Positions 1 through 64,000 are shown, counted from the stretch's first letter. The stretch is 64,000 nucleotides of DNA from Candidatus Obscuribacter phosphatis (GCA_001899315.1 MOYA01000001.1:1774599-1838598); one strand, 5' to 3'. Notes: generated by a model from the sequence alone, not told the origin. Numbers and translations: made by a program.

Positions 1-1
1 G

Positions 2-223
2 ACCGCGCTCTTTGCTCAACCTAAGAAAACAGTCGCCAACGAGCCTGTGCTCACCGCACTTGAGCCGCCGCCTCTGCCTGGGCTTCCCGATATCACCCCA
101 GGACCTTCGCCAATGCCAATGAACGGCTCGGCACCATTTGCGGTGAATGTGCCCCCACCCTTGCACGAGATCGAAATTTGGTCTGGCAATAAGAAAGATG
201 TGCTGCAAGTAGCGAAGCAGTAA
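2..223 (+). CDS. C-terminal end of an unidentified protein (5' end outside window)
   Basis: The reading frame is open from the first base and ends at TAA 221-223, giving about 73 residues. The segment is rich in Pro (PPPLPGLP, PGPSPMPMN) and ends with IEIWSGNKKDVLQVAKQ. That ending resembles the short charged tail of CpaB/RcpC Tad-pilus proteins, which would suit the Tad-type genes elsewhere in the window, but it is too short to assign. A hairpin 40 bases downstream suggests it is the last gene of its transcript. The function is unknown. Confidence 0.55.
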   Translation, partial: TALFAQPKKTVANEPVLTALEPPPLPGLPDITPGPSPMPMNGSAPFAVNVPPPLHEIEIWSGNKKDVLQVAKQ

Positions 224-263
224 CAACAGAAAATCCCAAAATACATGAATACATAACTACAGA

Positions 264-295
264 GAAGTGAAGGCTAGCTTTCACTTCTTTGTCTT
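264..295 (+). terminator. Probable rho-independent terminator after the partial gene
   Basis: An 8-bp perfect stem (GAAGTGAA at 264-271 with TTCACTTC at 280-287) closes an 8-base loop and is followed by the T-rich stretch TTTGTCTTATT. It lies between the end of the rightward partial gene and the end of a leftward gene, so it may serve both. Confidence 0.5.
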
Positions 296-314
296 ATTCA
301 CTTATTAGTCTCAC

Positions 315-1091
315 TTATTTATTAGTCTCTTCAGGTAGGCTTTGCTCAACCGACTCTTTGTCTTTCTCTTCTTTATAGCCCGCCGGCGGATTAACCTTAT
401 GGGTGCCCTGACAGTTCTTGGGATTTTTCAGCTTAAAGACATATGTAGTGTGAAACCACATATGCATGCGATCGTTTTCCAGAAGCGAAGCATCACTCAA
501 TAAAAACGAGGCAGGCACAAGCACTTTGGTGGACATAGTGACTGTGATCTTGCGCAGCTTCGGAGTAATCATATCTTCCAAGCCAGTCAGGCATGGCTTT
601 TCGATGAACAAACCGGGATTGGCGCAACCATCAAGATAATGCCAGGCGGCATATTGCACATTGCGTGTATCTTTACCGTCCATGGCTGCTTTTCCAGCCA
701 GATAGGCGGCTGTCTTGCAACAGCGCTTATTGTAATCTTTAGCAAGGCCAAGCACCGCCACATTCATGGCAATGATCGAGAGCAAGGCCAGGAACAAAGT
801 ACCAAAGCCAAGTTCAAGAATATCTTCTTTCTTCTTTTTGACTTTCTTTGTCTGACCCACTGGCTTCTCAGCGCTGGAGGCGCCATTAGCTTTCACTAGG
901 TCAGATGACTCTGAGGACAGAGTTTCGCCGCTATCTTGTTTCTCTGGAGTTTCAGATTTAGATTCAGACTTAGATTCTGGTTGAGATTCTGGACCCGAGT
1001 CTAGGCCTGATTCAGCCTGGCTTGCTTCATCATTCTCTGTTTTGTCTGCGTCGTCGCTAGCTAATTCTGACAAGGCATGCCCTTTTCTCAA
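315..1091 (-). CDS. One-TM membrane protein with TadE/TadG-like anchor and acidic N-terminal tail
   Basis: About 258 residues. Residues 10-75 are low-complexity Ser/Glu/Asp, residues 82-90 a Lys cluster, and 95-117 a membrane helix followed by NKRCCKTAAYLAGKAA. The helix and the Cys/Ala segment after it match in pattern the anchor of the collagen-like pseudopilin at 25985 (L-G start, ALNIAVL / AMNVAVL, then R-x-C-K and AG-x-x-A). The C-terminal 140 residues have no recognised domain. It follows hpt directly: the hpt TAA is followed without a gap, in the same frame, by TTG. An internal TTG at 1071-1073 preceded by AAAAGGG is an alternative start. No start has a convincing upstream ATG. Role unknown; probably an envelope protein. 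Confidence 0.6.
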   Translation of the reverse strand: MRKGHALSELASDDADKTENDEASQAESGLDSGPESQPESKSESKSETPEKQDSGETLSSESSDLVKANGASSAEKPVGQTKKVKKKKEDILELGFGTLFLALLSIIAMNVAVLGLAKDYNKRCCKTAAYLAGKAAMDGKDTRNVQYAAWHYLDGCANPGLFIEKPCLTGLEDMITPKLRKITVTMSTKVLVPASFLLSDASLLENDRMHMWFHTTYVFKLKNPKNCQGTHKVNPPAGYKEEKDKESVEQSLPEETNK

Positions 1092-1643
1092 TTAAGAAGA
1101 CAGTTTTAACTCACCGAGGAAAGGCAACTCTCTGAATTTCTCAGCATAATCGAGACCATAACCGACCACAAAGAGATCTTCGATTGTAAAACCGACATAG
1201 TCGGCTTCTATCGGCACCACTCTTCTAGAGGGTTTATCTAGAAAGACAGCCATTTTTAGAGTAGCTGGATTGAACTGATCTTTGAGATAGTCCATAAAGA
1301 AACGAGCAGTTCTGCCGCTATCGATGATATCTTCCACCACCAAAATATGTCGGCGCGAAATATTGGGCAGCTCTAAATAGGGAGTCTGCACATGACCGGA
1401 ACTTTCGGTGGCGCTACCATAGCTTGCCAGTCTGACAAATTCGATTTGCAAGGGGTCTTCGGTCTTGATATGTCTGACTATATCGGCGAGGAAACAAAAA
1501 GCACCTTTCATCACCCCGATGATTACAGGATTCTCAAGCTTGCAAAGATCTTTACTGATCTCTGCGCCAAGCTCTTTGATTCTCTCTTGAATCTCTTCCT
1601 GAGAGTAAATGGTCTTGATGCTTTCTACTTGTGGTGTCGCCAT
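1092..1643 (-). CDS. hpt: Hypoxanthine phosphoribosyltransferase
   Basis: A 183-residue cytosolic enzyme that joins hypoxanthine or guanine to PRPP, giving IMP or GMP. The PRPP-binding loop VVEDIIDSGRTA is clear (family form VEDIIDTGxT), as is the early catalytic-loop region with LASYGSATESSG and the C-terminal VGYGLDYAEKFRELPFLG typical of this family. Length is normal. The ATG start at 1641-1643 has a GAGGGG ribosome-binding site. It lies downstream of guaD (about 80 bases), so the pair looks like purine salvage. The next gene continues in the same frame immediately after its stop codon. Confidence 0.93.
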   Translation of the reverse strand: MATPQVESIKTIYSQEEIQERIKELGAEISKDLCKLENPVIIGVMKGAFCFLADIVRHIKTEDPLQIEFVRLASYGSATESSGHVQTPYLELPNISRRHILVVEDIIDSGRTARFFMDYLKDQFNPATLKMAVFLDKPSRRVVPIEADYVGFTIEDLFVVGYGLDYAEKFRELPFLGELKLSS

Positions 1644-1722
1644 AACTGCCCCTCTTGAATGGATGTATATTAGCAGGTGAACAGAAGAAGGTAATTAACG
1701 GGCCAGCTTGAGTTTAGACTAA

Positions 1723-3075
1723 TTATTTTGACTTCACGCATGCTCTAGACTTATCAAATAACAGGCGTCCTCTTACATAGGTCTGGTCTATCAGCCGATC
1801 ATCGCCCAAAAAGACCAAGCAAGAGAGTATCTCATCGGTGGGATGACTCATGATATTGTCCACAATACCGCTCTTGGCACGTGGGTCTACCACAATAAAG
1901 TCAGCTTCTTTACCGACTTCCAGCGAACCAACCTGCTCACCCATATAGAGTGCTCTGGCACCGCCCAAGGTTGCCCTATAAAAAAGTTCACGCGGCTCGA
2001 TCCAATAGTCGGGCTGAATAAAGTTAGCGTCTTTCATTACTTCGAAAAGTGACATATGTGGTCCGGCAGCCACATCAGAACCCAGACCAAAGAGACAACC
2101 GCATTCTCTGGCGCGTTTGTAATGAAAGACACCGCTCTTGAGAAAGAAATTTGAGCTGGGACAATGGGCCAAAGCCGAGCCGCTCTCTTTAACATGGGCA
2201 AAATCCCAATCATCAAGATGAATTGAATGGGCAAAAACACTGCGTTTTCCCGTCAAACCAAAGCGGCTGTACATATCTAGATAACTGCGGCTCTCAGGAA
2301 ACATAGAAGACACTGTTTGAATCTCTTCTCGTGCTTCGGAAAGATGTGTATGTAGATAAGTTCCAGGCAGACTATTCCAGAGTTCTCCGCAACCTTTAAG
2401 TAATTCTTTGGTGGAAGTAACGCCGAAGCGCGGCGTGAAAGCATATTGCAAAAGACCGTCTGCCGCCCCATGCCAACGCTTGGCCAAAGCCAGAGACTGC
2501 TCCAGAGACTTGTCAGTCTTTTCGGTAAGAGCCTCGGGTGAATGGAAATCCATCATCACCTTGCCCATAATCACCCGCGCTCCGGCCGCTTCAGCTTCTT
2601 CAAAGGCTATGCGGCAAGCATTCTCATGAATGGTCGTAAACACCACAGCAAGAGTGGTGCCATTGACCGCCAGTTCCTTAAAAAACCAACGGGCTATCTT
2701 GCGGGCATGCTCGTCTTCGGCAAAGCGAGCTTCAGCCGGAAAAATATATTGATTGAGCCAAGAAAGCAGGTGCTGACCGGACTTAGCAGTCTGGGTCACC
2801 TGGGGCAAATGCAAATGCATATCGACCAAGCCCGGCATGATTAGACGCTCGGAACAGTCAACTAAGACGGCAGTGCCTCCCGCCTTGTCAAGAAGCGCTT
2901 GAGCTTCCAAGGTTGAAGCCTCAAGTACAGCTACGATCTTGCCTTCCTCTACAGCTAAAATACCGTCTCTCAGATCTATAAAGTCATACTCTAAAGACTG
3001 TATAGCGGCCCCTTTCTTGCTCACAGGGCTTACAATATGGCCGCGATAGAGATAAGTTGTTTTTGCAGAACTCAT
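1723..3075 (-). CDS. guaD: Guanine deaminase (amidohydrolase family)
   Basis: Deaminates guanine to xanthine. The amidohydrolase metal ligands are visible: VDMHLHLPQ (the H-x-H pair), HTHLSEAREEI, FAHSIHLDD and LGSDVAAG (metal-binding Asp). The stretches HCPSSNFFLKSG, LYMGEQVGSLEVGKEADF and LGDDRLIDQTYVRG follow the guanine deaminase layout closely, better than that of chlorohydrolases or SsnA. I chose the ATG at 3073-3075; a TTG five codons upstream (3090) is possible. It is divergent from the GNAT gene and upstream of hpt on the same strand, consistent with guanine turnover. Confidence 0.88.
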   Translation of the reverse strand: MSSAKTTYLYRGHIVSPVSKKGAAIQSLEYDFIDLRDGILAVEEGKIVAVLEASTLEAQALLDKAGGTAVLVDCSERLIMPGLVDMHLHLPQVTQTAKSGQHLLSWLNQYIFPAEARFAEDEHARKIARWFFKELAVNGTTLAVVFTTIHENACRIAFEEAEAAGARVIMGKVMMDFHSPEALTEKTDKSLEQSLALAKRWHGAADGLLQYAFTPRFGVTSTKELLKGCGELWNSLPGTYLHTHLSEAREEIQTVSSMFPESRSYLDMYSRFGLTGKRSVFAHSIHLDDWDFAHVKESGSALAHCPSSNFFLKSGVFHYKRARECGCLFGLGSDVAAGPHMSLFEVMKDANFIQPDYWIEPRELFYRATLGGARALYMGEQVGSLEVGKEADFIVVDPRAKSGIVDNIMSHPTDEILSCLVFLGDDRLIDQTYVRGRLLFDKSRACVKSK

Positions 3076-3146
3076 GAGCAACTGCACCAAAATTCAAAAG
3101 CAGAGTCGGAACTGAGTATGATAGCTCATTTTGGTCGGATGAAAAA

Positions 3147-4136
3147 TTGACTAATTTAGTAAAGCTGGATTACCCCCAGAGCAGTCAGGTATTGAGACGC
3201 ACCCACAAAATCTGGTCGGGCGGTCTAAGCTATTTCGACTACCAGACTTATTTTGCCAACCAAAAGAACAGTACTTGGGGCCGCCATCTTGAGCTTTATG
3301 GACTTGTGGATGAAAACTCTAAAGTCTTGAGTTCGGCAAAGCTATATAGGTTGAAGGCGCGCTATAGGCAAAAGCCTCTTAGTTTGGCCGGCATCGGCGC
3401 TGTCTTTACGGCGCCGGAAGAGCGGGGCAAAGGCTATGCCACTAAGCTCATTTCATCTCTGGTCGGCGCAGTTGACCAATTTGATGGGGCACTGCTTTTT
3501 TCAGACATAGGTGCAGACTTTTACAACCGTTTGGGCTTTTCCCACATGGGTTCGGCGGCCTTTAACCTCACCCTCAAGTCGGGTCAAGCAGAAAACAAAA
3601 GTCTGGCTGCCGATATAGTACTGGAACCACTGAGCATGACCTCTTTGGACGAACTTGATCGCCACTACCGGCAGTGGCAAGCCAGGCAAATTTTCTCAAT
3701 TGAGAGAGAGCTGTCCTACTGGCAATACAAAGCCGATAAAGAGTTTTTTTTGCATCAAAGATCGCAACTTGGCTGGCCCCAGCTGCTCACCTTGAGGTTG
3801 CGAAACAAAGGAGGCTATGCCCTACTTGAATGCGGTGGAGCCACTCTTCGCATACTTGAAATCATCGATTGGCAAGATCCCCAAATATTTTTTGAGGCGA
3901 TCAAATGCCTGACATCTAAATTCAAAACTAAAAAGCTAAGAGGCTGGGAAAGTACCTTGAAAAGTCTTTACCCTGGTTTTCACCTCGGCTCCATATTTAG
4001 AGATTCTGAACTTTATTTTGAGGAACGCAGTTGGGGTCATCCAATGTTGGCGGCTAACTGCGCCCTTATGGAAGATTGTCTGAACGAAGTTTTTGATCTC
4101 AGCCCTTCACCATTCCTGGAACTGGATCATCTATAG
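3147..4136 (+). CDS. GNAT-family N-acetyltransferase
   Basis: A 329-residue protein whose N-terminal half holds a GNAT fold: LAGIGAVFTAPEERGKGYAT is the beta4 plus acetyl-CoA pyrophosphate loop (R/Q-x-x-G-x-G/A variant RGKGYA), followed by LLFSDIGADFYNRLGFS, the usual Y-x-x-x-G-F end. The C-terminal half (about residues 165-329) has no recognised domain. Start TTG at 3147 is preceded by CGGATGA; an ATG at 3139 leads to a stop after three codons. It ends 8 bases before the TPP-fold gene, so they are probably co-transcribed. Substrate unknown. Confidence 0.75.
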   Translation: MTNLVKLDYPQSSQVLRRTHKIWSGGLSYFDYQTYFANQKNSTWGRHLELYGLVDENSKVLSSAKLYRLKARYRQKPLSLAGIGAVFTAPEERGKGYATKLISSLVGAVDQFDGALLFSDIGADFYNRLGFSHMGSAAFNLTLKSGQAENKSLAADIVLEPLSMTSLDELDRHYRQWQARQIFSIERELSYWQYKADKEFFLHQRSQLGWPQLLTLRLRNKGGYALLECGGATLRILEIIDWQDPQIFFEAIKCLTSKFKTKKLRGWESTLKSLYPGFHLGSIFRDSELYFEERSWGHPMLAANCALMEDCLNEVFDLSPSPFLELDHL

Positions 4137-4144
4137 TAATAGGA

Positions 4145-5782
4145 ATGAATACTGCCACAAAACTGACCAGTCATCTCATCATCGAACAGCTTCTTTTGGA
4201 GGGGGCGAGCGCTCTTTTTCACGCACCACGCTCTAATCCTTCGGTGCTTGTGCAGATGGCTCAGGCCTCGCAGATGCTCAAATGCGGAAGGCTTCTTACC
4301 GAAAAGGCAGCGGCTTTCACCGCCATAGGCAATTTTCAGGCCACCGGCCGTCCACCTGTGCTTTTGCTCTCACCCGGACAAGGTCTGCTCAATGCCATGC
4401 CGGCAATCTTTGCCGCCAAACAGATACAAGCGCCGCTAGTACTTTTGGTTGAACAACAAAGCACCCAAATATTGAATGATGATCCGGTGCTCGCCCTCGA
4501 CAACCTGGCGCCTGTGGTCAAAATCTGCAAATGGTCGGCTGAGGCAAGATCAAGTGTGGAAGTAACCAGACTCTTGCGCCGAGCATTTACCGAAGCCCTG
4601 GCTCCGCCCAAAGGGCCGGTCTTGGTCTCTTTACCGGTCGATATTCTCTATCAGTTCGCCCAGGCTGAAGTTATCAACCCGCCCCATACCAGCCCACTGG
4701 GTCCGGCTGCCGACAACTTTCTCAAAAAAACGGCGCGCTCGCTATCAGGCGCTGCCAACCCCTGCATTATTGCCGGCAACGAAGTCAGCCAGTACCGCGC
4801 CCGCAAGGAAGTGGTGGTGCTGGCAGAAGTTCTTGGTTGCCCGGTCTATACGGAGCCGATGCCCACCGGTGTCAATTTCCCCAATAGACATCCTCAGTTT
4901 GGGGGAGTTTTGCATTTTGGTCTCAGTAGTGTCAGAGACAAACTGAAAGAACATGATCTGGTGCTTGCCCTGGGTATGCAGACCAGATTATCGGCTGAAG
5001 CCGACAAAATGTCTCTTTTCAACCCCAAGGCAGCCATTATTCAGGTCAATGTCGAACCCACTTTGTCGGGCAAGAGCCTGCCTTGTATAGCGGCGGCCAC
5101 AGCCGATATTGCTGAAACACTCACTAGGTTGCGGGCTGAAATTCAGCTAATTACCGACTCTAAAGTATTGTCGACAGCAAAGATTAGGGCTCAAGAAACT
5201 ATCCGCCTCATCTCTGAGGAGAGGCGTAAATTAGAAGAAGGCTTGATGTATCCTTCGGGGGATGACCCGATAAGCCCCTTCTGGTTGATGCGCACTTTAG
5301 ACGGCGTCAGACCAACAGAATCGGTGGTGGTCAGCGATGTGATCAGCGTTGAGTCAGATCCCTGCTCGGTGATGAGCTTGGAAACAAGTTCGAGCTATCT
5401 AGGCTCTAATGCTTGTATAGACGGCTATGCTCTACCAGCCGCTCTTGGAGCCCAGCTAGGCGTAAGAGAAATCCCAGTCATTTGTCTAACCAGCGACGAA
5501 TCGGCCCTGCATTCGATGGAAACAATCTGGTCGGCGGTCCATTATGGTCTGCCACTAAAAATCGTGATCTTTTCGGCAGGGGGTGCCGCCCGTCTTATGC
5601 ATCACGCCCACGATAATGCAACCATCTTTCCCTTTGGTTCTCCACCGGTGAGCTTCAAAACAATGGCTGAAGCCTTTTCGATGAAAGCCTTTACCGCCAA
5701 GAGTATGGCCGAGTTGGAGACAGCGGTGTCGCAGATGTTCGAAGCCGAGGGGCCAACCTTGCTCGATGTCAAGATAACGTAA
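4145..5782 (+). CDS. Thiamine-diphosphate enzyme-like protein (acetolactate synthase/benzoylformate decarboxylase family), degenerate
   Basis: 545 residues with the three-domain layout of the IlvB/MdlC family: N-terminal pyrimidine domain with the activating Glu (E53 in LLTEKAAAF), a central domain, and a C-terminal pyrophosphate domain. The C-terminal cofactor motif is unusual. Where the family has G-D-G followed about 26 residues later by N-N, this protein has TSDES (around residues 449-453) and then FSAGGAARL, so Gly and Asn ligands of Mg-ThDP are replaced while the Asp stays. WSAVHYGLPLKIVIF confirms the alignment. It may bind cofactor poorly or not be an enzyme. It starts 8 bases after the GNAT gene. 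Confidence 0.75.
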   Translation: MNTATKLTSHLIIEQLLLEGASALFHAPRSNPSVLVQMAQASQMLKCGRLLTEKAAAFTAIGNFQATGRPPVLLLSPGQGLLNAMPAIFAAKQIQAPLVLLVEQQSTQILNDDPVLALDNLAPVVKICKWSAEARSSVEVTRLLRRAFTEALAPPKGPVLVSLPVDILYQFAQAEVINPPHTSPLGPAADNFLKKTARSLSGAANPCIIAGNEVSQYRARKEVVVLAEVLGCPVYTEPMPTGVNFPNRHPQFGGVLHFGLSSVRDKLKEHDLVLALGMQTRLSAEADKMSLFNPKAAIIQVNVEPTLSGKSLPCIAAATADIAETLTRLRAEIQLITDSKVLSTAKIRAQETIRLISEERRKLEEGLMYPSGDDPISPFWLMRTLDGVRPTESVVVSDVISVESDPCSVMSLETSSSYLGSNACIDGYALPAALGAQLGVREIPVICLTSDESALHSMETIWSAVHYGLPLKIVIFSAGGAARLMHHAHDNATIFPFGSPPVSFKTMAEAFSMKAFTAKSMAELETAVSQMFEAEGPTLLDVKIT

Positions 5783-5851
5783 CCAAAAACACGCTCTTTA
5801 TTACTGAAATTCAAATTCATCTCAAAAAGCTTAGCGAAAGTGGTATTTACA

Positions 5852-5904
5852 GCCCTTTTGCTCTAATTTGGGGCTAAACTTTAGCAAAAGGGCGAAAAGC
5901 CCTT
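5852..5904 (+). promoter_or_regulatory. Leader with two mutually exclusive hairpins before the 2-oxoacid oxidoreductase genes
   Basis: An 11-bp perfect inverted repeat (GCCCTTTTGCT at 5852-5862, AGCAAAAGGGC at 5883-5893) encloses a 20-base loop. The last six bases of its right arm (AAGGGC, 5888-5893) can instead pair with GCCCTT at 5899-5904 across a GAAAA loop. The two structures compete for the same bases in the 164-base gap before the GTG at 5947. No T-run follows, so this is not a plain terminator; the structures may control translation or processing, or be a terminator remnant of the upstream gene. Confidence 0.4.
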
Positions 5905-5946
5905 GAGAAAGCTACGACTAACAAGACTACTAATAGGAAATGCACA

Positions 5947-7773
5947 GTGAAAACGTTAGCTGCAGACAGCAAAGAAAAACTGGAGAAAGGTCGAATCGTC
6001 AATGATTTTTCCATCCAGGTAGCAACAGTAAACGGCTCTGGAAGCCAATCTTCTAACAATGTGCTCATGCGCTCCATCTTCCAGATGGGCATCCCAGTGA
6101 GCGGCAAGAACCTTTTCCCCTCAAATATCGCCGGTCTGCCGACTTGGTTCACCATCAGAGTGAACAAGAACGGCTATATTGCCAGGAAGGAAGAGATTGA
6201 CATTCTGGTGGCGATGAATCCGCAAACCGCCATCGAAGACGTAAAGAGCCTAAGAAGCGGCGCAGTCTGCATAAGCCCGGTTGAACTGAAACTGGATGCA
6301 GTAAGAAGCGACGTCAAACATTATCAAGTGCCTTTCAGCGAACTGGCTGCCAAAGCCAGCGAGAACCTGAAGCTGCGCAAACTGCTCACCAACATGATCT
6401 ATGTCGGCGTAGTGGCTGAATTGCTCGACATCACTCATTCTGAAATAGAAAATGCCATCGCCAAACAGTTTGAAGGCAAAGCCAAGGCTGTAGATCTCAA
6501 CTTGAACGCTGTCAAACTAGGTAGAGAGTGGGCCAAAGAAAACCTAACCAAAGAAGACAATTTTGTTGTCGAGCCCATGGACAAAACCAAGGGCAAAATA
6601 ATCATCGACGGTAACGCAGCCGCAGCCCTTGGTTGTATGTTCGCCGGCGTGACAGTGGTGGCATGGTATCCGATTACACCATCTTCCAGTCTTTGCGAAC
6701 AGTTGATCGACTATTTGAAAGAGCACCGCATCGACAAAGAGACTGGCAAAGCCAGCTTTGCCGTAGTGCAAGCCGAAGACGAATTGGCCGCCATCGGTAT
6801 GACCCTGGGAGCCGGCTGGGCCGGAGCCAGATCGATGACTTCCACCAGCGGTCCTGGTATCTCACTCATGTCTGAATTCGCCGGCTACGGTTATTTCACC
6901 GAGATTCCCGCCGTTATCTTCGACGTGCAAAGGGTTGGTCCTTCAACCGGTATGCCCACCCGTACTTCTCAAGCCGATCTGACATCGACCTTCTTGCTCT
7001 CTCATGGCGACACCAAACACATAATTCTTCTGCCCGGCTCGGTGGCCGAATGTTATGAAATGGCCATGGAAGCATTCGAGCTAGCTGAGAAATTCCAGAC
7101 TCCTGTTTTTGTGCTCACCGATCTCGACCTGGGCATGAACAACTGGATGTCGGATCCTTTCGAATATCCAACTAAACCGATCAATCGCGGTAAAGTTCTC
7201 GATGCTGCCGCCTTAGAAAAGGCTGGTAAGTTCGAGCGTTACGCCGACATAGATGGCGACGGCATTCCGTACCGCACCTTGCCCGGCACCGACCATCCGC
7301 TGGCCGCCTATTTCACACGCGGCTCCGGTCACACCGAGAAAGCCACTTATACCGAGCGTCCTGAAGACTATGTCAACTTGATGAATCGTCTTGAGAAGAA
7401 GTTCAACACCGCCCGTCAATTCGTTCCGAAACCACAGGTAGTGACTGAAAAAGATGCCAAAGTCGGTATCATCGCCTTCGGCTCCAGCCATTTTGCTGTG
7501 GAAGAAGCCAGAGATGAGCTTAAGGAAGCCGGCATCAAGACCAGCTATCTAAGAGTGAAAGCTCTGCCTTTCACCGAAGAGCTGAAGAAATTTGTGGACA
7601 GTCATGAGCGCGTTTATGTCGTAGAACAAAACCGCGACGGACAGTTGCATGACCTGATTGCTCTAGAATTGCCCAGTCAGGCCACCAAGCTTCGTTCAAT
7701 CAAACACTACAACGGTCTGCCCCTCAACGCCAGATTCGTCACCGAAGCTGTATCAGGGGAGGAGAAAAAATAA
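5947..7773 (+). CDS. korA: 2-oxoacid:ferredoxin oxidoreductase, fused gamma-alpha subunit
   Basis: 608 residues. Oxidatively decarboxylates a 2-oxoacid, probably 2-oxoglutarate, to the acyl-CoA and reduces ferredoxin. Residues about 15-200 form the gamma domain (QVATVNGSGSQSSNNVLMRS, then GLPTWFTIRVNKNGYIAR). From about 215 comes the alpha pyrimidine-binding domain (AWYPITPSSSL, STSGPGISLMSEF), then the transketolase-C-like domain (VGIIAFGSSHFAVEEARDEL). The gamma-alpha fusion is the KorA arrangement. Start GTG with AGGAAA upstream. It overlaps the beta gene by one base (TAATG). No ferredoxin-type delta subunit is nearby. The oxoacid specificity is inferred from architecture, not from active-site residues. 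Confidence 0.88.
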   Translation: MKTLAADSKEKLEKGRIVNDFSIQVATVNGSGSQSSNNVLMRSIFQMGIPVSGKNLFPSNIAGLPTWFTIRVNKNGYIARKEEIDILVAMNPQTAIEDVKSLRSGAVCISPVELKLDAVRSDVKHYQVPFSELAAKASENLKLRKLLTNMIYVGVVAELLDITHSEIENAIAKQFEGKAKAVDLNLNAVKLGREWAKENLTKEDNFVVEPMDKTKGKIIIDGNAAAALGCMFAGVTVVAWYPITPSSSLCEQLIDYLKEHRIDKETGKASFAVVQAEDELAAIGMTLGAGWAGARSMTSTSGPGISLMSEFAGYGYFTEIPAVIFDVQRVGPSTGMPTRTSQADLTSTFLLSHGDTKHIILLPGSVAECYEMAMEAFELAEKFQTPVFVLTDLDLGMNNWMSDPFEYPTKPINRGKVLDAAALEKAGKFERYADIDGDGIPYRTLPGTDHPLAAYFTRGSGHTEKATYTERPEDYVNLMNRLEKKFNTARQFVPKPQVVTEKDAKVGIIAFGSSHFAVEEARDELKEAGIKTSYLRVKALPFTEELKKFVDSHERVYVVEQNRDGQLHDLIALELPSQATKLRSIKHYNGLPLNARFVTEAVSGEEKK

Positions 7774-8804
7774 TGACAGCAGCAGCACCCAAAACCAATC
7801 GAATTGGTTTGACCCTAGCCGATTACAAAGGATCTCCTTCGACACTTTGCGACGGTTGCGGTCACGATGCCATCACCAGCCAAATAATCAAATCGTTCTT
7901 TGAACTAGGCACCCAGCCGCACCAAGTGGCCAAGCTATCGGGTATCGGCTGTTCATCCAAGACTCCGGCTTATTTCTTAAACCGTGCCCATGGCTTCAAC
8001 GCCGTCCACGGTAGAATGCCGTCCATCGCCACCGGCGTCAGCATGGCCAATCACAATTTGACCATGATTGCCGTATCTGGCGACGGCGACACAGCCTCAA
8101 TCGGTCTTGGTCAATTCTGCCATTTGGTCAGACGCAATGTACCGATGATTTATATCGTCGAAAACAACGGTGTATACGGTCTCACCAAAGGTCAGTTCTC
8201 AGCCACCGCCGACCTAGGCTCTAAGCTCAAGTCTGGTGTCTTGAACGAACTTCCACCCATCGACCTATGCGGTCTAGCCATCGAACTGGGCTGCGGTTTT
8301 GTTGGTCGCTCCTTTGCCGGCGACCCTAAACAGCTCACCGCCCTGATCAAAGCTGCTGCTTCTCATAAAGGCACAGCCGTCATCGACGTCATCAGCCCCT
8401 GCGTCACCTTCAATAACCACGAAGGTTCAACCAAGAGCTATAAATATGCCAAAGAAATGGAAACCCCTCTGCATGAGCTGGGTTACATTCCTTTCTTTGA
8501 ACAAATAAACGTCGAGTATGAGCCGGGTTCAGTACAAGAAGTGGAAATGCATGACGGTTCTCGCATTACCCTCAAGAAAACCGATCATGACTATGATCCA
8601 ACCTGCGCAATCAACGCAATGAAAACGATCAAGCAAGCCCACAAAGATAAGCAGTTCCTTACTGGTCTGCTCTATATCGATGAAGAAAAGCCTGACTTCA
8701 CCTCGCTTCTACGCGTGGGAGAAGCTCCGCTTGCGACTTTGCCCGAGTCAGTAGTAAGACCCGGCAAAGACGTGCTCAAGCAAATCATGCAAGAACTTAT
8801 GTAA
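7773..8804 (+). CDS. korB: 2-oxoacid:ferredoxin oxidoreductase, beta subunit
   Basis: 343 residues; carries thiamine diphosphate and the proximal 4Fe-4S cluster and pairs with the gamma-alpha subunit just upstream. LCDGCGHDAI supplies two cluster Cys and LSGIGCSSK the third; SGDGDTASIGLGQ plus VENNGVYGLTKGQFS is an intact G-D-G...N-N thiamine-diphosphate motif, in contrast to the damaged one in the gene at 4145. CVTFNNHEGS carries the fourth Cys. A strong GGGGAGGAG ribosome-binding site precedes the ATG, which overlaps the preceding stop. A terminator follows. Confidence 0.9.
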   Translation: MTAAAPKTNRIGLTLADYKGSPSTLCDGCGHDAITSQIIKSFFELGTQPHQVAKLSGIGCSSKTPAYFLNRAHGFNAVHGRMPSIATGVSMANHNLTMIAVSGDGDTASIGLGQFCHLVRRNVPMIYIVENNGVYGLTKGQFSATADLGSKLKSGVLNELPPIDLCGLAIELGCGFVGRSFAGDPKQLTALIKAAASHKGTAVIDVISPCVTFNNHEGSTKSYKYAKEMETPLHELGYIPFFEQINVEYEPGSVQEVEMHDGSRITLKKTDHDYDPTCAINAMKTIKQAHKDKQFLTGLLYIDEEKPDFTSLLRVGEAPLATLPESVVRPGKDVLKQIMQELM

Positions 8805-8825
8805 GCTGAGCTTTTCTAAGAATTT

Positions 8826-8855
8826 AAAAGAGGACGACAACAGTCGTCCTCTTTT
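8826..8855. terminator. Bidirectional rho-independent terminator
   Basis: A perfect 13-bp stem (AAAAGAGGACGAC at 8826-8838 and its complement at 8843-8855) with an AACA loop. Both flanks are A/T runs, so it can end the rightward korAB transcript and the leftward small membrane gene, whose stop codon lies in the right arm. Confidence 0.85.
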
Positions 8856-9186
8856 AGTAAGAAGACTTTTCTTTGAAAGTCAGATAAATTGAAACAAGAA
8901 AACTGAGCAGCACCACTGCCATAAATGACTTGGCCGAAAACCATAAAATCTGGCTGGCTTGTGCCGACAGATATTTATCAGCTAGTCCTATAACCAAGGG
9001 CAGTATCAGAAAAGCTATGGGAGCCGAGATAAAGAGCAGAGACCAAGCGGCCTTCTTTAGTAGATAGTCGTCCGGTGTTTCTTCAAGAGCCCGCAGTTTC
9101 TCAAAATCATTTGCCACCGACGCTTCTTCGCGCCGACGTATGGCCTTTACCAGGAGTTCCTGGGCATCTCTCATATCCACTTTCAT
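8854..9186 (-). CDS. Small two-TM membrane protein of unknown function
   Basis: 110 residues. The first 45 are charged and probably helical and cytosolic (AIRRREEASVANDFEKLRAL); two hydrophobic helices follow at about 47-68 and 81-103, and the tail is KEKSSY. No family recognised. It is a single gene facing korAB and ends inside the shared terminator. The ATG start and typical coding character support a real gene. Confidence 0.55.
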   Translation of the reverse strand: MKVDMRDAQELLVKAIRRREEASVANDFEKLRALEETPDDYLLKKAAWSLLFISAPIAFLILPLVIGLADKYLSAQASQILWFSAKSFMAVVLLSFLVSIYLTFKEKSSY

Positions 9187-9250
9187 TTTAAATATGCTTT
9201 TGGTAAGTACGCTTATTGGTAAGCAAGCTTTGTAAGCGCAAAAAGTAATA

Positions 9251-9262
9251 GACCAATTGGTC
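9251..9262. promoter_or_regulatory. Perfect 12-bp palindrome resembling a TetR-family operator
   Basis: GACCAATTGGTC, flanked by TA on the left, sits in the 233-base divergent gap between the small membrane gene (leftward) and the M48-like gene (rightward). The half site TAGACC is the one reported for NemR-type TetR regulators. No TetR gene is in the window. The rest of the gap (9187-9419) shows nothing else I can assign. Confidence 0.35.
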
Positions 9263-9419
9263 GAAGCGAAGGAACCGATTTAATAAATTCGCACGACCCC
9301 AGTGTGCTACTAATCGAGCCCGTTGTCAAGCGTTTATTGGCAATTTCTCAGGTTTTGCGCAAGATCTGTAGGGGCACATAGTAGATGTCGGAACCAAACT
9401 AGAAGAGCGGGTCATTCTC

Positions 9420-9974
9420 ATGAAGCCGTCCAGAGCGCTTAAACTCTACTATTCAATTACTTTCGTTCTAGGGCTCCTGCTCACGGTTCCCCTAGCCCAT
9501 TGGGTGCGAACAGACGATGTCGGCATGAGAGGTGCCGCCATCATGATTCTTTCTTTGAACGTTTTGTTCATCATGATCATGCCTCTGGTAATAGACTGGG
9601 CCGAAAGCCGCTATTTCAAAGCCAGATTCCTCGCTCTAGAAGAAGTAGCCAAAGATAATCCTGAACTAGCTAATATGCTGGAAAGCCAGTGCCAAAAGCT
9701 AGCCCTACCCGGTCTTAAGTTAGCCGTAGTAGATGATGGCTCGGAAGTTTTCTCTTATGGACTTTGGCGCAATAATCCCAGGCTGATTATGTCTGCCACC
9801 CATCTTCAAAAGACGGCAGAGAAAGACATAGCCCCTTCGGTAGAAGCGGAGTTAACTCGCTTCGCCAATCAAGACCATACACTCATGTTCCTTCTCTTTG
9901 CCGCCTTTCAGGTGATGGTGCAAAACCTACTGGTCTACTTGATGGGTTTGCCCCACTTGCCCTTCCTGCATTGA
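9420..9974 (+). CDS. Membrane protein resembling an M48 (HtpX-like) peptidase without its HExxH motif
   Basis: 184 residues with two N-terminal membrane helices (about 8-28, 37-58) and a third near the C terminus. The middle reads like the HtpX core: LPGLKLAVVDDGSEVFSYG, then NNPRLIMSATHL, then VEAELTRFANQDHTLMFLL. HtpX proteins have the zinc motif H-E-x-x-H at this last site (for example A-H-E-L-G-H before x-x-R-D). Here it is E-L-T-R-F, so no metal site remains, and the later Glu ligand region is missing. The 3' end overlaps the convergent MEMO-AMMECR1 gene by 48 bases. Family assignment is by pattern only. Confidence 0.5.
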   Translation: MKPSRALKLYYSITFVLGLLLTVPLAHWVRTDDVGMRGAAIMILSLNVLFIMIMPLVIDWAESRYFKARFLALEEVAKDNPELANMLESQCQKLALPGLKLAVVDDGSEVFSYGLWRNNPRLIMSATHLQKTAEKDIAPSVEAELTRFANQDHTLMFLLFAAFQVMVQNLLVYLMGLPHLPFLH

Positions 9975-11609
9975 TTCGCTGCGAAACACTTCAAACTTGC
10001 CATCTTTCCAGGCATCTTTAGGCAAACCGGCTTTCAGAGCCAGTTGCTCCAGCGTCTCTTCAAGAGTCCAGCCGTACTCGACAGCCACACTAGGCAAAAA
10101 GACCGACTGCTTACCGCGACACTTGAGCAAAACGCCATCACGCCCAATTTTGATATCGGTATAGGCAGGCACTTTGTGCGGCGGCGTCAGCACGCTCACT
10201 TCCACATCTAGAGAGTCTAATTCGCCGGCTGTTACAGGCTTGAAGCGAGGATCTTTAGCGGCGGCAGAGACTGTATTTTCAATTACAGTGAGATAGAGCG
10301 GCTTGACCGGGAAGATATAACCGATACAACCACGCAGATCACGCTCACCTGCTTCGGTCTTGTGTAAAGTAACAAAGGCTCCGTGCGGCAGCTTCATGCG
10401 TTCGCTTATGACAATGCCGGCTTTCTCCAAAGCAGCAAGCTCTGGCACACGCCCCTCTCTGACAAACTGCTCTAAAGTAATCCGGGCTATCTTGAGCAAA
10501 CTCTCTCGCTCTTCAGCCGTCAAGGGCTTGGGCTCAAGCAAACTTTCTCTGACTGCATTCCAGCCGCCTCGCTTGCTTTCAAAAGCAATAGACATATAAG
10601 AGACTGTGTTGAAGTCATGGTCTAAATCGACAGAATCACCCATTTCTTTTGTCGCTTCAAGAGAGGTGCGGTAGTTGAGCAAAATGCCGCGACAATCTTC
10701 GGGCAAAAGCGCAAGCAAGACAGAAAGAGCATAAACACCACATATGGTATCATCAGTGCGCTTATAAAAACTCATGAACCCTTCCAAGTCTACCCTCTCT
10801 AGATAGCTCAACGCTTCCATATCGAGGGCTTTTAGACGACTCAAGAACTTACCTTCGTCGCCTTCGGTCTTAAACGGTTCGTACTCAAAGCGCGGACCAT
10901 AGTGGGTAAAGTCTGAACTGACCACCACCAAGTCGCCGTCTTCCATTTGTGAAGCCAATTCTCGGGCAATGAAGCGAGCCTCGAAGGCATCGTTGAGAGT
11001 ACCAATCATGATGGGCACGATAGTGGCTTTAGGAAACTTAGATTTGATAAAGGCCAATTGCAACTCAAGTGAATGCTCTTGATGATGAGCCCTGGTCATT
11101 TCCTGAAAGAGAATATTTTCCTTCAGTTCATCAACCACTTCAGTATCACATTCGATCTCACCGAGAACCGTCTGGAAAGACTTGTCGTAGGACAGAGCCG
11201 CTCCGTGAAAACCTTTGTAATGGGACGGCCCTAATAGAAAGACCCGCTTTACTTGTTGATTGCCAACCGATAAATAAGAAAAGGCAGCAGTCTTGCCCGA
11301 ATAAGAATAGCCGGCATGGGGTGCCACCACCGCTAGTATTGCCGGCTTGACCGCAGTATTTTCTTTAGAGGCTGCTATTAGGCCGACACCGGTATTTTTT
11401 CCCTTAGCGCAGGCTTGCTGCCAGGCCAGTTTTTCATAGTCGCGCAGTTGCCCTGCCAGCCTGGATGGCTCATCGTCATACCAGGTGCCGGCAAACTTAA
11501 GAGGTCTTTTCCCTGACTGTCCGAAAAGAAACAATTGGCCTCCGTTCAATCCGCTCAAGCCGCTAAATAGGATCCAAACGAACAGAACCACTAGAAGACG
11601 AATCACCAT
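9927..11609 (-). CDS. MEMO-AMMECR1 fusion (AmmeMemoRadiSam B+A)
   Basis: 560 residues with two known domains. MEMO-like domain, residues about 38-330: FAGTWYDD, APHAGYSYSG, GPSHYKGF, HSLELQLAFIK, SSDFTHYG and DDTICGVYAL, which keep the His, His and Cys of the MEMO site. AMMECR1 domain, about 365-550: GAFVTLHK then LRGCIGY and DPRFKPV. The N terminus (residues 3-22) is hydrophobic and looks like a signal peptide or anchor, unusual for these normally cytosolic domains. The radical-SAM third partner of the AmmeMemoRadiSam set is not in the window. The gene overlaps its upstream neighbour by 47 bases, so translation is probably coupled. Biochemical role unknown. Confidence 0.85.
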   Translation of the reverse strand: MVIRLLVVLFVWILFSGLSGLNGGQLFLFGQSGKRPLKFAGTWYDDEPSRLAGQLRDYEKLAWQQACAKGKNTGVGLIAASKENTAVKPAILAVVAPHAGYSYSGKTAAFSYLSVGNQQVKRVFLLGPSHYKGFHGAALSYDKSFQTVLGEIECDTEVVDELKENILFQEMTRAHHQEHSLELQLAFIKSKFPKATIVPIMIGTLNDAFEARFIARELASQMEDGDLVVVSSDFTHYGPRFEYEPFKTEGDEGKFLSRLKALDMEALSYLERVDLEGFMSFYKRTDDTICGVYALSVLLALLPEDCRGILLNYRTSLEATKEMGDSVDLDHDFNTVSYMSIAFESKRGGWNAVRESLLEPKPLTAEERESLLKIARITLEQFVREGRVPELAALEKAGIVISERMKLPHGAFVTLHKTEAGERDLRGCIGYIFPVKPLYLTVIENTVSAAAKDPRFKPVTAGELDSLDVEVSVLTPPHKVPAYTDIKIGRDGVLLKCRGKQSVFLPSVAVEYGWTLEETLEQLALKAGLPKDAWKDGKFEVFRSESMQEGQVGQTHQVDQ

Positions 11610-12066
11610 GAGGATCTGCCTTTGAATCGAACACTATTGTAATCTTAGCGCGGCTCATGCCCGATGGCAAAAGATTGAGCGGCTTGCTTTCCTGTAGGGC
11701 ATTAATGGCAGCAGCTTCTGCTTCGGCACTCTTCGGTGAACTGGTCACGGACAGATCCCCCAAAGAACCGTCCGAACTAATTTCGCAGGTAATGGTCACA
11801 TGATTATTGCCGTCAGCCAAAAGCCATTTGCCGATTATTTTGCTCCAAGTCTGATTGCAATAGGCGCGAATAGCCGCCTGCGAGGCTCCACTGTTTTGAG
11901 AGGGGGCACCGCTCTTGGACGAGGCTGCGCTGGCTTTATTTTTACCGGCTGCGCTCTGGCTTTTGCCTGTGCTTTGGGAAGGCGCCGCTTGGGCTGAAGA
12001 GACGGAGCTGAGATTGAATACCAGAGATAGTAAGATTGCCTGAGCTGAAAGCTTCGCATTGAACAT
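11563..12066 (-). CDS. Secreted protein with TonB C-terminal-like domain
   Basis: 167 residues: signal peptide (1-27, ending SSAQAA), a Ser/Gly/Lys low-complexity linker (about 28-68), then a TonB/TolA C-terminal-like fold (IRAYCNQTWSKIIGKW, VTITCEISSDGSLGDLSV, EAAAINALQESKPL). It lacks the N-terminal membrane anchor of true TonB, so after cleavage it would be free in the periplasm. ATG with GGGAGAAA upstream, 2 bases after the FIST gene and overlapping the next gene. Sixth-operon member in position five. Confidence 0.65.
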   Translation of the reverse strand: MFNAKLSAQAILLSLVFNLSSVSSAQAAPSQSTGKSQSAAGKNKASAASSKSGAPSQNSGASQAAIRAYCNQTWSKIIGKWLLADGNNHVTITCEISSDGSLGDLSVTSSPKSAEAEAAAINALQESKPLNLLPSGMSRAKITIVFDSKADPHGDSSSSGSVRLDPI

Positions 12067-12068
12067 AG

Positions 12069-13322
12069 CTATTTCTCCCTGAAAATGCCGAAACTGGAAG
12101 TGTAATTGTGCAAATAGGTGGACTTCCCGACAGTGCCTATTTCGCCGTTACAGAAGAAGCCTCCGATGGGAATTTCGCCCAAATAACTCCTCAATGTATC
12201 ACTGTCATAATTGGGTTTACCGTAGAGACCCTGCCCCCGACCTAAGCAAGAAAACAAAAGGGCGCCGCGGGGTTCGCCATTTCTTTCTTTATCTTCTACA
12301 TAACGTGAAAAAAGCTGGTTCAAATCTTTCTCGGAAGATCCGGCATCTCGCAGATGAAACTGCACGGTCCTTTCCGGTCTCAAGACCTCACCGACCAAAA
12401 GTGCTCCGCTCAAGGGTTCAATACCAATTATCGATCTGACCAAAAAATCACCGGTCTTGAGTTGGTCTTTGAATTCGTCCATAGCCACTCCGATAAAGAG
12501 CTGATCCTTTACCAGTTTCTGATCTTTCTCGGATAGTCTTTCCACTGCCTCCTTAAGCACCGAAACAGCGGGTTTTCCATCAAGCTCATATAAGAGATTG
12601 CGATCGCAGCGGGTAACCCGACTGATTTTGCCGAAAGCACGGCAGCCCTGGACAAGCACAGGATCTACCTGAATATTGCCCTTGAGGGTAAGAGCCACAA
12701 GCCCCGATCGGAAAACCCGGTCTTGAGCCAGCATGCGAATCTCACCGGCCTTATGTCCACCCGAGGCTAAGCCGCCCAGTTTGACCGAACGGGGAAAGGC
12801 ATAGTCAAGACCCTGCACGAACGGTTCTATCTTAAAACTAAAAGGGTCCCCAAGCAAAATAAAGACCGGTTCGTCCTGTCCCTGCACCTGCATAAGCTTT
12901 TCCCAGCTGTCGGGCGGATCATCCAGGTCGGGAATGGCGTCACTGACTATGTGGAAGGCGCGCATTTCCACCCCGGGCAGAATCGCTCCGGTCAAGGCAA
13001 TGGCTGACTGATTTTCAGCTTCCACGCCGCCACCGATCAGTCCGGCGCCGGTGCAGCCAATAAAAGAAGCCGGAGAAAGGCGCTCTCTTAGGTAGCGACC
13101 AATTGGTTCCAGTTTCTCTCGATATTCAGGCGAGACAAACAGCAAAAGCAGATCAGGATTACCACCCAGCTTAAAGCTTAAGGTGCCGGCCAAGGAATGA
13201 CAAAGTCTGAGGGCGGATCTCAGTGTGGCGTCCTCCCCGCAATCAGGCAATTGCGCCAGAGTTTCCTCTGGAATTTCTTCAGATAGATCTTCAGTTAGCT
13301 CTAGAGAAGAAGCCCACTTCAC
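12069..13322 (-). CDS. FIST-domain sensory protein
   Basis: 417 residues holding FIST-N (about 40-225, including FIGCTGAGLIGGGVEAEN and KLGGLASGG) and FIST-C (about 235-400, with the closing GALLFSCLGRGQGLYG and IPIGGFFCNGEIG). FIST domains are predicted small-ligand sensors, often for amino acids, usually tied to signal output. Here no output domain is fused, and the gene sits inside an operon with acyl-CoA ligase upstream and a TonB-like protein 2 bases downstream. GTG start. Ligand unknown. Confidence 0.82.
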   Translation of the reverse strand: MKWASSLELTEDLSEEIPEETLAQLPDCGEDATLRSALRLCHSLAGTLSFKLGGNPDLLLLFVSPEYREKLEPIGRYLRERLSPASFIGCTGAGLIGGGVEAENQSAIALTGAILPGVEMRAFHIVSDAIPDLDDPPDSWEKLMQVQGQDEPVFILLGDPFSFKIEPFVQGLDYAFPRSVKLGGLASGGHKAGEIRMLAQDRVFRSGLVALTLKGNIQVDPVLVQGCRAFGKISRVTRCDRNLLYELDGKPAVSVLKEAVERLSEKDQKLVKDQLFIGVAMDEFKDQLKTGDFLVRSIIGIEPLSGALLVGEVLRPERTVQFHLRDAGSSEKDLNQLFSRYVEDKERNGEPRGALLFSCLGRGQGLYGKPNYDSDTLRSYLGEIPIGGFFCNGEIGTVGKSTYLHNYTSSFGIFREK

Positions 13323-13376
13323 TTAGCACACTCCACATTAGACACCGACTATCTTAGCCTATTATCTGTATCCAAG

Positions 13377-14915
13377 TCAGCAAAGCAAGCGTTTCAATAC
13401 TTTGCCTGTAGAATTACGGGGCAGCTTATCAAGAAACTCTATGGCACGGGGCATCTTGTAGTCAGCCAAATGAATCTTACAAAAACTCTTGATTTCATCT
13501 TCTGTAAGGCAAGCACCGCTTTTCAAAACTATGAAAGCCTTCACTCTTTCACCCATATAGCGATCGGGAACACCCACCACTGCACATTCGGCGATGGCGG
13601 GCAGACGGAGCAAGACTTCTTCTATTTCGCGGGGATAAATGTTCAAGCCCCCTCTTACTATCAATTCCTTTGAGCGTCCAACTATATATAGATAACCATC
13701 GGCATCCAGATAACCTAGATCTCCGGTGTAAAACCAGCCGTCCTTTATTACTTCAGCAGTTGCCGCAGCATTATTGAAATAACCTTTCATTATGCAAGCA
13801 CCTTTAAGCAAGATCTCGCCGACCTCGCTCTCTCCATCACCAAAGCTTCGGCTAGATCTGATACCGTCTTTCTCAATCGCTATCTCGATTCCCGGAAAGG
13901 CAGTACCGACGCTACCCAGCCTGGCATCGCCCTCGGGGTTGAGCGTGGCAATTACGGTGGTTTCGGTGAGGGCATAGCCTTCCAATACAGGCACCCGCAG
14001 ACGTTCTTTCAGGGCAACGAGAAGGTCTCGGGGCATAGCCGCACCACCAGTAGTGCAAAGACGCAAACTTTCCAGACGACTTTCCTTGCCTTCCTTATCT
14101 AATTCCATCAAAATAAACTGATGCATAGTCGGCACCGCCGGCAGTACTGACACCGCCTCAGATCTAAGCAACAAAATCGCCTCGGCGGCATCGAACTGCT
14201 TCATGAGCACTATGCCGCAGCCCGCCTTCATAGCACCGGCCAGCACTACCAATAAGCCATAAAGATGACAGAGAGGCAAGACGCCAAGCAGCATGTCATC
14301 TTGCTTGAGACAAAAACGATGGGGATAGGACTCGATTGTAAAAGCCACATTAGCATAACTAAGGACCGCGCCCTTGGGCTTGCCGGTTGTGCCGCTGGTA
14401 TAGACTATCAAAGCGGCGGTACTATCTAAATCTTGTTCTGAGCTTTCTTGATCTGAGCTTTCTTGATCAGCACTTTGCAAAGAATCAAATCTAAATAGAT
14501 TGAGTTCAAGATCGGGTTCAAGCTTTAGATCTAAATTCAAAGCCAGATGAGGCTGCGCCAACTTAGTAATCTTAGTCTCGCGATGAGCAAGCAGTGCCCG
14601 CGCCTGCGAGTCAGACAAAATATGCTCAATCTCTTCTTCTTTAAGCAGTGGATTGACCGGCACCACTGTGATGCCCAAACAATTGAGGGCTAAAAAAGAA
14701 ACGACAAACTCGGGCGAATTAAAGAGATAGATTGCTACTCTATCGCCCTGTCTGAGACCGACTTGGGCCAGTTTCTCGCTCAGCTGAGAGACTTTGCGCT
14801 GGATATCACTATAGCTAAAACTATGGCTGCCGAATACCAGAAAAGTCTTCTGTGGATGCTTGCAGCAAGCATCAAGAAACAGCTTAAATAAAGGACTTTG
14901 CTTCAATTGGGACAT
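13377..14915 (-). CDS. AMP-forming acyl-CoA synthetase
   Basis: 512 residues. Activates a carboxylic acid with ATP and transfers it to CoA. The adenylate-forming motifs are complete: VYTSGTTGKPKGAVLSY (P-loop), GYALTETT, YTGDLGYLDADGYLYIVGR, the hinge SKELIVRGGLNIYPREIEE and the catalytic Lys in PRNSTGKVLKR. Length fits medium/long-chain fatty-acid or related ligases. An internal acidic insertion, ADQESSDQESSEQD (around residue 155), is a small duplication unlike the family. The preceding TPR-thioredoxin gene ends 17 bases upstream. Chain-length specificity cannot be read from sequence. Confidence 0.88.
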   Translation of the reverse strand: MSQLKQSPLFKLFLDACCKHPQKTFLVFGSHSFSYSDIQRKVSQLSEKLAQVGLRQGDRVAIYLFNSPEFVVSFLALNCLGITVVPVNPLLKEEEIEHILSDSQARALLAHRETKITKLAQPHLALNLDLKLEPDLELNLFRFDSLQSADQESSDQESSEQDLDSTAALIVYTSGTTGKPKGAVLSYANVAFTIESYPHRFCLKQDDMLLGVLPLCHLYGLLVVLAGAMKAGCGIVLMKQFDAAEAILLLRSEAVSVLPAVPTMHQFILMELDKEGKESRLESLRLCTTGGAAMPRDLLVALKERLRVPVLEGYALTETTVIATLNPEGDARLGSVGTAFPGIEIAIEKDGIRSSRSFGDGESEVGEILLKGACIMKGYFNNAAATAEVIKDGWFYTGDLGYLDADGYLYIVGRSKELIVRGGLNIYPREIEEVLLRLPAIAECAVVGVPDRYMGERVKAFIVLKSGACLTEDEIKSFCKIHLADYKMPRAIEFLDKLPRNSTGKVLKRLLC

Positions 14916-14932
14916 AAGCCCAAGACACTCTC

Positions 14933-15601
14933 TTACTTGGCGTTAGCACTCAATATTTTATTCAGCCCTTCTTTTACACTATTCTCGCCCGAAAAGCCAA
15001 CTGAGTAAGAGACAACTTCACCTTCTTCATTGAGAAAGACCACGGTTGGCACCGGGCTTACTTCATATTGATCGAGCAGACTCTCGCTGCCGGGATCATC
15101 AACGTCGACACGCATAAATTTGACCTTGTCTTTATATGAGGTCTTAAACTTATCCATGACACCGCTTAGCTGCTTGCAGGGCTGGGCCCAAGAAGCATAG
15201 AAATCGATTACAGTGGGCTTGGCACCTTCCATGCCGCGCACTCGCCCCAATCCAAGCATAGAGGCAATCATTCTAGTTTGAGGGCCGGTCTTAGGCTTGA
15301 CCACAGCGCTTGGCAGACCCACAAGCAAACTATTGGCTTTCTGAGAAATGGCATTGCCCTTACCAAGTCGCACAGCTAGTCGCAGGTTTTCTTTTGCTTT
15401 CTGAAAATCTTTGCTGCTTATATAAGCTTCGCCCAAAGCCAATCTAGCTGGAGCAGACTCAGGGCTCTTTTCCACTGCCTTCACTAGTTCAGCTAGAGCC
15501 GGCTTTGTCACTGTACCAGCCCAAACCTGGCTAAATTGCAGACAGAGCAAAGATAGAGCCAGCAAAGATACTGTGCCTGAAACTACGATCTTATTTCTCA
15601 A
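14933..15601 (-). CDS. Exported TPR-thioredoxin-like protein with altered active site
   Basis: A signal peptide (RNKIVVSGTVSLLALS..., ending QVWAG), a TPR pair (about 40-90), then a thioredoxin fold (PTVIDFYASWAQPCKQL, RVDVDDP, VSPVPTVVFLNEEG). The usual W-C-G-P-C is W-A-Q-P-C: the nucleophilic first Cys is Ala, so ordinary disulfide exchange is unlikely; the remaining Cys could still form mixed disulfides. I chose the TTG at 15599-15601, which has GGAG nine bases upstream and gives a clean signal peptide; TTG at 15631 would add ten residues. It overlaps the end of the upstream hydrolase gene by 11 bases. Confidence 0.75.
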   Translation of the reverse strand: MRNKIVVSGTVSLLALSLLCLQFSQVWAGTVTKPALAELVKAVEKSPESAPARLALGEAYISSKDFQKAKENLRLAVRLGKGNAISQKANSLLVGLPSAVVKPKTGPQTRMIASMLGLGRVRGMEGAKPTVIDFYASWAQPCKQLSGVMDKFKTSYKDKVKFMRVDVDDPGSESLLDQYEVSPVPTVVFLNEEGEVVSYSVGFSGENSVKEGLNKILSANAK

Positions 15602-16637
15602 CTTTATCTTCTCCAAGTTTTGCACCTTCAATATGGCTGCTTACCCAAGTAAGCAATTTTTCGATTACCTCTTGAGTAAACTGGTTCTCTTCAAAAATTA
15701 GGTGCTCGCCATTGGGTATGAGAGCAATCTCTTTGTCGGGAGTGGCCATCTCGTTGAAAAGTTCCACAGTTCCTGTCGGCTTGACCAACTTATCCTGCAC
15801 CCCTTGCACAATCAAAACAGGCTTGTTCTTGATTTCTTTGACACTTTCGTGATTCTGATTCATAAAAAGCTGAAACTGCAAAAGCTCTTTAGGTGACAAT
15901 TTCATGCGGGCTAGCGGGTCGCTCTGCCAAGCTTCTCTTAGCTCTTGTTTGTCTGTGGCTTGCTTGATCACACTTTCGCCCACATTGATCTGTTTATGAG
16001 GGTCGGCAAGAAAATGCCAAGCCACTTTGAGAGAAGTGCGCCCCTGCTTGAAACGGTCCCCGGCCGGCACTGAAGAGATAAGACCATCGACGAGTTCAGG
16101 ATATAGAGCAGTGGCACGCAAGGCGATAGCACCGCCCATAGATTCACCCAATAAAAAAACCGGCTTACCCGGATGGGCTCTCCGAATGACTTTGAGGGTG
16201 CTCTTTATATCGGCCAAGCAGCCTTCAAAATCGACGCGCTCGCGTCCACGAGCCTCCATCCATGAGCCAAAGCCTCTAACATCGATGGCATAAACAGGAT
16301 AACCAAGTGCGCTCAGCGTTTTGCCGAGAGGCTCGTAAGTACCATTATGCAGCCCTAGACCATGAACACAGAGAAAAACTGCTTTGACCGGCTTGTCCGA
16401 CTCGTACCAGCTCAAACACGGTGCATTACCGCGTCTCACTTTACTCTTTGAATTTAATTTGGTCTCTGAACTTAATTTGGTAATTGCACCTGCCCTTAAT
16501 TCTGAAGCGGCCCCTTCCCGAGCAGCAAGGGCGCAAGCTCTTTCAAAGCAAAGTGTTTGACTGACCAAAAGAGCAAGCAAAGCAAGACCTAGATTGCTTA
16601 GACTTTTCGAAAATATTGAAGGCATGGCGGAGTGCAT
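15591..16637 (-). CDS. Exported alpha/beta hydrolase, monoacylglycerol-lipase-like
   Basis: 348 residues. Signal peptide (about 1-36), a variable linker, then a hydrolase core: oxyanion region CVHGLGLHNG, AIDVRGFG, nucleophile elbow GESMGG with S166, Asp in VQGVQDKLV and His in NGEHLIFEE. The layout matches monoacylglycerol lipase/lysophospholipase proteins. It is the first gene of a six-gene leftward operon that includes an acyl-CoA ligase, so release and activation of fatty acids is a reasonable inference. ATG with AAGG nine bases upstream. Confidence 0.82.
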   Translation of the reverse strand: MHSAMPSIFSKSLSNLGLALLALLVSQTLCFERACALAAREGAASELRAGAITKLSSETKLNSKSKVRRGNAPCLSWYESDKPVKAVFLCVHGLGLHNGTYEPLGKTLSALGYPVYAIDVRGFGSWMEARGRERVDFEGCLADIKSTLKVIRRAHPGKPVFLLGESMGGAIALRATALYPELVDGLISSVPAGDRFKQGRTSLKVAWHFLADPHKQINVGESVIKQATDKQELREAWQSDPLARMKLSPKELLQFQLFMNQNHESVKEIKNKPVLIVQGVQDKLVKPTGTVELFNEMATPDKEIALIPNGEHLIFEENQFTQEVIEKLLTWVSSHIEGAKLGEDKVEK

Positions 16638-16736
16638 GGGCGATTACCTTACGAAAACAAAACCTGAGCCCTAGCGAGATACCTCTTTGATTGTCCCAGA
16701 AGCGCCCAGTTCTGTAATTTCACAATGCTAATGCAG

Positions 16737-16772
16737 AGCCGCTAGCGATTGAATATACGCCGCATAGCGGCT
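16737..16772. repeat. Spaced inverted repeat, possible operator
   Basis: AGCCGCTA (16737-16744) and TAGCGGCT (16765-16772) are perfect complements, with extra GCG/CGC pairing inside. No T-run follows on either strand, so a regulator site or mRNA hairpin fits better than a terminator. Confidence 0.4.
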
Positions 16773-16813
16773 CGCTCCGCCTTCAACTCACCATCAACTT
16801 ATAAGGAATTAAT

Positions 16814-16864
16814 ATGGGTGAGCGAGAGAACTCCCTTTGCAAGCGCAGTCTCAGCTTGAATTAA
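16814..16864 (+). CDS. Possible 16-residue leader peptide
   Basis: ATG at 16814 is preceded by AAGGA at ideal spacing and opens 16 codons (MGERENSLCKRSLSLN) ending in TAA, 76 bases before the transporter start. The size and place fit a leader peptide, but random occurrence is possible and I see no attenuator hairpin after it. Confidence 0.2.
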   Translation: MGERENSLCKRSLSLN

Positions 16865-16940
16865 ATGGGACTGTGGCACTTCTCAAAAGACTGGTAAGTA
16901 ATAGCGGACAATTAGACGAGTATTCGGGCAAGCCAATTTG

Positions 16941-18260
16941 ATGAACAGAGTCCTCAAAGTATCCGCTTCTACACTAGTCGAAGCGGATTTAATTGAAAGT
17001 AAGGGGCGGTCAAAAGGACAGCTGTTTGCCTTTGCTTTGGCGCCTATATTTCTGACTAGTTTGGCAGACTGGTCGATGCTTTTGTATCTAGCCTCGTTCG
17101 CCGTTTTTACTACACCGGGACCTACTTACGACAGCCAGATTAGAGGCAGTCTTTTGATTTTCATCCCGCTCATTTTCTTTATGACAGTGACTGGTTATCT
17201 GTCTGAAAAGCTAAGTACGTTAAACAATTACAAAAGCAACTGGAATCGACTGGATAAAGCCAAACTTTTTCGCTTGACGATGGCTTTGGCTCTCACTTCT
17301 AGCCAATTGCGCCAGACACTAAGCCCCGAGATCATTGCCGCATTGCTTTGTTTGATTCTGCTTTCTTCTCATTGGTCTTTGTTGTTTATATTGAAGAAAG
17401 TCTTGCCGAGCGCCGACAAAGAGAGCTTCAATAAAAATCTAGCACCGGCTGTTGCATGCTGGTGTTTGGGTCAGGCAGTTAGTTTGAAATTGGCTCCGGC
17501 ACTTACTAATACTTTTGGTGCCAGCTGGCCGCTCAATATATGCTTGATACTCTATTTGATATCAATCATAACTGTGTTTTTCAATCAATTAGAAAGCGCT
17601 ACCCCTATTCAAGTTCAGGCCAAGAGAAAGAAAGAAAATTCCAGTTCAAAAGATCCGTTTCCACACGGCTTGATGGTCGGTCTGATGAGTTTGCCTGCTA
17701 TTGCCTTGCTGACAGCTTGCTCTATATTTGCCGTGCAGGGCCAGGTGGTGCAAACATCAGCCCAGGTCTTTCTACCCATGTCTGAGCTAGCAGCCGGACT
17801 GAGTCTTTCTTTTGCCGCTGGTGCGCTGTTGTCTCCTTTTATAGAACAAAGACTCTCTATAAAGAAACTTTGGCTGGTGATGTCACTCTTATCACTATCT
17901 CTATATCTATCTGGAGCAATCTGCAAGGGTTCCTCCCTAGCAGTTTTCTGTCTTTATGCCTCGGCGGCTTTGACAGGAGCCACAGCCATCGGCGAAGAAG
18001 CGCGATTTCTTGGCGGTCTGAGCCAAAGCGGCAATAGCGGAGTGATTATCAGCCTTCGCAATGTCGGGGTCTTGTTCTTGAGCGCTCTCATTGCCATCTA
18101 CCTGGAAGAGAATCTCAGCCTGGTCTCTAGCCTTTACTTCCTCAAAGAATTAAATGCCGTAGGCGCTGTAGTGGTTGTTGCTTCTATGTTGATGGCACCA
18201 ATAACCGTGGTTTTCGGAACAAAAATCAAAAAGTTGCTGGCAAAAAATAGGGACGCCTAG
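16941..18260 (+). CDS. MFS-like multi-spanning transporter
   Basis: About 439 residues with roughly twelve hydrophobic helices in two halves, split by a charged loop near residue 235 (AKRKKENSSSKDP). The order of helices, a short charged loop after helix 2 and the late region with GEEARFLGGLSQSGNSG suggest the major facilitator superfamily, but the signature loop motif is not obvious. TTG at 16938 or ATG at 16941 could start it; I took ATG. Substrate unknown. It is followed after 68 bases by the lipoprotein gene of the HTTM module. Confidence 0.6.
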   Translation: MNRVLKVSASTLVEADLIESKGRSKGQLFAFALAPIFLTSLADWSMLLYLASFAVFTTPGPTYDSQIRGSLLIFIPLIFFMTVTGYLSEKLSTLNNYKSNWNRLDKAKLFRLTMALALTSSQLRQTLSPEIIAALLCLILLSSHWSLLFILKKVLPSADKESFNKNLAPAVACWCLGQAVSLKLAPALTNTFGASWPLNICLILYLISIITVFFNQLESATPIQVQAKRKKENSSSKDPFPHGLMVGLMSLPAIALLTACSIFAVQGQVVQTSAQVFLPMSELAAGLSLSFAAGALLSPFIEQRLSIKKLWLVMSLLSLSLYLSGAICKGSSLAVFCLYASAALTGATAIGEEARFLGGLSQSGNSGVIISLRNVGVLFLSALIAIYLEENLSLVSSLYFLKELNAVGAVVVVASMLMAPITVVFGTKIKKLLAKNRDA

Positions 18261-18328
18261 TTCTATAGTTGTAAGTTGCTTTATTATCTATTACTGTTTC
18301 TCTTAGTTAATGGTACGGAGTAGGCAAG

Positions 18329-19087
18329 ATGAGGCAATCCCCAGCCGCTGAAGACAAGGTACAAAACGGTCCTCTAGTATTTATAGGAAGCGCTGGCTTA
18401 AAGAGCCTGGCTATTGTCGCCATTTTTACTATTGCAGTTGCCTCTCTGACAGCCTGTAGCGGGGGCAGCGAACCCAGCGGCGGCAAAACATCAAGCAAAC
18501 CGAGCAAGCCTGAAGCACCCAAAGAACCGCCGCTTGTCACTGACGAAGAAATTTCGCGCTATGTTGATGCCGAGCCTGATACAAAAGTTGCTTTTCCTGA
18601 AGCTGAGTTTAAAGAGGCGCATCCCTATATCTTTACGCAAAACAAACCAGGTGTCGGCGTCGAGATTTTGAAAAAACACCTAGATGATGCCGTCAAAGCT
18701 CAAGCCGGCCAAACCAAACTAGGGCAATATTGCGTCCGCCTCGGCATCGGACTTTGGATGCAGGGCGGCGATAAGTGCAAAGAGTCGATGAAGTATTTCC
18801 TTCTGGCCCAGCGCATTTTCTATAAACAGCCCCAAGAAAAACGCCCGATGCCCAATTGGTTTTTCAACTGTCATCTCTATCCGGGTCTCTATTACAACGG
18901 TCAGAGAAAATGGGCGGAAGCCGAACAAGATTGGAGAAAGTGCATAAACATAGCAGCCGGTGCGCCAATAAATTTGATTTCCAAAGAATGGCGCAAAATT
19001 TCGCTGCAACAATTGCATATAGCTTTGGTTGGACAGGGTAAGACTGTAGAAGCCAAGGCCGTACAGGAACAACTGAAGAAGATGTAA
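18329..19087 (+). CDS. Lipoprotein with TPR-like helical domain
   Basis: 252 residues. A long N-terminal region ends in a membrane segment with lipobox LTAC (Cys about residue 38), followed by a Ser/Gly/Pro/Lys linker and an alpha-helical domain whose A/Y/L pattern (AEQDWRKCINIAAGAPINL, then LHIALVGQGKTVEAKAVQEQ) is TPR-like. It should sit lipid-anchored outside the cytoplasm. The start has GGAG nine bases upstream. The next gene begins 26 bases later, so it belongs with the one-TM partner and HTTM genes. Confidence 0.65.
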   Translation: MRQSPAAEDKVQNGPLVFIGSAGLKSLAIVAIFTIAVASLTACSGGSEPSGGKTSSKPSKPEAPKEPPLVTDEEISRYVDAEPDTKVAFPEAEFKEAHPYIFTQNKPGVGVEILKKHLDDAVKAQAGQTKLGQYCVRLGIGLWMQGGDKCKESMKYFLLAQRIFYKQPQEKRPMPNWFFNCHLYPGLYYNGQRKWAEAEQDWRKCINIAAGAPINLISKEWRKISLQQLHIALVGQGKTVEAKAVQEQLKKM

Positions 19088-19113
19088 CTTGGCTGAGCCG
19101 GAGGTAGTCCGGT

Positions 19114-19785
19114 ATGCCTCGGCAAACCGAAAGCAAAAAAGAAGAACCTCGCCCTAGTCTATTATTCAGTCTAGGTAAGCTTATTTTGCCTGCGGAGCTA
19201 TGGCAAAAAATAAGGAAGCCTTTGATCAGCTTCTTTATTGTCTTTCATGCCATGCTCAATTTTTGCTATATGTTCAACCATCATCCTTTTATAGCCCAGG
19301 TAAACTTGCTCTTTCACGGCTATTACTTCTTTATGGGTCTTGATCAAGACTTTGGCGTCTTTGCCCCCAAGCCCAGAGATCAAAATCCACACATGATTGC
19401 CATAGTGCGCTATGCCGACGGCACATCAATATTGTGGGAATCGCCAAGAATGGAGAGACTTGGTTTTCTTGAGAAGATTCCCAAAGAGCGCTATCGTAAA
19501 TTCTTCGACGACAACACTTGCTGGAGCAAGGCTCCCCACGCCTGGCCGGACATCGCCAGATATATAGCCCGCAATTCTTTCCTAGACGAAAGTAATCCGC
19601 CGACAAGTGTCTCGCTGATCAGATATTCATCCAAAATACCACCGGCTCCGATACCAAATCCGCTGGCAAGATCAGAAGAAGAAAAAAATCCAAAGTGGTT
19701 GCCAAATCCACCCCACTATGAGCACAACCTGCTTCTCACCATTCAAATTAAACCAGAGGATTTGAAATGCCACTCAAGACCCTAA
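19114..19785 (+). CDS. One-TM partner protein of HTTM (paralog 1)
   Basis: 223 residues: basic N terminus, hydrophobic segment about 36-62, then an extracytoplasmic-looking domain. It shares with the proteins at 28822 and 29611 the core D-x-x-x-x-F-x-P-x-x-R-x-x-N, RYADGT, E-x-PR and P-x-x-AR-x-x-AR followed by N-x-P-x-x-V. This copy is the most divergent and has an insert of about 20 residues before the last strand. The arrangement (F-x-P motif beside an HTTM gene) recalls HTTM-linked DUF5819-type proteins; that is from memory. It overlaps the HTTM gene by 19 bases. Function unknown, probably a subunit of the HTTM protein. Confidence 0.65.
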   Translation: MPRQTESKKEEPRPSLLFSLGKLILPAELWQKIRKPLISFFIVFHAMLNFCYMFNHHPFIAQVNLLFHGYYFFMGLDQDFGVFAPKPRDQNPHMIAIVRYADGTSILWESPRMERLGFLEKIPKERYRKFFDDNTCWSKAPHAWPDIARYIARNSFLDESNPPTSVSLIRYSSKIPPAPIPNPLARSEEEKNPKWLPNPPHYEHNLLLTIQIKPEDLKCHSRP

Positions 19786-20702
19786 TCAAACTCTGGGATC
19801 AATTCTGGTTTTCAGAAACCTCACCACTAGTGGTGGCAGTGTTTCGTATATTGATCGGTATCATACTCATTCTTTTTATCTTGCTTCTAACATGCGACCT
19901 ATTTGTCTGGTTTGGCCAATACGGCATTACATCTAATCAAACAGCCCGCAATTTCGCTCAGTTTGTCGGATTGAATATCCTCAATATAAATCGAGACAAT
20001 GACGACTTTTTGCTTGCTTTCTTTACGTTGTTTTTTCTTGCCGCCGTCTCGATGACTGTGGGCTACAAAACTAGACTCTCTACTTTCATAGTCTATCTGT
20101 GCCTCACCAGTCTCTATCACAGAAATCCATTTTTATTCAATTCAGGCGACACCTATATGAGGGTGATGAGCGTTTGGCTTATCTTCTCGGCAAGCGGCCA
20201 AGCTCTTTCGCTGGACAATTGGCTAAAGGGCAAAGAAAGTGCCGACCTGATCTACAAACCGGTTAGTATCTGGCCCCAGAGATTACTTCAACTGCAACTC
20301 AACTTGGTCTACTTGCATACCGTGGTGGCCAAAGCCTGGGGCGACAGTTGGGTGGACGGCACCGCCGTCTACTACAGTACTCGTATCGAAGACCTGGTCA
20401 GGGTAAAAATACCCTATATCTTCGACCAACTCTGGCTTTGTCAGTTTTTCAGCTGGGGCACCTTGGTCATCGAAGCCGCCCTCTTTTCGCTCATATGGAT
20501 TAAAGAACTGCGTTATTACGTCATTGTTCTAGCAGTATTTTTCCATCTGATGATCGACTTGCACATGAACATTCCGCTTTTTGAATGGATCATGATTTTC
20601 TCGTATGTCTTATTTATTGACAGCGAAGACTTGCGCAGATTTTTGCTCTGGGGACGTTCAAAGCTGCTCCCAGAGAAAGAAGTTGTTAAAGTTCAAGAGT
20701 AA
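19767..20702 (+). CDS. HTTM-domain membrane protein (vitamin K-dependent carboxylase-like)
   Basis: 311 residues with about eight membrane helices. HTTM features: VAVFRILIGIIL opening, MTVGYKTRLSTF, the hairpin LQLNLVYLHTVVAKAWGDSW with VDGTAVYY after it, and LIDLHMNIPLFEWIM near the end. The K-x5-W-x-D-G segment corresponds in place to the catalytic-lysine region of gamma-glutamyl carboxylase. Whether bacterial HTTM proteins carboxylate Glu is not established; some may do other quinone-linked chemistry. It is coupled to the one-TM partner upstream and overlaps the convergent TPR gene by 10 bases. Confidence 0.82.
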   Translation: MPLKTLIKLWDQFWFSETSPLVVAVFRILIGIILILFILLLTCDLFVWFGQYGITSNQTARNFAQFVGLNILNINRDNDDFLLAFFTLFFLAAVSMTVGYKTRLSTFIVYLCLTSLYHRNPFLFNSGDTYMRVMSVWLIFSASGQALSLDNWLKGKESADLIYKPVSIWPQRLLQLQLNLVYLHTVVAKAWGDSWVDGTAVYYSTRIEDLVRVKIPYIFDQLWLCQFFSWGTLVIEAALFSLIWIKELRYYVIVLAVFFHLMIDLHMNIPLFEWIMIFSYVLFIDSEDLRRFLLWGRSKLLPEKEVVKVQE

Positions 20703-21457
20703 GTCTTGACCTCAAATTTGAGATCTTCCGACAATACCTTCAAATTGCGAGCCACTGCCTTGCGTAAAGAGGATGCCTCATTTGAGTCAACACCTTTCAC
20801 CCCGGCAAAGCTTTCAGCAAAGCAACGCCTGGCTATTTCAAGTCTTTCAAATCGCAGCGGTAATTCGCGAGTGGCATTACCCCAGAGGTAATAGAGCACG
20901 CCTTGATCGTTGCGCAAAGCCGCACGAGCCATCTGGGCCGCGCTGCCGTCTAATTTCTCAAGGGGTCTCAATAGCCGGCCTGCTTGTCTAAACAAAGGCT
21001 CCGCCTCTTGAAAGAGACCACATTCGGCCATGACCATGGCCGCTTCTCTTTTCAATTGCATCCGCCTTACTAGATGCAAAACGTCGTCATGCTCGGCGGC
21101 AACGCTTCGGTCGGCGGCCATTAACGTATCTCGGGCAGCGGCAAAATTGCCGCTCTCCCGGTAATAAAGCGCCAATTTCTGCAATGCCTGCGAGAGTTCA
21201 AGGGCTGATTTGCCGCTTTCTCTAGCGAAATTCACCTCAGCTTCGGCTTTTTCCTTATCAGCAAACAGTCGCTCCGATTGAAAAGTATCGTTGTTGTATG
21301 TGGTGATGCCGCCGTGCGAGATCATATAAACAGTGACAGCCAACCAAGCAGCAAGGGCCAAGGCTGCCAGGGTGACAAAAGTGCGGGCAATAATTCTACG
21401 GCCCTGCCCTCTTTTTGTTTTGCTATTGCTTTTTGTCTGGCTGCTCGCTTGGTTCAA
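20693..21457 (-). CDS. Membrane-anchored TPR-like protein
   Basis: About 254 residues: basic N terminus (SKTKRGQGRR), membrane helix (about 25-47), then a helical repeat region (LSQALQKLALYYRESGNFAAARDTLM and later TPR-like pairs; motif given in parts: LALYYRESGNF, AARDTLM). I chose the TTG at 21455-21457, eight bases after GGAGG, because longer versions overlap the divergent gene and lack a ribosome-binding site. It faces the HTTM module and overlaps its 3' end by 10 bases. Confidence 0.7.
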   Translation of the reverse strand: MNQASSQTKSNSKTKRGQGRRIIARTFVTLAALALAAWLAVTVYMISHGGITTYNNDTFQSERLFADKEKAEAEVNFARESGKSALELSQALQKLALYYRESGNFAAARDTLMAADRSVAAEHDDVLHLVRRMQLKREAAMVMAECGLFQEAEPLFRQAGRLLRPLEKLDGSAAQMARAALRNDQGVLYYLWGNATRELPLRFERLEIARRCFAESFAGVKGVDSNEASSLRKAVARNLKVLSEDLKFEVKTYS

Positions 21458-21576
21458 AACATTCACCTCCCTAATAATTTTGCCCAGACTGACAAGGTCT
21501 ACCACCAACCAACTTATAAAGATGTTAAAATCTGCCCTCATGCGGCTTGGGCCGGTCAGTAAAAAGGAGCAAACGA

Positions 21577-22392
21577 ATGTCTGAGAGACATCTTCATCCC
21601 CTAAGAAACAAGAATCAAAAACATCTGATCCTGGCATTATCTTCAATCTTTATGCTTGCGCCCGTTGCCACCGCTGCAGGTGCACCGACTCCTGGGGCCG
21701 CCAAAGCAGACAAACTAGAGAAAGTAGAGAAAACAGAAAAAACTGCAAAAGCCGAAAACACCGCTGGCGAAGCCAAACAAAGCAAAAGCGAAAGCGACAC
21801 CAAAGCGGTCAAACTAGTCAATGAAAAAATTGTGCCTTTACTTAATGCCGGTTATGAATCACTTAGTAAGGGTGATTTTCAGAAAGCAGAACAAACCCTA
21901 GAGAAAGCTGTTACCATCGACGATAGCTCGATTTCAGCCAAACGCTACCTAGCCTTTGCCCAGCTCAAAAATGGCAACAGTCTGAAAGCGCTGAAAACTC
22001 TGCAAAGCCTAGCCAAGCTTACCCAGCCCGGTCCCCTCGACTGGTATATCTTCGGCGAAGCCTATCTTTCAGCCAGTGCAGCCGCCCATGCCAAGTCTTG
22101 CTTCAATCAAGCCTTGACCCTCAGCCCTGAATACTCCGCAGCCAAGGCCGGATTAATCAGAAGTCAAATCAAGCTGAGAGAGTTCGACGAAGCTTTCAGC
22201 ACATCACAAGATGCCCTGTCTAAAGCTACAGATGCCTCGGTGCGCAAATATTTTCTTAGCCTCTATCAGCGTTCATATAATCTAAAAGAAGCAGCAAAGC
22301 GCACATTTTCCAATCCGGTGCCTGAATCTGAACCGGTTTCGCAACCGCAAGAGACAAGCCCCATCATGATCCAACCGACAAGCGGCAACTAA
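21577..22392 (+). CDS. Secreted TPR protein
   Basis: About 271 residues. Signal peptide (LILALSSIFMLAPVATAAGA), a Lys/Glu/Ala linker, then several TPR units (GYESLSKGDFQKAEQTLEKA, KRYLAFAQLKNGNSLKAL, SAAAHAKSCFNQALTLSP) and a Pro/Glu tail. Start ATG at 21577 has AAAGGAG seven bases upstream; a longer frame from 21547 lacks this. It stands 234 bases before the Tad-type island and may assist its secretion, but that is only inference. Confidence 0.7.
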   Translation: MSERHLHPLRNKNQKHLILALSSIFMLAPVATAAGAPTPGAAKADKLEKVEKTEKTAKAENTAGEAKQSKSESDTKAVKLVNEKIVPLLNAGYESLSKGDFQKAEQTLEKAVTIDDSSISAKRYLAFAQLKNGNSLKALKTLQSLAKLTQPGPLDWYIFGEAYLSASAAAHAKSCFNQALTLSPEYSAAKAGLIRSQIKLREFDEAFSTSQDALSKATDASVRKYFLSLYQRSYNLKEAAKRTFSNPVPESEPVSQPQETSPIMIQPTSGN

Positions 22393-22418
22393 GACTGGAA
22401 CCAGGCAGGCGGCGCAGC

Positions 22419-22448
22419 TTGACAACGTTTTTTTCGCCATGATAGCCT
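22419..22448 (+). promoter_or_regulatory. Weak candidate promoter before the Tad-type island
   Basis: A consensus -35 box TTGACA at 22419-22424 is followed after 17-18 bases by a poor -10 (ATAGCC/TAGCCT). A second possibility is TTGACT at 22510-22515 with TTATAC 19 bases later. The 234-base gap 22393-22626 has no other recognisable element. Confidence 0.2.
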
Positions 22449-22626
22449 GGTAACAGTACTAACTTAGAGATTACGTCATCTTTTTCGGGAGGTCGTAAGC
22501 TCTGTTGACTTGACTAAAAAACTGACTGGAGCAGTTATACCTAGATAAATTTAGGGAAAAATATAGGTTAGCTTTAGTATTTGCAATTTGGTAATGGCCT
22601 CAACAAAGTGAGCGTGGTGAATATAT

Positions 22627-23220
22627 ATGTTTAAGTACAGGCGCGGCACTCGGAAGAAAAAAGGAGCGATGGCGGCTGAGTATGTCGCCACAATGTATGT
22701 TCTCTTCCTCTTTATATTCTTTCCAGTCTTGAACCTGGGAACCGTTTGTCTAAGATCCTTCTTTTTGTGGTTTGCCTGCAACCAAGCTGTAGTCTTGGCA
22801 GCCAAGGCCAAGACCTTCAACACACTGATCAGGGTTCCGGACACTGCCACCGGCACACCCTATCCAGGTGCCTATGCCACAGCCCAACAGAGGGCAGCTC
22901 AAATTCGCGATATGTTCCCCGGCATTAACTTTGCCATGAGTGCCATCAACCCTGAAGTAGACATAGTCGTTACGCCCATCCCAAACGTTACTCCCTCGCC
23001 TGGACCTGGCTTTAAGGTGATTGGTCCGGCTACCTTGCAAAGCGTCAGTCATGTTCCTGACGTTGACTCATTTGTATACAGCATTAGGGTTACAATAAGG
23101 GGCTCGGTAGATCCCCTCATACCGGTGCCATGGTTCAGCATTCAAGGGCTTTCAGCCCCGATGAATATGAACGTCACCTGTCAGGCGCAGTTCGAAAATC
23201 CCCCAGGTCTTCAGTTCTAA
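22627..23220 (+). CDS. TadE-like pseudopilin
   Basis: 197 residues. The N terminus has a basic leader, then KKGAMAAEYVATMYVLF: Gly at -1 and Glu at +5 of a prepilin-peptidase-like site, followed by a hydrophobic helix, as in TadE minor pseudopilins. After the helix comes a Cys/Ala stretch (ACNQAVVLAAKAKTF) and a beta-rich tail. Processing by a TadV/CpaA-type peptidase is expected from the family, but no Tad motor or peptidase genes lie in this window. Followed after 100 bases by the TadG-like gene. Confidence 0.72.
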   Translation: MFKYRRGTRKKKGAMAAEYVATMYVLFLFIFFPVLNLGTVCLRSFFLWFACNQAVVLAAKAKTFNTLIRVPDTATGTPYPGAYATAQQRAAQIRDMFPGINFAMSAINPEVDIVVTPIPNVTPSPGPGFKVIGPATLQSVSHVPDVDSFVYSIRVTIRGSVDPLIPVPWFSIQGLSAPMNMNVTCQAQFENPPGLQF

Positions 23221-23320
23221 TTCAATACAGTAAAAAAGTACAGCTAGTCAGCTAGTCTCAAAAGACAGTCTTCCCCAAGCAAAACTACAAACGAGTAACT
23301 CTCTAAAGGACCAAAACTAA

Positions 23321-25783
23321 ATGATTGATTCCAAACTGAGGCGACAGAAAGGAGCGGCAGTCACCGGACTAGTCCTTGCACTATTCATTTTTATAATGAT
23401 GATCGGCTTTTTCGTGTTTGACACGTGCCGATTGCAGATGGCTCAGCGCGAGCTGACCGCCACTTGCGATGCAGCGGCGTTGGCCGGTACAGCCATGCTC
23501 ACATCGCAGGACATAAGTGACGACGACGCCAGTGACTCAAAATTACTAGCAGCCCAGCAAAATGCTGCCGGCTATGCCAGAAATATGTTTCAGGCGGGCA
23601 ACCTTTTGGGTGCAAGCCTGAGCAGCGCCACCACGGTCAGTACATATGCAGCCACCAAGGTGCTCGGCACCCCCGGCAGCTGCCGAGTGATGGTCTCTCT
23701 GGCTGACCCGCAAAACAACTATGTAGGTGTACCACCGACTTCACCGGCTTGCCGCAACGGGCGAGCCATCATGGTTTATGCCGGCTACACCTATACTCCG
23801 GTCTTCATGGGTATGGTCGGTGTCTCGACCGTAGGCTTGAACGCTGCATCCGGCGGCGGTCTGCCCCAGGTTGACGCGGTACTGGTTTTCGACTATTCCG
23901 GTTCTATGGACGATGCCACATCGGTGACTTTCGTTCGCCGTGCTTGGAACCCGAGCGCTGTGGTTTCTGGAGCCAATGCCTCCAGCTCGCTGTTGGAGAT
24001 GTCCAGCGGTACAGGCGTCGCCAACCGCGGTCAGGTGGCCTATTATGAAGTGCCATCGGCCACTGTATCGGGCGACAGCAACAGACTTTCGAACTATCTG
24101 GTGCACAACTACAACGCCAACCCCACCGGCTTGAACGTCAACGTTTTGCCGCCTATGAACTTGCAACTGGTCGACAACTCAGACTCACAGGCTAACCCGC
24201 ACTTCAAGTTCGACGAAAAGTTGAGAGTTAATCTATTGGCTTTCAACCCCTCTTTGACCTTCACTTCCGGCAATGCCTTCCTCAACCACCACAGAGCCGA
24301 CTATGGCACCCCTCCGGGTAACTGCACTCTGCAGCCTAGTTTCTCTGGACCAAACTATATAGGTGGCTACGGTCGGTTTTTCGCCGGTTCACCCAGCGTA
24401 GACTCGGGCAATGCCAACAACACTGCCCTTGCCTATAACCCGAACGATGTCACCACCCTCATGCAGGGTCCGACCACACCACACACTGCCTATGACCCCA
24501 ACAACACTGCCACAATCTCAGCCAACCGCTGGATCACCGACATGGTTGTGAACATAGCCAGTCCCGGTACATATCCTTATGTACAACCGCTCAATGGTCC
24601 TAATACTTTCGTCAGCTTCAGCTACACCTTCCCCTCGCAAGAGCCTGACGCCACAATTAGAGGTCAGTCCTACACTTTCTCCAACCTGGCTTATCTTGTA
24701 GAAGCTGCTAGAGGCAACCTCGACCCTGAGAGCGGCTCCACCAACCTGCGTTTCCAGAGAGCCCTGCTCGACCGTGGTTCAAGCCTTTATCTGGCTCCCT
24801 CGTACACAGCAGCGGCCACAGGCATGTCCACATCTGATGTTAAGGCAGGTTACCAGCTTGCCTACCAAAGACTGGCTATGCTCTTCTCTCAGCCCATCGC
24901 CACAGCCATCGACGGTGCCGACGGAGGTTTCTTCCAGAAAATCAATACTCTCACCGACTGCCGCTTCGGTCTGGTTGGCTTCTCCAACCGTGCCGGTGCT
25001 CAGGGTGCATCCTATACTTTCAACTCGCTGGGATGCGACCATGGCACAGGCTTCTCTGATTACGGCGCCTTTTATGTCTCAATGATGTTCAACGGCTACA
25101 ACATTAGACATATCGAGCGAGGGTATCCCACTAACAGTACGTCCCCGAACCGATCAAACGGGGCAAACCCATCAGAAAACAATACGACCCTACCTTCCGG
25201 TTCGGGATTCCGTCTGCCCAGACACATTCTGAACAAAAACGAAGCCCAAGCCACATCACTCGGTTCGATCACCGGCTGCCGCAAAGCTGCCAATATTTCA
25301 GCCGGTGTGTCCGCCGCCTGGTCTGCCTTCGACAACAACGCCGACGCCAATGGACTTGAAAATGGTCGCCCGATTGACCGAACCGACTGCGGTGAAGCCA
25401 TGACTGCTGCCTACAACATGTTCGTCAACGCCGGCGCCTATAACGTGGACAGCCTCACTGAGAGCCGTCCAGCCGGCAAGCATGCCATCGTCTTCTTCAC
25501 AGACGGTGTGCCCACCGGTGGAGACACCGGCTCGGAAGCCACCGAGTGCAGGAGCAGAGCAGACAACTGCCGCACCAAAGGTATCGCTATATTCACAATC
25601 GGTCTGGACGTAACCAATAACCCGGTACTTCAGAACGCGCAGTCGGTCTTCCTCGGTAATGGTTCGAACGGTCTAGCCGGTCGCGCCAAGAACGGTGGTA
25701 AGTTCTTCCCCTGCGCCAGCGCCGAAACTGTTGAGCAGTCTTTCGCCGCCGTGGCGAGACGTCTGACCCAGTCGCAGCGTTAA
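23321..25783 (+). CDS. TadG-like protein with split von Willebrand factor A domain
   Basis: 820 residues. The TadG-type N terminus is RQKGAAVTGLVLALFIF, membrane helix, then LTATCDAAALAGTAML, which matches the TadG pattern. The VWA metal site begins at VLVFDYSGSMDD (D191) and its closing motif is FFTDGVPTGGD (D728), more than 500 residues apart; a normal VWA domain needs about 110-130. The insert (about 210-600) is Asn/Thr/Ser/Gly/Pro-rich and beta-like. It should be a membrane-anchored surface protein, possibly an adhesin or tip component of the Tad-like system. A terminator follows. Confidence 0.78.
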   Translation: MIDSKLRRQKGAAVTGLVLALFIFIMMIGFFVFDTCRLQMAQRELTATCDAAALAGTAMLTSQDISDDDASDSKLLAAQQNAAGYARNMFQAGNLLGASLSSATTVSTYAATKVLGTPGSCRVMVSLADPQNNYVGVPPTSPACRNGRAIMVYAGYTYTPVFMGMVGVSTVGLNAASGGGLPQVDAVLVFDYSGSMDDATSVTFVRRAWNPSAVVSGANASSSLLEMSSGTGVANRGQVAYYEVPSATVSGDSNRLSNYLVHNYNANPTGLNVNVLPPMNLQLVDNSDSQANPHFKFDEKLRVNLLAFNPSLTFTSGNAFLNHHRADYGTPPGNCTLQPSFSGPNYIGGYGRFFAGSPSVDSGNANNTALAYNPNDVTTLMQGPTTPHTAYDPNNTATISANRWITDMVVNIASPGTYPYVQPLNGPNTFVSFSYTFPSQEPDATIRGQSYTFSNLAYLVEAARGNLDPESGSTNLRFQRALLDRGSSLYLAPSYTAAATGMSTSDVKAGYQLAYQRLAMLFSQPIATAIDGADGGFFQKINTLTDCRFGLVGFSNRAGAQGASYTFNSLGCDHGTGFSDYGAFYVSMMFNGYNIRHIERGYPTNSTSPNRSNGANPSENNTTLPSGSGFRLPRHILNKNEAQATSLGSITGCRKAANISAGVSAAWSAFDNNADANGLENGRPIDRTDCGEAMTAAYNMFVNAGAYNVDSLTESRPAGKHAIVFFTDGVPTGGDTGSEATECRSRADNCRTKGIAIFTIGLDVTNNPVLQNAQSVFLGNGSNGLAGRAKNGGKFFPCASAETVEQSFAAVARRLTQSQR

Positions 25784-25822
25784 AACCAAAGCTAAACCAA
25801 AAGCTAACCCAAAAGCTAACTA
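25784..25822 (+). repeat. Short imperfect tandem repeat after the TadG-like gene
   Basis: Three adjacent copies of about 13 bases built on AACCAAAAGCTA (AAACCAAAGCTA, AACCAAAAGCTA, ACCCAAAAGCTA). It starts directly at the stop codon and precedes the terminator. Probably slippage; no function evident. Confidence 0.55.
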
Positions 25823-25841
25823 AGATAGCGAAAAGCAAAGG

Positions 25842-25875
25842 ACCGGTCTCAAAAATGAGACCGGTTTCTTTTTGT
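25842..25875 (+). terminator. Rho-independent terminator of the TadE-TadG pair
   Basis: A 10-bp perfect stem (ACCGGTCTCA 25842-25851, TGAGACCGGT 25856-25865) with an AAAA loop, followed by TTCTTTTTGT. It separates the TadG-like gene from the collagen-like gene, which therefore probably has its own promoter. Confidence 0.88.
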
Positions 25876-25984
25876 CCTTCACCCATACTTCACGCTCGCC
25901 GGGGAAAATTGTATGTGAGTAAGTGTGCCCAATCCTTGCAAATGTCTTTTTCAAAAGCTCTTGCAAAATTCAGGAGGAGGTTAG

Positions 25985-28678
25985 GTGGTAAAAAACCATA
26001 GTGAGGTACCACGCAGTCGTAAGTCGCTCAAGGAGCGACTGCGCGGTATCACAGCAATCGAGTTGGGAGCCGTGGTGTCTATCCTTATTGTGATATGCGC
26101 CCTCGCCCTCAACATCGCCGTATTAATATTTGCCGCTGATATGTGCGACAGAGCCTGTAAGGACTGCGCCCGTTCAGCTGGTCAAATGGCAAGAGTGGGT
26201 CAAGCTGTTGATGCTATGCAAGCATCACTAAGCACCCACCCTGTAGACGGCACGGTCATCCAAAGCTTGACAGCCGAGCTAGTAACCTATGAAGACTATC
26301 TGATAGCACCGAACAACGGTTCGCCTACAACTACCGGTACCAATGGACCTATAGGTACAACAACAACCGGTGGTGTCGCAGGCGTGCCTTTGCCTGGTTC
26401 GGGAGGTCCCGGAAGCTCTCCTGGTCCTTTCGTTTCGGTAAGAACTACCCTTGTTGCCCGTATTCCGGCTCCAATCGTGTTCTTCCAAGCCAATTTCGGT
26501 AACGCAGCCAATGCCGGACAAGGTTCTCTCGCTGCAGGCAACGGTTTGATCACATTCCAGAGCTTGTACACTTATCCGATTACCAACACAGCAGGCCCGA
26601 TAAGCCTTGGTAATACGGGCGGCGCCCCCGGTCCCGGCGGCGCTTCAACAGGAACAAGTAGCCCCGGCGGACCTGGTGGTCCTGGTGGACCCGGCGGTCC
26701 CGGTGGTCCCAGTGGTCCCGGTGGTTCAACCGGCGTTCTGGGCAGCACAGACGCTGGTCCCACAGGTCCTATCGGTCCTGGTGGTCCCTTGGGTCCTGCC
26801 GGTCCTAACGGTCCCGGTGGTCCTCAAGGTCCCGGTGGTCCTCTTGGTCCTGGTGGTCCCAGTGGTCCCGGTGGTCCCTTAGGTCCCGGCGGTCCCAGTG
26901 GTCCCGGCGGTCCCTTAGGTCCTGGTGGTCCTGGTGGTCCCGGTGGTCCTGCTGGTCCTGGTGGTCCCTTAGGTCCCGGTGGTCCTAGTGGTCCCGGCGG
27001 TCCCGGCGGTCCCGGTGGTCCTGGTGGTCCCGGTGGTCCCAGTGGTCCCGGCGGTCCTAAAGGTCCTGGTGGTCCTGGCGGTCCCGGTGGTCCTGGTGGT
27101 CCTGCTGGTCCTGGTGGTCCTGCTGGTCCTGGCGGTCCTGCTGGTCCTGCCGGTCCTGGCGGTCCCTCTGGTCCTAAAGGTCCTGCTGGTCCTGGCGGTC
27201 CTAGCGGTCCCGGCGGTCCTGCCGGTCCTGGCGGTCCTGCCGGTCCTGGTGGTCCTGGTGGTCCCAGCGGTCCCAAAGGTCCTGGTGGTCCTGGTGGTCC
27301 TAGCGGTCCCGGTGGTCCTGCCGGTCCTGGTGGTCCTGCCGGTCCTGGCGGTCCTAGTGGTCCTGCCGGTCCTGGTGGTCCCTCTGGTCCTAAAGGTCCT
27401 GGCGGTCCCGGCGGTCCTGCTGGTCCCGGCGGTCCTGCCGGTCCTGGCGGTCCCTCTGGTCCTGGCGGTCCTAAAGGTCCTGGTGGTCCCGGTGGTCCTA
27501 GCGGTCCCGGCGGTCCCAGTGGTCCCGGCGGTCCTGCCGGTCCTGGCGGTCCTGCCGGTCCTGGCGGTCCTGCTGGTCCTGGTGGTCCCGGTGGTCCCAG
27601 CGGTCCTAAAGGTCCTGGTGGTCCCGGTGGTCCTGCCGGTCCTGGCGGTCCTGCCGGTCCTGGCGGTCCAGCTGGTCCTAAAGGTCCTGCTGGCCCTGGT
27701 GGTCCTGGTGGTCCCAGCGGTCCTAAAGGTCCTGGTGGTCCTGGCGGTCCTGCTGGTCCTGGTGGTCCCAGTGGTCCTGGCGGTCCCAGTGGTCCCGGCG
27801 GTCCTAAAGGTCCTGGCGGTCCCGGTGGTCCCAGCGGTCCCGGTGGTCCCAGCGGTCCCGGTGGTCCTGCTGGTCCTGGCGGCCCTGCTGGTCCTAAAGG
27901 TCCTGCTGGTCCTGGCGGTCCCGGTGGTCCCAGCGGTCCTAAAGGTCCCGGTGGTCCCGGTGGTCCCTCTGGTCCTGGTGGTCCTGCCGGTCCTGGTGGT
28001 CCCAGTGGTCCTGGCGGTCCTAAAGGTCCTGGTGGTCCTGGTGGTCCCTCTGGTCCCGGTGGTCCCAGCGGTCCTGGCGGTCCTGCCGGTCCCGGCGGTC
28101 CTGCCGGTCCTAAAGGTCCTGCCGGTCCTGGCGGTCCTGGAGGTCCCAGCGGTCCTAAAGGTCCTGGTGGTCCTGGCGGTCCTAGCGGTCCCGGCGGTCC
28201 TAGCGGTCCCGGCGGTCCTAGTGGTCCTGGCGGTCCCAGTGGTCCCGGCGGTCCTGGTGGTCCCAGCGGTCCTAAAGGTCCTGGCGGTCCCGGTGGTCCC
28301 AGTGGTCCCGGCGGTCCCAGTGGTCCCGGCGGTCCTAGTGGTCCCGGCGGTCCTGGTGGTCCCGGTGGTCCCGGCGGTCCCAGTGGTCCCGGCGGTCCCA
28401 GTGGTCCTGCTGGTCCTAGCGGTCCCGGCGGTCCCAGTGGTCCTGGCGGTCCCGGTGGTCCTAGCGGTCCCGGCGGTCCCAGTGGTCCTGGCGGTCCCGG
28501 CGGTCCTAGCGGTCCCGGCGGTCCCAGCGGTCCCGGTGGTCCCTTCGGTCCAGCTGGTCCCGGTGGTCCCGGTGGTCCCAGTGGTCCCGGCGGTCCCGGC
28601 GGTCCTGGTGGTCCAGGCGGCGTCGGTGGTCCCGGCGGTCCCAGTGGTCCAGCCGGTCCAGGAACTGTCGGCGGATAA
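25985..28678 (+). CDS. TadE-like pseudopilin fused to a collagen-like Gly-Pro-X stalk
   Basis: 897 residues. N terminus: basic leader, then [15 protein letters not shown] with Gly -1 and Glu +5 of a pseudopilin cleavage site, membrane helix 28-51, and [18 protein letters not shown] as in Tad pseudopilins. Residues about 70-257 are a small globular region and Gly/Ser/Thr linker. From residue 258 to about 890 almost every triplet is Gly-Pro-X with X = Gly, Ser, Ala or Lys (a few Leu, Thr, Ile, Asn, Gln, Phe, Val). There are about 15 Lys and no acidic residue in the tract. It ends GTVGG with no capping domain. GTG start behind AGGAGGAGG. Likely a trimeric surface fibre; no prolyl hydroxylase is in the window. 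Confidence 0.85.
26756..28660 (+). repeat. Collagen-like coding repeat with 9/18-base units and 216-base higher-order copies
   Basis: The DNA alternates GGT/GGC and CCT/CCC codons in 9-base triplet units, mostly as 18-base GPGGPx pairs. Codon choice varies between units. A longer block of 24 triplets starts at GGTCCTAAAGGTCCTGCT copies at 27674, 27890 and 28106, exactly 216 bases apart; the third copy diverges after about eight triplets. This shows expansion by duplication of whole blocks. The region keeps other frames open on both strands, giving spurious ORFs. Confidence 0.95.
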
Positions 28679-28725
28679 GCAAAGTCCGAGTCCGAGCCCA
28701 ATCAATGGGTTCCTTGAGCAAAATC

Positions 28726-28752
28726 AAAAGCCCCGCTTCGGCGGGGCTTTTG
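28726..28752 (+). terminator. Rho-independent terminator with UUCG tetraloop
   Basis: An 11-bp perfect stem (AAAAGCCCCGC, 28726-28736; GCGGGGCTTTT, 28741-28751) closed by TTCG, with A and T flanks. It ends the collagen-like transcript 48 bases after the stop. Confidence 0.93.
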
Positions 28753-28821
28753 CCTTTAAGACCAACTTTCTTGAAGGAAAAGAAATGACACCACGAGCGG
28801 TTAAGATAGAGAAACCAGTTT

Positions 28822-29490
28822 CTAGTTTGACACCAGATCTGATGGCATCACTCTATAGACAAAATGCAGGATTTTTCTTGTGTGATAGGGGGACTGATCA
28901 CGATAGACCCAATTCTTCGTGTCTGGTGGCGGCGTTTCGTGATACAAAAAATAGAAGCTTATTTTCACCGGCTGATTTTCGGCATCAAAATTAGCGCGGG
29001 CATAATATCTAGCCACCGCAGGAAAAAAGACTTTGTTTATTTCTACCGGCAAAAAATGCGAAAAGATACTGCGTAACTTCTCATGAATAAAGCGCTCCTG
29101 TACCGAAAGCAGCTCCATTCTAGGCACTTCTCGATATTTGAGGGTGCCGTCGGCAAATTCGATAACCAAGAGTGTATGGAAATTATATGTGCGCAGATCT
29201 GGACCAAAGAGCCGCCAAAACTGCCTTAAGTTGAGAGGTGCAAAGACTGTTCTTATCTTGCGCCCTTCTGGATAAGTAAAGAATGGCAGCTCTGAAAGCC
29301 CCATCAGAAAAGCAATAGAGAGAAATGAAAGAAGGGCGGCATTATAGGAAAAATACTGATAGGCCTGGGGTTTCTTTCGACGCGGCGGTAGGAGGGAAGC
29401 GGCTTTGAAACAATCACTGTAGCCGGCGGCAAGAGAGCCTTCAACACTGTCGTGAGAGTCGTTTCCGCTATTGTAAATGCCCTTTTCCAC
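28822..29490 (-). CDS. One-TM partner-like protein (paralog 2), without its own HTTM gene
   Basis: 222 residues: hydrophobic segment about 53-72, then the shared domain WRLFGPDLRTYNFH, EFADGTLKYREVPRME, FPAVARYYARANFDAENQP and ETPPPDTKNWVYRDQSPYHT. It is clearly homologous to the protein at 29611 (same TPPPD-x-K-x-WVYRD motif) and more distantly to 19114. GTG start. It is divergent from paralog 3 across 120 bases and lies alone on the minus strand. The pair probably arose by duplication followed by inversion. Function unknown. Confidence 0.68.
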   Translation of the reverse strand: MEKGIYNSGNDSHDSVEGSLAAGYSDCFKAASLLPPRRKKPQAYQYFSYNAALLSFLSIAFLMGLSELPFFTYPEGRKIRTVFAPLNLRQFWRLFGPDLRTYNFHTLLVIEFADGTLKYREVPRMELLSVQERFIHEKLRSIFSHFLPVEINKVFFPAVARYYARANFDAENQPVKISFYFLYHETPPPDTKNWVYRDQSPYHTRKILHFVYRVMPSDLVSN

Positions 29491-29610
29491 AAAACCCTTT
29501 ATTGCTTTAGAAACGCCTGCTTTCTGGGTAAGAAAGTGAGGTATGATCAGAGCTCAAAAGGCAGACTACACTTAGAAACTCACTTTCCCGCACTCTCATA
29601 ATACAAGACA

Positions 29611-30237
29611 ATGAGCGAATGTACAGATAGCACAAAGAAGGCACCAGCTCCTCGCATTCGCAAGGCAAGCGAGTTTGAGCGCACAATTATCAGCCTTTAT
29701 TTGGCGACTTTTTTCGTCGTTGTCATTGCCTGGCTTTTGCCCGACAAAGTCTTTCCTGAGAAATGGAAGTTTACTCAGTACACCTGGCCCATCATGGCTT
29801 CAACTGGTTGGGTGCAATGCTGGAGTCTTTTCTCTCCCGATGTGCGCGACACCAATGTGCACTGCAATGCCTTCATAACTTTTGCCGACGGCACCTCCAA
29901 GCTCTATGAGTTTCCGCGCACCCAAAAAATGGATCTGCTGACAAAATTCAAGAGAGAAAAAATGCGCAAACTCTTTATAGACAATTTTGCCTGGCCCTCT
30001 GGTCGTCCCTTCTATCCAAGTATTGCCCGCTTTATCGCAAGAGCAAATTACGACAAAGATAATCCACCAGATACGGTGACAATGTTCTTCCAGTATCATG
30101 ACACACCGCCACCCGACCCCAAGCACTGGGTTTATCGCGATGAACTGCCGGAACATACTAATCAAGGACTGTTACTGACCTATAAAGTTACCGCGCAAGA
30201 TCTAGCAGGATTAGATGATGTCCAGTCAAGCAAGTAA
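29611..30237 (+). CDS. One-TM partner protein of HTTM (paralog 3)
   Basis: 208 residues: membrane helix about 24-43, then WVQCWSLFSPDVRDTNVH, TFADGTSKLYEFPR, YPSIARFIARANYDKDNPPD and the TPPPDPKHWVYRDELPEHT block. The W-x-L-F-x-P-D segment right after the helix and the ADGT turn are shared by all three paralogs. Its 3' end overlaps the HTTM-DCC gene by 23 bases, the same coupling as in the first module. A separate extracytoplasmic subunit for the HTTM protein is the simplest reading. Confidence 0.7.
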   Translation: MSECTDSTKKAPAPRIRKASEFERTIISLYLATFFVVVIAWLLPDKVFPEKWKFTQYTWPIMASTGWVQCWSLFSPDVRDTNVHCNAFITFADGTSKLYEFPRTQKMDLLTKFKREKMRKLFIDNFAWPSGRPFYPSIARFIARANYDKDNPPDTVTMFFQYHDTPPPDPKHWVYRDELPEHTNQGLLLTYKVTAQDLAGLDDVQSSK

Positions 30238-31585
30238 TAAGACAGACAAACAACTGCAAAGACCGCGCTGGCTGGAGCAATGGGATCGCTTCTGGTTCGA
30301 ACCGAGATCACCGATTGCCATTGCCGTCTTTCGCATACTTTTTGGCTTGATAATTTTAGAAAACCTGGTCATACATATTTGGCCTGATTTCGATATTTAC
30401 TACAGCAAGAACAATCTCATTCCAATAAGAGACATGATTCCGCTCTATTGGCATAACGACCACATGTTCGATCTGTTGCTCCTTTTTCCCAACGAAGATA
30501 AATATATTTACGGCTGCTTTTATGTACTGATTGCCGCAGCTGTCTGTATGACTTTAGGCTTTTTCACCCGTCTATCAAGCTGGCTTGTTTTCCTGTTGAT
30601 TATGTCGTTTGGTCACCATTTCGAATTGAACCAGAACGCCGGTGACAACTATATTCGCATCACAGCAATGTGCTTAGCCATGAGTAATTGCGGTGATGCT
30701 CTTTCAATTGATGCCTTGCTCAAATCACTCAAGCAAGACTGGAGAAAAACAGGCTTTCAGGCTGTCTACAGCGCCCCCTGGGCGCAGAGACTGATTCAGC
30801 TGCAATTGAGTATTGCCTACATGCATACCTGGCTCTGCAAAATAGAAGGCTCTAAGTGGAACGACGGCACGGCGGTTTATTATGCCGTGCGTTACGACGA
30901 CATCATCCGCTTCCCGATTCCGCATTTTCTCGACCAGCTCTGGTTTTATCAGTTATCCACCTGGGGCACTCTTTTTATTGAGTTTATTATCTGGAACCTC
31001 ATATGGTGGAAACCGGCTCGCTACTGGGTAATGCTCACCGGTGTTTTGTTGCACCTAGGCATCGAGTATTTTATGAATTTGCCTATGTTTGAATGGGCCT
31101 TTATGTTTACCTATATATTGTTCATCGACCCGGAAGACATGACCAAAATGTGGAACAAGCTAAAAGCTTGGGTAGAAGCCAAATTTGGTCCGCCTCATGT
31201 CATGGTTTTTGATAGTGACAATCTCGGCTGCGTAAAATATATAGGCTTTCTGCACCGCATGGACATGCTCGGCCGTCTCAAGCCGGTAGATGCCAGAGCC
31301 CCAGAGAACAGAGAATTCTTGGAAGAAGCTGGTCTGGAAAATATTGACGGACAAGTCATGTATTATGACGGCGATAAGAAATGGCTAGCCGGTTTCGATG
31401 CTTTTCGCGCAGCCAGCATTTCTTCCCCTCTTCTCTTTCCACTTGGTGTTTTGGGCTATATCCCGGTCATCTCACTGCTTGTCTCGATGATTTATTCCTT
31501 TTTTACAAGCACTTCCGACTATTGGTTCGGCATCAATAAATCAAAAGCAGCGGCAGACATTGTTAGCGGAGGTGCAGCCACATGA
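30215..31585 (+). CDS. HTTM membrane protein fused to a DCC (DUF393)-like domain
   Basis: 456 residues. Residues about 15-315 are HTTM (IAVFRILFGLIIL, CMTLGFFTRLSSWLV, LQLSIAYMHTWLCKIEGSKW then NDGTAVYY, GIEYFMNLPMFEWAFM), close to the protein at 19767. Residues about 325-450 follow the DCC family: VMVFDSDNLGCVKYIGF at the site of Y-D-G-D-C-x-x-C, VMYYDGDKKWLAGFDAFR, then a proline-turn and IYSFF tail. The first active-site Cys is Asn and only the second remains. HTTM-DCC fusions are known; their chemistry is not. It overlaps the next gene by ATGA. Confidence 0.8.
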   Translation: MMSSQASNKTDKQLQRPRWLEQWDRFWFEPRSPIAIAVFRILFGLIILENLVIHIWPDFDIYYSKNNLIPIRDMIPLYWHNDHMFDLLLLFPNEDKYIYGCFYVLIAAAVCMTLGFFTRLSSWLVFLLIMSFGHHFELNQNAGDNYIRITAMCLAMSNCGDALSIDALLKSLKQDWRKTGFQAVYSAPWAQRLIQLQLSIAYMHTWLCKIEGSKWNDGTAVYYAVRYDDIIRFPIPHFLDQLWFYQLSTWGTLFIEFIIWNLIWWKPARYWVMLTGVLLHLGIEYFMNLPMFEWAFMFTYILFIDPEDMTKMWNKLKAWVEAKFGPPHVMVFDSDNLGCVKYIGFLHRMDMLGRLKPVDARAPENREFLEEAGLENIDGQVMYYDGDKKWLAGFDAFRAASISSPLLFPLGVLGYIPVISLLVSMIYSFFTSTSDYWFGINKSKAAADIVSGGAAT

Positions 31586-32325
31586 AGAAAGTATTTGCCA
31601 TGCAAGTATTTTTTGTCATAGCAGTCTTTGCCATCGTCATTGGTGCTACTTTTCCCAGTCGTTATCAATCAATCGAATATCAAAAGAACAATCGCTACGA
31701 CGACCAGGTGAAAAATCAACTGGAATTGGCTCAGCTGCGCTACGATAAAGTACTGGGCGACCCTGATCACAAAATGAGCGATGTCTGGCAGGCTAGAGAT
31801 ACACTTGTCGATTGTCTTTGGGAAAGCCAGCGCTTTGACGAAGCAATGAAGCTGATGACCCAACAAATGGCTGAGACCTGGCCGCTCAAACATAATGAAT
31901 ATAATCATGCCTGGGCCGAGACAAGCCGTAAACTAGGCGACCTACATAGAGACGCCTTTCAAATAGAGGCAGCCATTGTCGTCTACCAAAGTGTCTTGGA
32001 TCATGACAAACAATATCTCAAAGCCGATGACCCAATCATAGCCAGAGATCTAAACAATCTGGCCATGGCGCTCTATATGAAAGGTTCGGGTTTTGAAGAA
32101 AAAGACAAACGCTATCAAGAATTTGCCAAGGCAGAAAGCTATCTAAAGCAGGGCTTGGACATTATTAAGAAGAACAATATAGAGAAGAGCACCAAAGCCT
32201 CGTCAATTTATTGGAATCTTTATTTGGTGGTGAGAGACCAAGACAAAATACAAGAAGCCGAAAATTATCGAACCATCGCCCAAGCAATTGACAAAAGTAT
32301 GAATAGAGTTTGTCGGGAACCCTAA
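31582..32325 (+). CDS. Membrane-anchored TPR protein of the second HTTM module
   Basis: 247 residues: N-terminal signal anchor (VFAMQVFFVIAVFAIVIGA), then helical repeats (WQARDTLVDCLWESQRFDEA, ARDLNNLAMALYMKG, AKAESYLKQGLDIIKKN). Its ATG overlaps the HTTM-DCC stop by four bases, so they are translationally coupled. The first module has a TPR lipoprotein at its front instead, so a TPR component seems a fixed part of both. Confidence 0.68.
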   Translation: MKKVFAMQVFFVIAVFAIVIGATFPSRYQSIEYQKNNRYDDQVKNQLELAQLRYDKVLGDPDHKMSDVWQARDTLVDCLWESQRFDEAMKLMTQQMAETWPLKHNEYNHAWAETSRKLGDLHRDAFQIEAAIVVYQSVLDHDKQYLKADDPIIARDLNNLAMALYMKGSGFEEKDKRYQEFAKAESYLKQGLDIIKKNNIEKSTKASSIYWNLYLVVRDQDKIQEAENYRTIAQAIDKSMNRVCREP

Positions 32326-32630
32326 TTACCAATCCCGAAAGTGCAAAGTGGTCATCTGTCTCAAATTTAATCTGGACAAAGGTTTCGAGAAACCAAGCAC
32401 AATTACAGAGGGCGAAATTGTTCACTATTTTGCAACAGCGGCGGCGCGAAGCTGTTTTCGGTTATAAATTTGGGGTATGGAGTGCGGCAGTAAATCACCC
32501 AATTGGGGGAGATTTTCGCGATTTTGCCGATTAAATTACCGACTGATTCACTTTACGAACCTACCGGCCCATGACATACTGATATTAGGTACGGCGGTAT
32601 AAAATTCATATATCAAAAGGACGGTGCTGA
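32326..32630. other. Intergenic region without identified gene
   Basis: 305 bases between the second HTTM module and the receiver-kinase gene. A short hairpin GGTTTC-GA-GAAACC (32381-32394) is present, too weak for a terminator. AAAAGGACGG before 32631 is the ribosome-binding site of the next gene. No RNA gene or further ORF is convincing. Confidence 0.5.
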
Positions 32631-33965
32631 ATGTCTTCAGACACCATTTCTGTGCTGATTGCGGAAGATGAAGCCGTAACCAGACTAGGTATGAAATTTG
32701 CTCTCAAGACCTTTCCCGATGTGGAACTGGTGGCCGAGAGCGCAGATGGAGTCAGTGCTATTTTGCAAGCACTGGTTACCAAGCCGAGCATTATTTTGAT
32801 GGATATAGGCTTACCCAAAGTTGACGGCATCACTGCCGCCCGCAAGGTCAAAGAAGCGCTGCCAAAAACAAAAGTAATCGTCTTTACTGGTGCAGAAGAC
32901 GTGGACCTAATGGACTCGGCATTCAAAGCCGGTGTCGATGGCTACTGTCTGAAAAAAATGTCCGGCGAAGATCTTTATTCAGCTATTAAGTTGGTTAATG
33001 CGGGTGAAAAGTATATTGCTCGCGAGTTGCGCAGCACCTCTAAGGAGCCGGAAAGAACACCGAGCAAAAGGGAAGCCCTAGCCGGCGAACTGCTTAAGGA
33101 ACAGATGGCCAGCGGCTCTCAGAACACCATTATTGGCGAGCGCTACCAGGTAGAAAAAGTTCTTGGACGCGGCGGCATGGGAATTGTCTATAAGGGGCGA
33201 CATATTTTTATGAATCGCCCTGTGGCAATCAAAATTTTGCATCCAGAGCTGGCGGCCGATGCAGCGGTGGTGGCACGCTTCCGCCACGAAGCCAGCACAT
33301 TGAGCCAGTTCAATCATCCAAATTTGATTTCGGTATTTGATTTTGGCGTCACCAAACTAGGTGAGCCCTTTATGGTAATGGACTTCTGCCAAGGCAAAAG
33401 TCTAGAAAATCTAATCAGTATTCGTGGCAAGCTCAAGGCAAAAGATTGCATTCCGCTCTTTCTGCAGGCTTGCGAAGCACTAAAAATGGTGCACCAAGCC
33501 GGAATATTGCATCGCGATCTTAAGCCGGGCAATCTCATTCTCAGCGATGAAGGGCATCTCAAGGTGGTCGACTTTGGTCTCTGCAAGAGTTTCGACGGTA
33601 TGGAGAGGCTGGTAAAACTGACTTGCACCGGAGAAGTGGTCGGATCGCCTTCATATATGAGCCCTGAACAGTGCATGGGCAAAAGCCTTGATGAACGAAG
33701 CGATATTTATTCACTGGGTATCTCGATGTACGAAACACTGACCGGTGAACTCCCCTTTCAAGCTGATTCCTACTATGAAATATTGAACATGCATATCAGA
33801 GGAACAGCCCCTAGAGAGCCTTTACTGATGGCCTGCGTGCCGCCCGTTATGGAAGAAATCGTCTATAAATGTATCGATAAAGATCCCTATGCCCGCTATC
33901 AGACAGCCGATGAACTCTCGCAAGCCCTAGTCAAAGCCAGCATATATTTGGAGCAAAAAGTTTAA
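32631..33965 (+). CDS. Response-regulator receiver fused to Ser/Thr protein kinase (paralog 1)
   Basis: 444 residues. Receiver, about 5-120: AEDEA acidic pocket, LMDIGLPKVDG phospho-Asp, FTGAED and GYCLKKM lysine. Kinase, about 165-430: GRGGMGIVYKG Gly loop, VAIKIL Lys, ILHRDLKPGNLIL catalytic loop (an RD kinase), VDFGLCK metal site, SYMSPEQC. No membrane helix, so it acts in the cytosol. It lies 47 bases upstream of a hybrid histidine kinase, which could phosphorylate its receiver. Its paralog lies on the other side of that kinase. Confidence 0.88.
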   Translation: MSSDTISVLIAEDEAVTRLGMKFALKTFPDVELVAESADGVSAILQALVTKPSIILMDIGLPKVDGITAARKVKEALPKTKVIVFTGAEDVDLMDSAFKAGVDGYCLKKMSGEDLYSAIKLVNAGEKYIARELRSTSKEPERTPSKREALAGELLKEQMASGSQNTIIGERYQVEKVLGRGGMGIVYKGRHIFMNRPVAIKILHPELAADAAVVARFRHEASTLSQFNHPNLISVFDFGVTKLGEPFMVMDFCQGKSLENLISIRGKLKAKDCIPLFLQACEALKMVHQAGILHRDLKPGNLILSDEGHLKVVDFGLCKSFDGMERLVKLTCTGEVVGSPSYMSPEQCMGKSLDERSDIYSLGISMYETLTGELPFQADSYYEILNMHIRGTAPREPLLMACVPPVMEEIVYKCIDKDPYARYQTADELSQALVKASIYLEQKV

Positions 33966-34012
33966 GCTAAAAGTTTAACCAGGAAGTTTTTCAGAAAGTC
34001 TAGCCAGAAACT

Positions 34013-37000
34013 TTGAGCAGCGAGCAAAGCCTTGAAATAATGACTGAATTCAACAAAAGATTACTGAAGCTGCTGAGAAAGCCGGTCTGGAACGTTCTAG
34101 AGAGGAGCCGCGACCGCGGTTTCTCCGACGGACTGCGTAATCACCTTGTCCATCTTATGCTCTTAGCCGAAGAAGAGAATTCCAGTCTGCAAGACCTGAA
34201 AAGCAATTTCGCGCCCTTTATAAAGCTAATCGAATACTCGCCGACCTTTCTCTTTATCAGCGACAAAAAGGGAGAGGCAGTCTATATAAATGAGCGCTTT
34301 TCAGAATACACTGGTCTAGAGATAAGCGCCTCACTTGGCTCGGGTTGGCTTGCCGCAGTTGATATCAGAGACCGCCAAATGGTGCAGGATGCATGGTTGG
34401 AAGCTGTGGCTACCGGCAATCCGTTTGAGTTGGAGTTTCGCATCAAATCTGGTTATGATCAGCATAGCCGCTGGTATCTCACCCGCGCCTTGCCCTATGT
34501 CGACCCCAAAGGCAATATTACAAAATGGTTCGGCACCTGCACCGAAATCAATACTCAGAAAAAACTAAAAGAAGAACTGGCCCAAAAAGTACTGACCCTG
34601 TCCAACTTGGTCAAGGAAAATCAGCGGTCTAAAGACAAGCTTGCTGAAAGCGAAAAGGTCTTTCGCATTGTTTGCGAAACATCTCCTCACTTAATTGCCA
34701 AAGTTTCAAACGAAGGCAAGATTGCCTATTGTAACGGGCGCTTTCAGCACTACACCGGCTTTAGCGTAAGCAATAAGTTTTGGCAAGAAATAGTCCACCC
34801 GGAAGATCTCGATAAATTCGAAAGAATCTGGGAGCAGTCTATGAGAGAAAAAACACCGCTCGACTTAGAGGTGAGACTACGCAATAAACAAGGTCAGTTT
34901 CGCTGGCATCTAATTAGAGGCTTACCAGTACAAGAAACAGCCAGCGATTGGTGCCTGACCTGCACCGATATGGAATCGCAGCACAACTTGATGACGGCTC
35001 TATCTAAAGCGAAAGAGAGCGCCGAAGAAGCTTCCAGACTAAAGTCTTCTTTCGTAGCCAATATTTCTCACGAGTTAAAAACACCTCTTAACGGCGTACT
35101 AGGTATGACACAGCTTCTCTTGGCGATGGATCTGCCTGAGACAGCCCGCGAATATTTAAGCGTCGTTGCCGAAGCAGGACAAAGCTTGCTTGGAGTTATT
35201 AACGATGTCCTTGATTTTTCCAAGATAGAAGCGGGCAAACTGGAACTTATTTTAGAACCACATTCACTTAAGGCACTTCTCGACGGCACCGCCAATGTTG
35301 TCGCACCGCAAGCGGAAGGAAAGCAGCTATTCTTTCTTACTTATCTAGATCCCTTTCTGCCCGAAGCCTTGGTTTTAGACGGACAGAGAACCAAGCAGGT
35401 ACTCTTCAATCTTTTGAGCAATGCCATCAAGTTTACCGAGATAGGCGGTATCGTCCTTAGTGCCACCATGGTTAGCGAAGACGAAAAGACATGTACAGTG
35501 CGATTCTCTGTGATGGATTCGGGCATAGGCATTTCACCAGAAATAAGACAAAGAGTCTTTGAGCCCTTTGTGCAAGATACTTCGATTGAGGGCTTCAAAA
35601 GCGGCACCGGTCTAGGTCTCAGTATTTCGCAAAACCTAGTTGAACTAATGGGCGGTACTCTAGATATTGAAAGCGAACCCGGCAACGGCTCTGATTTCAG
35701 CTTTACTGTCAAGCTGTCCAAGGTGGCAAATACTGCACCTTCAACAATTTCGCCGCTACTCGATATGCGCAATCTTTTCGGCAGAACGATCATATTGGTT
35801 GGTCGCAGCCGCCATATGACCGAGCGCCTTGCGCGTTATCTTAGCAATGTCGGTCTCAAAGTAAGGGCCCAAACCACAGCAACACCTTGGGCTCAAGTGA
35901 GTTGTCTTTTAGAAGAAGAAAATACTCAGGCTCAAGAAGCCTATCTGATTAGTATGGGTAAAATTCCCAAACAATGGCTAAGAGATAAAAGCTTTCTAGA
36001 GTGCCGCTTCAAGAAGGTGATCATCATCAATGACCCGATTATGAGTCTAGATCTGCACAGAAGTAATCATCCCGATTGTGTATATCTCACCTGTCCAGTG
36101 AAATTCACCCACCTTTTGGCAGCCCTGAAAGGAGTGGAATTACAAGCCATCTCTGCCGGGCAACCGGCACCGACCGATAGAGCTGGACTAAAGCCCGAAC
36201 TTAGTAGCGATTATGGCCAGTCAAAGGGTGAAAGATTAGCTTTAATTGCAGACGATAGCCCCATTAACTTGAGGGTGGCAAGACTTTTACTGATGCAACT
36301 GGGTATTGATGCCGATACAGTTGCAAGCGGGCAGGAAGCCATTACTCTAGCCGAGCAGAAAGACTATGACATCATCTTTTTAGACTGCCAGATGCCTGGC
36401 ATGGACGGCTTTGAGACCTGCAAAGAAATTAGAGAAAAGCAGTCGGCAAACGGCCGTTGGACTCCAATCATTGCCGTCACCGCCAGCGCCTTTAGCCTGG
36501 TCAAAGAAAAGTTCAGTAAAGCAGGCATGGACGATTTTCTGCCCAAGCCGATAATATCTGAGAATGTCGTCAATCTCTTGAATAAATGGCTTGATGACGG
36601 ACATTTCAATCTACCGCCCCAACCAAGACTAGCGGCCATCACAGTCATGAACGAAGACACTACGGCAAGCGATATCTATGAGAATCAACTTGATTTGCCC
36701 AAGTTATCAAAGAACTACGGACCAGAGCATGTGCAGCTCTTGCAGTTATTTAAAGAGCAGGGACGAGACTATACCAAACAAATCAAGGAAGCCCTGCAAA
36801 TCGGTGACTTTGCCCTAGCTGCCGACCGCGCCCATGGCTTCAAAGGCGTCTGTGCCACAGTGCAAGCCCAACATCTGCAGCACTTACTGAAAGATCTGGA
36901 AGAAGAATTGCGTCAAGGAAAAGTCGGCACAGCCACAATCTTATTGGGCTCAGTCTCGGCTAATTTGTCCAGTTTTCTAGAAGAAATCGAAATCTATCTT

Positions 37001-37036
37001 GCCAAAACTCGGTCGCGATCTGATAAGACTTCTTAA
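34013..37036 (+). CDS. Soluble hybrid histidine kinase: PAS-PAS-HisKA-HATPase-REC(degenerate)-REC-Hpt
   Basis: 1007 residues without membrane helices. Order: PAS1 (about 65-190, SPTFLFISDKKGEAVYIN), PAS2 (about 215-325, SPHLIAKVSNEGKIAYCN), HisKA (VANISHELKTPLNGVLGM, about 346), HATPase (LLSNAIKFTE, DSGIGISPE, GTGLGLSI), a degenerate receiver (about 595-705), a full receiver (ADDSP, IFLDCQMPGMDG, around 745-865) and a C-terminal Hpt domain (DRAHGFKGVCATVQA). The Hpt domain points to phosphorelay to separate receivers; the two flanking receiver-kinase fusions are the nearest candidates. TTG start at 34013 or ATG at 34040; neither has a clear ribosome-binding site. Confidence 0.88.
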   Translation: MSSEQSLEIMTEFNKRLLKLLRKPVWNVLERSRDRGFSDGLRNHLVHLMLLAEEENSSLQDLKSNFAPFIKLIEYSPTFLFISDKKGEAVYINERFSEYTGLEISASLGSGWLAAVDIRDRQMVQDAWLEAVATGNPFELEFRIKSGYDQHSRWYLTRALPYVDPKGNITKWFGTCTEINTQKKLKEELAQKVLTLSNLVKENQRSKDKLAESEKVFRIVCETSPHLIAKVSNEGKIAYCNGRFQHYTGFSVSNKFWQEIVHPEDLDKFERIWEQSMREKTPLDLEVRLRNKQGQFRWHLIRGLPVQETASDWCLTCTDMESQHNLMTALSKAKESAEEASRLKSSFVANISHELKTPLNGVLGMTQLLLAMDLPETAREYLSVVAEAGQSLLGVINDVLDFSKIEAGKLELILEPHSLKALLDGTANVVAPQAEGKQLFFLTYLDPFLPEALVLDGQRTKQVLFNLLSNAIKFTEIGGIVLSATMVSEDEKTCTVRFSVMDSGIGISPEIRQRVFEPFVQDTSIEGFKSGTGLGLSISQNLVELMGGTLDIESEPGNGSDFSFTVKLSKVANTAPSTISPLLDMRNLFGRTIILVGRSRHMTERLARYLSNVGLKVRAQTTATPWAQVSCLLEEENTQAQEAYLISMGKIPKQWLRDKSFLECRFKKVIIINDPIMSLDLHRSNHPDCVYLTCPVKFTHLLAALKGVELQAISAGQPAPTDRAGLKPELSSDYGQSKGERLALIADDSPINLRVARLLLMQLGIDADTVASGQEAITLAEQKDYDIIFLDCQMPGMDGFETCKEIREKQSANGRWTPIIAVTASAFSLVKEKFSKAGMDDFLPKPIISENVVNLLNKWLDDGHFNLPPQPRLAAITVMNEDTTASDIYENQLDLPKLSKNYGPEHVQLLQLFKEQGRDYTKQIKEALQIGDFALAADRAHGFKGVCATVQAQHLQHLLKDLEEELRQGKVGTATILLGSVSANLSSFLEEIEIYLAKTRSRSDKTS

Positions 37037-37053
37037 TTAGATAAGACTTCTTA
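37022..37053. repeat. 18-base direct duplication spanning two convergent stop codons
   Basis: GATAAGACTTCTTA occurs at 37022-37035 and 37040-37053 (18-base period). The first copy codes the last residues of the histidine kinase on the plus strand and the second the last residues (LRSLI) of the convergent receiver-kinase on the minus strand. The two stop codons abut at 37036/37037. Confidence 0.85.
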
Positions 37054-38425
37054 GCACCATAGCTATATTTGCAGCGCTCAAATAACGCGCCCCAGGATCT
37101 TTCTGCAAAAGCACATCCAGTACACCAAGCAATGCCTCTGGCAATTCGACATCGGGTAATTTAGTCTCTAGGCGCGGCGGCGCTTCTTCCACCTGCTTCA
37201 TAAAGACCATCATGGCAGTGGGTGCAGCAAATGCCGGCTCGCCGCAAAGAGCTTCATACATAACCAAGCCTAAAGAATAAAGATCGGTGCGATAATCAAG
37301 TGCCAGACCGCGACACTGCTCAGGGCTCATATAGAGCGGACTACCAAGAATCTCAAAGGCATCGGTAGATTTGAACTGATTACCTTTACCGACAGGTTGC
37401 ACCTTAGATAGACCAAAGTCGACAATTTTCACTCGTCTACCTTTGGCTGTCTCTTCCACGACTATATTGCCTGGCTTTAGATCACAGTGCACGATGCCAT
37501 TTTCATGGGCCTCGGCTAAACCATCGCATACCTGCACAAAAATCTCAAAAAACTCAGATAGAGGTATCGGTCCGCGAGCTGACAACAAGGCGTCCAGCCC
37601 CCTTCCTTCGATAAAGTCCATAACCAGATAAGGCATACCGTCGCCGGTCAAACCATAGTCATAGACAGTAACGATACTGGCATGCTTGAGCGATGCCAAG
37701 GCTCTAGACTCTTCGTGAAAGCGCTTCAACCATTTTTTATCGCCGCAAAGTTGATGCTGCAAAAGCTTGATCGCCACTTTTCTGCCCATAAGCAAGTGGG
37801 TGGCCTGATAAACCATACCCATGCCACCGTGGCCTATAAAGCGTTCGACTTTGTACTTACCTAGAAAGATAGTACCAACCAAAAGTTTGGGCGAACTATC
37901 ACGTGCTGGTCTAACGGCTGTGCCGCTGTCAAGCAAAACACCTAATTCATCGACAGTAAGCTTTCTGGTCAAAAGCTCGATGATATCGCGACCGCGACCA
38001 GAGGGCACTTTCTCAGACAAAAGCTTGTGCACCAGCCGCGGCTCGATAAAAAATTGCCCCTGGGCGACGCGCATGGCATAGGCAGCCAATTCGTCTTGAG
38101 AGATTTCTTTAGAACAAAAGCCGTCGGCACCGGCGTTTAGAGCCTCATAGAGGCTTTCATGGTCATCTTTATTGGTGCACATCAAGACTCGAGTCTGAGG
38201 AGCAATAGCCTTTATCTGCCTTGTCGCCTCAATACCATTCAGTCCGGGCAAAAGAATATCCATCAAAGCCAGGTCTGGACGCAGTTCAACCGTTTTGCGC
38301 ACAGCTGCGTCACCTTCAGTGGCTTCACCGACAATATCAAACGAATGTTGCTTCAAGCAAGTAGATAGACCAAGCCGAACAATCTCTTGGTCTTCAACTA
38401 ACAAAATTGATATTGGCTCGTTCAA
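37037..38425 (-). CDS. Response-regulator receiver fused to Ser/Thr protein kinase (paralog 2)
   Basis: Receiver with LLVEDQE, LMDILLPGLNG phospho-Asp and GFCSKEIS Lys; a linker of about 75 residues; kinase with GHGGMGMVYQA, VAIKLL, VHCDLKPGNIVV, VDFGLSK and LYMSPEQC. The catalytic loop is H-C-D instead of H-R-D, a non-RD form that normally does not depend on activation-loop phosphorylation. The ORF is open from an ATG at 38515, but that start would overlap the upstream gene by 61 bases, so I placed the start at TTG 38423-38425, just before the receiver. It is convergent with the hybrid kinase and paralogous to the gene at 32631. Confidence 0.82.
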   Translation of the reverse strand: MNEPISILLVEDQEIVRLGLSTCLKQHSFDIVGEATEGDAAVRKTVELRPDLALMDILLPGLNGIEATRQIKAIAPQTRVLMCTNKDDHESLYEALNAGADGFCSKEISQDELAAYAMRVAQGQFFIEPRLVHKLLSEKVPSGRGRDIIELLTRKLTVDELGVLLDSGTAVRPARDSSPKLLVGTIFLGKYKVERFIGHGGMGMVYQATHLLMGRKVAIKLLQHQLCGDKKWLKRFHEESRALASLKHASIVTVYDYGLTGDGMPYLVMDFIEGRGLDALLSARGPIPLSEFFEIFVQVCDGLAEAHENGIVHCDLKPGNIVVEETAKGRRVKIVDFGLSKVQPVGKGNQFKSTDAFEILGSPLYMSPEQCRGLALDYRTDLYSLGLVMYEALCGEPAFAAPTAMMVFMKQVEEAPPRLETKLPDVELPEALLGVLDVLLQKDPGARYLSAANIAMVLRSLI

Positions 38426-38454
38426 TTGCTCACAAAGAGAAGGATGCTTATATT

Positions 38455-39954
38455 CTACTCTTTGGTAAGCATAAAGGCCGAGAAAGTGTTGCGATATCCT
38501 GGATATTCGAAACATGGATGTTTGTCTAGTTCATCCTGACTGTTGGGAGACAGCGAAGCCATCTGTACATACTTCTCATAGACCGACTTCATTACACCCG
38601 TATCTTCCAGTCTCTGGCGAATATCACCATCTTCGATAAGTAAGAGAGTCGGTGGCTTCTTTGAGTTTAAGGCAGAGTTGATACCGTTATAAAATGCATT
38701 CTCAAGCTCCAAAAGTCTCAGTCTCGCTTGCTCACTATCGGTTCCATGGTGAAAAGCCATAAATGGATAAACATAGGTGCAAAGTGCCGGCTTGAGCTTG
38801 AGTTGCTCGATAAGGGGAAAGCCCGGACGGGGATACCAAGACAAGATCATCACCCGCTCGCATTTTAAGTCTTTGAAGAATTCTGCAAAGATTGACAGAT
38901 CATTCTTGATGCGAAAGAGAGAATTGTATTCCTGAGCAGCAACATAGGCAAGCGAACCGAGAAAAACCAAGGGCAGAACAGCCAAGGCAAGCAGGCGTCG
39001 CTGTCTCAAACAGGCAGTAAAGCCAAGAAAGGCAAAGAAAAACATGGGCAAGAGAAAAGGTGTAGTCAAAATCTGACTGGCAATAAAGTAAGCAAAACCA
39101 AGCAAGGAAGAATAGATAAGCAAGCGGTTCAGCCGACCATGCCTGATTGTAAAAGCCATGGCTAGCGAAAGCATGACTATAATCGCGTAAATTGCACTGC
39201 GCAGGTCGGGCGACTTTTCCATCCAATAGAGATAGTCGTTGAAATTTTTGAAATCAAGCCAATCTATATAAGCGACAGTATCTAAATATCGTCCAATTGA
39301 AGCGGTGTCTAAGGCAAAGCAAAGCAGGAAAGAGAGAGCCGGATAGGCGACCACTGTGCCAAACAGCAAAAAAATAGCCTTCTTGCGATGAGCAAAAACA
39401 AAAAAAGGATAAGTAGCAGCCACTATAAGCAGCAAATAAAGGGTCAAACAAGGTTCAAGAGAAGAAGCAAGCATCAAATAGAAAGCCGGCACGCCAAAAC
39501 TACGGCGCCCAAGTCTGGGCAAATAAGCCAGAAAGGGGGCAAGGAAAATTGGAAATAGCTGTCCGGCGGCAGACATATTGTTGAAAGTGAGATTGGCAAA
39601 GGCAATGACAACCAGAGGCAAAAGCTTTAGGGCTGCAGTATCGAAACTAAGGCTGGAGGGAAGGTGACGAGCCTGTTTAAGACAAAAATACACAGCCCCA
39701 GTGATCAAAATAGCCACAAAACAATTCAATGCAGCAATTGTACTGAGGCTTGTAAACCGAGCCAGCCAGCCCAAGGGATAGAGCAAAACAAGAAGTGGGG
39801 GCCAAATTCGATCAAAGAAATTGACCGATAGTGTCAAACCCTCAGTGCAAAGCATACGCACACAGGTGAGATGGGCCGCCGTGGCCGGCTCGATAATGAG
39901 CGGATGCAGAGCCAGTCTCACTAGAAAAACAACCAATAAGACCAGGCTAGCCAA
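38455..39954 (-). CDS. Multi-spanning membrane protein, GT-C glycosyltransferase-like
   Basis: 499 residues: about ten to twelve membrane helices over the first 330 residues, then a soluble C-terminal domain (about 345-499). Layout (first helix, long first loop with FFDRIWPPLLVLLYPLGW, helices, C-terminal soluble domain) matches lipid-linked-sugar GT-C enzymes and the neighbour at 39981. The acidic residue pair usually in the first loop is not clear here. TTG start, 26 bases after the upstream gene. Substrate unknown. Confidence 0.55.
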   Translation of the reverse strand: MASLVLLVVFLVRLALHPLIIEPATAAHLTCVRMLCTEGLTLSVNFFDRIWPPLLVLLYPLGWLARFTSLSTIAALNCFVAILITGAVYFCLKQARHLPSSLSFDTAALKLLPLVVIAFANLTFNNMSAAGQLFPIFLAPFLAYLPRLGRRSFGVPAFYLMLASSLEPCLTLYLLLIVAATYPFFVFAHRKKAIFLLFGTVVAYPALSFLLCFALDTASIGRYLDTVAYIDWLDFKNFNDYLYWMEKSPDLRSAIYAIIVMLSLAMAFTIRHGRLNRLLIYSSLLGFAYFIASQILTTPFLLPMFFFAFLGFTACLRQRRLLALAVLPLVFLGSLAYVAAQEYNSLFRIKNDLSIFAEFFKDLKCERVMILSWYPRPGFPLIEQLKLKPALCTYVYPFMAFHHGTDSEQARLRLLELENAFYNGINSALNSKKPPTLLLIEDGDIRQRLEDTGVMKSVYEKYVQMASLSPNSQDELDKHPCFEYPGYRNTFSAFMLTKE

Positions 39955-39980
39955 TTCAAGATTAGTAAAGCGCTTTTCTT

Positions 39981-41597
39981 TTATAGGTCAGCCCTCTTAT
40001 AGACATAGAAATTTGCTGCCTCGCCAAGTTTGGCATAGTCTTTCATATGAGTCTCGACAAATTTATATTGCTCAAGATAAGCGCTCACCGGCGCCACCTG
40101 AATATAAATTAGCGGCGGTCTGTTTTTCTTGATGTCTTCTGCATACTGAGCGATCACTTCGGGCTCTCGTGCCAAAAGTTTTTTCACCTCGGCAGTCGGT
40201 CTCTGGGTATCTTTGATAAAGGCTAAAACAGAAAGAATACAACAGTGCAAATGTCTAGAAGTAGGGCTGAGAGCCAATTGGGTCAAAAGCGGATAGCCTG
40301 GAGAGACGCCGTTTGAGATAAACAATACATTATCTTTTGCTTTGGCATATTTAAGCAGTGTCTCAGTAAATGGCGAATCAATGTCGCTATAAGGTGAGCT
40401 GAGATTTAGGCCAAAGATAGTGGAAAAACCAAGCCTTGCTAAATCAAACTGCCTCTCTGCTCTGGTCTGATTTATTTCATCTAGAGCATTGACCAGACTA
40501 TAACCGGCAATGAGACAGACAGTCAAAATGGGCATGACAGGCTGCAAATCTTTGATGGGTAGTTTACCAAGTCGATCAACGACTATACCGCCTAAACAGG
40601 TCAAAAGAATGCAAGCCCCGGCAAAAACTGGAATGTCATGATAATTCCAGCCTTTAAACTGCATCAAATACGGTATCACCGACAGCAAAGAGAAAACTGT
40701 GAGCGGAAGCAAGACTTTATAGCGAGGCATAACGAGCAAAGAGAGCGCACTGCCGGCACAAAGCAAGAAGAAAACGCCTCTTTTGTCGCAAGCCCCCAAA
40801 CTGTTGGCCAAGCAAGTGTCCCAGAACTGATAGCCCTTAGCAAAAGCTGGAATGAGAAAATGGAAGTAGTTGTCATACATCGCCGGCGGTGCCAAAAGAA
40901 AGTGACCGGCATAAAGTAGAGCAAATACCAAACAAGCAATATTTTCAGGGCTAAGCAAGACAGACTTGGTTTCACCGCGGCGGCGCAGCGCTATAAAGAG
41001 CACCAATTCCACAAAGAATGCCACCAAAACAAAATAGTGCTTCAAGCAAATACCGATAGAGCCGAACACACCAATTAATGCTGCTTCTGTCCCATTGAAA
41101 CGGGCGCCTAGATAACGAGCATATCGCAGCAACAAATAAGGAAAGTAGAAAAGTACAAAAATTTCTTCGCGTTGGCCAAAGTCATAACGCAAATGGAAGT
41201 TGAAGAACAAGAGTCCGCAAATCAAGCCGAGATAGAGGAGCTCACGATCTTTAATTTCATTGGCAGGCAGCCGCCTAAAGATGACAAAAGAAGAAAGTAA
41301 GGCGCTCACAGCCATCAGACCAACTAAAAAAAGGTTGAAAGTGAGAGTCTGCGGCACCTGCCAGACTTTGGAGAAATAGGCTGGTATGGTGTCAAGATAC
41401 CAAATTAAAGGTGGATTGACATCAAACATATCGACATAGGGAATCTTTCCCATTGTGATAAGTTCGGCGCACTGCAAGTGCAAGGCTGGATCCCAACCAA
41501 TTCGCAAAGGATGCGCAAAAATTGAAACCAACATGCGCAAAGAAAAAATGAGAACGAGGAGCAAAGCCAATAAGAAGTAATGCCCAGGCTTGCTCAC
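39981..41597 (-). CDS. GT-C family membrane glycosyltransferase (GT39/ArnT-like)
   Basis: 538 residues with about eleven helices and a soluble C-terminal domain. The first extracytoplasmic loop has GWDPALHLQCAELITMGKIP and DMFDVNPPLIWYLD, the typical acidic plus N/H-P-P-L-I pattern of PMT/ArnT-type enzymes that use polyprenyl-phosphate sugars. LRYDFGQREEIFVLFYFPYLL also fits. GTG start overlaps the upstream stop (GTGA). With its neighbour at 38455 it may decorate envelope proteins or lipids; acceptor unknown. Confidence 0.7.
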   Translation of the reverse strand: MSKPGHYFLLALLLVLIFSLRMLVSIFAHPLRIGWDPALHLQCAELITMGKIPYVDMFDVNPPLIWYLDTIPAYFSKVWQVPQTLTFNLFLVGLMAVSALLSSFVIFRRLPANEIKDRELLYLGLICGLLFFNFHLRYDFGQREEIFVLFYFPYLLLRYARYLGARFNGTEAALIGVFGSIGICLKHYFVLVAFFVELVLFIALRRRGETKSVLLSPENIACLVFALLYAGHFLLAPPAMYDNYFHFLIPAFAKGYQFWDTCLANSLGACDKRGVFFLLCAGSALSLLVMPRYKVLLPLTVFSLLSVIPYLMQFKGWNYHDIPVFAGACILLTCLGGIVVDRLGKLPIKDLQPVMPILTVCLIAGYSLVNALDEINQTRAERQFDLARLGFSTIFGLNLSSPYSDIDSPFTETLLKYAKAKDNVLFISNGVSPGYPLLTQLALSPTSRHLHCCILSVLAFIKDTQRPTAEVKKLLAREPEVIAQYAEDIKKNRPPLIYIQVAPVSAYLEQYKFVETHMKDYAKLGEAANFYVYKRADL

Positions 41598-43099
41598 TTG
41601 TTCTTCCAGATTCTCAATACTCTTTTGGTAGTTTCTATTTCATAGCGATAGTCTCTCAAGACCGAACCACAAAGAAGCGGTCTGACAAAAGTATTCCAAC
41701 CGGTCATGCCGTTCAAACCACGATACTCGATGATATTGGCCGGCACATCACGGGCTTCGGCTTTGCCAAGCCTGATGCTCTTGATACGCACCTGCCAGGT
41801 GGTGGTGAACGTCTGTTGATTGTCCTGACCAGTGGGATCTGTGCTTGTGGTGGTGACATTGCCGTGATCAATCAAATAATTGGCATCAATTTGTTTGATC
41901 TGTTCTGTCGAAAAGACACAAGCCGGCTCATTGAACTCAAAATAACATTGCACCGGCACATTATCAAAATAAGCGGTGACGCGCAGACGACTGTTTTCTA
42001 CTACATACGGCACATCAAAATAGTCTTCTTTTGTTTTGGCCAGTCCACTGTCGTTGCGCTGCGAGGCTTCCAAGGCACGCATCTCAGCTCTAAAGGCCGG
42101 GTCGAAAGTTTCAAGCGCAGCTCCTGCCAAAAAACTGGCTTCACTGTTGCCAAAGCGCTTGCGCACCTGCCTATAGGCAGTTTTGGCTTGCTCGATATAA
42201 CCGGCTCGCTGCAAACAGTTGGCTAAACAATAAAGAGGACGTGGATCCTGCGGACGATTGGTGACGGCTAAACGGAAAAGAGGTAGAGCTTCCCTATACT
42301 TACCTTTGTTATAGAGAGCCATGGCCGAAGCAAAAGGGTTGGAAGAGCCGGCAATCTGGTCTAGACGCACCAAACCCTTCTCTTTATCAAAGGCAATCTT
42401 ATAGCCTGCAAGGAAGTCACGACCGAGGATAGCCACTTCCTTATCTTTATTAGAGAGATAAATTGGCATCTGCGGCCGTTTGATACCACCGAGAGTGACA
42501 TCATAGACAGAGTAGATGCCATCTTCTCGACCATCTCTGCCGCCAAGGGCGATCATAGACAAATTACTTTTCTCGGCCACCTTCATGCCCAAGACAGATT
42601 CGCTGCGCTCACCATCAAGTACAACCGAAACTTCTTTGCCGCCGATATTGGCGGCAACAATAACGCGTCCGTCTACTTCCTGACCTTTCAATTGGGTAGA
42701 TTTGGGCAAGATATCTTGAGGCACTTGCATCTTGCTCAAACCCTGGGCACCGGCCATGGGCGGGTTCTTTTTGGAAGGCATGGCTAAAGCCTTTCGAGCC
42801 AGCTCAGCCCCTTCAGAATCAGGAAAGCGATTAATCAGGGTAGCAAAAGCTTGTCTGGCCGAACCAATCTGTCCCATTTTTTGATAGCACATGGCTCGGT
42901 AATAGAGCGGACGAAAATCGTAGGAAGCATCTTTTTCAGCCTGCTGAAAATAGTTGAGAGCATTTTTGTACTCACCGGCCTTATAACAACGTACTCCGCT
43001 CTGGAAAGTAATATCGTTGCCTTGAGCAAAGACCACCCCGATGGACATAATCGCGAAAAGACCAAGGGCGGCAGCTTGCTTAACAAATGGAAGATTCAT
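41594..43099 (-). CDS. Exported protein with two TPR plus retropepsin-like units, catalytic Asp motif lost
   Basis: 501 residues: signal peptide (1-25, ending VVFAQG), TPR pair (about 27-105), a retropepsin-like beta domain (about 145-255: VIVAANIGGKEVSVVLDGER, then EVAILGRDFLAGYKIAFD), a second TPR set (about 262-340) and a second retropepsin-like domain (about 370-500, ending LLCGSVLRDYRYEI). Family members have D-T-G-A/S at the active site; here the places read LDGERS and FEFNEPACVFS. The tandem unit and double loss suggest a binding or structural role. Overlaps the next gene by GTGA. Confidence 0.65.
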   Translation of the reverse strand: MNLPFVKQAAALGLFAIMSIGVVFAQGNDITFQSGVRCYKAGEYKNALNYFQQAEKDASYDFRPLYYRAMCYQKMGQIGSARQAFATLINRFPDSEGAELARKALAMPSKKNPPMAGAQGLSKMQVPQDILPKSTQLKGQEVDGRVIVAANIGGKEVSVVLDGERSESVLGMKVAEKSNLSMIALGGRDGREDGIYSVYDVTLGGIKRPQMPIYLSNKDKEVAILGRDFLAGYKIAFDKEKGLVRLDQIAGSSNPFASAMALYNKGKYREALPLFRLAVTNRPQDPRPLYCLANCLQRAGYIEQAKTAYRQVRKRFGNSEASFLAGAALETFDPAFRAEMRALEASQRNDSGLAKTKEDYFDVPYVVENSRLRVTAYFDNVPVQCYFEFNEPACVFSTEQIKQIDANYLIDHGNVTTTSTDPTGQDNQQTFTTTWQVRIKSIRLGKAEARDVPANIIEYRGLNGMTGWNTFVRPLLCGSVLRDYRYEIETTKRVLRIWKNK

Positions 43100-43120
43100 C
43101 TTTTCACTCTCTTTTCTCGC

Positions 43121-43570
43121 TTAACGCGATGTCCCAAAAATTCGATAATAAACATCGTCGGTGAGCTTGTTGTACAAGATCCATTCGTTGGTCACCAGGG
43201 TCGGGTCGTTCTTCTGACGACTGCAAAAATCAAGGTGGTCTAGCTTTTTGAGACCTTCATCATCAGGAAATTTCTCGTTGAACCAGTTACGAGCTTCCAA
43301 GTTCCAGGCTTTCTTGAACTCACTCTGAAACTTATGGATGGGCTTGTGGGGATACTTGAACTTGAGATAGACGTCGTACTGATAGCTATCGTCCTTGACA
43401 CCGATCATATTCTCAGCCCTTGAGACAGGCTCATCGAAAGCGGCCTCGAAGATCTTAGCCGGCACGAACTTGGTTCTCTCCTGAAAGACATTGGCGCTAT
43501 ACATTGCTAGACCGACCACCACCGCCAGCACTACGGCCACAACGCCCATTGTTTGTTTTGAATTAGACAC
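43121..43570 (-). CDS. Small one-TM protein of unknown function
   Basis: About 149 residues: short N terminus, membrane helix (about 9-30), then a charged domain with YPHKPIHKFQSEFKKAW and NWFNEKFPDDEG. I chose GTG at 43568-43570 (GGGAAG eight bases upstream) over the longer ORF from 43606, which runs nearly into its neighbour. Domain not recognised. It is 21 bases upstream of the TPR/retropepsin-like gene and 48 bases after the multi-His membrane gene. Confidence 0.6.
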   Translation of the reverse strand: MSNSKQTMGVVAVVLAVVVGLAMYSANVFQERTKFVPAKIFEAAFDEPVSRAENMIGVKDDSYQYDVYLKFKYPHKPIHKFQSEFKKAWNLEARNWFNEKFPDDEGLKKLDHLDFCSRQKNDPTLVTNEWILYNKLTDDVYYRIFGTSR

Positions 43571-43618
43571 CGGTATTACTTCCCAAAAGAACCAACCGGT
43601 GGTCAATTATATCAAACG

Positions 43619-44773
43619 CTAGGCAAGCAGGACTTCGCGGCAAGTTTTGTCGCGAAGTCGCCATATAGCGCCATCGGCGGTGAAATGATGGAAGTTGATG
43701 CAGGCTTGGATGATAGTGGCCGTGGCGACAAAGTCAAAGCCATAGTTCTCAAGCACCTTGGGAATGCAGACATAGATGAGAAAGCCGGCTGAAATGACCA
43801 TACCCCAATAAAAACGTCCTTCTCGCGAGAAACATTCCCTTAAGATATGCCTGCTGACCTCACCCATACGTTCGCGCGAGATTTTCAGTGCTTGCTCCTT
43901 CAAAAAGAAACTGACCGAAACAGCAAGATATTGACTGCCGTGAAAGAAGGGCGGTCCGTAAACCCAGAGAATGGCATGAGCCATACCGGTTGACAAGCCG
44001 ATGCCCAAGACAGTGAAGACCAAACAAAGCGATGGCAAGGGGAAATACTGTTTCTCAAGTATGGCTTTGCGCAACAAGACAAAGATGAAGGCACAAGACA
44101 TGGCGGCAAAAATGACGGTGCAGACCTGAGCCAATATTTCGGGCAGGGCATAGAAAGGCAGTTTCACACCCCAGAGATCGTCGGGTGAATGATCACGGTA
44201 ACAAAGAATTCTAGATATAACAAAGGCCGAGAAGCTATGCATAAACCAGCGATAGGTCTCGCGTTCCCAATTTTTTAGGACATAGCCGCGCTTGTAGCAA
44301 TAAATCAGTGATATTCCAAATGTCTGTCCGACATAATGCTGGAAGACCCACATCAAATGAAGATAGACACAAAAGCCTGCCGCCCGCGGATAGAGCAAAC
44401 ACAGCGAAAAGAGAAGCAAACTCATCCAAGGCAGATAATAAGCATAAAGCTTGAACCTTTCTCGGTTTTCTGCTGTTGAATAGATGCGCATATAAGTCGA
44501 GACAGTATGAGCATCAGCAAAGATATAAGTGCCTAAAGTCTGGGCGAAAAGCAGACCATATGAAGCAGTGCCGGCTAGGCCCGGAGCTTTGGGATCGAGT
44601 GTATCCCAGTGGAACCAGTAAACTTGCAAGAGGAAGAGAATCCAAAAGAAGCCACCTACGACGAAGAGATAGTCGAACAACGGACTAACCACCCAAGCAT
44701 AGGGAGTGGTGGATGTCGCCACCGCCCGCGGTTGCAAAGGAGCGCTGTCAGAGCCGAAGGTTGCACTTACCAT
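43619..44773 (-). CDS. Multi-spanning membrane protein with conserved His residues (paralog A)
   Basis: 384 residues with about nine helices. Motifs shared with the next gene: FADAHTVSTYMRI, FQHYVGQTFGISLIYCYKRG, YRDHSPDDLWGV, FFHGSQYLAV and INFHHFTADGAIWRLRD close to the end. These place at least five His in or near membrane segments, as in metal-dependent membrane enzymes, but I do not recognise a named family. ATG with GAGGTAG upstream. 20 bases separate it from its paralog. The C-terminal motif H-H-F-x-x-D-x-A-I-W-R-L-R is the strongest signature. Confidence 0.65.
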   Translation of the reverse strand: MVSATFGSDSAPLQPRAVATSTTPYAWVVSPLFDYLFVVGGFFWILFLLQVYWFHWDTLDPKAPGLAGTASYGLLFAQTLGTYIFADAHTVSTYMRIYSTAENRERFKLYAYYLPWMSLLLFSLCLLYPRAAGFCVYLHLMWVFQHYVGQTFGISLIYCYKRGYVLKNWERETYRWFMHSFSAFVISRILCYRDHSPDDLWGVKLPFYALPEILAQVCTVIFAAMSCAFIFVLLRKAILEKQYFPLPSLCLVFTVLGIGLSTGMAHAILWVYGPPFFHGSQYLAVSVSFFLKEQALKISRERMGEVSRHILRECFSREGRFYWGMVISAGFLIYVCIPKVLENYGFDFVATATIIQACINFHHFTADGAIWRLRDKTCREVLLA

Positions 44774-44793
44774 GGGACTACCTCTTTATGAAA

Positions 44794-45918
44794 TCAGGCC
44801 AAAAGTATCTTTCGGCAATAGGGGTCGCGCAGCCGCCAGATAGCAGCATCGGTAATGAAATGGTGGTAGTTGACGCAGGCAAGAACCAGACCACCGATCA
44901 TCGAGAAGTTATAACCAATCTGCATGAAGAAATGCGGTATGCCAACATAGAAGAAAACGCCTGAAAGTATGACCAAGCCCAGATACTTCATACCGGGTGC
45001 ACCCATAGCCTGTTTGGATATCTCCCAGGTATTCATACCTTCAGGCATGCCGCGCTCTTTCAGATAATAAGCAAGACAAACAGCAAGATACTGGCTGCCA
45101 TGGAAGAATCCTGGAACATAAAGCCAGAACATGGTGTTGGCAACATCTTTAGAAAGACCGAGGCAGCCCACTGTGAAAATCAAAAGGAAAGACTGCCAAG
45201 GCATGATCTTGTCTTCACGCAGGTATTTGCGCACAAGCACAATGACAAAGGCGACAGCCATAAAGAAGAATAAGAAACGGGATGTATTGTGGAAGACCTC
45301 GGGCAAGGGTCCCCAGAAAGGAATGTCTACACCGTACCAATTACGCGGACTGAGGTCGCGATAGGTGAGAAAGCGAATTGTCGTCCAGCCGACCATAGAG
45401 AACATGAACCAGCGAAATATTTCTTTCTCAATGGCGGTCATATAATAACCGCGCTTGTAGCAATAAATGAGCGCTATACCAAAAGTCTGCGCCACATAGT
45501 GCCAATAAACGGTGATTAGATAAATGTAGACAAAAGTGCCAGTCAGCCCAGGCACACTTAGCCCAAGAATAAACATGGGAATTGTCGAATAAGCCAGCCA
45601 GGTACGGTGGAACTTGAAGCGTGCCTGGTCTTCAGCCGAGCCCCAGATGCGCAAATAGGTGGCGCTATTATGCGAATCGGCAAATAAATGTTGAGAGAGA
45701 AAACCGATAGTAACAAGCCAGAAAGAAGCAGGGTCGGTCAGTGAGGTGGGAATGGTCCAGCCCAAATAGAGATAATTGACGGCAAAAAATATGAGGGCGC
45801 CGCCACCGCAAATAAAGAAAAAATCGATGAAAGGAGAAATGATCCAAGGGTAGGGTTTTTCTGATGACACGCTCTTCGGAGCGTCCATACTGCCTGCGGA
45901 CATTGTGCTGCTTACCAC
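44794..45918 (-). CDS. Multi-spanning membrane protein with conserved His residues (paralog B)
   Basis: About 374 residues, about nine helices, clearly homologous to the gene at 43619: FADSHNSATYLRI, YWHYVAQTFGIALIYCYKRG, TYRDLSPRNWYGV, FFHGSQYLAVCLAYYLKE, VNYHHFITDAAIWRLRD. Start GTG at 45916-45918 has GGGAG seven bases upstream and gives MVSSTMSAG, matching the MVSATFG start of paralog A; the longer ORF from 45960 lacks this match. Function unknown; a membrane enzyme is plausible from the invariant His. Confidence 0.65.
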   Translation of the reverse strand: MVSSTMSAGSMDAPKSVSSEKPYPWIISPFIDFFFICGGGALIFFAVNYLYLGWTIPTSLTDPASFWLVTIGFLSQHLFADSHNSATYLRIWGSAEDQARFKFHRTWLAYSTIPMFILGLSVPGLTGTFVYIYLITVYWHYVAQTFGIALIYCYKRGYYMTAIEKEIFRWFMFSMVGWTTIRFLTYRDLSPRNWYGVDIPFWGPLPEVFHNTSRFLFFFMAVAFVIVLVRKYLREDKIMPWQSFLLIFTVGCLGLSKDVANTMFWLYVPGFFHGSQYLAVCLAYYLKERGMPEGMNTWEISKQAMGAPGMKYLGLVILSGVFFYVGIPHFFMQIGYNFSMIGGLVLACVNYHHFITDAAIWRLRDPYCRKILLA

Positions 45919-46066
45919 TGCCTCTCTCCCTCTTGATTTTGGAGTTTTTCTCCAACCCAACTCAATTATAATTCTACCCCTACAATCCCCAGTCTAACAC
46001 CTGTTTACCAACATAAAAGTACCCCATAAATACTTCACGCTCACTTCACACTCGACTCACCCTTCC

Positions 46067-47095
46067 TCAGGCAGATTGACCAGAAGAGACAGCCAGGCGG
46101 GAAAGATAATAGGGTGCCGTTCTCTCCACTGTCTCTCTGAACGGGGTGGCAACGAAGCCTAATTCATCTTGAGCTTTATCGCTCTTGAAAAATATTCGTT
46201 TACAACTCAAAAAGGCCTGTTGTCTAGTCAGGGTCACTTTCTCTTTCGACGCCCCTGCTAAAACCGCCAGTTCGGCAAGTTCTCCGGCCAGACGAACCAG
46301 CCATTCCGGCAGTTCGAAAAGGGGCGGGCGGCAGTTGTAAATTTGAGCAAAAATGCAAGCCGCTTCTCTAAAAGTAAGATTGGCACTGACTAAGTTATAG
46401 CGCTCGCCGGCTCGCCCCTTCGCAATAGCACTGATATGAGCCGCCACCACATCTTCGATATCTGAAAAAGGGATACCGCCGGGGGGGACAGCCGGCACAC
46501 CGGCTTTCATACTGCGAAAAATAGCTAGATGGTGCGGATGGGTATCGCCCTCGCCGAAAACGATGCCTGGATTGAGCAAGACTACATTCAAGCCCTGTCT
46601 GAAAAACTCAAGAGCGACCTGCTCGGCCGCTTGCTTGGTATCACAATAAGTCAGACCTCTGCCGCCGAGGTTATAGACAATTTTCTCATCACCGAAGCAA
46701 CCCTTTTTGACCATTGCTTGGTCGGGCAGACCAAGGGCGGCGATTGAACTTGTCTGTATTACCCGAGCACCCATGCCATGGGCTACTCTCAAGATATTGC
46801 GGGTGCCCTCAACATTGACTCGCACCTGTTCGGCAAGGTCGCTTGAGCGGTAGCTGACCATGCCGGCTAGATGATAGACGACGTCGAAGCGCCTGCCGCC
46901 GACAGCGCTTTCGACAGACTGCCACTCTCTGATATCACAGGCGATAAACTCGCTATTGTCAACAGATGCGCCATTGCTGGAAGGTTTATTGCGACCGAGA
47001 AGGCTTAGATTGTGACCATCCTTGGCCAGGGCTCGCACCAGATGCTTACCGATAAAACCCGATGCACCGGTGACCAAAATATCCATTACCGGCAT
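46067..47095 (-). CDS. Extended short-chain dehydrogenase/epimerase
   Basis: 342 residues. NAD(P)-binding motif VTGASGFIGKHL, then D-I at ACDIREW, VYHLAGMVSY, and catalytic Y-x-x-x-K in YCDTKQAAE; VVLLNPGIVFGEGD follows. This is the extended SDR (dihydroflavonol reductase/3-beta-HSD-like) type. It is the last gene of a seven-gene operon and its ATG overlaps the preceding stop (TAATG). Substrate unknown; the operon suggests a lipid or acyl-linked one. Confidence 0.8.
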   Translation of the reverse strand: MPVMDILVTGASGFIGKHLVRALAKDGHNLSLLGRNKPSSNGASVDNSEFIACDIREWQSVESAVGGRRFDVVYHLAGMVSYRSSDLAEQVRVNVEGTRNILRVAHGMGARVIQTSSIAALGLPDQAMVKKGCFGDEKIVYNLGGRGLTYCDTKQAAEQVALEFFRQGLNVVLLNPGIVFGEGDTHPHHLAIFRSMKAGVPAVPPGGIPFSDIEDVVAAHISAIAKGRAGERYNLVSANLTFREAACIFAQIYNCRPPLFELPEWLVRLAGELAELAVLAGASKEKVTLTRQQAFLSCKRIFFKSDKAQDELGFVATPFRETVERTAPYYLSRLAVSSGQSA

Positions 47096-48060
47096 TAGCG
47101 CGAGCCTTTATGACTAAATACTCTATAACCTGCCAAGGCTTGCCCAAGCGGCGTCACTTCCACTAGTTGGCTCAATGAGTTGGAGGTTGTGACATTGTCT
47201 ATAGTGGCAAGATAGGCCTGGTCGCTACTCAAGATTGGCACATCGCTGATTTTCTCACTGATGGTGGCAAGCACTGCCGCCAATTTGTAAGGTAAAGTCA
47301 AAAAAGGCTTTTTCCTGCCAACGACAGCCAAAAGCCTTTCCACAAAGCTCCTCATAGAGAGTTTTTCTGCCCCGCCAAGCTCAAGAGTGGCCCCGGCCAG
47401 TGCATCGCTCTCAAAACACTGAGCAATAGCCAGGGCTAGATCGCCTACATAGACAGGCTCGATCAGGTTGTGCCCGCCGTCTATCAAGGGTATAAAGGGA
47501 CGCTGGTCGGCGAGATCTAAATAACGTTTCACCAGCTTGCTATCGCGAGTACCCACCTGGCGGCCGACAATTAAAGAAGGTCTCAAAACAGTAAGACGCT
47601 CTCCCAAAATCGACCTTGTCGCCTCTTCAGCCAAAGCTTTGCTCTTAAGATAAAGCGACTGTGAATCTTTGTCAGCACCAAGGGCGGTGACCATTACAAC
47701 TTTCTCAAGCCCGGCTTGAGCGGCATAGGTGGCAAAAGCAGATGCCATCTGAGGATGCAGCCCCTCAAATGATTCACCCCGGCGCGGAGCAATAGAGCCG
47801 ATAAGATGCAAACCATAGTTGGCACCGGCGAAAGCGGCACTCAAAGCAGCAACGTTGTTGCTATCTGACTCTTCCAGCTTCAGTTGGGCGATACAAACTT
47901 GGGCACCGAGCGCTTCGAGGGTGGCACGGTCCACCGGTCTCGACTGCGGTCTTACCAGCGCCTTTACAGCATAGCCCCTGGCAATCAAGGCATTTACCGC
48001 ATGCAGACCTAAATAGCCGCTGGCGCCGTCAACTAGGACAGTTTTCATGTCTGTGTTCAT
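47095..48060 (-). CDS. Atypical extended SDR, NAD(P)-binding
   Basis: 321 residues. Nucleotide-binding VDGASGYLGLHAV (the usual T-G-A is D-G-A), ALVRPQSRP (Arg suggests NADP), then KSKALAEEATR in the catalytic Lys region, where the Tyr at -4 is LYLKSK. This places it with atypical SDRs of the NmrA/NDUFA9 kind (complex-I 39-kDa-like). Two possible ATG starts lie four codons apart (48060 and 48048). It overlaps the DUF962-like gene by about 32 bases. Confidence 0.75.
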   Translation of the reverse strand: MNTDMKTVLVDGASGYLGLHAVNALIARGYAVKALVRPQSRPVDRATLEALGAQVCIAQLKLEESDSNNVAALSAAFAGANYGLHLIGSIAPRRGESFEGLHPQMASAFATYAAQAGLEKVVMVTALGADKDSQSLYLKSKALAEEATRSILGERLTVLRPSLIVGRQVGTRDSKLVKRYLDLADQRPFIPLIDGGHNLIEPVYVGDLALAIAQCFESDALAGATLELGGAEKLSMRSFVERLLAVVGRKKPFLTLPYKLAAVLATISEKISDVPILSSDQAYLATIDNVTTSNSLSQLVEVTPLGQALAGYRVFSHKGSR

Positions 48061-48421
48061 GCCTGTGCTTTCTTCTAGGCTTGGCGCGGCTGCTGCCCAA
48101 ATTATTAAAGCTGCTTGCCCGATTTTTAAAGCCGCTTGCTTTCAAGATCTTCTTCACCAAGAGCACTTCGCCTACTTCATTGCCTTGACTTCTATGACCA
48201 ATGAACTGCAACCAATAGCCAAGAATCAAACAAGAAATACCGAGACCCTTATCTTTCAGATTTCCGGAAAAGAGTTTGTAAACTCCAAAGAAAGCCAGAG
48301 GCACGCCAAAAATGTGCAACAAAGCATTGACAGGATGTTTATGACGCTTGGCATAGTCGCTAAGAAAACTCAAAGCCGCATTCTTGGTTTTGCGCAAAAC
48401 CACTGTTCTTGGAAAAGTCAT
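48029..48421 (-). CDS. DUF962/Mpo1-like small membrane protein
   Basis: 130 residues. HKHPVNALLHIFGVPL followed by a helix and LGYWLQFIGHRSQGNE matches the H-x-x-P-x-N...Q-x-x-G-H pattern of Mpo1/YGL010w-type proteins. The yeast member is an Fe(II)-dependent dioxygenase that oxidises 2-hydroxy fatty acids. This one is shorter than eukaryotic members and has a His/Arg tail (RRKHRHEHRHE) where the next gene overlaps. ATG with GTGAGG upstream. In this operon it may act on an acyl chain, as inference. Confidence 0.65.
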   Translation of the reverse strand: MTFPRTVVLRKTKNAALSFLSDYAKRHKHPVNALLHIFGVPLAFFGVYKLFSGNLKDKGLGISCLILGYWLQFIGHRSQGNEVGEVLLVKKILKASGFKNRASSFNNLGSSRAKPRRKHRHEHRHENCPS

Positions 48422-48427
48422 ACAACC

Positions 48428-49459
48428 TCACTTCGCTTGAATTCTGCCGATTGTCTCCTGCATCGCCTGTGAAAAGCCAACACAGTCGGCAAAGGGATAG
48501 CCCAGAACTTTGCGTGCTTTCTCGATACTGAAGCCCTGATTGACCGCAATCAAACGAAAGGCTCCCGGTGAAAACCGAGCAAACTGTGCTTTGCTTTTCT
48601 CGTTAAAGATACCTGATATTGAGCCGATTGTACCCAAAATTTCAAAGAGCGCTTTAACCACCGGTCTTGGCAAATTCTTCTTGATGCGAGGCACCCCTAG
48701 GGCATCCGCCACGGTATCAAAGAGCATCTTTTTGCTGACCAGCTCGGGGTCGGTTACATTAAAAATCTGGTCATAGGTGGCTTCATTCAAGAGACAAGCC
48801 TTAATAAGGCTACTCAAATTGCGCACATAAACAACATTAGTCGCTCTGGTACCGCCATCCACAAGTATGGCTTGTCCTTGCAAAACAGATTGCATCACCC
48901 GCTTCAACCAGGCTCTTTCACCCTCGCCATAAATGAAACCAGGTCTCAAAATGGTTATGGGCAGCCCACCATGCATAAGACCTTGTAAATACTTCTCGCT
49001 TTCCACCTTGCTATCGGCATAGGCTTCACCGCAAAGACACAAGGGCGCTTGTTCATCGAGATCAAATTGATCATGCTGCCCGGTAATCACCGATAGCGAG
49101 CTAATATGAATGAACTGCTTCACCCCGCAAGCTTTAGCCGCTTGATAGGCATTCTCGGTGCCCTTCAGGTTGACTGCAAAAATCTTCTGCCTATCGGCCA
49201 GAGGGTCGACAAAACCGGCCGCATGCACAACTATATCGAGTCCGGCAAAAGCCGCTTGCAGAGCCGCTTGGTCTAAAATATCGGCGCCGGCCACCTCAAT
49301 GTTCTCCCGCCCGACCATGGCTTCGGGTCGCCTAGCGATGGCTCGCACTTTTACATTACTAGTGTTGTCAGATAAATAAGAAAGCAAGTCTGAGCCGACC
49401 AAACCGGTGGCGCCGGTAATACCGACTTTAATAGTGTCACTGGCAGTCAATGCGGTCAT
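48428..49459 (-). CDS. Extended SDR, 3-beta-hydroxysteroid dehydrogenase-like
   Basis: 343 residues. ITGATGLVGSDLL nucleotide fold, GADILDQAAL, VVHAAGFVDPLADRQ, SSLSV then YADSKVESEKY (catalytic Tyr-Lys), ILRPGFIYGEGE. Closest in type to 3-beta-HSD/sterol C4-decarboxylase-like SDRs. Its ATG overlaps the GH3 stop (ATGA). Two further SDRs follow in the same operon. Substrate unknown. Confidence 0.82.
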   Translation of the reverse strand: MTALTASDTIKVGITGATGLVGSDLLSYLSDNTSNVKVRAIARRPEAMVGRENIEVAGADILDQAALQAAFAGLDIVVHAAGFVDPLADRQKIFAVNLKGTENAYQAAKACGVKQFIHISSLSVITGQHDQFDLDEQAPLCLCGEAYADSKVESEKYLQGLMHGGLPITILRPGFIYGEGERAWLKRVMQSVLQGQAILVDGGTRATNVVYVRNLSSLIKACLLNEATYDQIFNVTDPELVSKKMLFDTVADALGVPRIKKNLPRPVVKALFEILGTIGSISGIFNEKSKAQFARFSPGAFRLIAVNQGFSIEKARKVLGYPFADCVGFSQAMQETIGRIQAK

Positions 49460-51126
49460 AAAGCAGCAATCCGATCGGCTATACCGCCCTGACTCAATAA
49501 AGGAATCTTGACTTGAGCCTCCGGCGCTCCTTCCATAACGCGCATTTGCCGCAGTCGAGCATAAGTGCCCGCCTTAAGAAGCTGCAAGCGCGGAGGGCCA
49601 AGGCGACGACTATCTCTTTTGTCGCAGTATTCCTGATTGTTCTCTTTCAGGTGGCGGTCGAATTCCTGCAAGAACTTTCTTTCAAAATCTTCGTTGCCGA
49701 AAGCAGAATGGTCTACCTCGGCATAACACAAATAGTAGGGCGGCCGGTCTAGTACTACTTCGGCGGTAAAGTGCTTAATTTCAGAAAGGTCGAGCTTGGC
49801 CACCGAGCCTTTCAAAGCAGCTAGAACTTGCTCTTCGGTGATTTTTTCTCCGGTCACCGAACTGACGCCGCCGCCTTTTCTGACAAAGCTCAGAACCGGA
49901 GTGGCATGCAGAAAATCTTCAACCAACATCAGATCGTTGATGTTGTAACGATATAGACCGGCGCTGGTGGTGAAATAGATAAAGTAGCGTTCGCCCTTCT
50001 TCAATTCATCGGCAAGAAGAAATCGAGGACTGGCGCTTTCGATATCATCTTCATGGACAAATTCAAAGAAATGAGATGTCACTGCCAAGGGACCGGCGGC
50101 TGACTTAGAATCAATAGGCACTGTTCCTCGCCCTTCCGAAGCCATATAGCCGAAATCTCTGATTTGCAGGTCGCCGTATAATTCAGGCAATTGTTCGAGA
50201 TAGAAGCCCATGGGGCCGCCTTTCCAGCAAGAGAAAACCTCTACACTGGGAAAAGCTTGTTTGGGTAAAATCTGCCCTTCTTTCTCTAAGATGGAGGACA
50301 ACTGAGCAGCACGGCCGGCATCGGGCTTGAGATAGGGGCTGAAGGCATTGAGAATACGACTGCTCACCCCTTCGGTATAGCGAGGATTGATTGTCCCCCG
50401 AGCTATATCATCGATAAGACTTTCTGCCCGGTGGCGCAATTGATCTGCCAGAAGTAAAAAAGAAGATGGATTGCAGCCAAGCATGGCACTGACGTTCTGC
50501 ACCAAGGCGGCTCGCAAAAGCAGATAATATTTAGCATCAACATCTTTGATCTGACAAAGTTCAAAGGGTAAGGCGAAATGTCTTCTAATCACCGGGCTCT
50601 GATTGCGATTGAGCATGCCTGAGACAGCACCATAGGGCAAGCCGCATTCAGTTCTGCCTTCTTCGTCGTTTGAGGTGATGATCAAAAACTTGCCGAAGGC
50701 TCCGCGGGGATGATCTTTGATCAGATGGTAATTATGTACCTGAAAGGCATGGGTATAATCACGCACATGGCTCTTATTTATGGGCACAAACTTGGGTTTG
50801 GCCGTAGTACCACTGGTAGTGGCAAACATAAAGGGCTCGTCGACGGTCAACTGCCGCTTGCCACCCTTACACAAAGACTCTATATAGGGCTCGAAATAGT
50901 CATAACCGCAAGCGGGCACCCGCCGTCTAAAATCTTCCAGTGAATTTATCTTGTCGAAGTGGTGGGCGCGGCCAAAGCTCGTATCGGCGTTTGTTTTGAT
51001 TAAGTTCTGCAAGAAAGCTTCCTGCACCCGCCTAGGCTCTTTCAAACCATTGAAAAAACGGCGTATATGACTATGGCGCCTAATGAACTGACCGGCAAGA
51101 ATATCTAAGTTAAGCAGTTCATTCAA
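49456..51126 (-). CDS. GH3-family acyl-adenylate amide synthetase
   Basis: About 556 residues. GH3 enzymes activate a carboxylic acid with ATP and join it to an amino acid. Visible are the ATP loop TTSGTTAKPKFVPI, FTTSAGLYRYNINDLM (the plant GH3 form is T-x-x-A-G-L-x-R-Y-x-x-G-D), and SSVTGEKITEEQVLAAL at the C-terminal hinge. Length is normal. I chose TTG at 51124-51126, eight bases after GAGG and overlapping the upstream stop; a longer ORF from 51228 has no support. It sits directly after an enolase-superfamily epimerase-like gene. Confidence 0.85.
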   Translation of the reverse strand: MNELLNLDILAGQFIRRHSHIRRFFNGLKEPRRVQEAFLQNLIKTNADTSFGRAHHFDKINSLEDFRRRVPACGYDYFEPYIESLCKGGKRQLTVDEPFMFATTSGTTAKPKFVPINKSHVRDYTHAFQVHNYHLIKDHPRGAFGKFLIITSNDEEGRTECGLPYGAVSGMLNRNQSPVIRRHFALPFELCQIKDVDAKYYLLLRAALVQNVSAMLGCNPSSFLLLADQLRHRAESLIDDIARGTINPRYTEGVSSRILNAFSPYLKPDAGRAAQLSSILEKEGQILPKQAFPSVEVFSCWKGGPMGFYLEQLPELYGDLQIRDFGYMASEGRGTVPIDSKSAAGPLAVTSHFFEFVHEDDIESASPRFLLADELKKGERYFIYFTTSAGLYRYNINDLMLVEDFLHATPVLSFVRKGGGVSSVTGEKITEEQVLAALKGSVAKLDLSEIKHFTAEVVLDRPPYYLCYAEVDHSAFGNEDFERKFLQEFDRHLKENNQEYCDKRDSRRLGPPRLQLLKAGTYARLRQMRVMEGAPEAQVKIPLLSQGGIADRIAAL

Positions 51127-52307
51127 AGTTCGGTCCTCAACTGTCGACTGTCCTTCAAACTTACGCCAAGACCATCCAGCGGTTCCGGCTTCAAAGAGAC
51201 AACTGCACCAAAGGGTACAGTCTGACATTCTCTGGTCAAATCACGCCTGAGCAGAAATAAATTCATCGCCCCTTCCACATTGGCAAAAGTCTCTGGGCAA
51301 GCAGAAAGAGCCAAGTGTTTCTGGGCTGAAGCTAAGATGCCCGACTCGCCAACCTGGGCACCCAGATGGGCTTCCATCTGATTAGCCAGCGCCAGTTCGG
51401 TAAGGCGCACAGCCGCAATTATGCCGCCGACTTTAGAAATTCTAATGTTAAAGCCTCGGCAAGCTTTTGTTTCAATCAGTCGATAAGCCGACTCTAGAGT
51501 GGTGAGCGACTCATCGACAATAATTGTTTCTTTGATGCGACTCTGCAAAATGGCCAGTTCGGTTAAGGCATCGGCAGGCAATGGCTGTTCAATCGAAGCC
51601 GGGTTATAGGGCCTCAAGACTTCCATCATCTTCTCGGCCTGGGGCAAACTCCAGGCACAGTTAGCATCCAACCTCAAAGTGGTTTGAAAACCCAAGACTT
51701 CCCGGGCCAACTTTACTTTAGCTAGGTCATCTTCGTCGCTTTTACCGACCTTTAGTTTTACTGTTCTAAAACCATAAAGTTTATAAAAGGCTAGCAAAGC
51801 CGCTAAAGTCTGCTTCTTGCCAAAGGGCACCACTCCGCCATAACGAAAGAAAGCATCTTGTCGCTCGCCTCTAAACAGGGAATTTGCAGCCAGCCGCCGG
51901 CAAATAAATTGTGCCATGCTAAGTTTTGCCAGGCGTGCCAAGGCATCAAGAAGAGCTAGTTCGAAGGCGCAGAAAGAAGCACCAAGCTTCCTAGACTCTA
52001 AGCCCTGCTCGGCAAAAAGCTCTTTCAGAAAAGCAAGAATGGAATCTGCATCAAGAAAAGAGCGCCCCACCACCAGTGGTGCCAGTACCTCTCTCACATA
52101 CTGCGCCGCTTCTTCCGCCCGCTCACCGGTGACATACTGCCTTGGCACTGATTCGCCCAGCCCTAGGGCAGTCAGCCCGGTGGCTTCGTCTCTGAGATGC
52201 AATCGAACGATGACATTTTCAGAAAAGCTGCGACTGGCAAGGGCATGCCCAAATGCAAAGCGAAAAGGCAGCTTGACTATGCTTACATGAACGGCACTGA
52301 CTTGCAT
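51123..52307 (-). CDS. Enolase-superfamily enzyme, dipeptide-epimerase/N-acylamino-acid-racemase type
   Basis: 394 residues in the muconate-lactonizing subgroup. The catalytic ladder is complete: K184-x-K186 in TVKLKVG, metal ligands D214 (RLDANCAW), E240 (SIEQPL) and D265 (VDES), and K292 (RISKVGG) on the opposite face; a late GAQVGESGILASAQKHLA follows. Two opposed Lys bases fit 1,1-proton transfer (epimerase, racemase) or o-succinylbenzoate synthesis. No other menaquinone genes are nearby, and the coupled GH3 gene makes an acyl-amino-acid or dipeptide substrate more attractive. Overlaps the GH3 gene by 4 bases. Confidence 0.8.
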   Translation of the reverse strand: MQVSAVHVSIVKLPFRFAFGHALASRSFSENVIVRLHLRDEATGLTALGLGESVPRQYVTGERAEEAAQYVREVLAPLVVGRSFLDADSILAFLKELFAEQGLESRKLGASFCAFELALLDALARLAKLSMAQFICRRLAANSLFRGERQDAFFRYGGVVPFGKKQTLAALLAFYKLYGFRTVKLKVGKSDEDDLAKVKLAREVLGFQTTLRLDANCAWSLPQAEKMMEVLRPYNPASIEQPLPADALTELAILQSRIKETIIVDESLTTLESAYRLIETKACRGFNIRISKVGGIIAAVRLTELALANQMEAHLGAQVGESGILASAQKHLALSACPETFANVEGAMNLFLLRRDLTRECQTVPFGAVVSLKPEPLDGLGVSLKDSRQLRTEL

Positions 52308-52313
52308 CTATTG

Positions 52314-53276
52314 CTAGGTAACTACAGGTTGGCGTGCCAGTATCCAGTCGGCTAGAACATGGGTGTATTCTTTGATCCAGTTGGCGTCAAAATCGAGTGA
52401 ATGCTGGGCATCAGGGAATATGCGTAGGTCTTTTGTCTGAGACTTGATGCGAGAATACCAACCCTGCAATTTATCCACATCAACGATGCGATCTGAGCCT
52501 GATTGCAAAATCAAGACCGGCATCTCAATAGTATTACAAGCCTTTTCAGCCAGCTTAGATAGCTTAAAAGACTCGACAAAGAAATTGGATGTAGCTTCAG
52601 TGAGTCTCAAAGTATCGCGCTTGAGAAAGCCTTGAAAAGTAGGATTATCGGTGAACATATCCACTTCTATGGGAATGGGCCATTTGCGGTGAGCGGCATT
52701 ATCACCGCCCAAAATAGAGGTATAGGCAATTTGCAACTTGGTGGCGGCACCATAATCGACCTTGGTAAAAATAGCGGGCGAGGTCAAAACCAAGCCGGCA
52801 ATCGGTAGATTCAGTTCACCACCAACAGGCTTATAGTCTTTCTGAGCAATTACCGATGCAGCCTTGCCGCCCCAGCAATTGCCAAGCAAAATAATCGGAT
52901 GCCCAACAAAATCAAAGGCAATTTTTCTTAAAATTACTTCTAGATCGGCTAAGTAAGCCTTGTAACTTGACAGATTGCCTCGGTCGCGGGGATTGAGACC
53001 GGCACCGCGTCTATCTGGAGCTATTACATTGATGCCCAAGGCATTAAGGTGACTGGCTGTATTCTCGAACCACTGGCTATGCCCTTCTATACCATGCAGA
53101 TATAGCACCACCGGATGACCCAACTTGCCCTTCCAAATGCGGGTGGCCAGTTCGACCCCATCAGACATGCGCATCTTAACGAAGTCGGGGGCTATTTGCT
53201 GTATACCGGCAATAGAAGGCAGAGGGGTGGAGACAAGGTCTTTCAAGAAAAATACCGAAGTAGAGGCGCCGAGCAA
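52314..53276 (-). CDS. Alpha/beta hydrolase with cysteine in the nucleophile elbow
   Basis: 320 residues. Core: VVLYLHGIEGHSQWF (oxyanion region), APDRRGAG, elbow LLGNCWGGKA with C134 where most members have Ser, Asp in QSGSDRIVD and His in DAQHSLDF. G-x-C-x-G elbows occur in dienelactone hydrolases and in polyester synthases. It is the promoter-proximal gene of the seven-gene operon, so it may define the pathway substrate. TTG start without a clear ribosome-binding site; the exact N terminus is uncertain. Confidence 0.78.
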   Translation of the reverse strand: MLGASTSVFFLKDLVSTPLPSIAGIQQIAPDFVKMRMSDGVELATRIWKGKLGHPVVLYLHGIEGHSQWFENTASHLNALGINVIAPDRRGAGLNPRDRGNLSSYKAYLADLEVILRKIAFDFVGHPIILLGNCWGGKAASVIAQKDYKPVGGELNLPIAGLVLTSPAIFTKVDYGAATKLQIAYTSILGGDNAAHRKWPIPIEVDMFTDNPTFQGFLKRDTLRLTEATSNFFVESFKLSKLAEKACNTIEMPVLILQSGSDRIVDVDKLQGWYSRIKSQTKDLRIFPDAQHSLDFDANWIKEYTHVLADWILARQPVVT

Positions 53277-53373
53277 CTGTTGAGGAAAAGTTTAACATGC
53301 TGGCGCCGTCGGGCAAAGCAAGCCCCAGACGTAGTAAAGTATTAGACTTTACCCCGCAGATAATCTTGGACAG

Positions 53374-54219
53374 ATGTTAAAACCAGGGCTACAGAACGAT
53401 CAAATAGTAGAGAAGACCGACAAGGCGGGCAGCCTCAATAGACGCACCCTGGAAAAGCTGACTAGAATTTCAGAATCACTGGCCTCAGCTCTTGAAGATG
53501 GCAATTTCATCGCATCAGTAGGCAAAGACATTAAGGCCGGCAAAGAAATCTGCCTTAACCTCTGGCCCTTCATTAAAGGACTGCCCGACAATATCTCTGC
53601 TGTTAAGGACAAATTGTCTGCTTCTTTTCTAGAGCCGCAAACAGTGGCAGCGCTAGCCCCTGGTCTCAAGCTGTTACAGCAACTGGCCGACGACGAGAGA
53701 CACTATCAGAACCTTTATCTAAACCAATGCCGCCTGGCTGGTCTAAGCCCCGAGGACTTGCAGCAAGTAGTAAGGACAGTGAGGGAGAGCACAAGCCCTT
53801 ACGCCGACCTGAGCAAAGCAATGGACCAGTTTTGCCAAGCTGGCAGCCCCCGCGAAGGCGTGCTAGCGATCATCACAGCTGAACTGGCGGCCACCCAGTT
53901 TGCCCGCATAGCCTTACCGGCTTTCGAAGCCTATTTCGCCGGCAAACCGCAGCAATACCCTAAAGAACTAGTAGACACCGGTTTAGAATGGCTGCGCCTT
54001 CATGCCAAGCCCAACACCAGACACGCCATCTGGATGAGACGTCTTTTGCTGGTTGTGGAAGAGGAAGCCTCTCAGTCCCAAGATAATGGAGAACTTTCTA
54101 ATATTCGCCAGTGCGAGGACCTGAGCACTTCTAATTATTCTGAAGCGGCAGTGGATAAAATCACCAACAGCCTGAAAGCAATCTGGAAAAATGACGAGAG
54201 CTTATCTAATCAATCATGA
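53374..54219 (+). CDS. Helical protein, possibly haem-oxygenase-like diiron fold
   Basis: 281 residues, nearly all alpha-helical and soluble. LQQLADDERHYQNLYLNQCR, AELAATQFARIALPAFEAYF and LRLHAKPNTRHAIWM are reminiscent of the TenA/CADD-like (haem-oxygenase-like) helical bundle. The third has H-x3-N-x2-H, close to the H-x3-D-x2-H metal triad of that fold. The match is by eye. It overlaps the LolA-like gene by four bases (ATGA) and starts a rightward envelope cluster. If the fold is right, a metal oxidase or TenA-like enzyme is possible. Confidence 0.4.
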   Translation: MLKPGLQNDQIVEKTDKAGSLNRRTLEKLTRISESLASALEDGNFIASVGKDIKAGKEICLNLWPFIKGLPDNISAVKDKLSASFLEPQTVAALAPGLKLLQQLADDERHYQNLYLNQCRLAGLSPEDLQQVVRTVRESTSPYADLSKAMDQFCQAGSPREGVLAIITAELAATQFARIALPAFEAYFAGKPQQYPKELVDTGLEWLRLHAKPNTRHAIWMRRLLLVVEEEASQSQDNGELSNIRQCEDLSTSNYSEAAVDKITNSLKAIWKNDESLSNQS

Positions 54220-54989
54220 ATCTAAGCACTTTTAGAAACTACAGCCTTATTTCTCTATTCTTGGCCCATTGTCTGAGCGCTGTGAGTTTGCCCGCTTGGG
54301 CAGCCGGTCCCAAGAAAGAGAACAGAATTGCCATAGCCGGAATGTCCAGAGAAAACAAAGACAATTACATAGACGCCCAGAACTTTGTAGAAGAGATGTA
54401 TAAAAGTGCAGACTCTTATGAAGATTATCTCTTTGAATATCAAATGATTGCCTTCAAAAGAGGTCGTGTAGTGGAAGAAGGCAAGTTCTATTTCAAAAAG
54501 CCACAACAAATTAGATTGGAAGAAACCGGTTCTTTTAGAAAAGGTTCTATTGCAGTCCGGGGTAAGGAAGGCAAAATCAAAGCCAAAGCCGGTGGAGGTC
54601 TTGGCTTTATCGTAGTTGAGCTTTCTCCCGATTCCGGTCTTCTGCGATCGGCCAATGGGCATCCGATGGTGGAATCAGACCTGACTTCACTGGCCCAAGC
54701 CCTGCGAACTTATGTTAGACAGGGCAAGTCTCTCAGAGTAACAGCCGAACCCGTAGATTACGGTGAAGACGAGCTGACTGAGAAAGTGCATATTCTCGAG
54801 GTCTACCATGACAAAGACCAGAGCGACATCTTTAAGCGAGTAACAGTGCATCCGCGCACTAAGTTGCCCCTTGAATGGTGGGATTTTGAAAAAGGAAAGC
54901 TGGTCAGCCATTCTAGATGGAAAAGCTTCAAGGGCAACGTAGGTTTATCAGATCAAGTTTTCACCATAAAGGGAGAAAAAGTACAGTAA
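54216..54989 (+). CDS. LolA-like/DUF1571-like periplasmic protein
   Basis: 257 residues: signal peptide ending SLPAWA, then a domain with YLFEYQMIAFKRGRVVEEGK, YFKKPQQIRLEE, a variable centre and a repeated-strand end (KLPLEWWDFEKGKLVSHSRW). This follows LolA/LolB-type half-barrels that carry lipoproteins or lipids. Start overlaps the previous stop (ATGA) and its own stop overlaps the next start (TAATG), so three genes are co-translated. Cargo unknown. Confidence 0.65.
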   Translation: MNLSTFRNYSLISLFLAHCLSAVSLPAWAAGPKKENRIAIAGMSRENKDNYIDAQNFVEEMYKSADSYEDYLFEYQMIAFKRGRVVEEGKFYFKKPQQIRLEETGSFRKGSIAVRGKEGKIKAKAGGGLGFIVVELSPDSGLLRSANGHPMVESDLTSLAQALRTYVRQGKSLRVTAEPVDYGEDELTEKVHILEVYHDKDQSDIFKRVTVHPRTKLPLEWWDFEKGKLVSHSRWKSFKGNVGLSDQVFTIKGEKVQ

Positions 54990-55645
54990 TGGATGCACAT
55001 TTTTTCAATCCACCCACCTGGGCGGTAGTAGCCCTGGCCGCAGTAGGAGTGGTTCTTTCTACGCCGGTTCTGGCTAAAGGTTTTTCGCGCCGAGGCAAAG
55101 GTGTATTTTACGAATCAAACTTCCTCATTCAGCGTGCACCACAGTTAGTATCAGTCTTTAATATCGTGCTTGTATTTATTAGTTTCTTTACTTACAACAA
55201 TCACATCAGCCCTCCGCTTGCCACTCCACTCTTCACTCTCACCCAAGCCGACCCCGGTGCGCTCAGCATCGTTTCTTGGCTTGGCGTACTGGTCATGCTC
55301 TCCGGTTTCGTCTTTATGATCGGTGGCTGGTATTCTTTGGGTGAAGCTTTTTCCACCGATGCGGAACTTTTAGACGGGCAGAAAGTCAAAGATACTGGTC
55401 TCTTGAAATTTGTTATGCATCCCGCCTATTCAGGCATAATCCAATCACTCACCGGTGCATCAATCGCCGCCCTCTCGCCTTTGAGCTTAGGTCTGGCAGT
55501 ATTTGTCGTAGCTCCGCTCTGGCTCAACCGCGCCAAATACGAAGAGGAACTCTTGATCAAGACCTTTGGTGAAAATTACAAGGAATATGCAGCCAAGCTG
55601 AAGTGGAGAAGATTGGTGCCAAGTTTCATACCAATTGGTGTCTAG
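54989..55645 (+). CDS. Isoprenylcysteine methyltransferase (ICMT)-like membrane methyltransferase
   Basis: About 218 residues, five helices. The C-terminal half has VMHPAYSGIIQS (family R-H-P-x-Y-x-G) and YEEELLIKTFGENYKEYAAK, the E-x-x-L...G-x-x-Y-x-x-Y signature of ICMT/PEMT proteins that methylate membrane substrates with SAM. Start ATG at 54989 follows GGGAG and overlaps the preceding stop. Bacterial substrates are generally unknown. Confidence 0.75.
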   Translation: MDAHFFNPPTWAVVALAAVGVVLSTPVLAKGFSRRGKGVFYESNFLIQRAPQLVSVFNIVLVFISFFTYNNHISPPLATPLFTLTQADPGALSIVSWLGVLVMLSGFVFMIGGWYSLGEAFSTDAELLDGQKVKDTGLLKFVMHPAYSGIIQSLTGASIAALSPLSLGLAVFVVAPLWLNRAKYEEELLIKTFGENYKEYAAKLKWRRLVPSFIPIGV

Positions 55646-55697
55646 TCTAAATGAGAGGCTTAGGCTAGAATCTTTACAACACATAAGCCGGTGCCCG

Positions 55698-56363
55698 ATG
55701 AAAAAAACTCTAAATATCCTTGTTATATCTTCCCTGCTACTAGCTGCAACCTCGGCGCCGACCTTAGCCCGCGATTCAAAGGCCAAAAACTCAGGCAAGA
55801 CAGCAGGCGTCAGCGCTACTGCTCTAGACAAAAATAACGAACTTGACCGAGAGCTAAATCGAGAGCTAAATAAGGTAGAGGCCAGGGATAACTCCCAGTG
55901 GGCTTCCGGCTCGGTGGTGATCAAAGCGCCGCCCGAAGTTGTCTGGCAAGCCGTGCATGACGAACGCAACAGCGACCCAGATCTGGCTTACAGCAAAATA
56001 CTCGAGCAGGGCGAAAACGAATGCAAGCTGGAGCAGAAATTCACGTTTATTCCAGTTATTGGCACTGCAGTCTGCCAGATGTACAACCGCGAAGTGCCCA
56101 ACGAGCGTATCGACTATAAACTAATCAAGTCGGACCGCTTCAAAGCAATGGAAGGCTCTTGGGTGCTGACCGCCATCGAAGATGGTAAGACCAGACTGGA
56201 TTTATCCACTAACCTCGATATGGGCATACCGGTTCCAAGAGGCATGGTCAACGCCATAACCGCAAAAAAATTGGCGACAAGATTAAAACACGTAAAAGAA
56301 ATGGCCGAAACCAGGCACGCTAAGCTGGCCCAAAACAAGAAACACCCATTAGCGCCCCAATAG
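55698..56363 (+). CDS. Exported SRPBCC (START-like) protein
   Basis: About 221 residues: signal peptide (MKKTLNILVISSLLLAA, ending PTLA), short charged linker, then the SRPBCC fold: SVVIKAPPEVVWQAVHDE, ILEQGENECKLEQKF, GSWVLTAIEDGKTRLDLS and a long C-terminal helix. Such domains bind hydrophobic ligands; with the LolA-like and ICMT-like genes before it, lipid handling in the periplasm is a reasonable guess. I chose ATG at 55698, which gives the signal peptide, not the longer frame from 55635. A terminator follows. Confidence 0.72.
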   Translation: MKKTLNILVISSLLLAATSAPTLARDSKAKNSGKTAGVSATALDKNNELDRELNRELNKVEARDNSQWASGSVVIKAPPEVVWQAVHDERNSDPDLAYSKILEQGENECKLEQKFTFIPVIGTAVCQMYNREVPNERIDYKLIKSDRFKAMEGSWVLTAIEDGKTRLDLSTNLDMGIPVPRGMVNAITAKKLATRLKHVKEMAETRHAKLAQNKKHPLAPQ

Positions 56364-56428
56364 CTGCAGCTTTTGGGCAGACTGCCCTTGAGCAAAGTTT
56401 TTGTAGATTAAACCAGCAATGGTAAATT

Positions 56429-56466
56429 CCCCCTTGTTATCACCAACAAGGGGGTGTATCTTTTTC
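56429..56466 (+). terminator. Rho-independent terminator
   Basis: A 10-bp perfect stem (CCCCCTTGTT 56429-56438, AACAAGGGGG 56445-56454), loop ATCACC, then TGTATCTTTTT. It ends the rightward envelope cluster. Confidence 0.88.
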
Positions 56467-56512
56467 CAGCAGTTTCAGTTTAGAGACCACAAGCTCAGAC
56501 TAGGGAGTATCT

Positions 56513-57388
56513 ATGAAATCCAAGCATGTTGTTTTTGCTCTTTCTATTGCCCTGTCTATGCTACAGATTTCCACTATCAGTTGCCGACCAGCCAGCGCCT
56601 ACTGCCAAGAACGCTATCAGCAGGGGGTAGAAGCCTATCAAGCCGGCGAACTGGACGAAGCCCGCAACCACTTTTTCACCTTCATTCAGCACAACAAAAA
56701 CTATTACCCAGCCCACTATCAGCTGGGCAACACCCTGGTTAAGTTAGGCGAATATGGTCTGGCACGCAGACAATATCAACTGGCCCTAAACCTCAATCCG
56801 CCGGCCAATATCGCCACCGCCTGCAAACAAGCATTGGCTCAGCTGGCATATCTGCCTGAAAATAAGAAGATAAGCCCGGAAGTGCAAAACACCATGGTTT
56901 CAGGACGACCTTCGCTATACGAAGAAATGAGTCGTAAAGCCGATGAACTAGACTCGCAGCGCCGCGCCAGTGTGGAAGCAGAGAAGAAACGCATACTCGA
57001 GGAAGCCGATAAACAAGCCAAACAGCTGATCAGCCAAGCTGAGCAGAAGGCTGATGAATTGCACAAAACCTCAAATTCAAGACTTTATGCCTACAACGAT
57101 AAAGGCGAAATTACTGGGGATGCAGGTGTGGGCATATCGACCCGCGCTTACAATTCGATTATGCAACCGGCCCAGGAAGAGGCCGAACGCATTAAGCAAG
57201 CGGCAAGAGATAGAGCCAATCGCCTCAGTGCCGGACCATCAGCTGCCGCAATCGTTTCGGGTCTCAGCAATCAAAGTCAAATCAAATCAGGAACCAGACT
57301 TTCAAGCGATTCCAACTTGAATCTGCGCAAGTACATCCACAGCTCTGATAAGTCGCTAGTGGCAGGAAAAACCAGCCCGACTCAATAA
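56513..57388 (+). CDS. Secreted TPR protein with coiled-coil
   Basis: 291 residues: signal peptide (ending RPASA), two or three TPR units (about 33-110: AYQAGELDEARNHFFTF, YPAHYQLGNTLVKLG), a charged helix (about 140-185: VEAEKKRILEEADKQAKQL) and a Ser/Asn tail. ATG behind GGGAG. Its stop codon directly abuts that of the convergent small secreted gene. Function unknown. Confidence 0.72.
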   Translation: MKSKHVVFALSIALSMLQISTISCRPASAYCQERYQQGVEAYQAGELDEARNHFFTFIQHNKNYYPAHYQLGNTLVKLGEYGLARRQYQLALNLNPPANIATACKQALAQLAYLPENKKISPEVQNTMVSGRPSLYEEMSRKADELDSQRRASVEAEKKRILEEADKQAKQLISQAEQKADELHKTSNSRLYAYNDKGEITGDAGVGISTRAYNSIMQPAQEEAERIKQAARDRANRLSAGPSAAAIVSGLSNQSQIKSGTRLSSDSNLNLRKYIHSSDKSLVAGKTSPTQ

Positions 57389-57778
57389 TTATTGGCTGGG
57401 TGCAGGCTGGGTCTGGGTTTGCAAGAAAGTATCGAGCCCTTGCTTGAGTATGCTGCCGAAGCCTCTACCACCCGTTGCATTTTGCGGGTTGGCCGGCGCA
57501 CCGGCAGCCGGAGTGACCGGAGTAGCCGGAGCCTGATTAAGAGCCTGAACAGAGATATTGAGGGCGCGAGGATCTTGCACCATAAGTTGACCGGTACCTG
57601 AAACAAAAACATAATAAGACTGACCGGTATTCATATTGGTCATCATGTATTGACCGGTGGGCAGATTGGTATTACCCATAGGCACCATATTGGCGGGCTG
57701 CGCTTGAGCCGCAGCAACGCACAAACTTGCACAAGCAGAAAGTAAGCTCAGTCTTTTGATAATCATATTTACGACCAT
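57389..57778 (-). CDS. Small secreted protein with Pro/Ala-rich tail
   Basis: 129 residues: signal peptide (ending AAAQA), a small beta-like region TGQYMMTNMNTGQSYYVFV then GTGQLMVQDPRAL, and a Pro/Ala/Gly/Gln-rich tail. No family recognised. The start could be the ATG at 57778 or one four codons later (57766). 22 bases downstream of ppx, so it may share its transcript. Confidence 0.6.
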   Translation of the reverse strand: MVVNMIIKRLSLLSACASLCVAAAQAQPANMVPMGNTNLPTGQYMMTNMNTGQSYYVFVSGTGQLMVQDPRALNISVQALNQAPATPVTPAAGAPANPQNATGGRGFGSILKQGLDTFLQTQTQPAPSQ

Positions 57779-57799
57779 TTTTCTCCCTCAAACTCTAAA

Positions 57800-59527
57800 T
57801 CAGGTAAGCGAGTCTGCCTGCACCAGCACAGACAGTTCCACTTGATAGTGGTTCTCAAAGAACAACTGTTTTTCGCCCAGCGCCCAGATCTCAGACTGAG
57901 CAGTTTCGCCTTCATGCAAAAGCAAAAGCAAGTTTATTGTGCGGCTATCCCTTAGGCCGGCATTGACCATTACTTTCAAATCACGCACCACCTGCCGGTG
58001 AGAACGGTCTAGCGCTTCTGCGATGCGCAAAAAGGCCGCTAAATCGTGGACGATTTTACGCCCTTCCAAGTCAAGACTATACCAGGCTTCATGGGTTACT
58101 TTCGGCTCTGAACCGCGATGATAACGGGCTATGCTCGCTATCATCGAGACCTCTTCTTCAGAGTGCCCAAGCAAGCCGCCATTCTTGATTAAGTAATAGG
58201 AATGCTTATGATGCCCATTGCGTCCGACAAACATGCCGATATCATGCAACATGGCGGCAGACCACAATAAGTGCCCGACTTCTTCAGGATGATTGTGCAG
58301 TATGCCTCTTGTTTGAGTAAAGAGTTGCTGACTGAGAAATGCCACCTGCTGAGCATGCTCGAAACCACCTTGATACTTCTCGAGCAGATTGAGAACACTC
58401 ATAGAGCGGGGATCTCGATGCATAGATAAGCCGGCATCCAACCAACCGGTCTGCAAGAAACGATCTACCACTACGCCCTCGCGCAGGGCATGGGTTGACA
58501 CCTTAAGTTCTCCGGCACCAAGCGCCTTCATAGTTTCAAGCAAGACTATAGAACCGGCCAAAATGGTTTCGTTGCGGTCTGAACTGACACCTTTTGGCTT
58601 CTCACCGCGCAAGGTGGCATCTTGTAGATAATTGACCAGCTTCTCGAGGCGGGTAAGTGGAATAGTCCATCCGGCCAGCTCTGCATGAGGATTGCCACTG
58701 GCGACACGGTCCAGTTTAGCCAGGGCTTGAATAGTGCCCGAGGTGCCCACCAAGGTCTCAAAGCCGCCGGTCGCGGCAATACTGCTGGCGGCCGGTCTCA
58801 AAACACCGCGCACTTCATTATGCAAGGCGGCGATGGCATCTCTAGTCACCTCGCCCTTGCGAAAGAAACGGCCGGTCAATCTAGCCGCTCCTAGTTTGTA
58901 CGATTCAGCAAAATAAATCGCCTCTCGATCGCCGACAATCAGCTCGGTGCTACCACCGCCGATATCGACAATGCAAAAGCGTCCATGCAGATCTCTCATA
59001 GACTGCCTGAGGAAATAAAGGAAGCCAAGATAAATCAGACGGGCTTCTTCCTTGCCTGAAATCATCCGGGCATCCATCTTCAACTCAGAACGGATGCGCC
59101 TGAGACATTCCTCTCCATTTTTAGATTCTCTTACTGCCGAAGTGGCAACGGCCATGGTATAGCTCGCCCCATGCTCCCTTGCATGCTTGAGCATATCGCG
59201 CAATATGCGCAAGGCTGAACGCAGGGCTTGTTCGTCTATATAGTGAGCTGTCAGAGAACGTCTAAAGAACGGTACTGCTTCTTTTATCTTGGCCAGAACT
59301 TCAAAGCCTTCACGGTCTGGTGAAGCCTGACAAACAATCATGTGGAAGGAATTAGTGCCCATATCCACACAGGCCACTATCGGTCCACCTTTGACCTTAA
59401 CCCAGGAGCCTTTTGCCCGCTCGCCGGTGCGCTCGACATTTGTTTCAAGCGTTTTTTCCAGACCCTGCTTGGTGTCTTGCGACTGAGTCTTTTCTATTTT
59501 CAGCTTCTGAGCTTTGGAGTTGACCAT
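57800..59527 (-). CDS. ppx: Exopolyphosphatase/GppA phosphatase with C-terminal HD domain
   Basis: About 575 residues. Hydrolyses polyphosphate and/or pppGpp. Ppx/GppA actin-like fold: VDMGTNSFHMIV phosphate loop 1, ATSAVRESKN, IVDIGGGSTELIVG phosphate loop 2, GTSGTIQAL, LREGVV. After about residue 380 an HD-type domain is present (LLWSAAMLHDIGMFVG with H-D, then YLIKNGG and ARYHRGSEPK). The N-terminal 40 residues are a charged extension. Ppx-HD length matches the longer class. Polyphosphate use fits an Obscuribacter-like organism. Confidence 0.88.
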   Translation of the reverse strand: MVNSKAQKLKIEKTQSQDTKQGLEKTLETNVERTGERAKGSWVKVKGGPIVACVDMGTNSFHMIVCQASPDREGFEVLAKIKEAVPFFRRSLTAHYIDEQALRSALRILRDMLKHAREHGASYTMAVATSAVRESKNGEECLRRIRSELKMDARMISGKEEARLIYLGFLYFLRQSMRDLHGRFCIVDIGGGSTELIVGDREAIYFAESYKLGAARLTGRFFRKGEVTRDAIAALHNEVRGVLRPAASSIAATGGFETLVGTSGTIQALAKLDRVASGNPHAELAGWTIPLTRLEKLVNYLQDATLRGEKPKGVSSDRNETILAGSIVLLETMKALGAGELKVSTHALREGVVVDRFLQTGWLDAGLSMHRDPRSMSVLNLLEKYQGGFEHAQQVAFLSQQLFTQTRGILHNHPEEVGHLLWSAAMLHDIGMFVGRNGHHKHSYYLIKNGGLLGHSEEEVSMIASIARYHRGSEPKVTHEAWYSLDLEGRKIVHDLAAFLRIAEALDRSHRQVVRDLKVMVNAGLRDSRTINLLLLLHEGETAQSEIWALGEKQLFFENHYQVELSVLVQADSLT

Positions 59528-59566
59528 CACTTATTTATACACGCTCGCCAGTGACTGATCATTAGT

Positions 59567-61003
59567 TTATTTAGCATTTGAGTCAATTAGTTTTTTGACG
59601 CATGCCTCAGCGCTTTTGATACAGTCAGGAATGCCCACACCGGCATAAGAAGCACCAGCCAAATAAAGCCCAGCCTCTTCTGCCAGTTTTTCTATCTTAT
59701 CGATACGCAAACGGTGACCGAGATTATATTGAGGCATAGAAACCGGCCAGCGGTGCACGCTTTTATAGATATAGCCACTACTTTCAGGTAAGGGCAAAAT
59801 CTTTCTGAGGTCTTTCAAAGCCAGTTGCACCAGCTCGTCATCGCTCTTGTCTAGATAGTGCGACTGCCCCACACCGCCAAGAAAAGCCCTCACCACCACA
59901 TGGTCCTGCGGGGCGCGGTGGGGATACTTATTGCTGGCAAAACTAAAGGCCATAATGTCCAAATTATGCTCAGCTCTTTCTCGGGCTGGAATTACCGCAC
60001 CAAAGGTGCGCCCCACCCTTGACTCCAATTGCTTTAGATCTTGTCTGGCAAATACAAAATTGACTACCGCAGAAGAAGCCGATTCGACTTCGGCAAGTGC
60101 CAGAGCCAGCTTAGGCAAAGAAGTGTCGAGCAGAGCGGCAGCTTGTCTAGCCGGAATAGCCAAGATCACTTGACCGGCTACAATTTCCTGACCGGAAGCA
60201 AGGCGAATGATAAATCGGCCCGGCTTGCCCTCGACTTTAGTAACCGGGCTGGAAAGAAGCAAATCGAGTGCAGCAGTCTTTTCGAGCAGGGTCTGACAAA
60301 GGTTGCCTAGACCGCCCTTAAAGCTGGCAAAAAGACCATACCTTGCCCCGGAAGATTTTTCTTGCACTTTAAGCAACCCGGCAATGACACTGCCGCTAGT
60401 GCGCTCCATATCGACAAAGCGCCCGGCCACCTCATCGGCACTTAATTTTTCGGCATCGCCGACATAGACGCCGGCCACCATGGGTTGGGCAAGTCCTTCT
60501 AAGACTTCGCGGCCAAATCGCCTTCTCACAAAACTAGCCAAACTCTCTTCTTCCGATGAGCGCCGTGCCGGCAAAAATGGCTCCAGCAAAGCCCGCATCT
60601 TACCTTTCAGACTAATGACCGGGCTGCAGGCAAAAGGCAAAAACTTAGAGGGCGCCAGCATGACAAAACCATCCGGCACACGGTGCAAGACTCCGTCCTT
60701 GAGCACAAGAGCGCCGCCGCCATCACTGTTCACTCTCACTATTTCAGATTGAATACCTAAATCAGAGGCAAGATTTAAAGCATAGGGTTTGTTTGTGATG
60801 AAAGAATCAGCGCCACTTTCAATCATATAATCGTGATTATTTATCTTAAGAGCGCGCGATTCTATAACCCCGCCGATTCTATCTCTAGACTCGATTAAGG
60901 TAAGAGGACAATCACTCTTTTGACGCAGGCGATAAGCAGCAGTTAGTCCGGTTATGCCACCACCAATAATGACAATTCTTTCTGCGGCAGCTTTATCAGC
61001 CAT
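59567..61003 (-). CDS. hemG: Protoporphyrinogen oxidase, HemY-type
   Basis: 478 residues. FAD enzyme oxidising protoporphyrinogen IX to protoporphyrin IX. IVIIGGGITGLTAAYRL and LIESRDRIGGVIES form the FAD Rossmann site; GADSFITNKP, FVRRRFGREVLEGLAQPMVAG (in parts: FVRRRFGREVLE, LAQPMVAGVY) and the late LYLAGASYAGVGIPDCIKSA are typical of the HemY/PPOX class. ATG start. It is 45 bases downstream of hemE on the same strand, so two late haem steps are joined. Confidence 0.9.
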   Translation of the reverse strand: MADKAAAERIVIIGGGITGLTAAYRLRQKSDCPLTLIESRDRIGGVIESRALKINNHDYMIESGADSFITNKPYALNLASDLGIQSEIVRVNSDGGGALVLKDGVLHRVPDGFVMLAPSKFLPFACSPVISLKGKMRALLEPFLPARRSSEEESLASFVRRRFGREVLEGLAQPMVAGVYVGDAEKLSADEVAGRFVDMERTSGSVIAGLLKVQEKSSGARYGLFASFKGGLGNLCQTLLEKTAALDLLLSSPVTKVEGKPGRFIIRLASGQEIVAGQVILAIPARQAAALLDTSLPKLALALAEVESASSAVVNFVFARQDLKQLESRVGRTFGAVIPARERAEHNLDIMAFSFASNKYPHRAPQDHVVVRAFLGGVGQSHYLDKSDDELVQLALKDLRKILPLPESSGYIYKSVHRWPVSMPQYNLGHRLRIDKIEKLAEEAGLYLAGASYAGVGIPDCIKSAEACVKKLIDSNAK

Positions 61004-61048
61004 GAGTACGACTCCGTTCAGCTAGTCTTGATCAATAAATCTTACGTC

Positions 61049-62131
61049 TTAAGTCTTGCGGTCGGCACTATATTCTTTAACGGTCTCAACCAAGAATCTC
61101 ACATTTTCTTCTTGGGTATGTTGCAAAATGCCATGCCCAAGATTGAAGATATGGCTGCCCCCGGCTGCCTTTGCCTGGTCGAGAATATAAGCAGCCTGAC
61201 GGGCTATTTCGTCTTTATCGGCAAACAAAACGCAAGGGTCAAGATTACCCATATAAGCTTTATCTTGACCAATCATGCGATGAGCATTGCTTAAATCGCT
61301 GCGCCAATCGACACCAATACAGGCCGCACCGCTTTCAGCGAAAAGATCTAACATACCACCACAAGCGGTGCCAAAATAAATTGTCGGTTGTTCTTCTAAG
61401 GCAGCAAAAATCTTTTTTGAATGCGGCAAAACAAAGCGCTGAAAGTCTTGTCGACTAAGAGCCCCGACCCAGCTGTCAAAAAGCATTAGGGCATGGGCGC
61501 CGGCTTCAGCCTGACCTTTCAAATAAGCGATGGTCACATCGGTGAGATAAGACATCAATTTGGCAAAGGCGGCACTTTCCTTGAACATAAAGGCTTTGGT
61601 CTTCTCAAAATTACGCGATGAACCACCTTCTATCAAATAGGAAGCTAGAGTGAAGGGTGCTCCGGCAAAACCAATTAGAGGCACCTGTGGTCTCTCTTTA
61701 CAAAACAGGCTTACCGACTGGAAAACATAAGAGAGTTCACCTTCCACATCAATTGTCGGCAGGCTGTCGACATCTTGACTGCAAACAACAGGCTTGGCCA
61801 ACTGCGGTCCATCGCCGCGAGCAAAACTCAAGCGACCAATGCGCTCTAAAGGCAACAAAATATCGGCAAAAATTATTCCGGCATCAACTTGCAGTGAATC
61901 GACCGCCTCGACGGTCACTTGCGCCGCAAGCTCACTGCTATGGCAGAGGGTGAGAAAATCGACTTTCTCGCGTATGGCACGATAGGAAGCTTGATAGCGC
62001 CCGGCCTGTCTCATCAACCAGACAGGGGTGCGCTCGACAGACTTCCCTCGCAACGCCCTTATGAAAAGGCTGTCATCAAGCCGTTTAACAGTCTTGCTAT
62101 TTTTGTTCACAAGCAATTCCAGAGCCACCAA
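61049..62131 (-). CDS. hemE: Uroporphyrinogen decarboxylase
   Basis: 360 residues. Converts uroporphyrinogen III to coproporphyrinogen III. Clear motifs: RTPVWLMRQAGRY (substrate-binding Arg), FADILLPLERIG, FAGAPFTLASYLIEGG, LFDSWVGALS and GNLDPCVLF with NLGHGILQHT near the end. The ORF opens at TTG 62131 and a GTG lies seven codons in; the family would start close to RLDDSLFIRALRG, so the N terminus is uncertain. Confidence 0.93.
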   Translation of the reverse strand: MVALELLVNKNSKTVKRLDDSLFIRALRGKSVERTPVWLMRQAGRYQASYRAIREKVDFLTLCHSSELAAQVTVEAVDSLQVDAGIIFADILLPLERIGRLSFARGDGPQLAKPVVCSQDVDSLPTIDVEGELSYVFQSVSLFCKERPQVPLIGFAGAPFTLASYLIEGGSSRNFEKTKAFMFKESAAFAKLMSYLTDVTIAYLKGQAEAGAHALMLFDSWVGALSRQDFQRFVLPHSKKIFAALEEQPTIYFGTACGGMLDLFAESGAACIGVDWRSDLSNAHRMIGQDKAYMGNLDPCVLFADKDEIARQAAYILDQAKAAGGSHIFNLGHGILQHTQEENVRFLVETVKEYSADRKT

Positions 62132-62185
62132 TAAGATCTAAACTTTATCAAACTTAGCTCGGCTAGTCGTGAAAGGAGCTAAATC

Positions 62186-63172
62186 ATGAATCGTCCTGCA
62201 AGCCCTGACCCGGTGGTAATAATAGGCGCCGGCTTAACTGGTGTCAGTTGCGCCCTTGGTTTACTCGAGGCTCGCATTCCCGTAATCTTGCTTGACGATA
62301 GAGAATATGCCGGCGGCCAACTGAGCGAAATTCCATCCAAAATCATCAATTTTGCCGGCAGCCATTATCGGGATGGTAAGGAAGCCTCTTTCCGACTTTT
62401 GGAAGCACTTAACTTGGCCGCCCAAGATGCCAAGCGCGATGAAATAACCCTCGAATACCGCAGAGGCGTAAAAGTAAAAAAGATCTCCCTAAGGCAGGAA
62501 AATGAGAACCGCTTTGAGTTGCAAACAGCCAGCACTCTTGTGTCTTGCCAGACTCTGGTTGTCGCCACAGGCTACAGAGAAAACCGCCTTGAACTAGAGC
62601 ATGGGGCTGAATATCTCCATTACCACGGCGGTCTTGAAAACAAAGAAAACAGTGAGCAGACCGCCGTAGTCATAGGCGGCGGAGACAGTGCCTTCCTTCA
62701 TACCCTCGATATAGCCGACCTTTGCAGCAAAGTTTATATAGTAGCCCGCAGTGAGAAGTTGAAGGCCAGACCCGACCTGGTGGAAAGAATTAGCAAGCGC
62801 GCCAATGTGGAAATACTGAAAGGGCTGGTGCCTGAAAGTGTAAAAATGAGCGCCGCAGGGCAACTGCTTGTCACTTTCAGCAACAAGGACGGAGCGAGCG
62901 AAAAGGTGCATTTGCATGCCGACAGAATCTTTGCCAAAGTAGGATACAAGCCTAATACTGAGATTTTGCAGGGCTTGGTAGATATAAGCCCTGATGGACA
63001 TGTCATGGTGGAGCCGGATTTTTGTCTGAGGCAAAAGGGCAAGCGAATTGAAAACTTTTATGCCGGTGGTGACATCGTATCTGGTGAACTAGCCCGCATG
63101 GCTATTTCAGTTGGGCATGGCATGTCTATAGCTTCGGCAATAATCAGGAAGCGTTTTGGCTTCGAATACTGA
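62186..63172 (+). CDS. Thioredoxin-reductase-like flavoprotein without CxxC (ferredoxin-NADP reductase-like)
   Basis: 328 residues with FAD motif [34 protein letters not shown] motif [18 protein letters not shown] and the closing [17 protein letters not shown]. The redox site where TrxB has C-x-x-C-D-G reads [12 protein letters not shown], so no disulfide is present. This layout is that of the TrxR-like ferredoxin/flavodoxin NADP reductases, though a different electron acceptor is possible. AAAGGAG precedes ATG. Overlaps the convergent ispH by 29 bases. Confidence 0.78.
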
Positions 63173-64000
63173 AGAGCTTTTCGAGTACCGCACCGACAAC
63201 TTGATCTGGAGTCGATGCACCAGCGGTAATACCAACAGTGACCGCTCCGGGCGGCAGAAAATCTAGCGCCTCATCACAACCAGAAGCGTGCAAAGGCTTG
63301 AAACGTATGCGATTACCCGGTCCAATACAATCGGGACCGTCTATGTGATAAGAGGGCAGCCCTTTATTTTCGGCTATTTCTTGCAAATGCCCGGTATTGG
63401 AAGAATTGAAGCCGCCGATGACAAGCATCAAATCGAGACTCTCATCGACCAGTTGCAGCATGGCATCTTGTCTTTCTTGTGTAGCATCACAGATAGTATC
63501 GCCAGGGCTGAGAAAGTGCTTATCAAGCTCTTGCGGACCAAACTTTTGCAACATGGTTCGCTCAAACAACTTGCCTATCTGCTCGGTCTCGCCCTTGAGC
63601 ATCGTTGTTTGATTGGCCACGCCGATGGCATCTAGATCTTTGTCTGGGTCGAAGCCCAGAGAATGAGCCTGGCTGAACTTTTTGAGAAAAGCAGCAGCTT
63701 CACCGCCATTAATAATATAGTCTGACACATACTCAGCTTCTGCCAAGTTGCGCACAATCAAATAACAGGAAGCACGGGAGGCGGTAGCTATTGTCTCTTC
63801 ATGATCTGGTTTTCCGTGAATGATAGACGTATAGCGAAACTTCATTTTGCTTTCTTTGTTCAAAATGCCATTGCCGTAATTGACCACACGATTCCAAACT
63901 CTTGACACCCATGGGCAAGTGGTATCGACAATCTCGCAATTCCTACCTTCTATAATTTTCATCTCTTCGACTGAAGCGCCGAAAGCAGGCAAGATAACCA
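63144..64000 (-). CDS. ispH: 4-hydroxy-3-methylbut-2-enyl diphosphate reductase, C-terminal part (5' end outside window)
   Basis: The visible part covers about 285 residues, open to the window edge. Last step of the MEP isoprenoid pathway, reducing HMBPP to IPP and DMAPP with a 4Fe-4S cluster. [12 protein letters not shown] and [13 protein letters not shown] hold two cluster Cys; [28 protein letters not shown] and [16 protein letters not shown] are substrate and fold motifs. The insert between them ([20 protein letters not shown]) is that of the long cyanobacterial/plant type. The truncation is only the window edge. Confidence 0.92.

Follow-up and report, generated by a model that had tools for sequence, protein, structure and literature searches.

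A conserved seven-gene operon linking a GH3 amide synthetase to an enolase-superfamily enzyme in Candidatus Obscuribacter phosphatis, with a possible role in aminolipid biosynthesis

We analyzed a stretch of 64,000 nucleotides from Candidatus Obscuribacter phosphatis (GCA_001899315.1, MOYA01000001.1:1774599-1838598), referred to here as the window, in which seven closely packed genes occupy positions 46,067 to 53,276. The host is a non-photosynthetic relative of cyanobacteria with a genome assembly of 5.5 Mb, whose nearest named relatives are Candidatus Obscuribacterales/Melainabacteria assemblies; this genome was surveyed by family searches. All seven open reading frames proposed in an initial annotation were recovered at their positions on the minus strand, and every family named for them was matched by Pfam. 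In transcription order, these are:

52314..53276, minus strand: alpha/beta hydrolase, gene 1 (Pfam Hydrolase_4, 2e-39)
51123..52307, minus strand: MR/MLE-type enolase-superfamily enzyme, gene 2 (Pfam MR_MLE_C, 5e-36)
49456..51126, minus strand: GH3 acyl-acid amido synthetase, gene 3 (Pfam GH3, 7e-64, plus middle and C-terminal domains)
48428..49459, minus strand: SDRa, gene 4 (Pfam 3Beta_HSD, 4e-28)
48029..48421, minus strand: DUF962/Mpo1-like small protein, gene 5 (Pfam Mpo1-like, 4e-8)
47095..48060, minus strand: SDRb, gene 6 (Pfam Epimerase/NAD_binding_10, listed jointly with SDRc)
46067..47095, minus strand: SDRc, gene 7 (Pfam Epimerase/NAD_binding_10, listed jointly with SDRb)

As originally described, all seven neighbors overlap or are separated by about six bases at most. 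Promoter and terminator scans gave signals no better than those of shuffled sequences. The longest GH3 reading frame starts at 51228 and overlaps the enolase gene by 106 nt; the likelier start, judged from the sequence, is a TTG at 51126, which has a GAGGA seven bases upstream and shares four nucleotides (TTGA) with the enolase stop codon. With this arrangement, the enolase and GH3 genes appear to be translationally coupled.

GH3 was present in 34 of the 35 relatives searched, all from the same genus or family. All seven genes occur in unchanged order in 25 of 31 distinct Obscuribacterales loci, which argues that the grouping does not reflect chance. The six incomplete loci either reach a contig end (L036, L038) or have no recognizable DUF962 gene (L037, L042, L073, L095). 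The operon is thus real and conserved across a family and, as shown below, in part beyond it; a lack of conservation had been named beforehand as an observation that would speak against the pathway.

The product of the third gene is recognized as a GH3 acyl-acid amido synthetase by its N-terminal, middle and C-terminal domains and three nucleotide motifs (TTSGTT, GYMASE and GLYRYNIND), of which SGTT, MASEG and GLYRYNIND are conserved across 28 sequences. It is the only GH3 in this genome. Plant GH3 structures match it at an E-value of about 6e-25, with GH3.12 scoring highest and other plant GH3s almost equal. Its sole curated family match is OlsH, at 101 bits against a cut-off of 620, and an assignment as the ornithine-specific OlsH itself was rejected on that score. 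Bacterial GH3 enzymes are numerous but, to our knowledge, almost uncharacterized apart from OlsH.

The enolase-superfamily protein carries the complete catalytic set K184, K186, D214, E240, D265 and K292, that is the KxK motif, the opposite lysine and the metal ligands, invariant in 32 sequences; both lysine bases reported initially (K184/K186 and K292) are therefore in place. Its closest solved structures are dipeptide epimerases, muconate cycloisomerases and N-acylamino acid racemases of the MLE subgroup, with a best phmmer score of 104 bits. For the subgroup member YkfB, a two-base mechanism with facing lysines has been established (PMC5808125). The protein also has invariant residues of its own (H21, R26, R56, Y58, R289, VGE321 and E345). 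In dipeptide epimerases, a DxD motif holds the amino group of the dipeptide. This motif is absent here (position 343 is variable and 345 is Glu in all sequences), which would fit a substrate devoid of a free amino group. On this ground, and because the genome encodes a DgcA-like epimerase at another place, a function as dipeptide epimerase was discarded. We propose, from these sequence features, that the enzyme may act as an N-acyl-amino-acid epimerase.

The other MLE-type gene of the genome, the DgcA-like one (L170, C1:2.13 Mb), has the sequence DLD at the motif and lies beside a gene that we take to be DUF1611/DgcN of D-amino-acid catabolism; the two likely form a D-amino-acid pair.

We also considered o-succinylbenzoate synthase of the classical menaquinone route. 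The MenC/OSBS models scored far below their cut-offs for the enolase protein (75/201, 71/288 and 47/131 bits). MenD (PF16582) was not found in the genome by a search that was positive in E. coli and other controls, and two MqnA/MqnD-type genes are present. Together, these observations make this function unlikely, and the grouping with o-succinylbenzoate synthases that would have undermined the initial interpretation did not emerge.

The hydrolase has an intact Cys-Asp-His triad (C134-D262-H292), with the cysteine located in the predicted elbow GNCWGG. The cysteine nucleophile is found in 30/30 family members and in three of four Chloroflexota relatives, the remaining one having serine. The AlphaFold2 model (pLDDT 93) places the protein in the monoacylglycerol-lipase fold, the best Foldseek matches being human MAGL (E 3e-21), and the NCBIfam hits include no OlsI-type family. 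Both points speak against a role as acyltransferase, which is proposed on the analogy to OlsI and on the cysteine nucleophile; the enzyme could also remove acyl groups rather than transfer them.

All three SDRs retain YxxxK. SDRa is a 3-beta-HSD-like extended SDR with YADSK, whose nearest named family is 2-alkyl-3-oxoalkanoate reductase, far below the cut-off of that model. SDRb is a divergent NAD-binding SDR, and SDRc is an extended, HpnA-like SDR with YCDTK that reaches 186 bits with the NCBIfam HpnA model (cut-off 368). The small protein scores 33.8 bits with the DUF962/Mpo1-like model, above the gathering score of 24, and has the conserved motifs RH..P.N..H..GVP and Q..GH..QGNE with conserved H27, H36 and H75.

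Opposite the hydrolase gene, a divergent unit of four genes is kept in most loci of the family:

53374..54219, plus strand: haem-oxygenase-fold (CADD-like) protein (family profile against CADD structures 1rcw/8va9, 3e-8)
54216..54989, plus strand: DUF1571-like protein
54917..55645, plus strand: PEMT/ICMT-type membrane methyltransferase-like protein
55635..56363, plus strand: SRPBCC/START lipid-transfer-like protein

The first of these genes, overlooked in the initial annotation, is a probable partner of the operon module. Its product is assigned to the haem-oxygenase-like fold by profile, but oxygenase activity is uncertain, because the family does not have the conserved Asp of the HxxxDxxH iron site, where Asn, His, Gln and others are found instead. 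Downstream of the operon, about a third of the loci contain two further genes, whose membership in the module is uncertain:

44794..45960, minus strand: T1, His-rich multi-helix membrane protein, matching no known family
43619..44773, minus strand: T2, a T1 paralogue (40% identical)

No Pfam family matched T1 or T2, and a structure search with the T1 model found no solved (PDB) fold. Invariant histidines occur in the motifs FADSH, WHY.AQ.FG, FHGSQY and HHF..DAAIWRLRD, and the two proteins are possible membrane metalloenzymes.

To look outside the family, we searched GH3 neighborhoods of Chloroflexota and of other classes of the cyanobacterial phylum with profiles of all seven proteins, Cyanobacteriota and Chloroflexota being the phyla sampled in depth. 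Either the hydrolase-enolase-GH3 trio or the enolase-GH3 pair was found in both groups. Two Chloroflexota loci (L150, L153) have the trio in the same order as in the window, and the pair occurs in L043, L151, L152, L156 and L160. At L152, a cysteine hydrolase gene lies about 6 kb from the pair. The Chloroflexota locus L043/L183 combines the enolase-GH3 pair with divergently oriented genes for a DUF962 relative (83 bits), SDRa relatives (221 and 139 bits in L183), a second GH3 and a cysteine hydrolase, and RND and MFS pumps adjoin the Chloroflexota locus. The pairing of GH3 with MLE-type enolases, for which a neighborhood search had been suggested, thus recurs in a second phylum. No enolase neighbor was seen for the opened GH3 genes of other cyanobacteria or, in most Obscuribacterales, for the second GH3. 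On the GH3 tree, which was built quickly and some of whose branches are long, the genes that have an enolase neighbor are clustered: the trait requires 3 changes compared with 24.9 expected, and 0/500 shuffles were as low.

Several of these loci join oxidation to the core genes. At L156, an iron-containing oxygenase (4e-18) is encoded by a separate gene with a four-base overlap with the enolase gene, and at L151 such a domain (2.7e-15) forms one protein with the enolase; this apparent fusion could also come from a frameshift in the assembly that runs two overlapping genes together. The GH3 of L160 begins with a fatty-acid-hydroxylase domain (Pfam 9.5e-29); among curated families, this domain matches the ornithine-lipid hydroxylase OlsE best (1.5e-53; 182 bits, cut-off 475). 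The domain content of L160 and L151 points to lipids, although both are distant, long-branched members of the GH3 tree.

Among the closest known systems is that of Singulisphaera acidiphila, where the GH3 enzyme OlsH couples a free fatty acid to ornithine at the expense of ATP, giving an N-acyl amino acid, the alpha/beta-hydrolase OlsI attaches another acyl chain, and both together yield ornithine lipid in vitro (PMC12493201). The window shares with it a GH3 ligase and an alpha/beta-hydrolase in one operon. However, the planctomycete operon contains an N-methyltransferase and has no enolase, SDRs, DUF962 or oxygenase, an enolase is not mentioned in that paper (PMC12493201), and the sequences differ as described above, in the GH3 score and the OlsI-type family match. 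Compared with the MLE subgroup (N-acylamino acid racemase/NSAR, YkfB, muconate cycloisomerase), the fold, the KxK motif with opposite lysine and the Asp/Glu/Asp metal ligands agree, but the window protein is distant, does not have DxD and shows its own invariant residues. OlsE resembles the domain of the enolase-neighbored GH3 at L160, and an OlsE-like gene also lies near a third GH3 class (L089/L090), but OlsE is absent from the operon of the window, and the L160 domain reaches less than half of its cut-off. Among haem-oxygenase-like diiron oxygenases (CADD, UndA type), the CADD structures match the 53374 protein by profile, and true members adjoin the enolase at L156 or are fused to it at L151, whereas the window family lacks the Asp of their iron motif.

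Altogether, we regard aminolipid biosynthesis in the manner of OlsH/OlsI, with an epimerization by the enolase-superfamily enzyme, as the best reading, at about even chances. It is favored since the N-acyl amino acid made by such a GH3 would suit the racemases of the MLE subgroup. In this pathway, GH3 would use ATP to activate a fatty, possibly oxidized, acid and would couple this acid with an amino acid. The MLE-type enzyme would then invert the alpha-carbon of the N-acyl amino acid with its two facing lysines and Mg2+, and the cysteine hydrolase would, like OlsI on the way to ornithine lipid, transfer an acyl group (or else remove one). The SDRs would set the oxidation state of the acyl chain, and its carboxyl end may be the site of action of the Mpo1-like protein and of the divergent protein with the oxygenase fold. 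Gene order, conservation, catalytic residues, the linkage across phyla and the domain fusions are what we observed; the amino acid, the epimerization step, the direction of acyl transfer, the product and the Mpo1 reaction are inferred. The acyl-amino-acid lipid suggested initially is hence partly supported: the lipid acyl amide is strengthened by the fusion of an OlsE-like domain to GH3, by the enolase-GH3 pairs of a second phylum and by the GH3 plus alpha/beta-hydrolase route to ornithine lipid (PMC12493201), and its other parts, that is the epimerization, the amino acid and the Mpo1 step, stay conditional and the whole unproven. As initially presumed, no such cluster was found in the literature searched on GH3 with N-acyl amino acids, Obscuribacterales lipids and bacterial DUF962, a search in which subscription journals were mostly outside coverage.

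In the main rival, the enolase would work before GH3, and its substrate would be a free acid substituted at the alpha position, such as a 2-hydroxy or oxidized fatty acid, which GH3 would then couple to an amine. Oxygenase, fatty-acid-hydroxylase-like or Mpo1-like partners would make the acid, and the product would be a lipid amide without epimerization of an amino acid. The L151 fusion and the L156 overlap, which set oxidation beside the enolase and not beside GH3, agree with this order, as do the Mpo1-like protein in the operon and the position of the enolase gene before GH3. However, the closest solved enolase relatives all belong to the MLE subgroup and are not hydroxy-acid racemases, and we consider this rival clearly less probable than the aminolipid pathway.

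A menaquinone-like route to an aromatic acid, with hydrolase, enolase and ligase in the places of MenH, MenC and MenE and a GH3 conjugating the acid like plant GH3.12, appears improbable. The three enzyme classes do correspond, GH3.12 is the top solved GH3 (with the near-equality of other plant GH3s noted above), and UbiD-like and AMP-ligase genes, whose families were read by eye, lie beside the L152 pair. However, the OSBS models gave overall 30-75 bits for cut-offs of 130-288, a lipid-type domain is fused to GH3 at L160, the window ligase is of another family than MenE, its hydrolase has Cys rather than Ser as nucleophile, and MenD is missing from a genome whose two MqnA/MqnD-type genes provide another quinone route. 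A catabolic operon, with hydrolase and enolase salvaging compounds of the N-acyl or D-amino acid kind and GH3 activating the freed acid, would fit the MAGL-like hydrolase fold and the DUF1611/DgcN-like neighbor of the DgcA-like gene (2.13 Mb), but is equally hard to credit, given that GH3 enzymes are ATP-consuming amide synthetases, that the conserved set has no amidase or thiolase and that the pumps by the Chloroflexota locus suggest export.

More tentatively, and with the balance somewhat against it, the cysteine alpha/beta hydrolase, MLE-type enolase, GH3 and iron-oxygenase partner might constitute an undescribed core module, common to Obscuribacterales and Chloroflexota, that makes bacterial lipids of a new class, located in the membrane or exported, namely N-acyl amino acids with D configuration or oxidized chains. 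The operon links one GH3 clade to an enolase-superfamily enzyme of obscure function and to lipid enzymes, so that both functions become testable together. It predicts lipid chemistry for the Obscuribacterales, which are deep-branching relatives of cyanobacteria, and the enolase adjoining GH3 provides a search image for other phyla.

Other GH3 genes were met in different surroundings. In most family members, though not in the genome studied here, there is a second GH3, which adjoins a protein of about 2100 residues resembling part of a polyketide or fatty-acid synthase (L046, L050, L054 and similar loci), often with a glycosyltransferase-like protein of 400-456 residues between the two. GH3 genes on plasmids were distant members only, and the Streptomyces one that was opened has no annotated enolase neighbor; it lies in a polyketide cluster (L173, NZ_CP027299.1, 15.2-32.8 kb) that also contains a gene for a threonyl-tRNA ligase, which may be a copy for self-resistance. 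The third, very divergent GH3 class occurs in two genomes (L089, L090), where the gene for an OlsE-like fatty-acid hydroxylase lies a few kilobases away.
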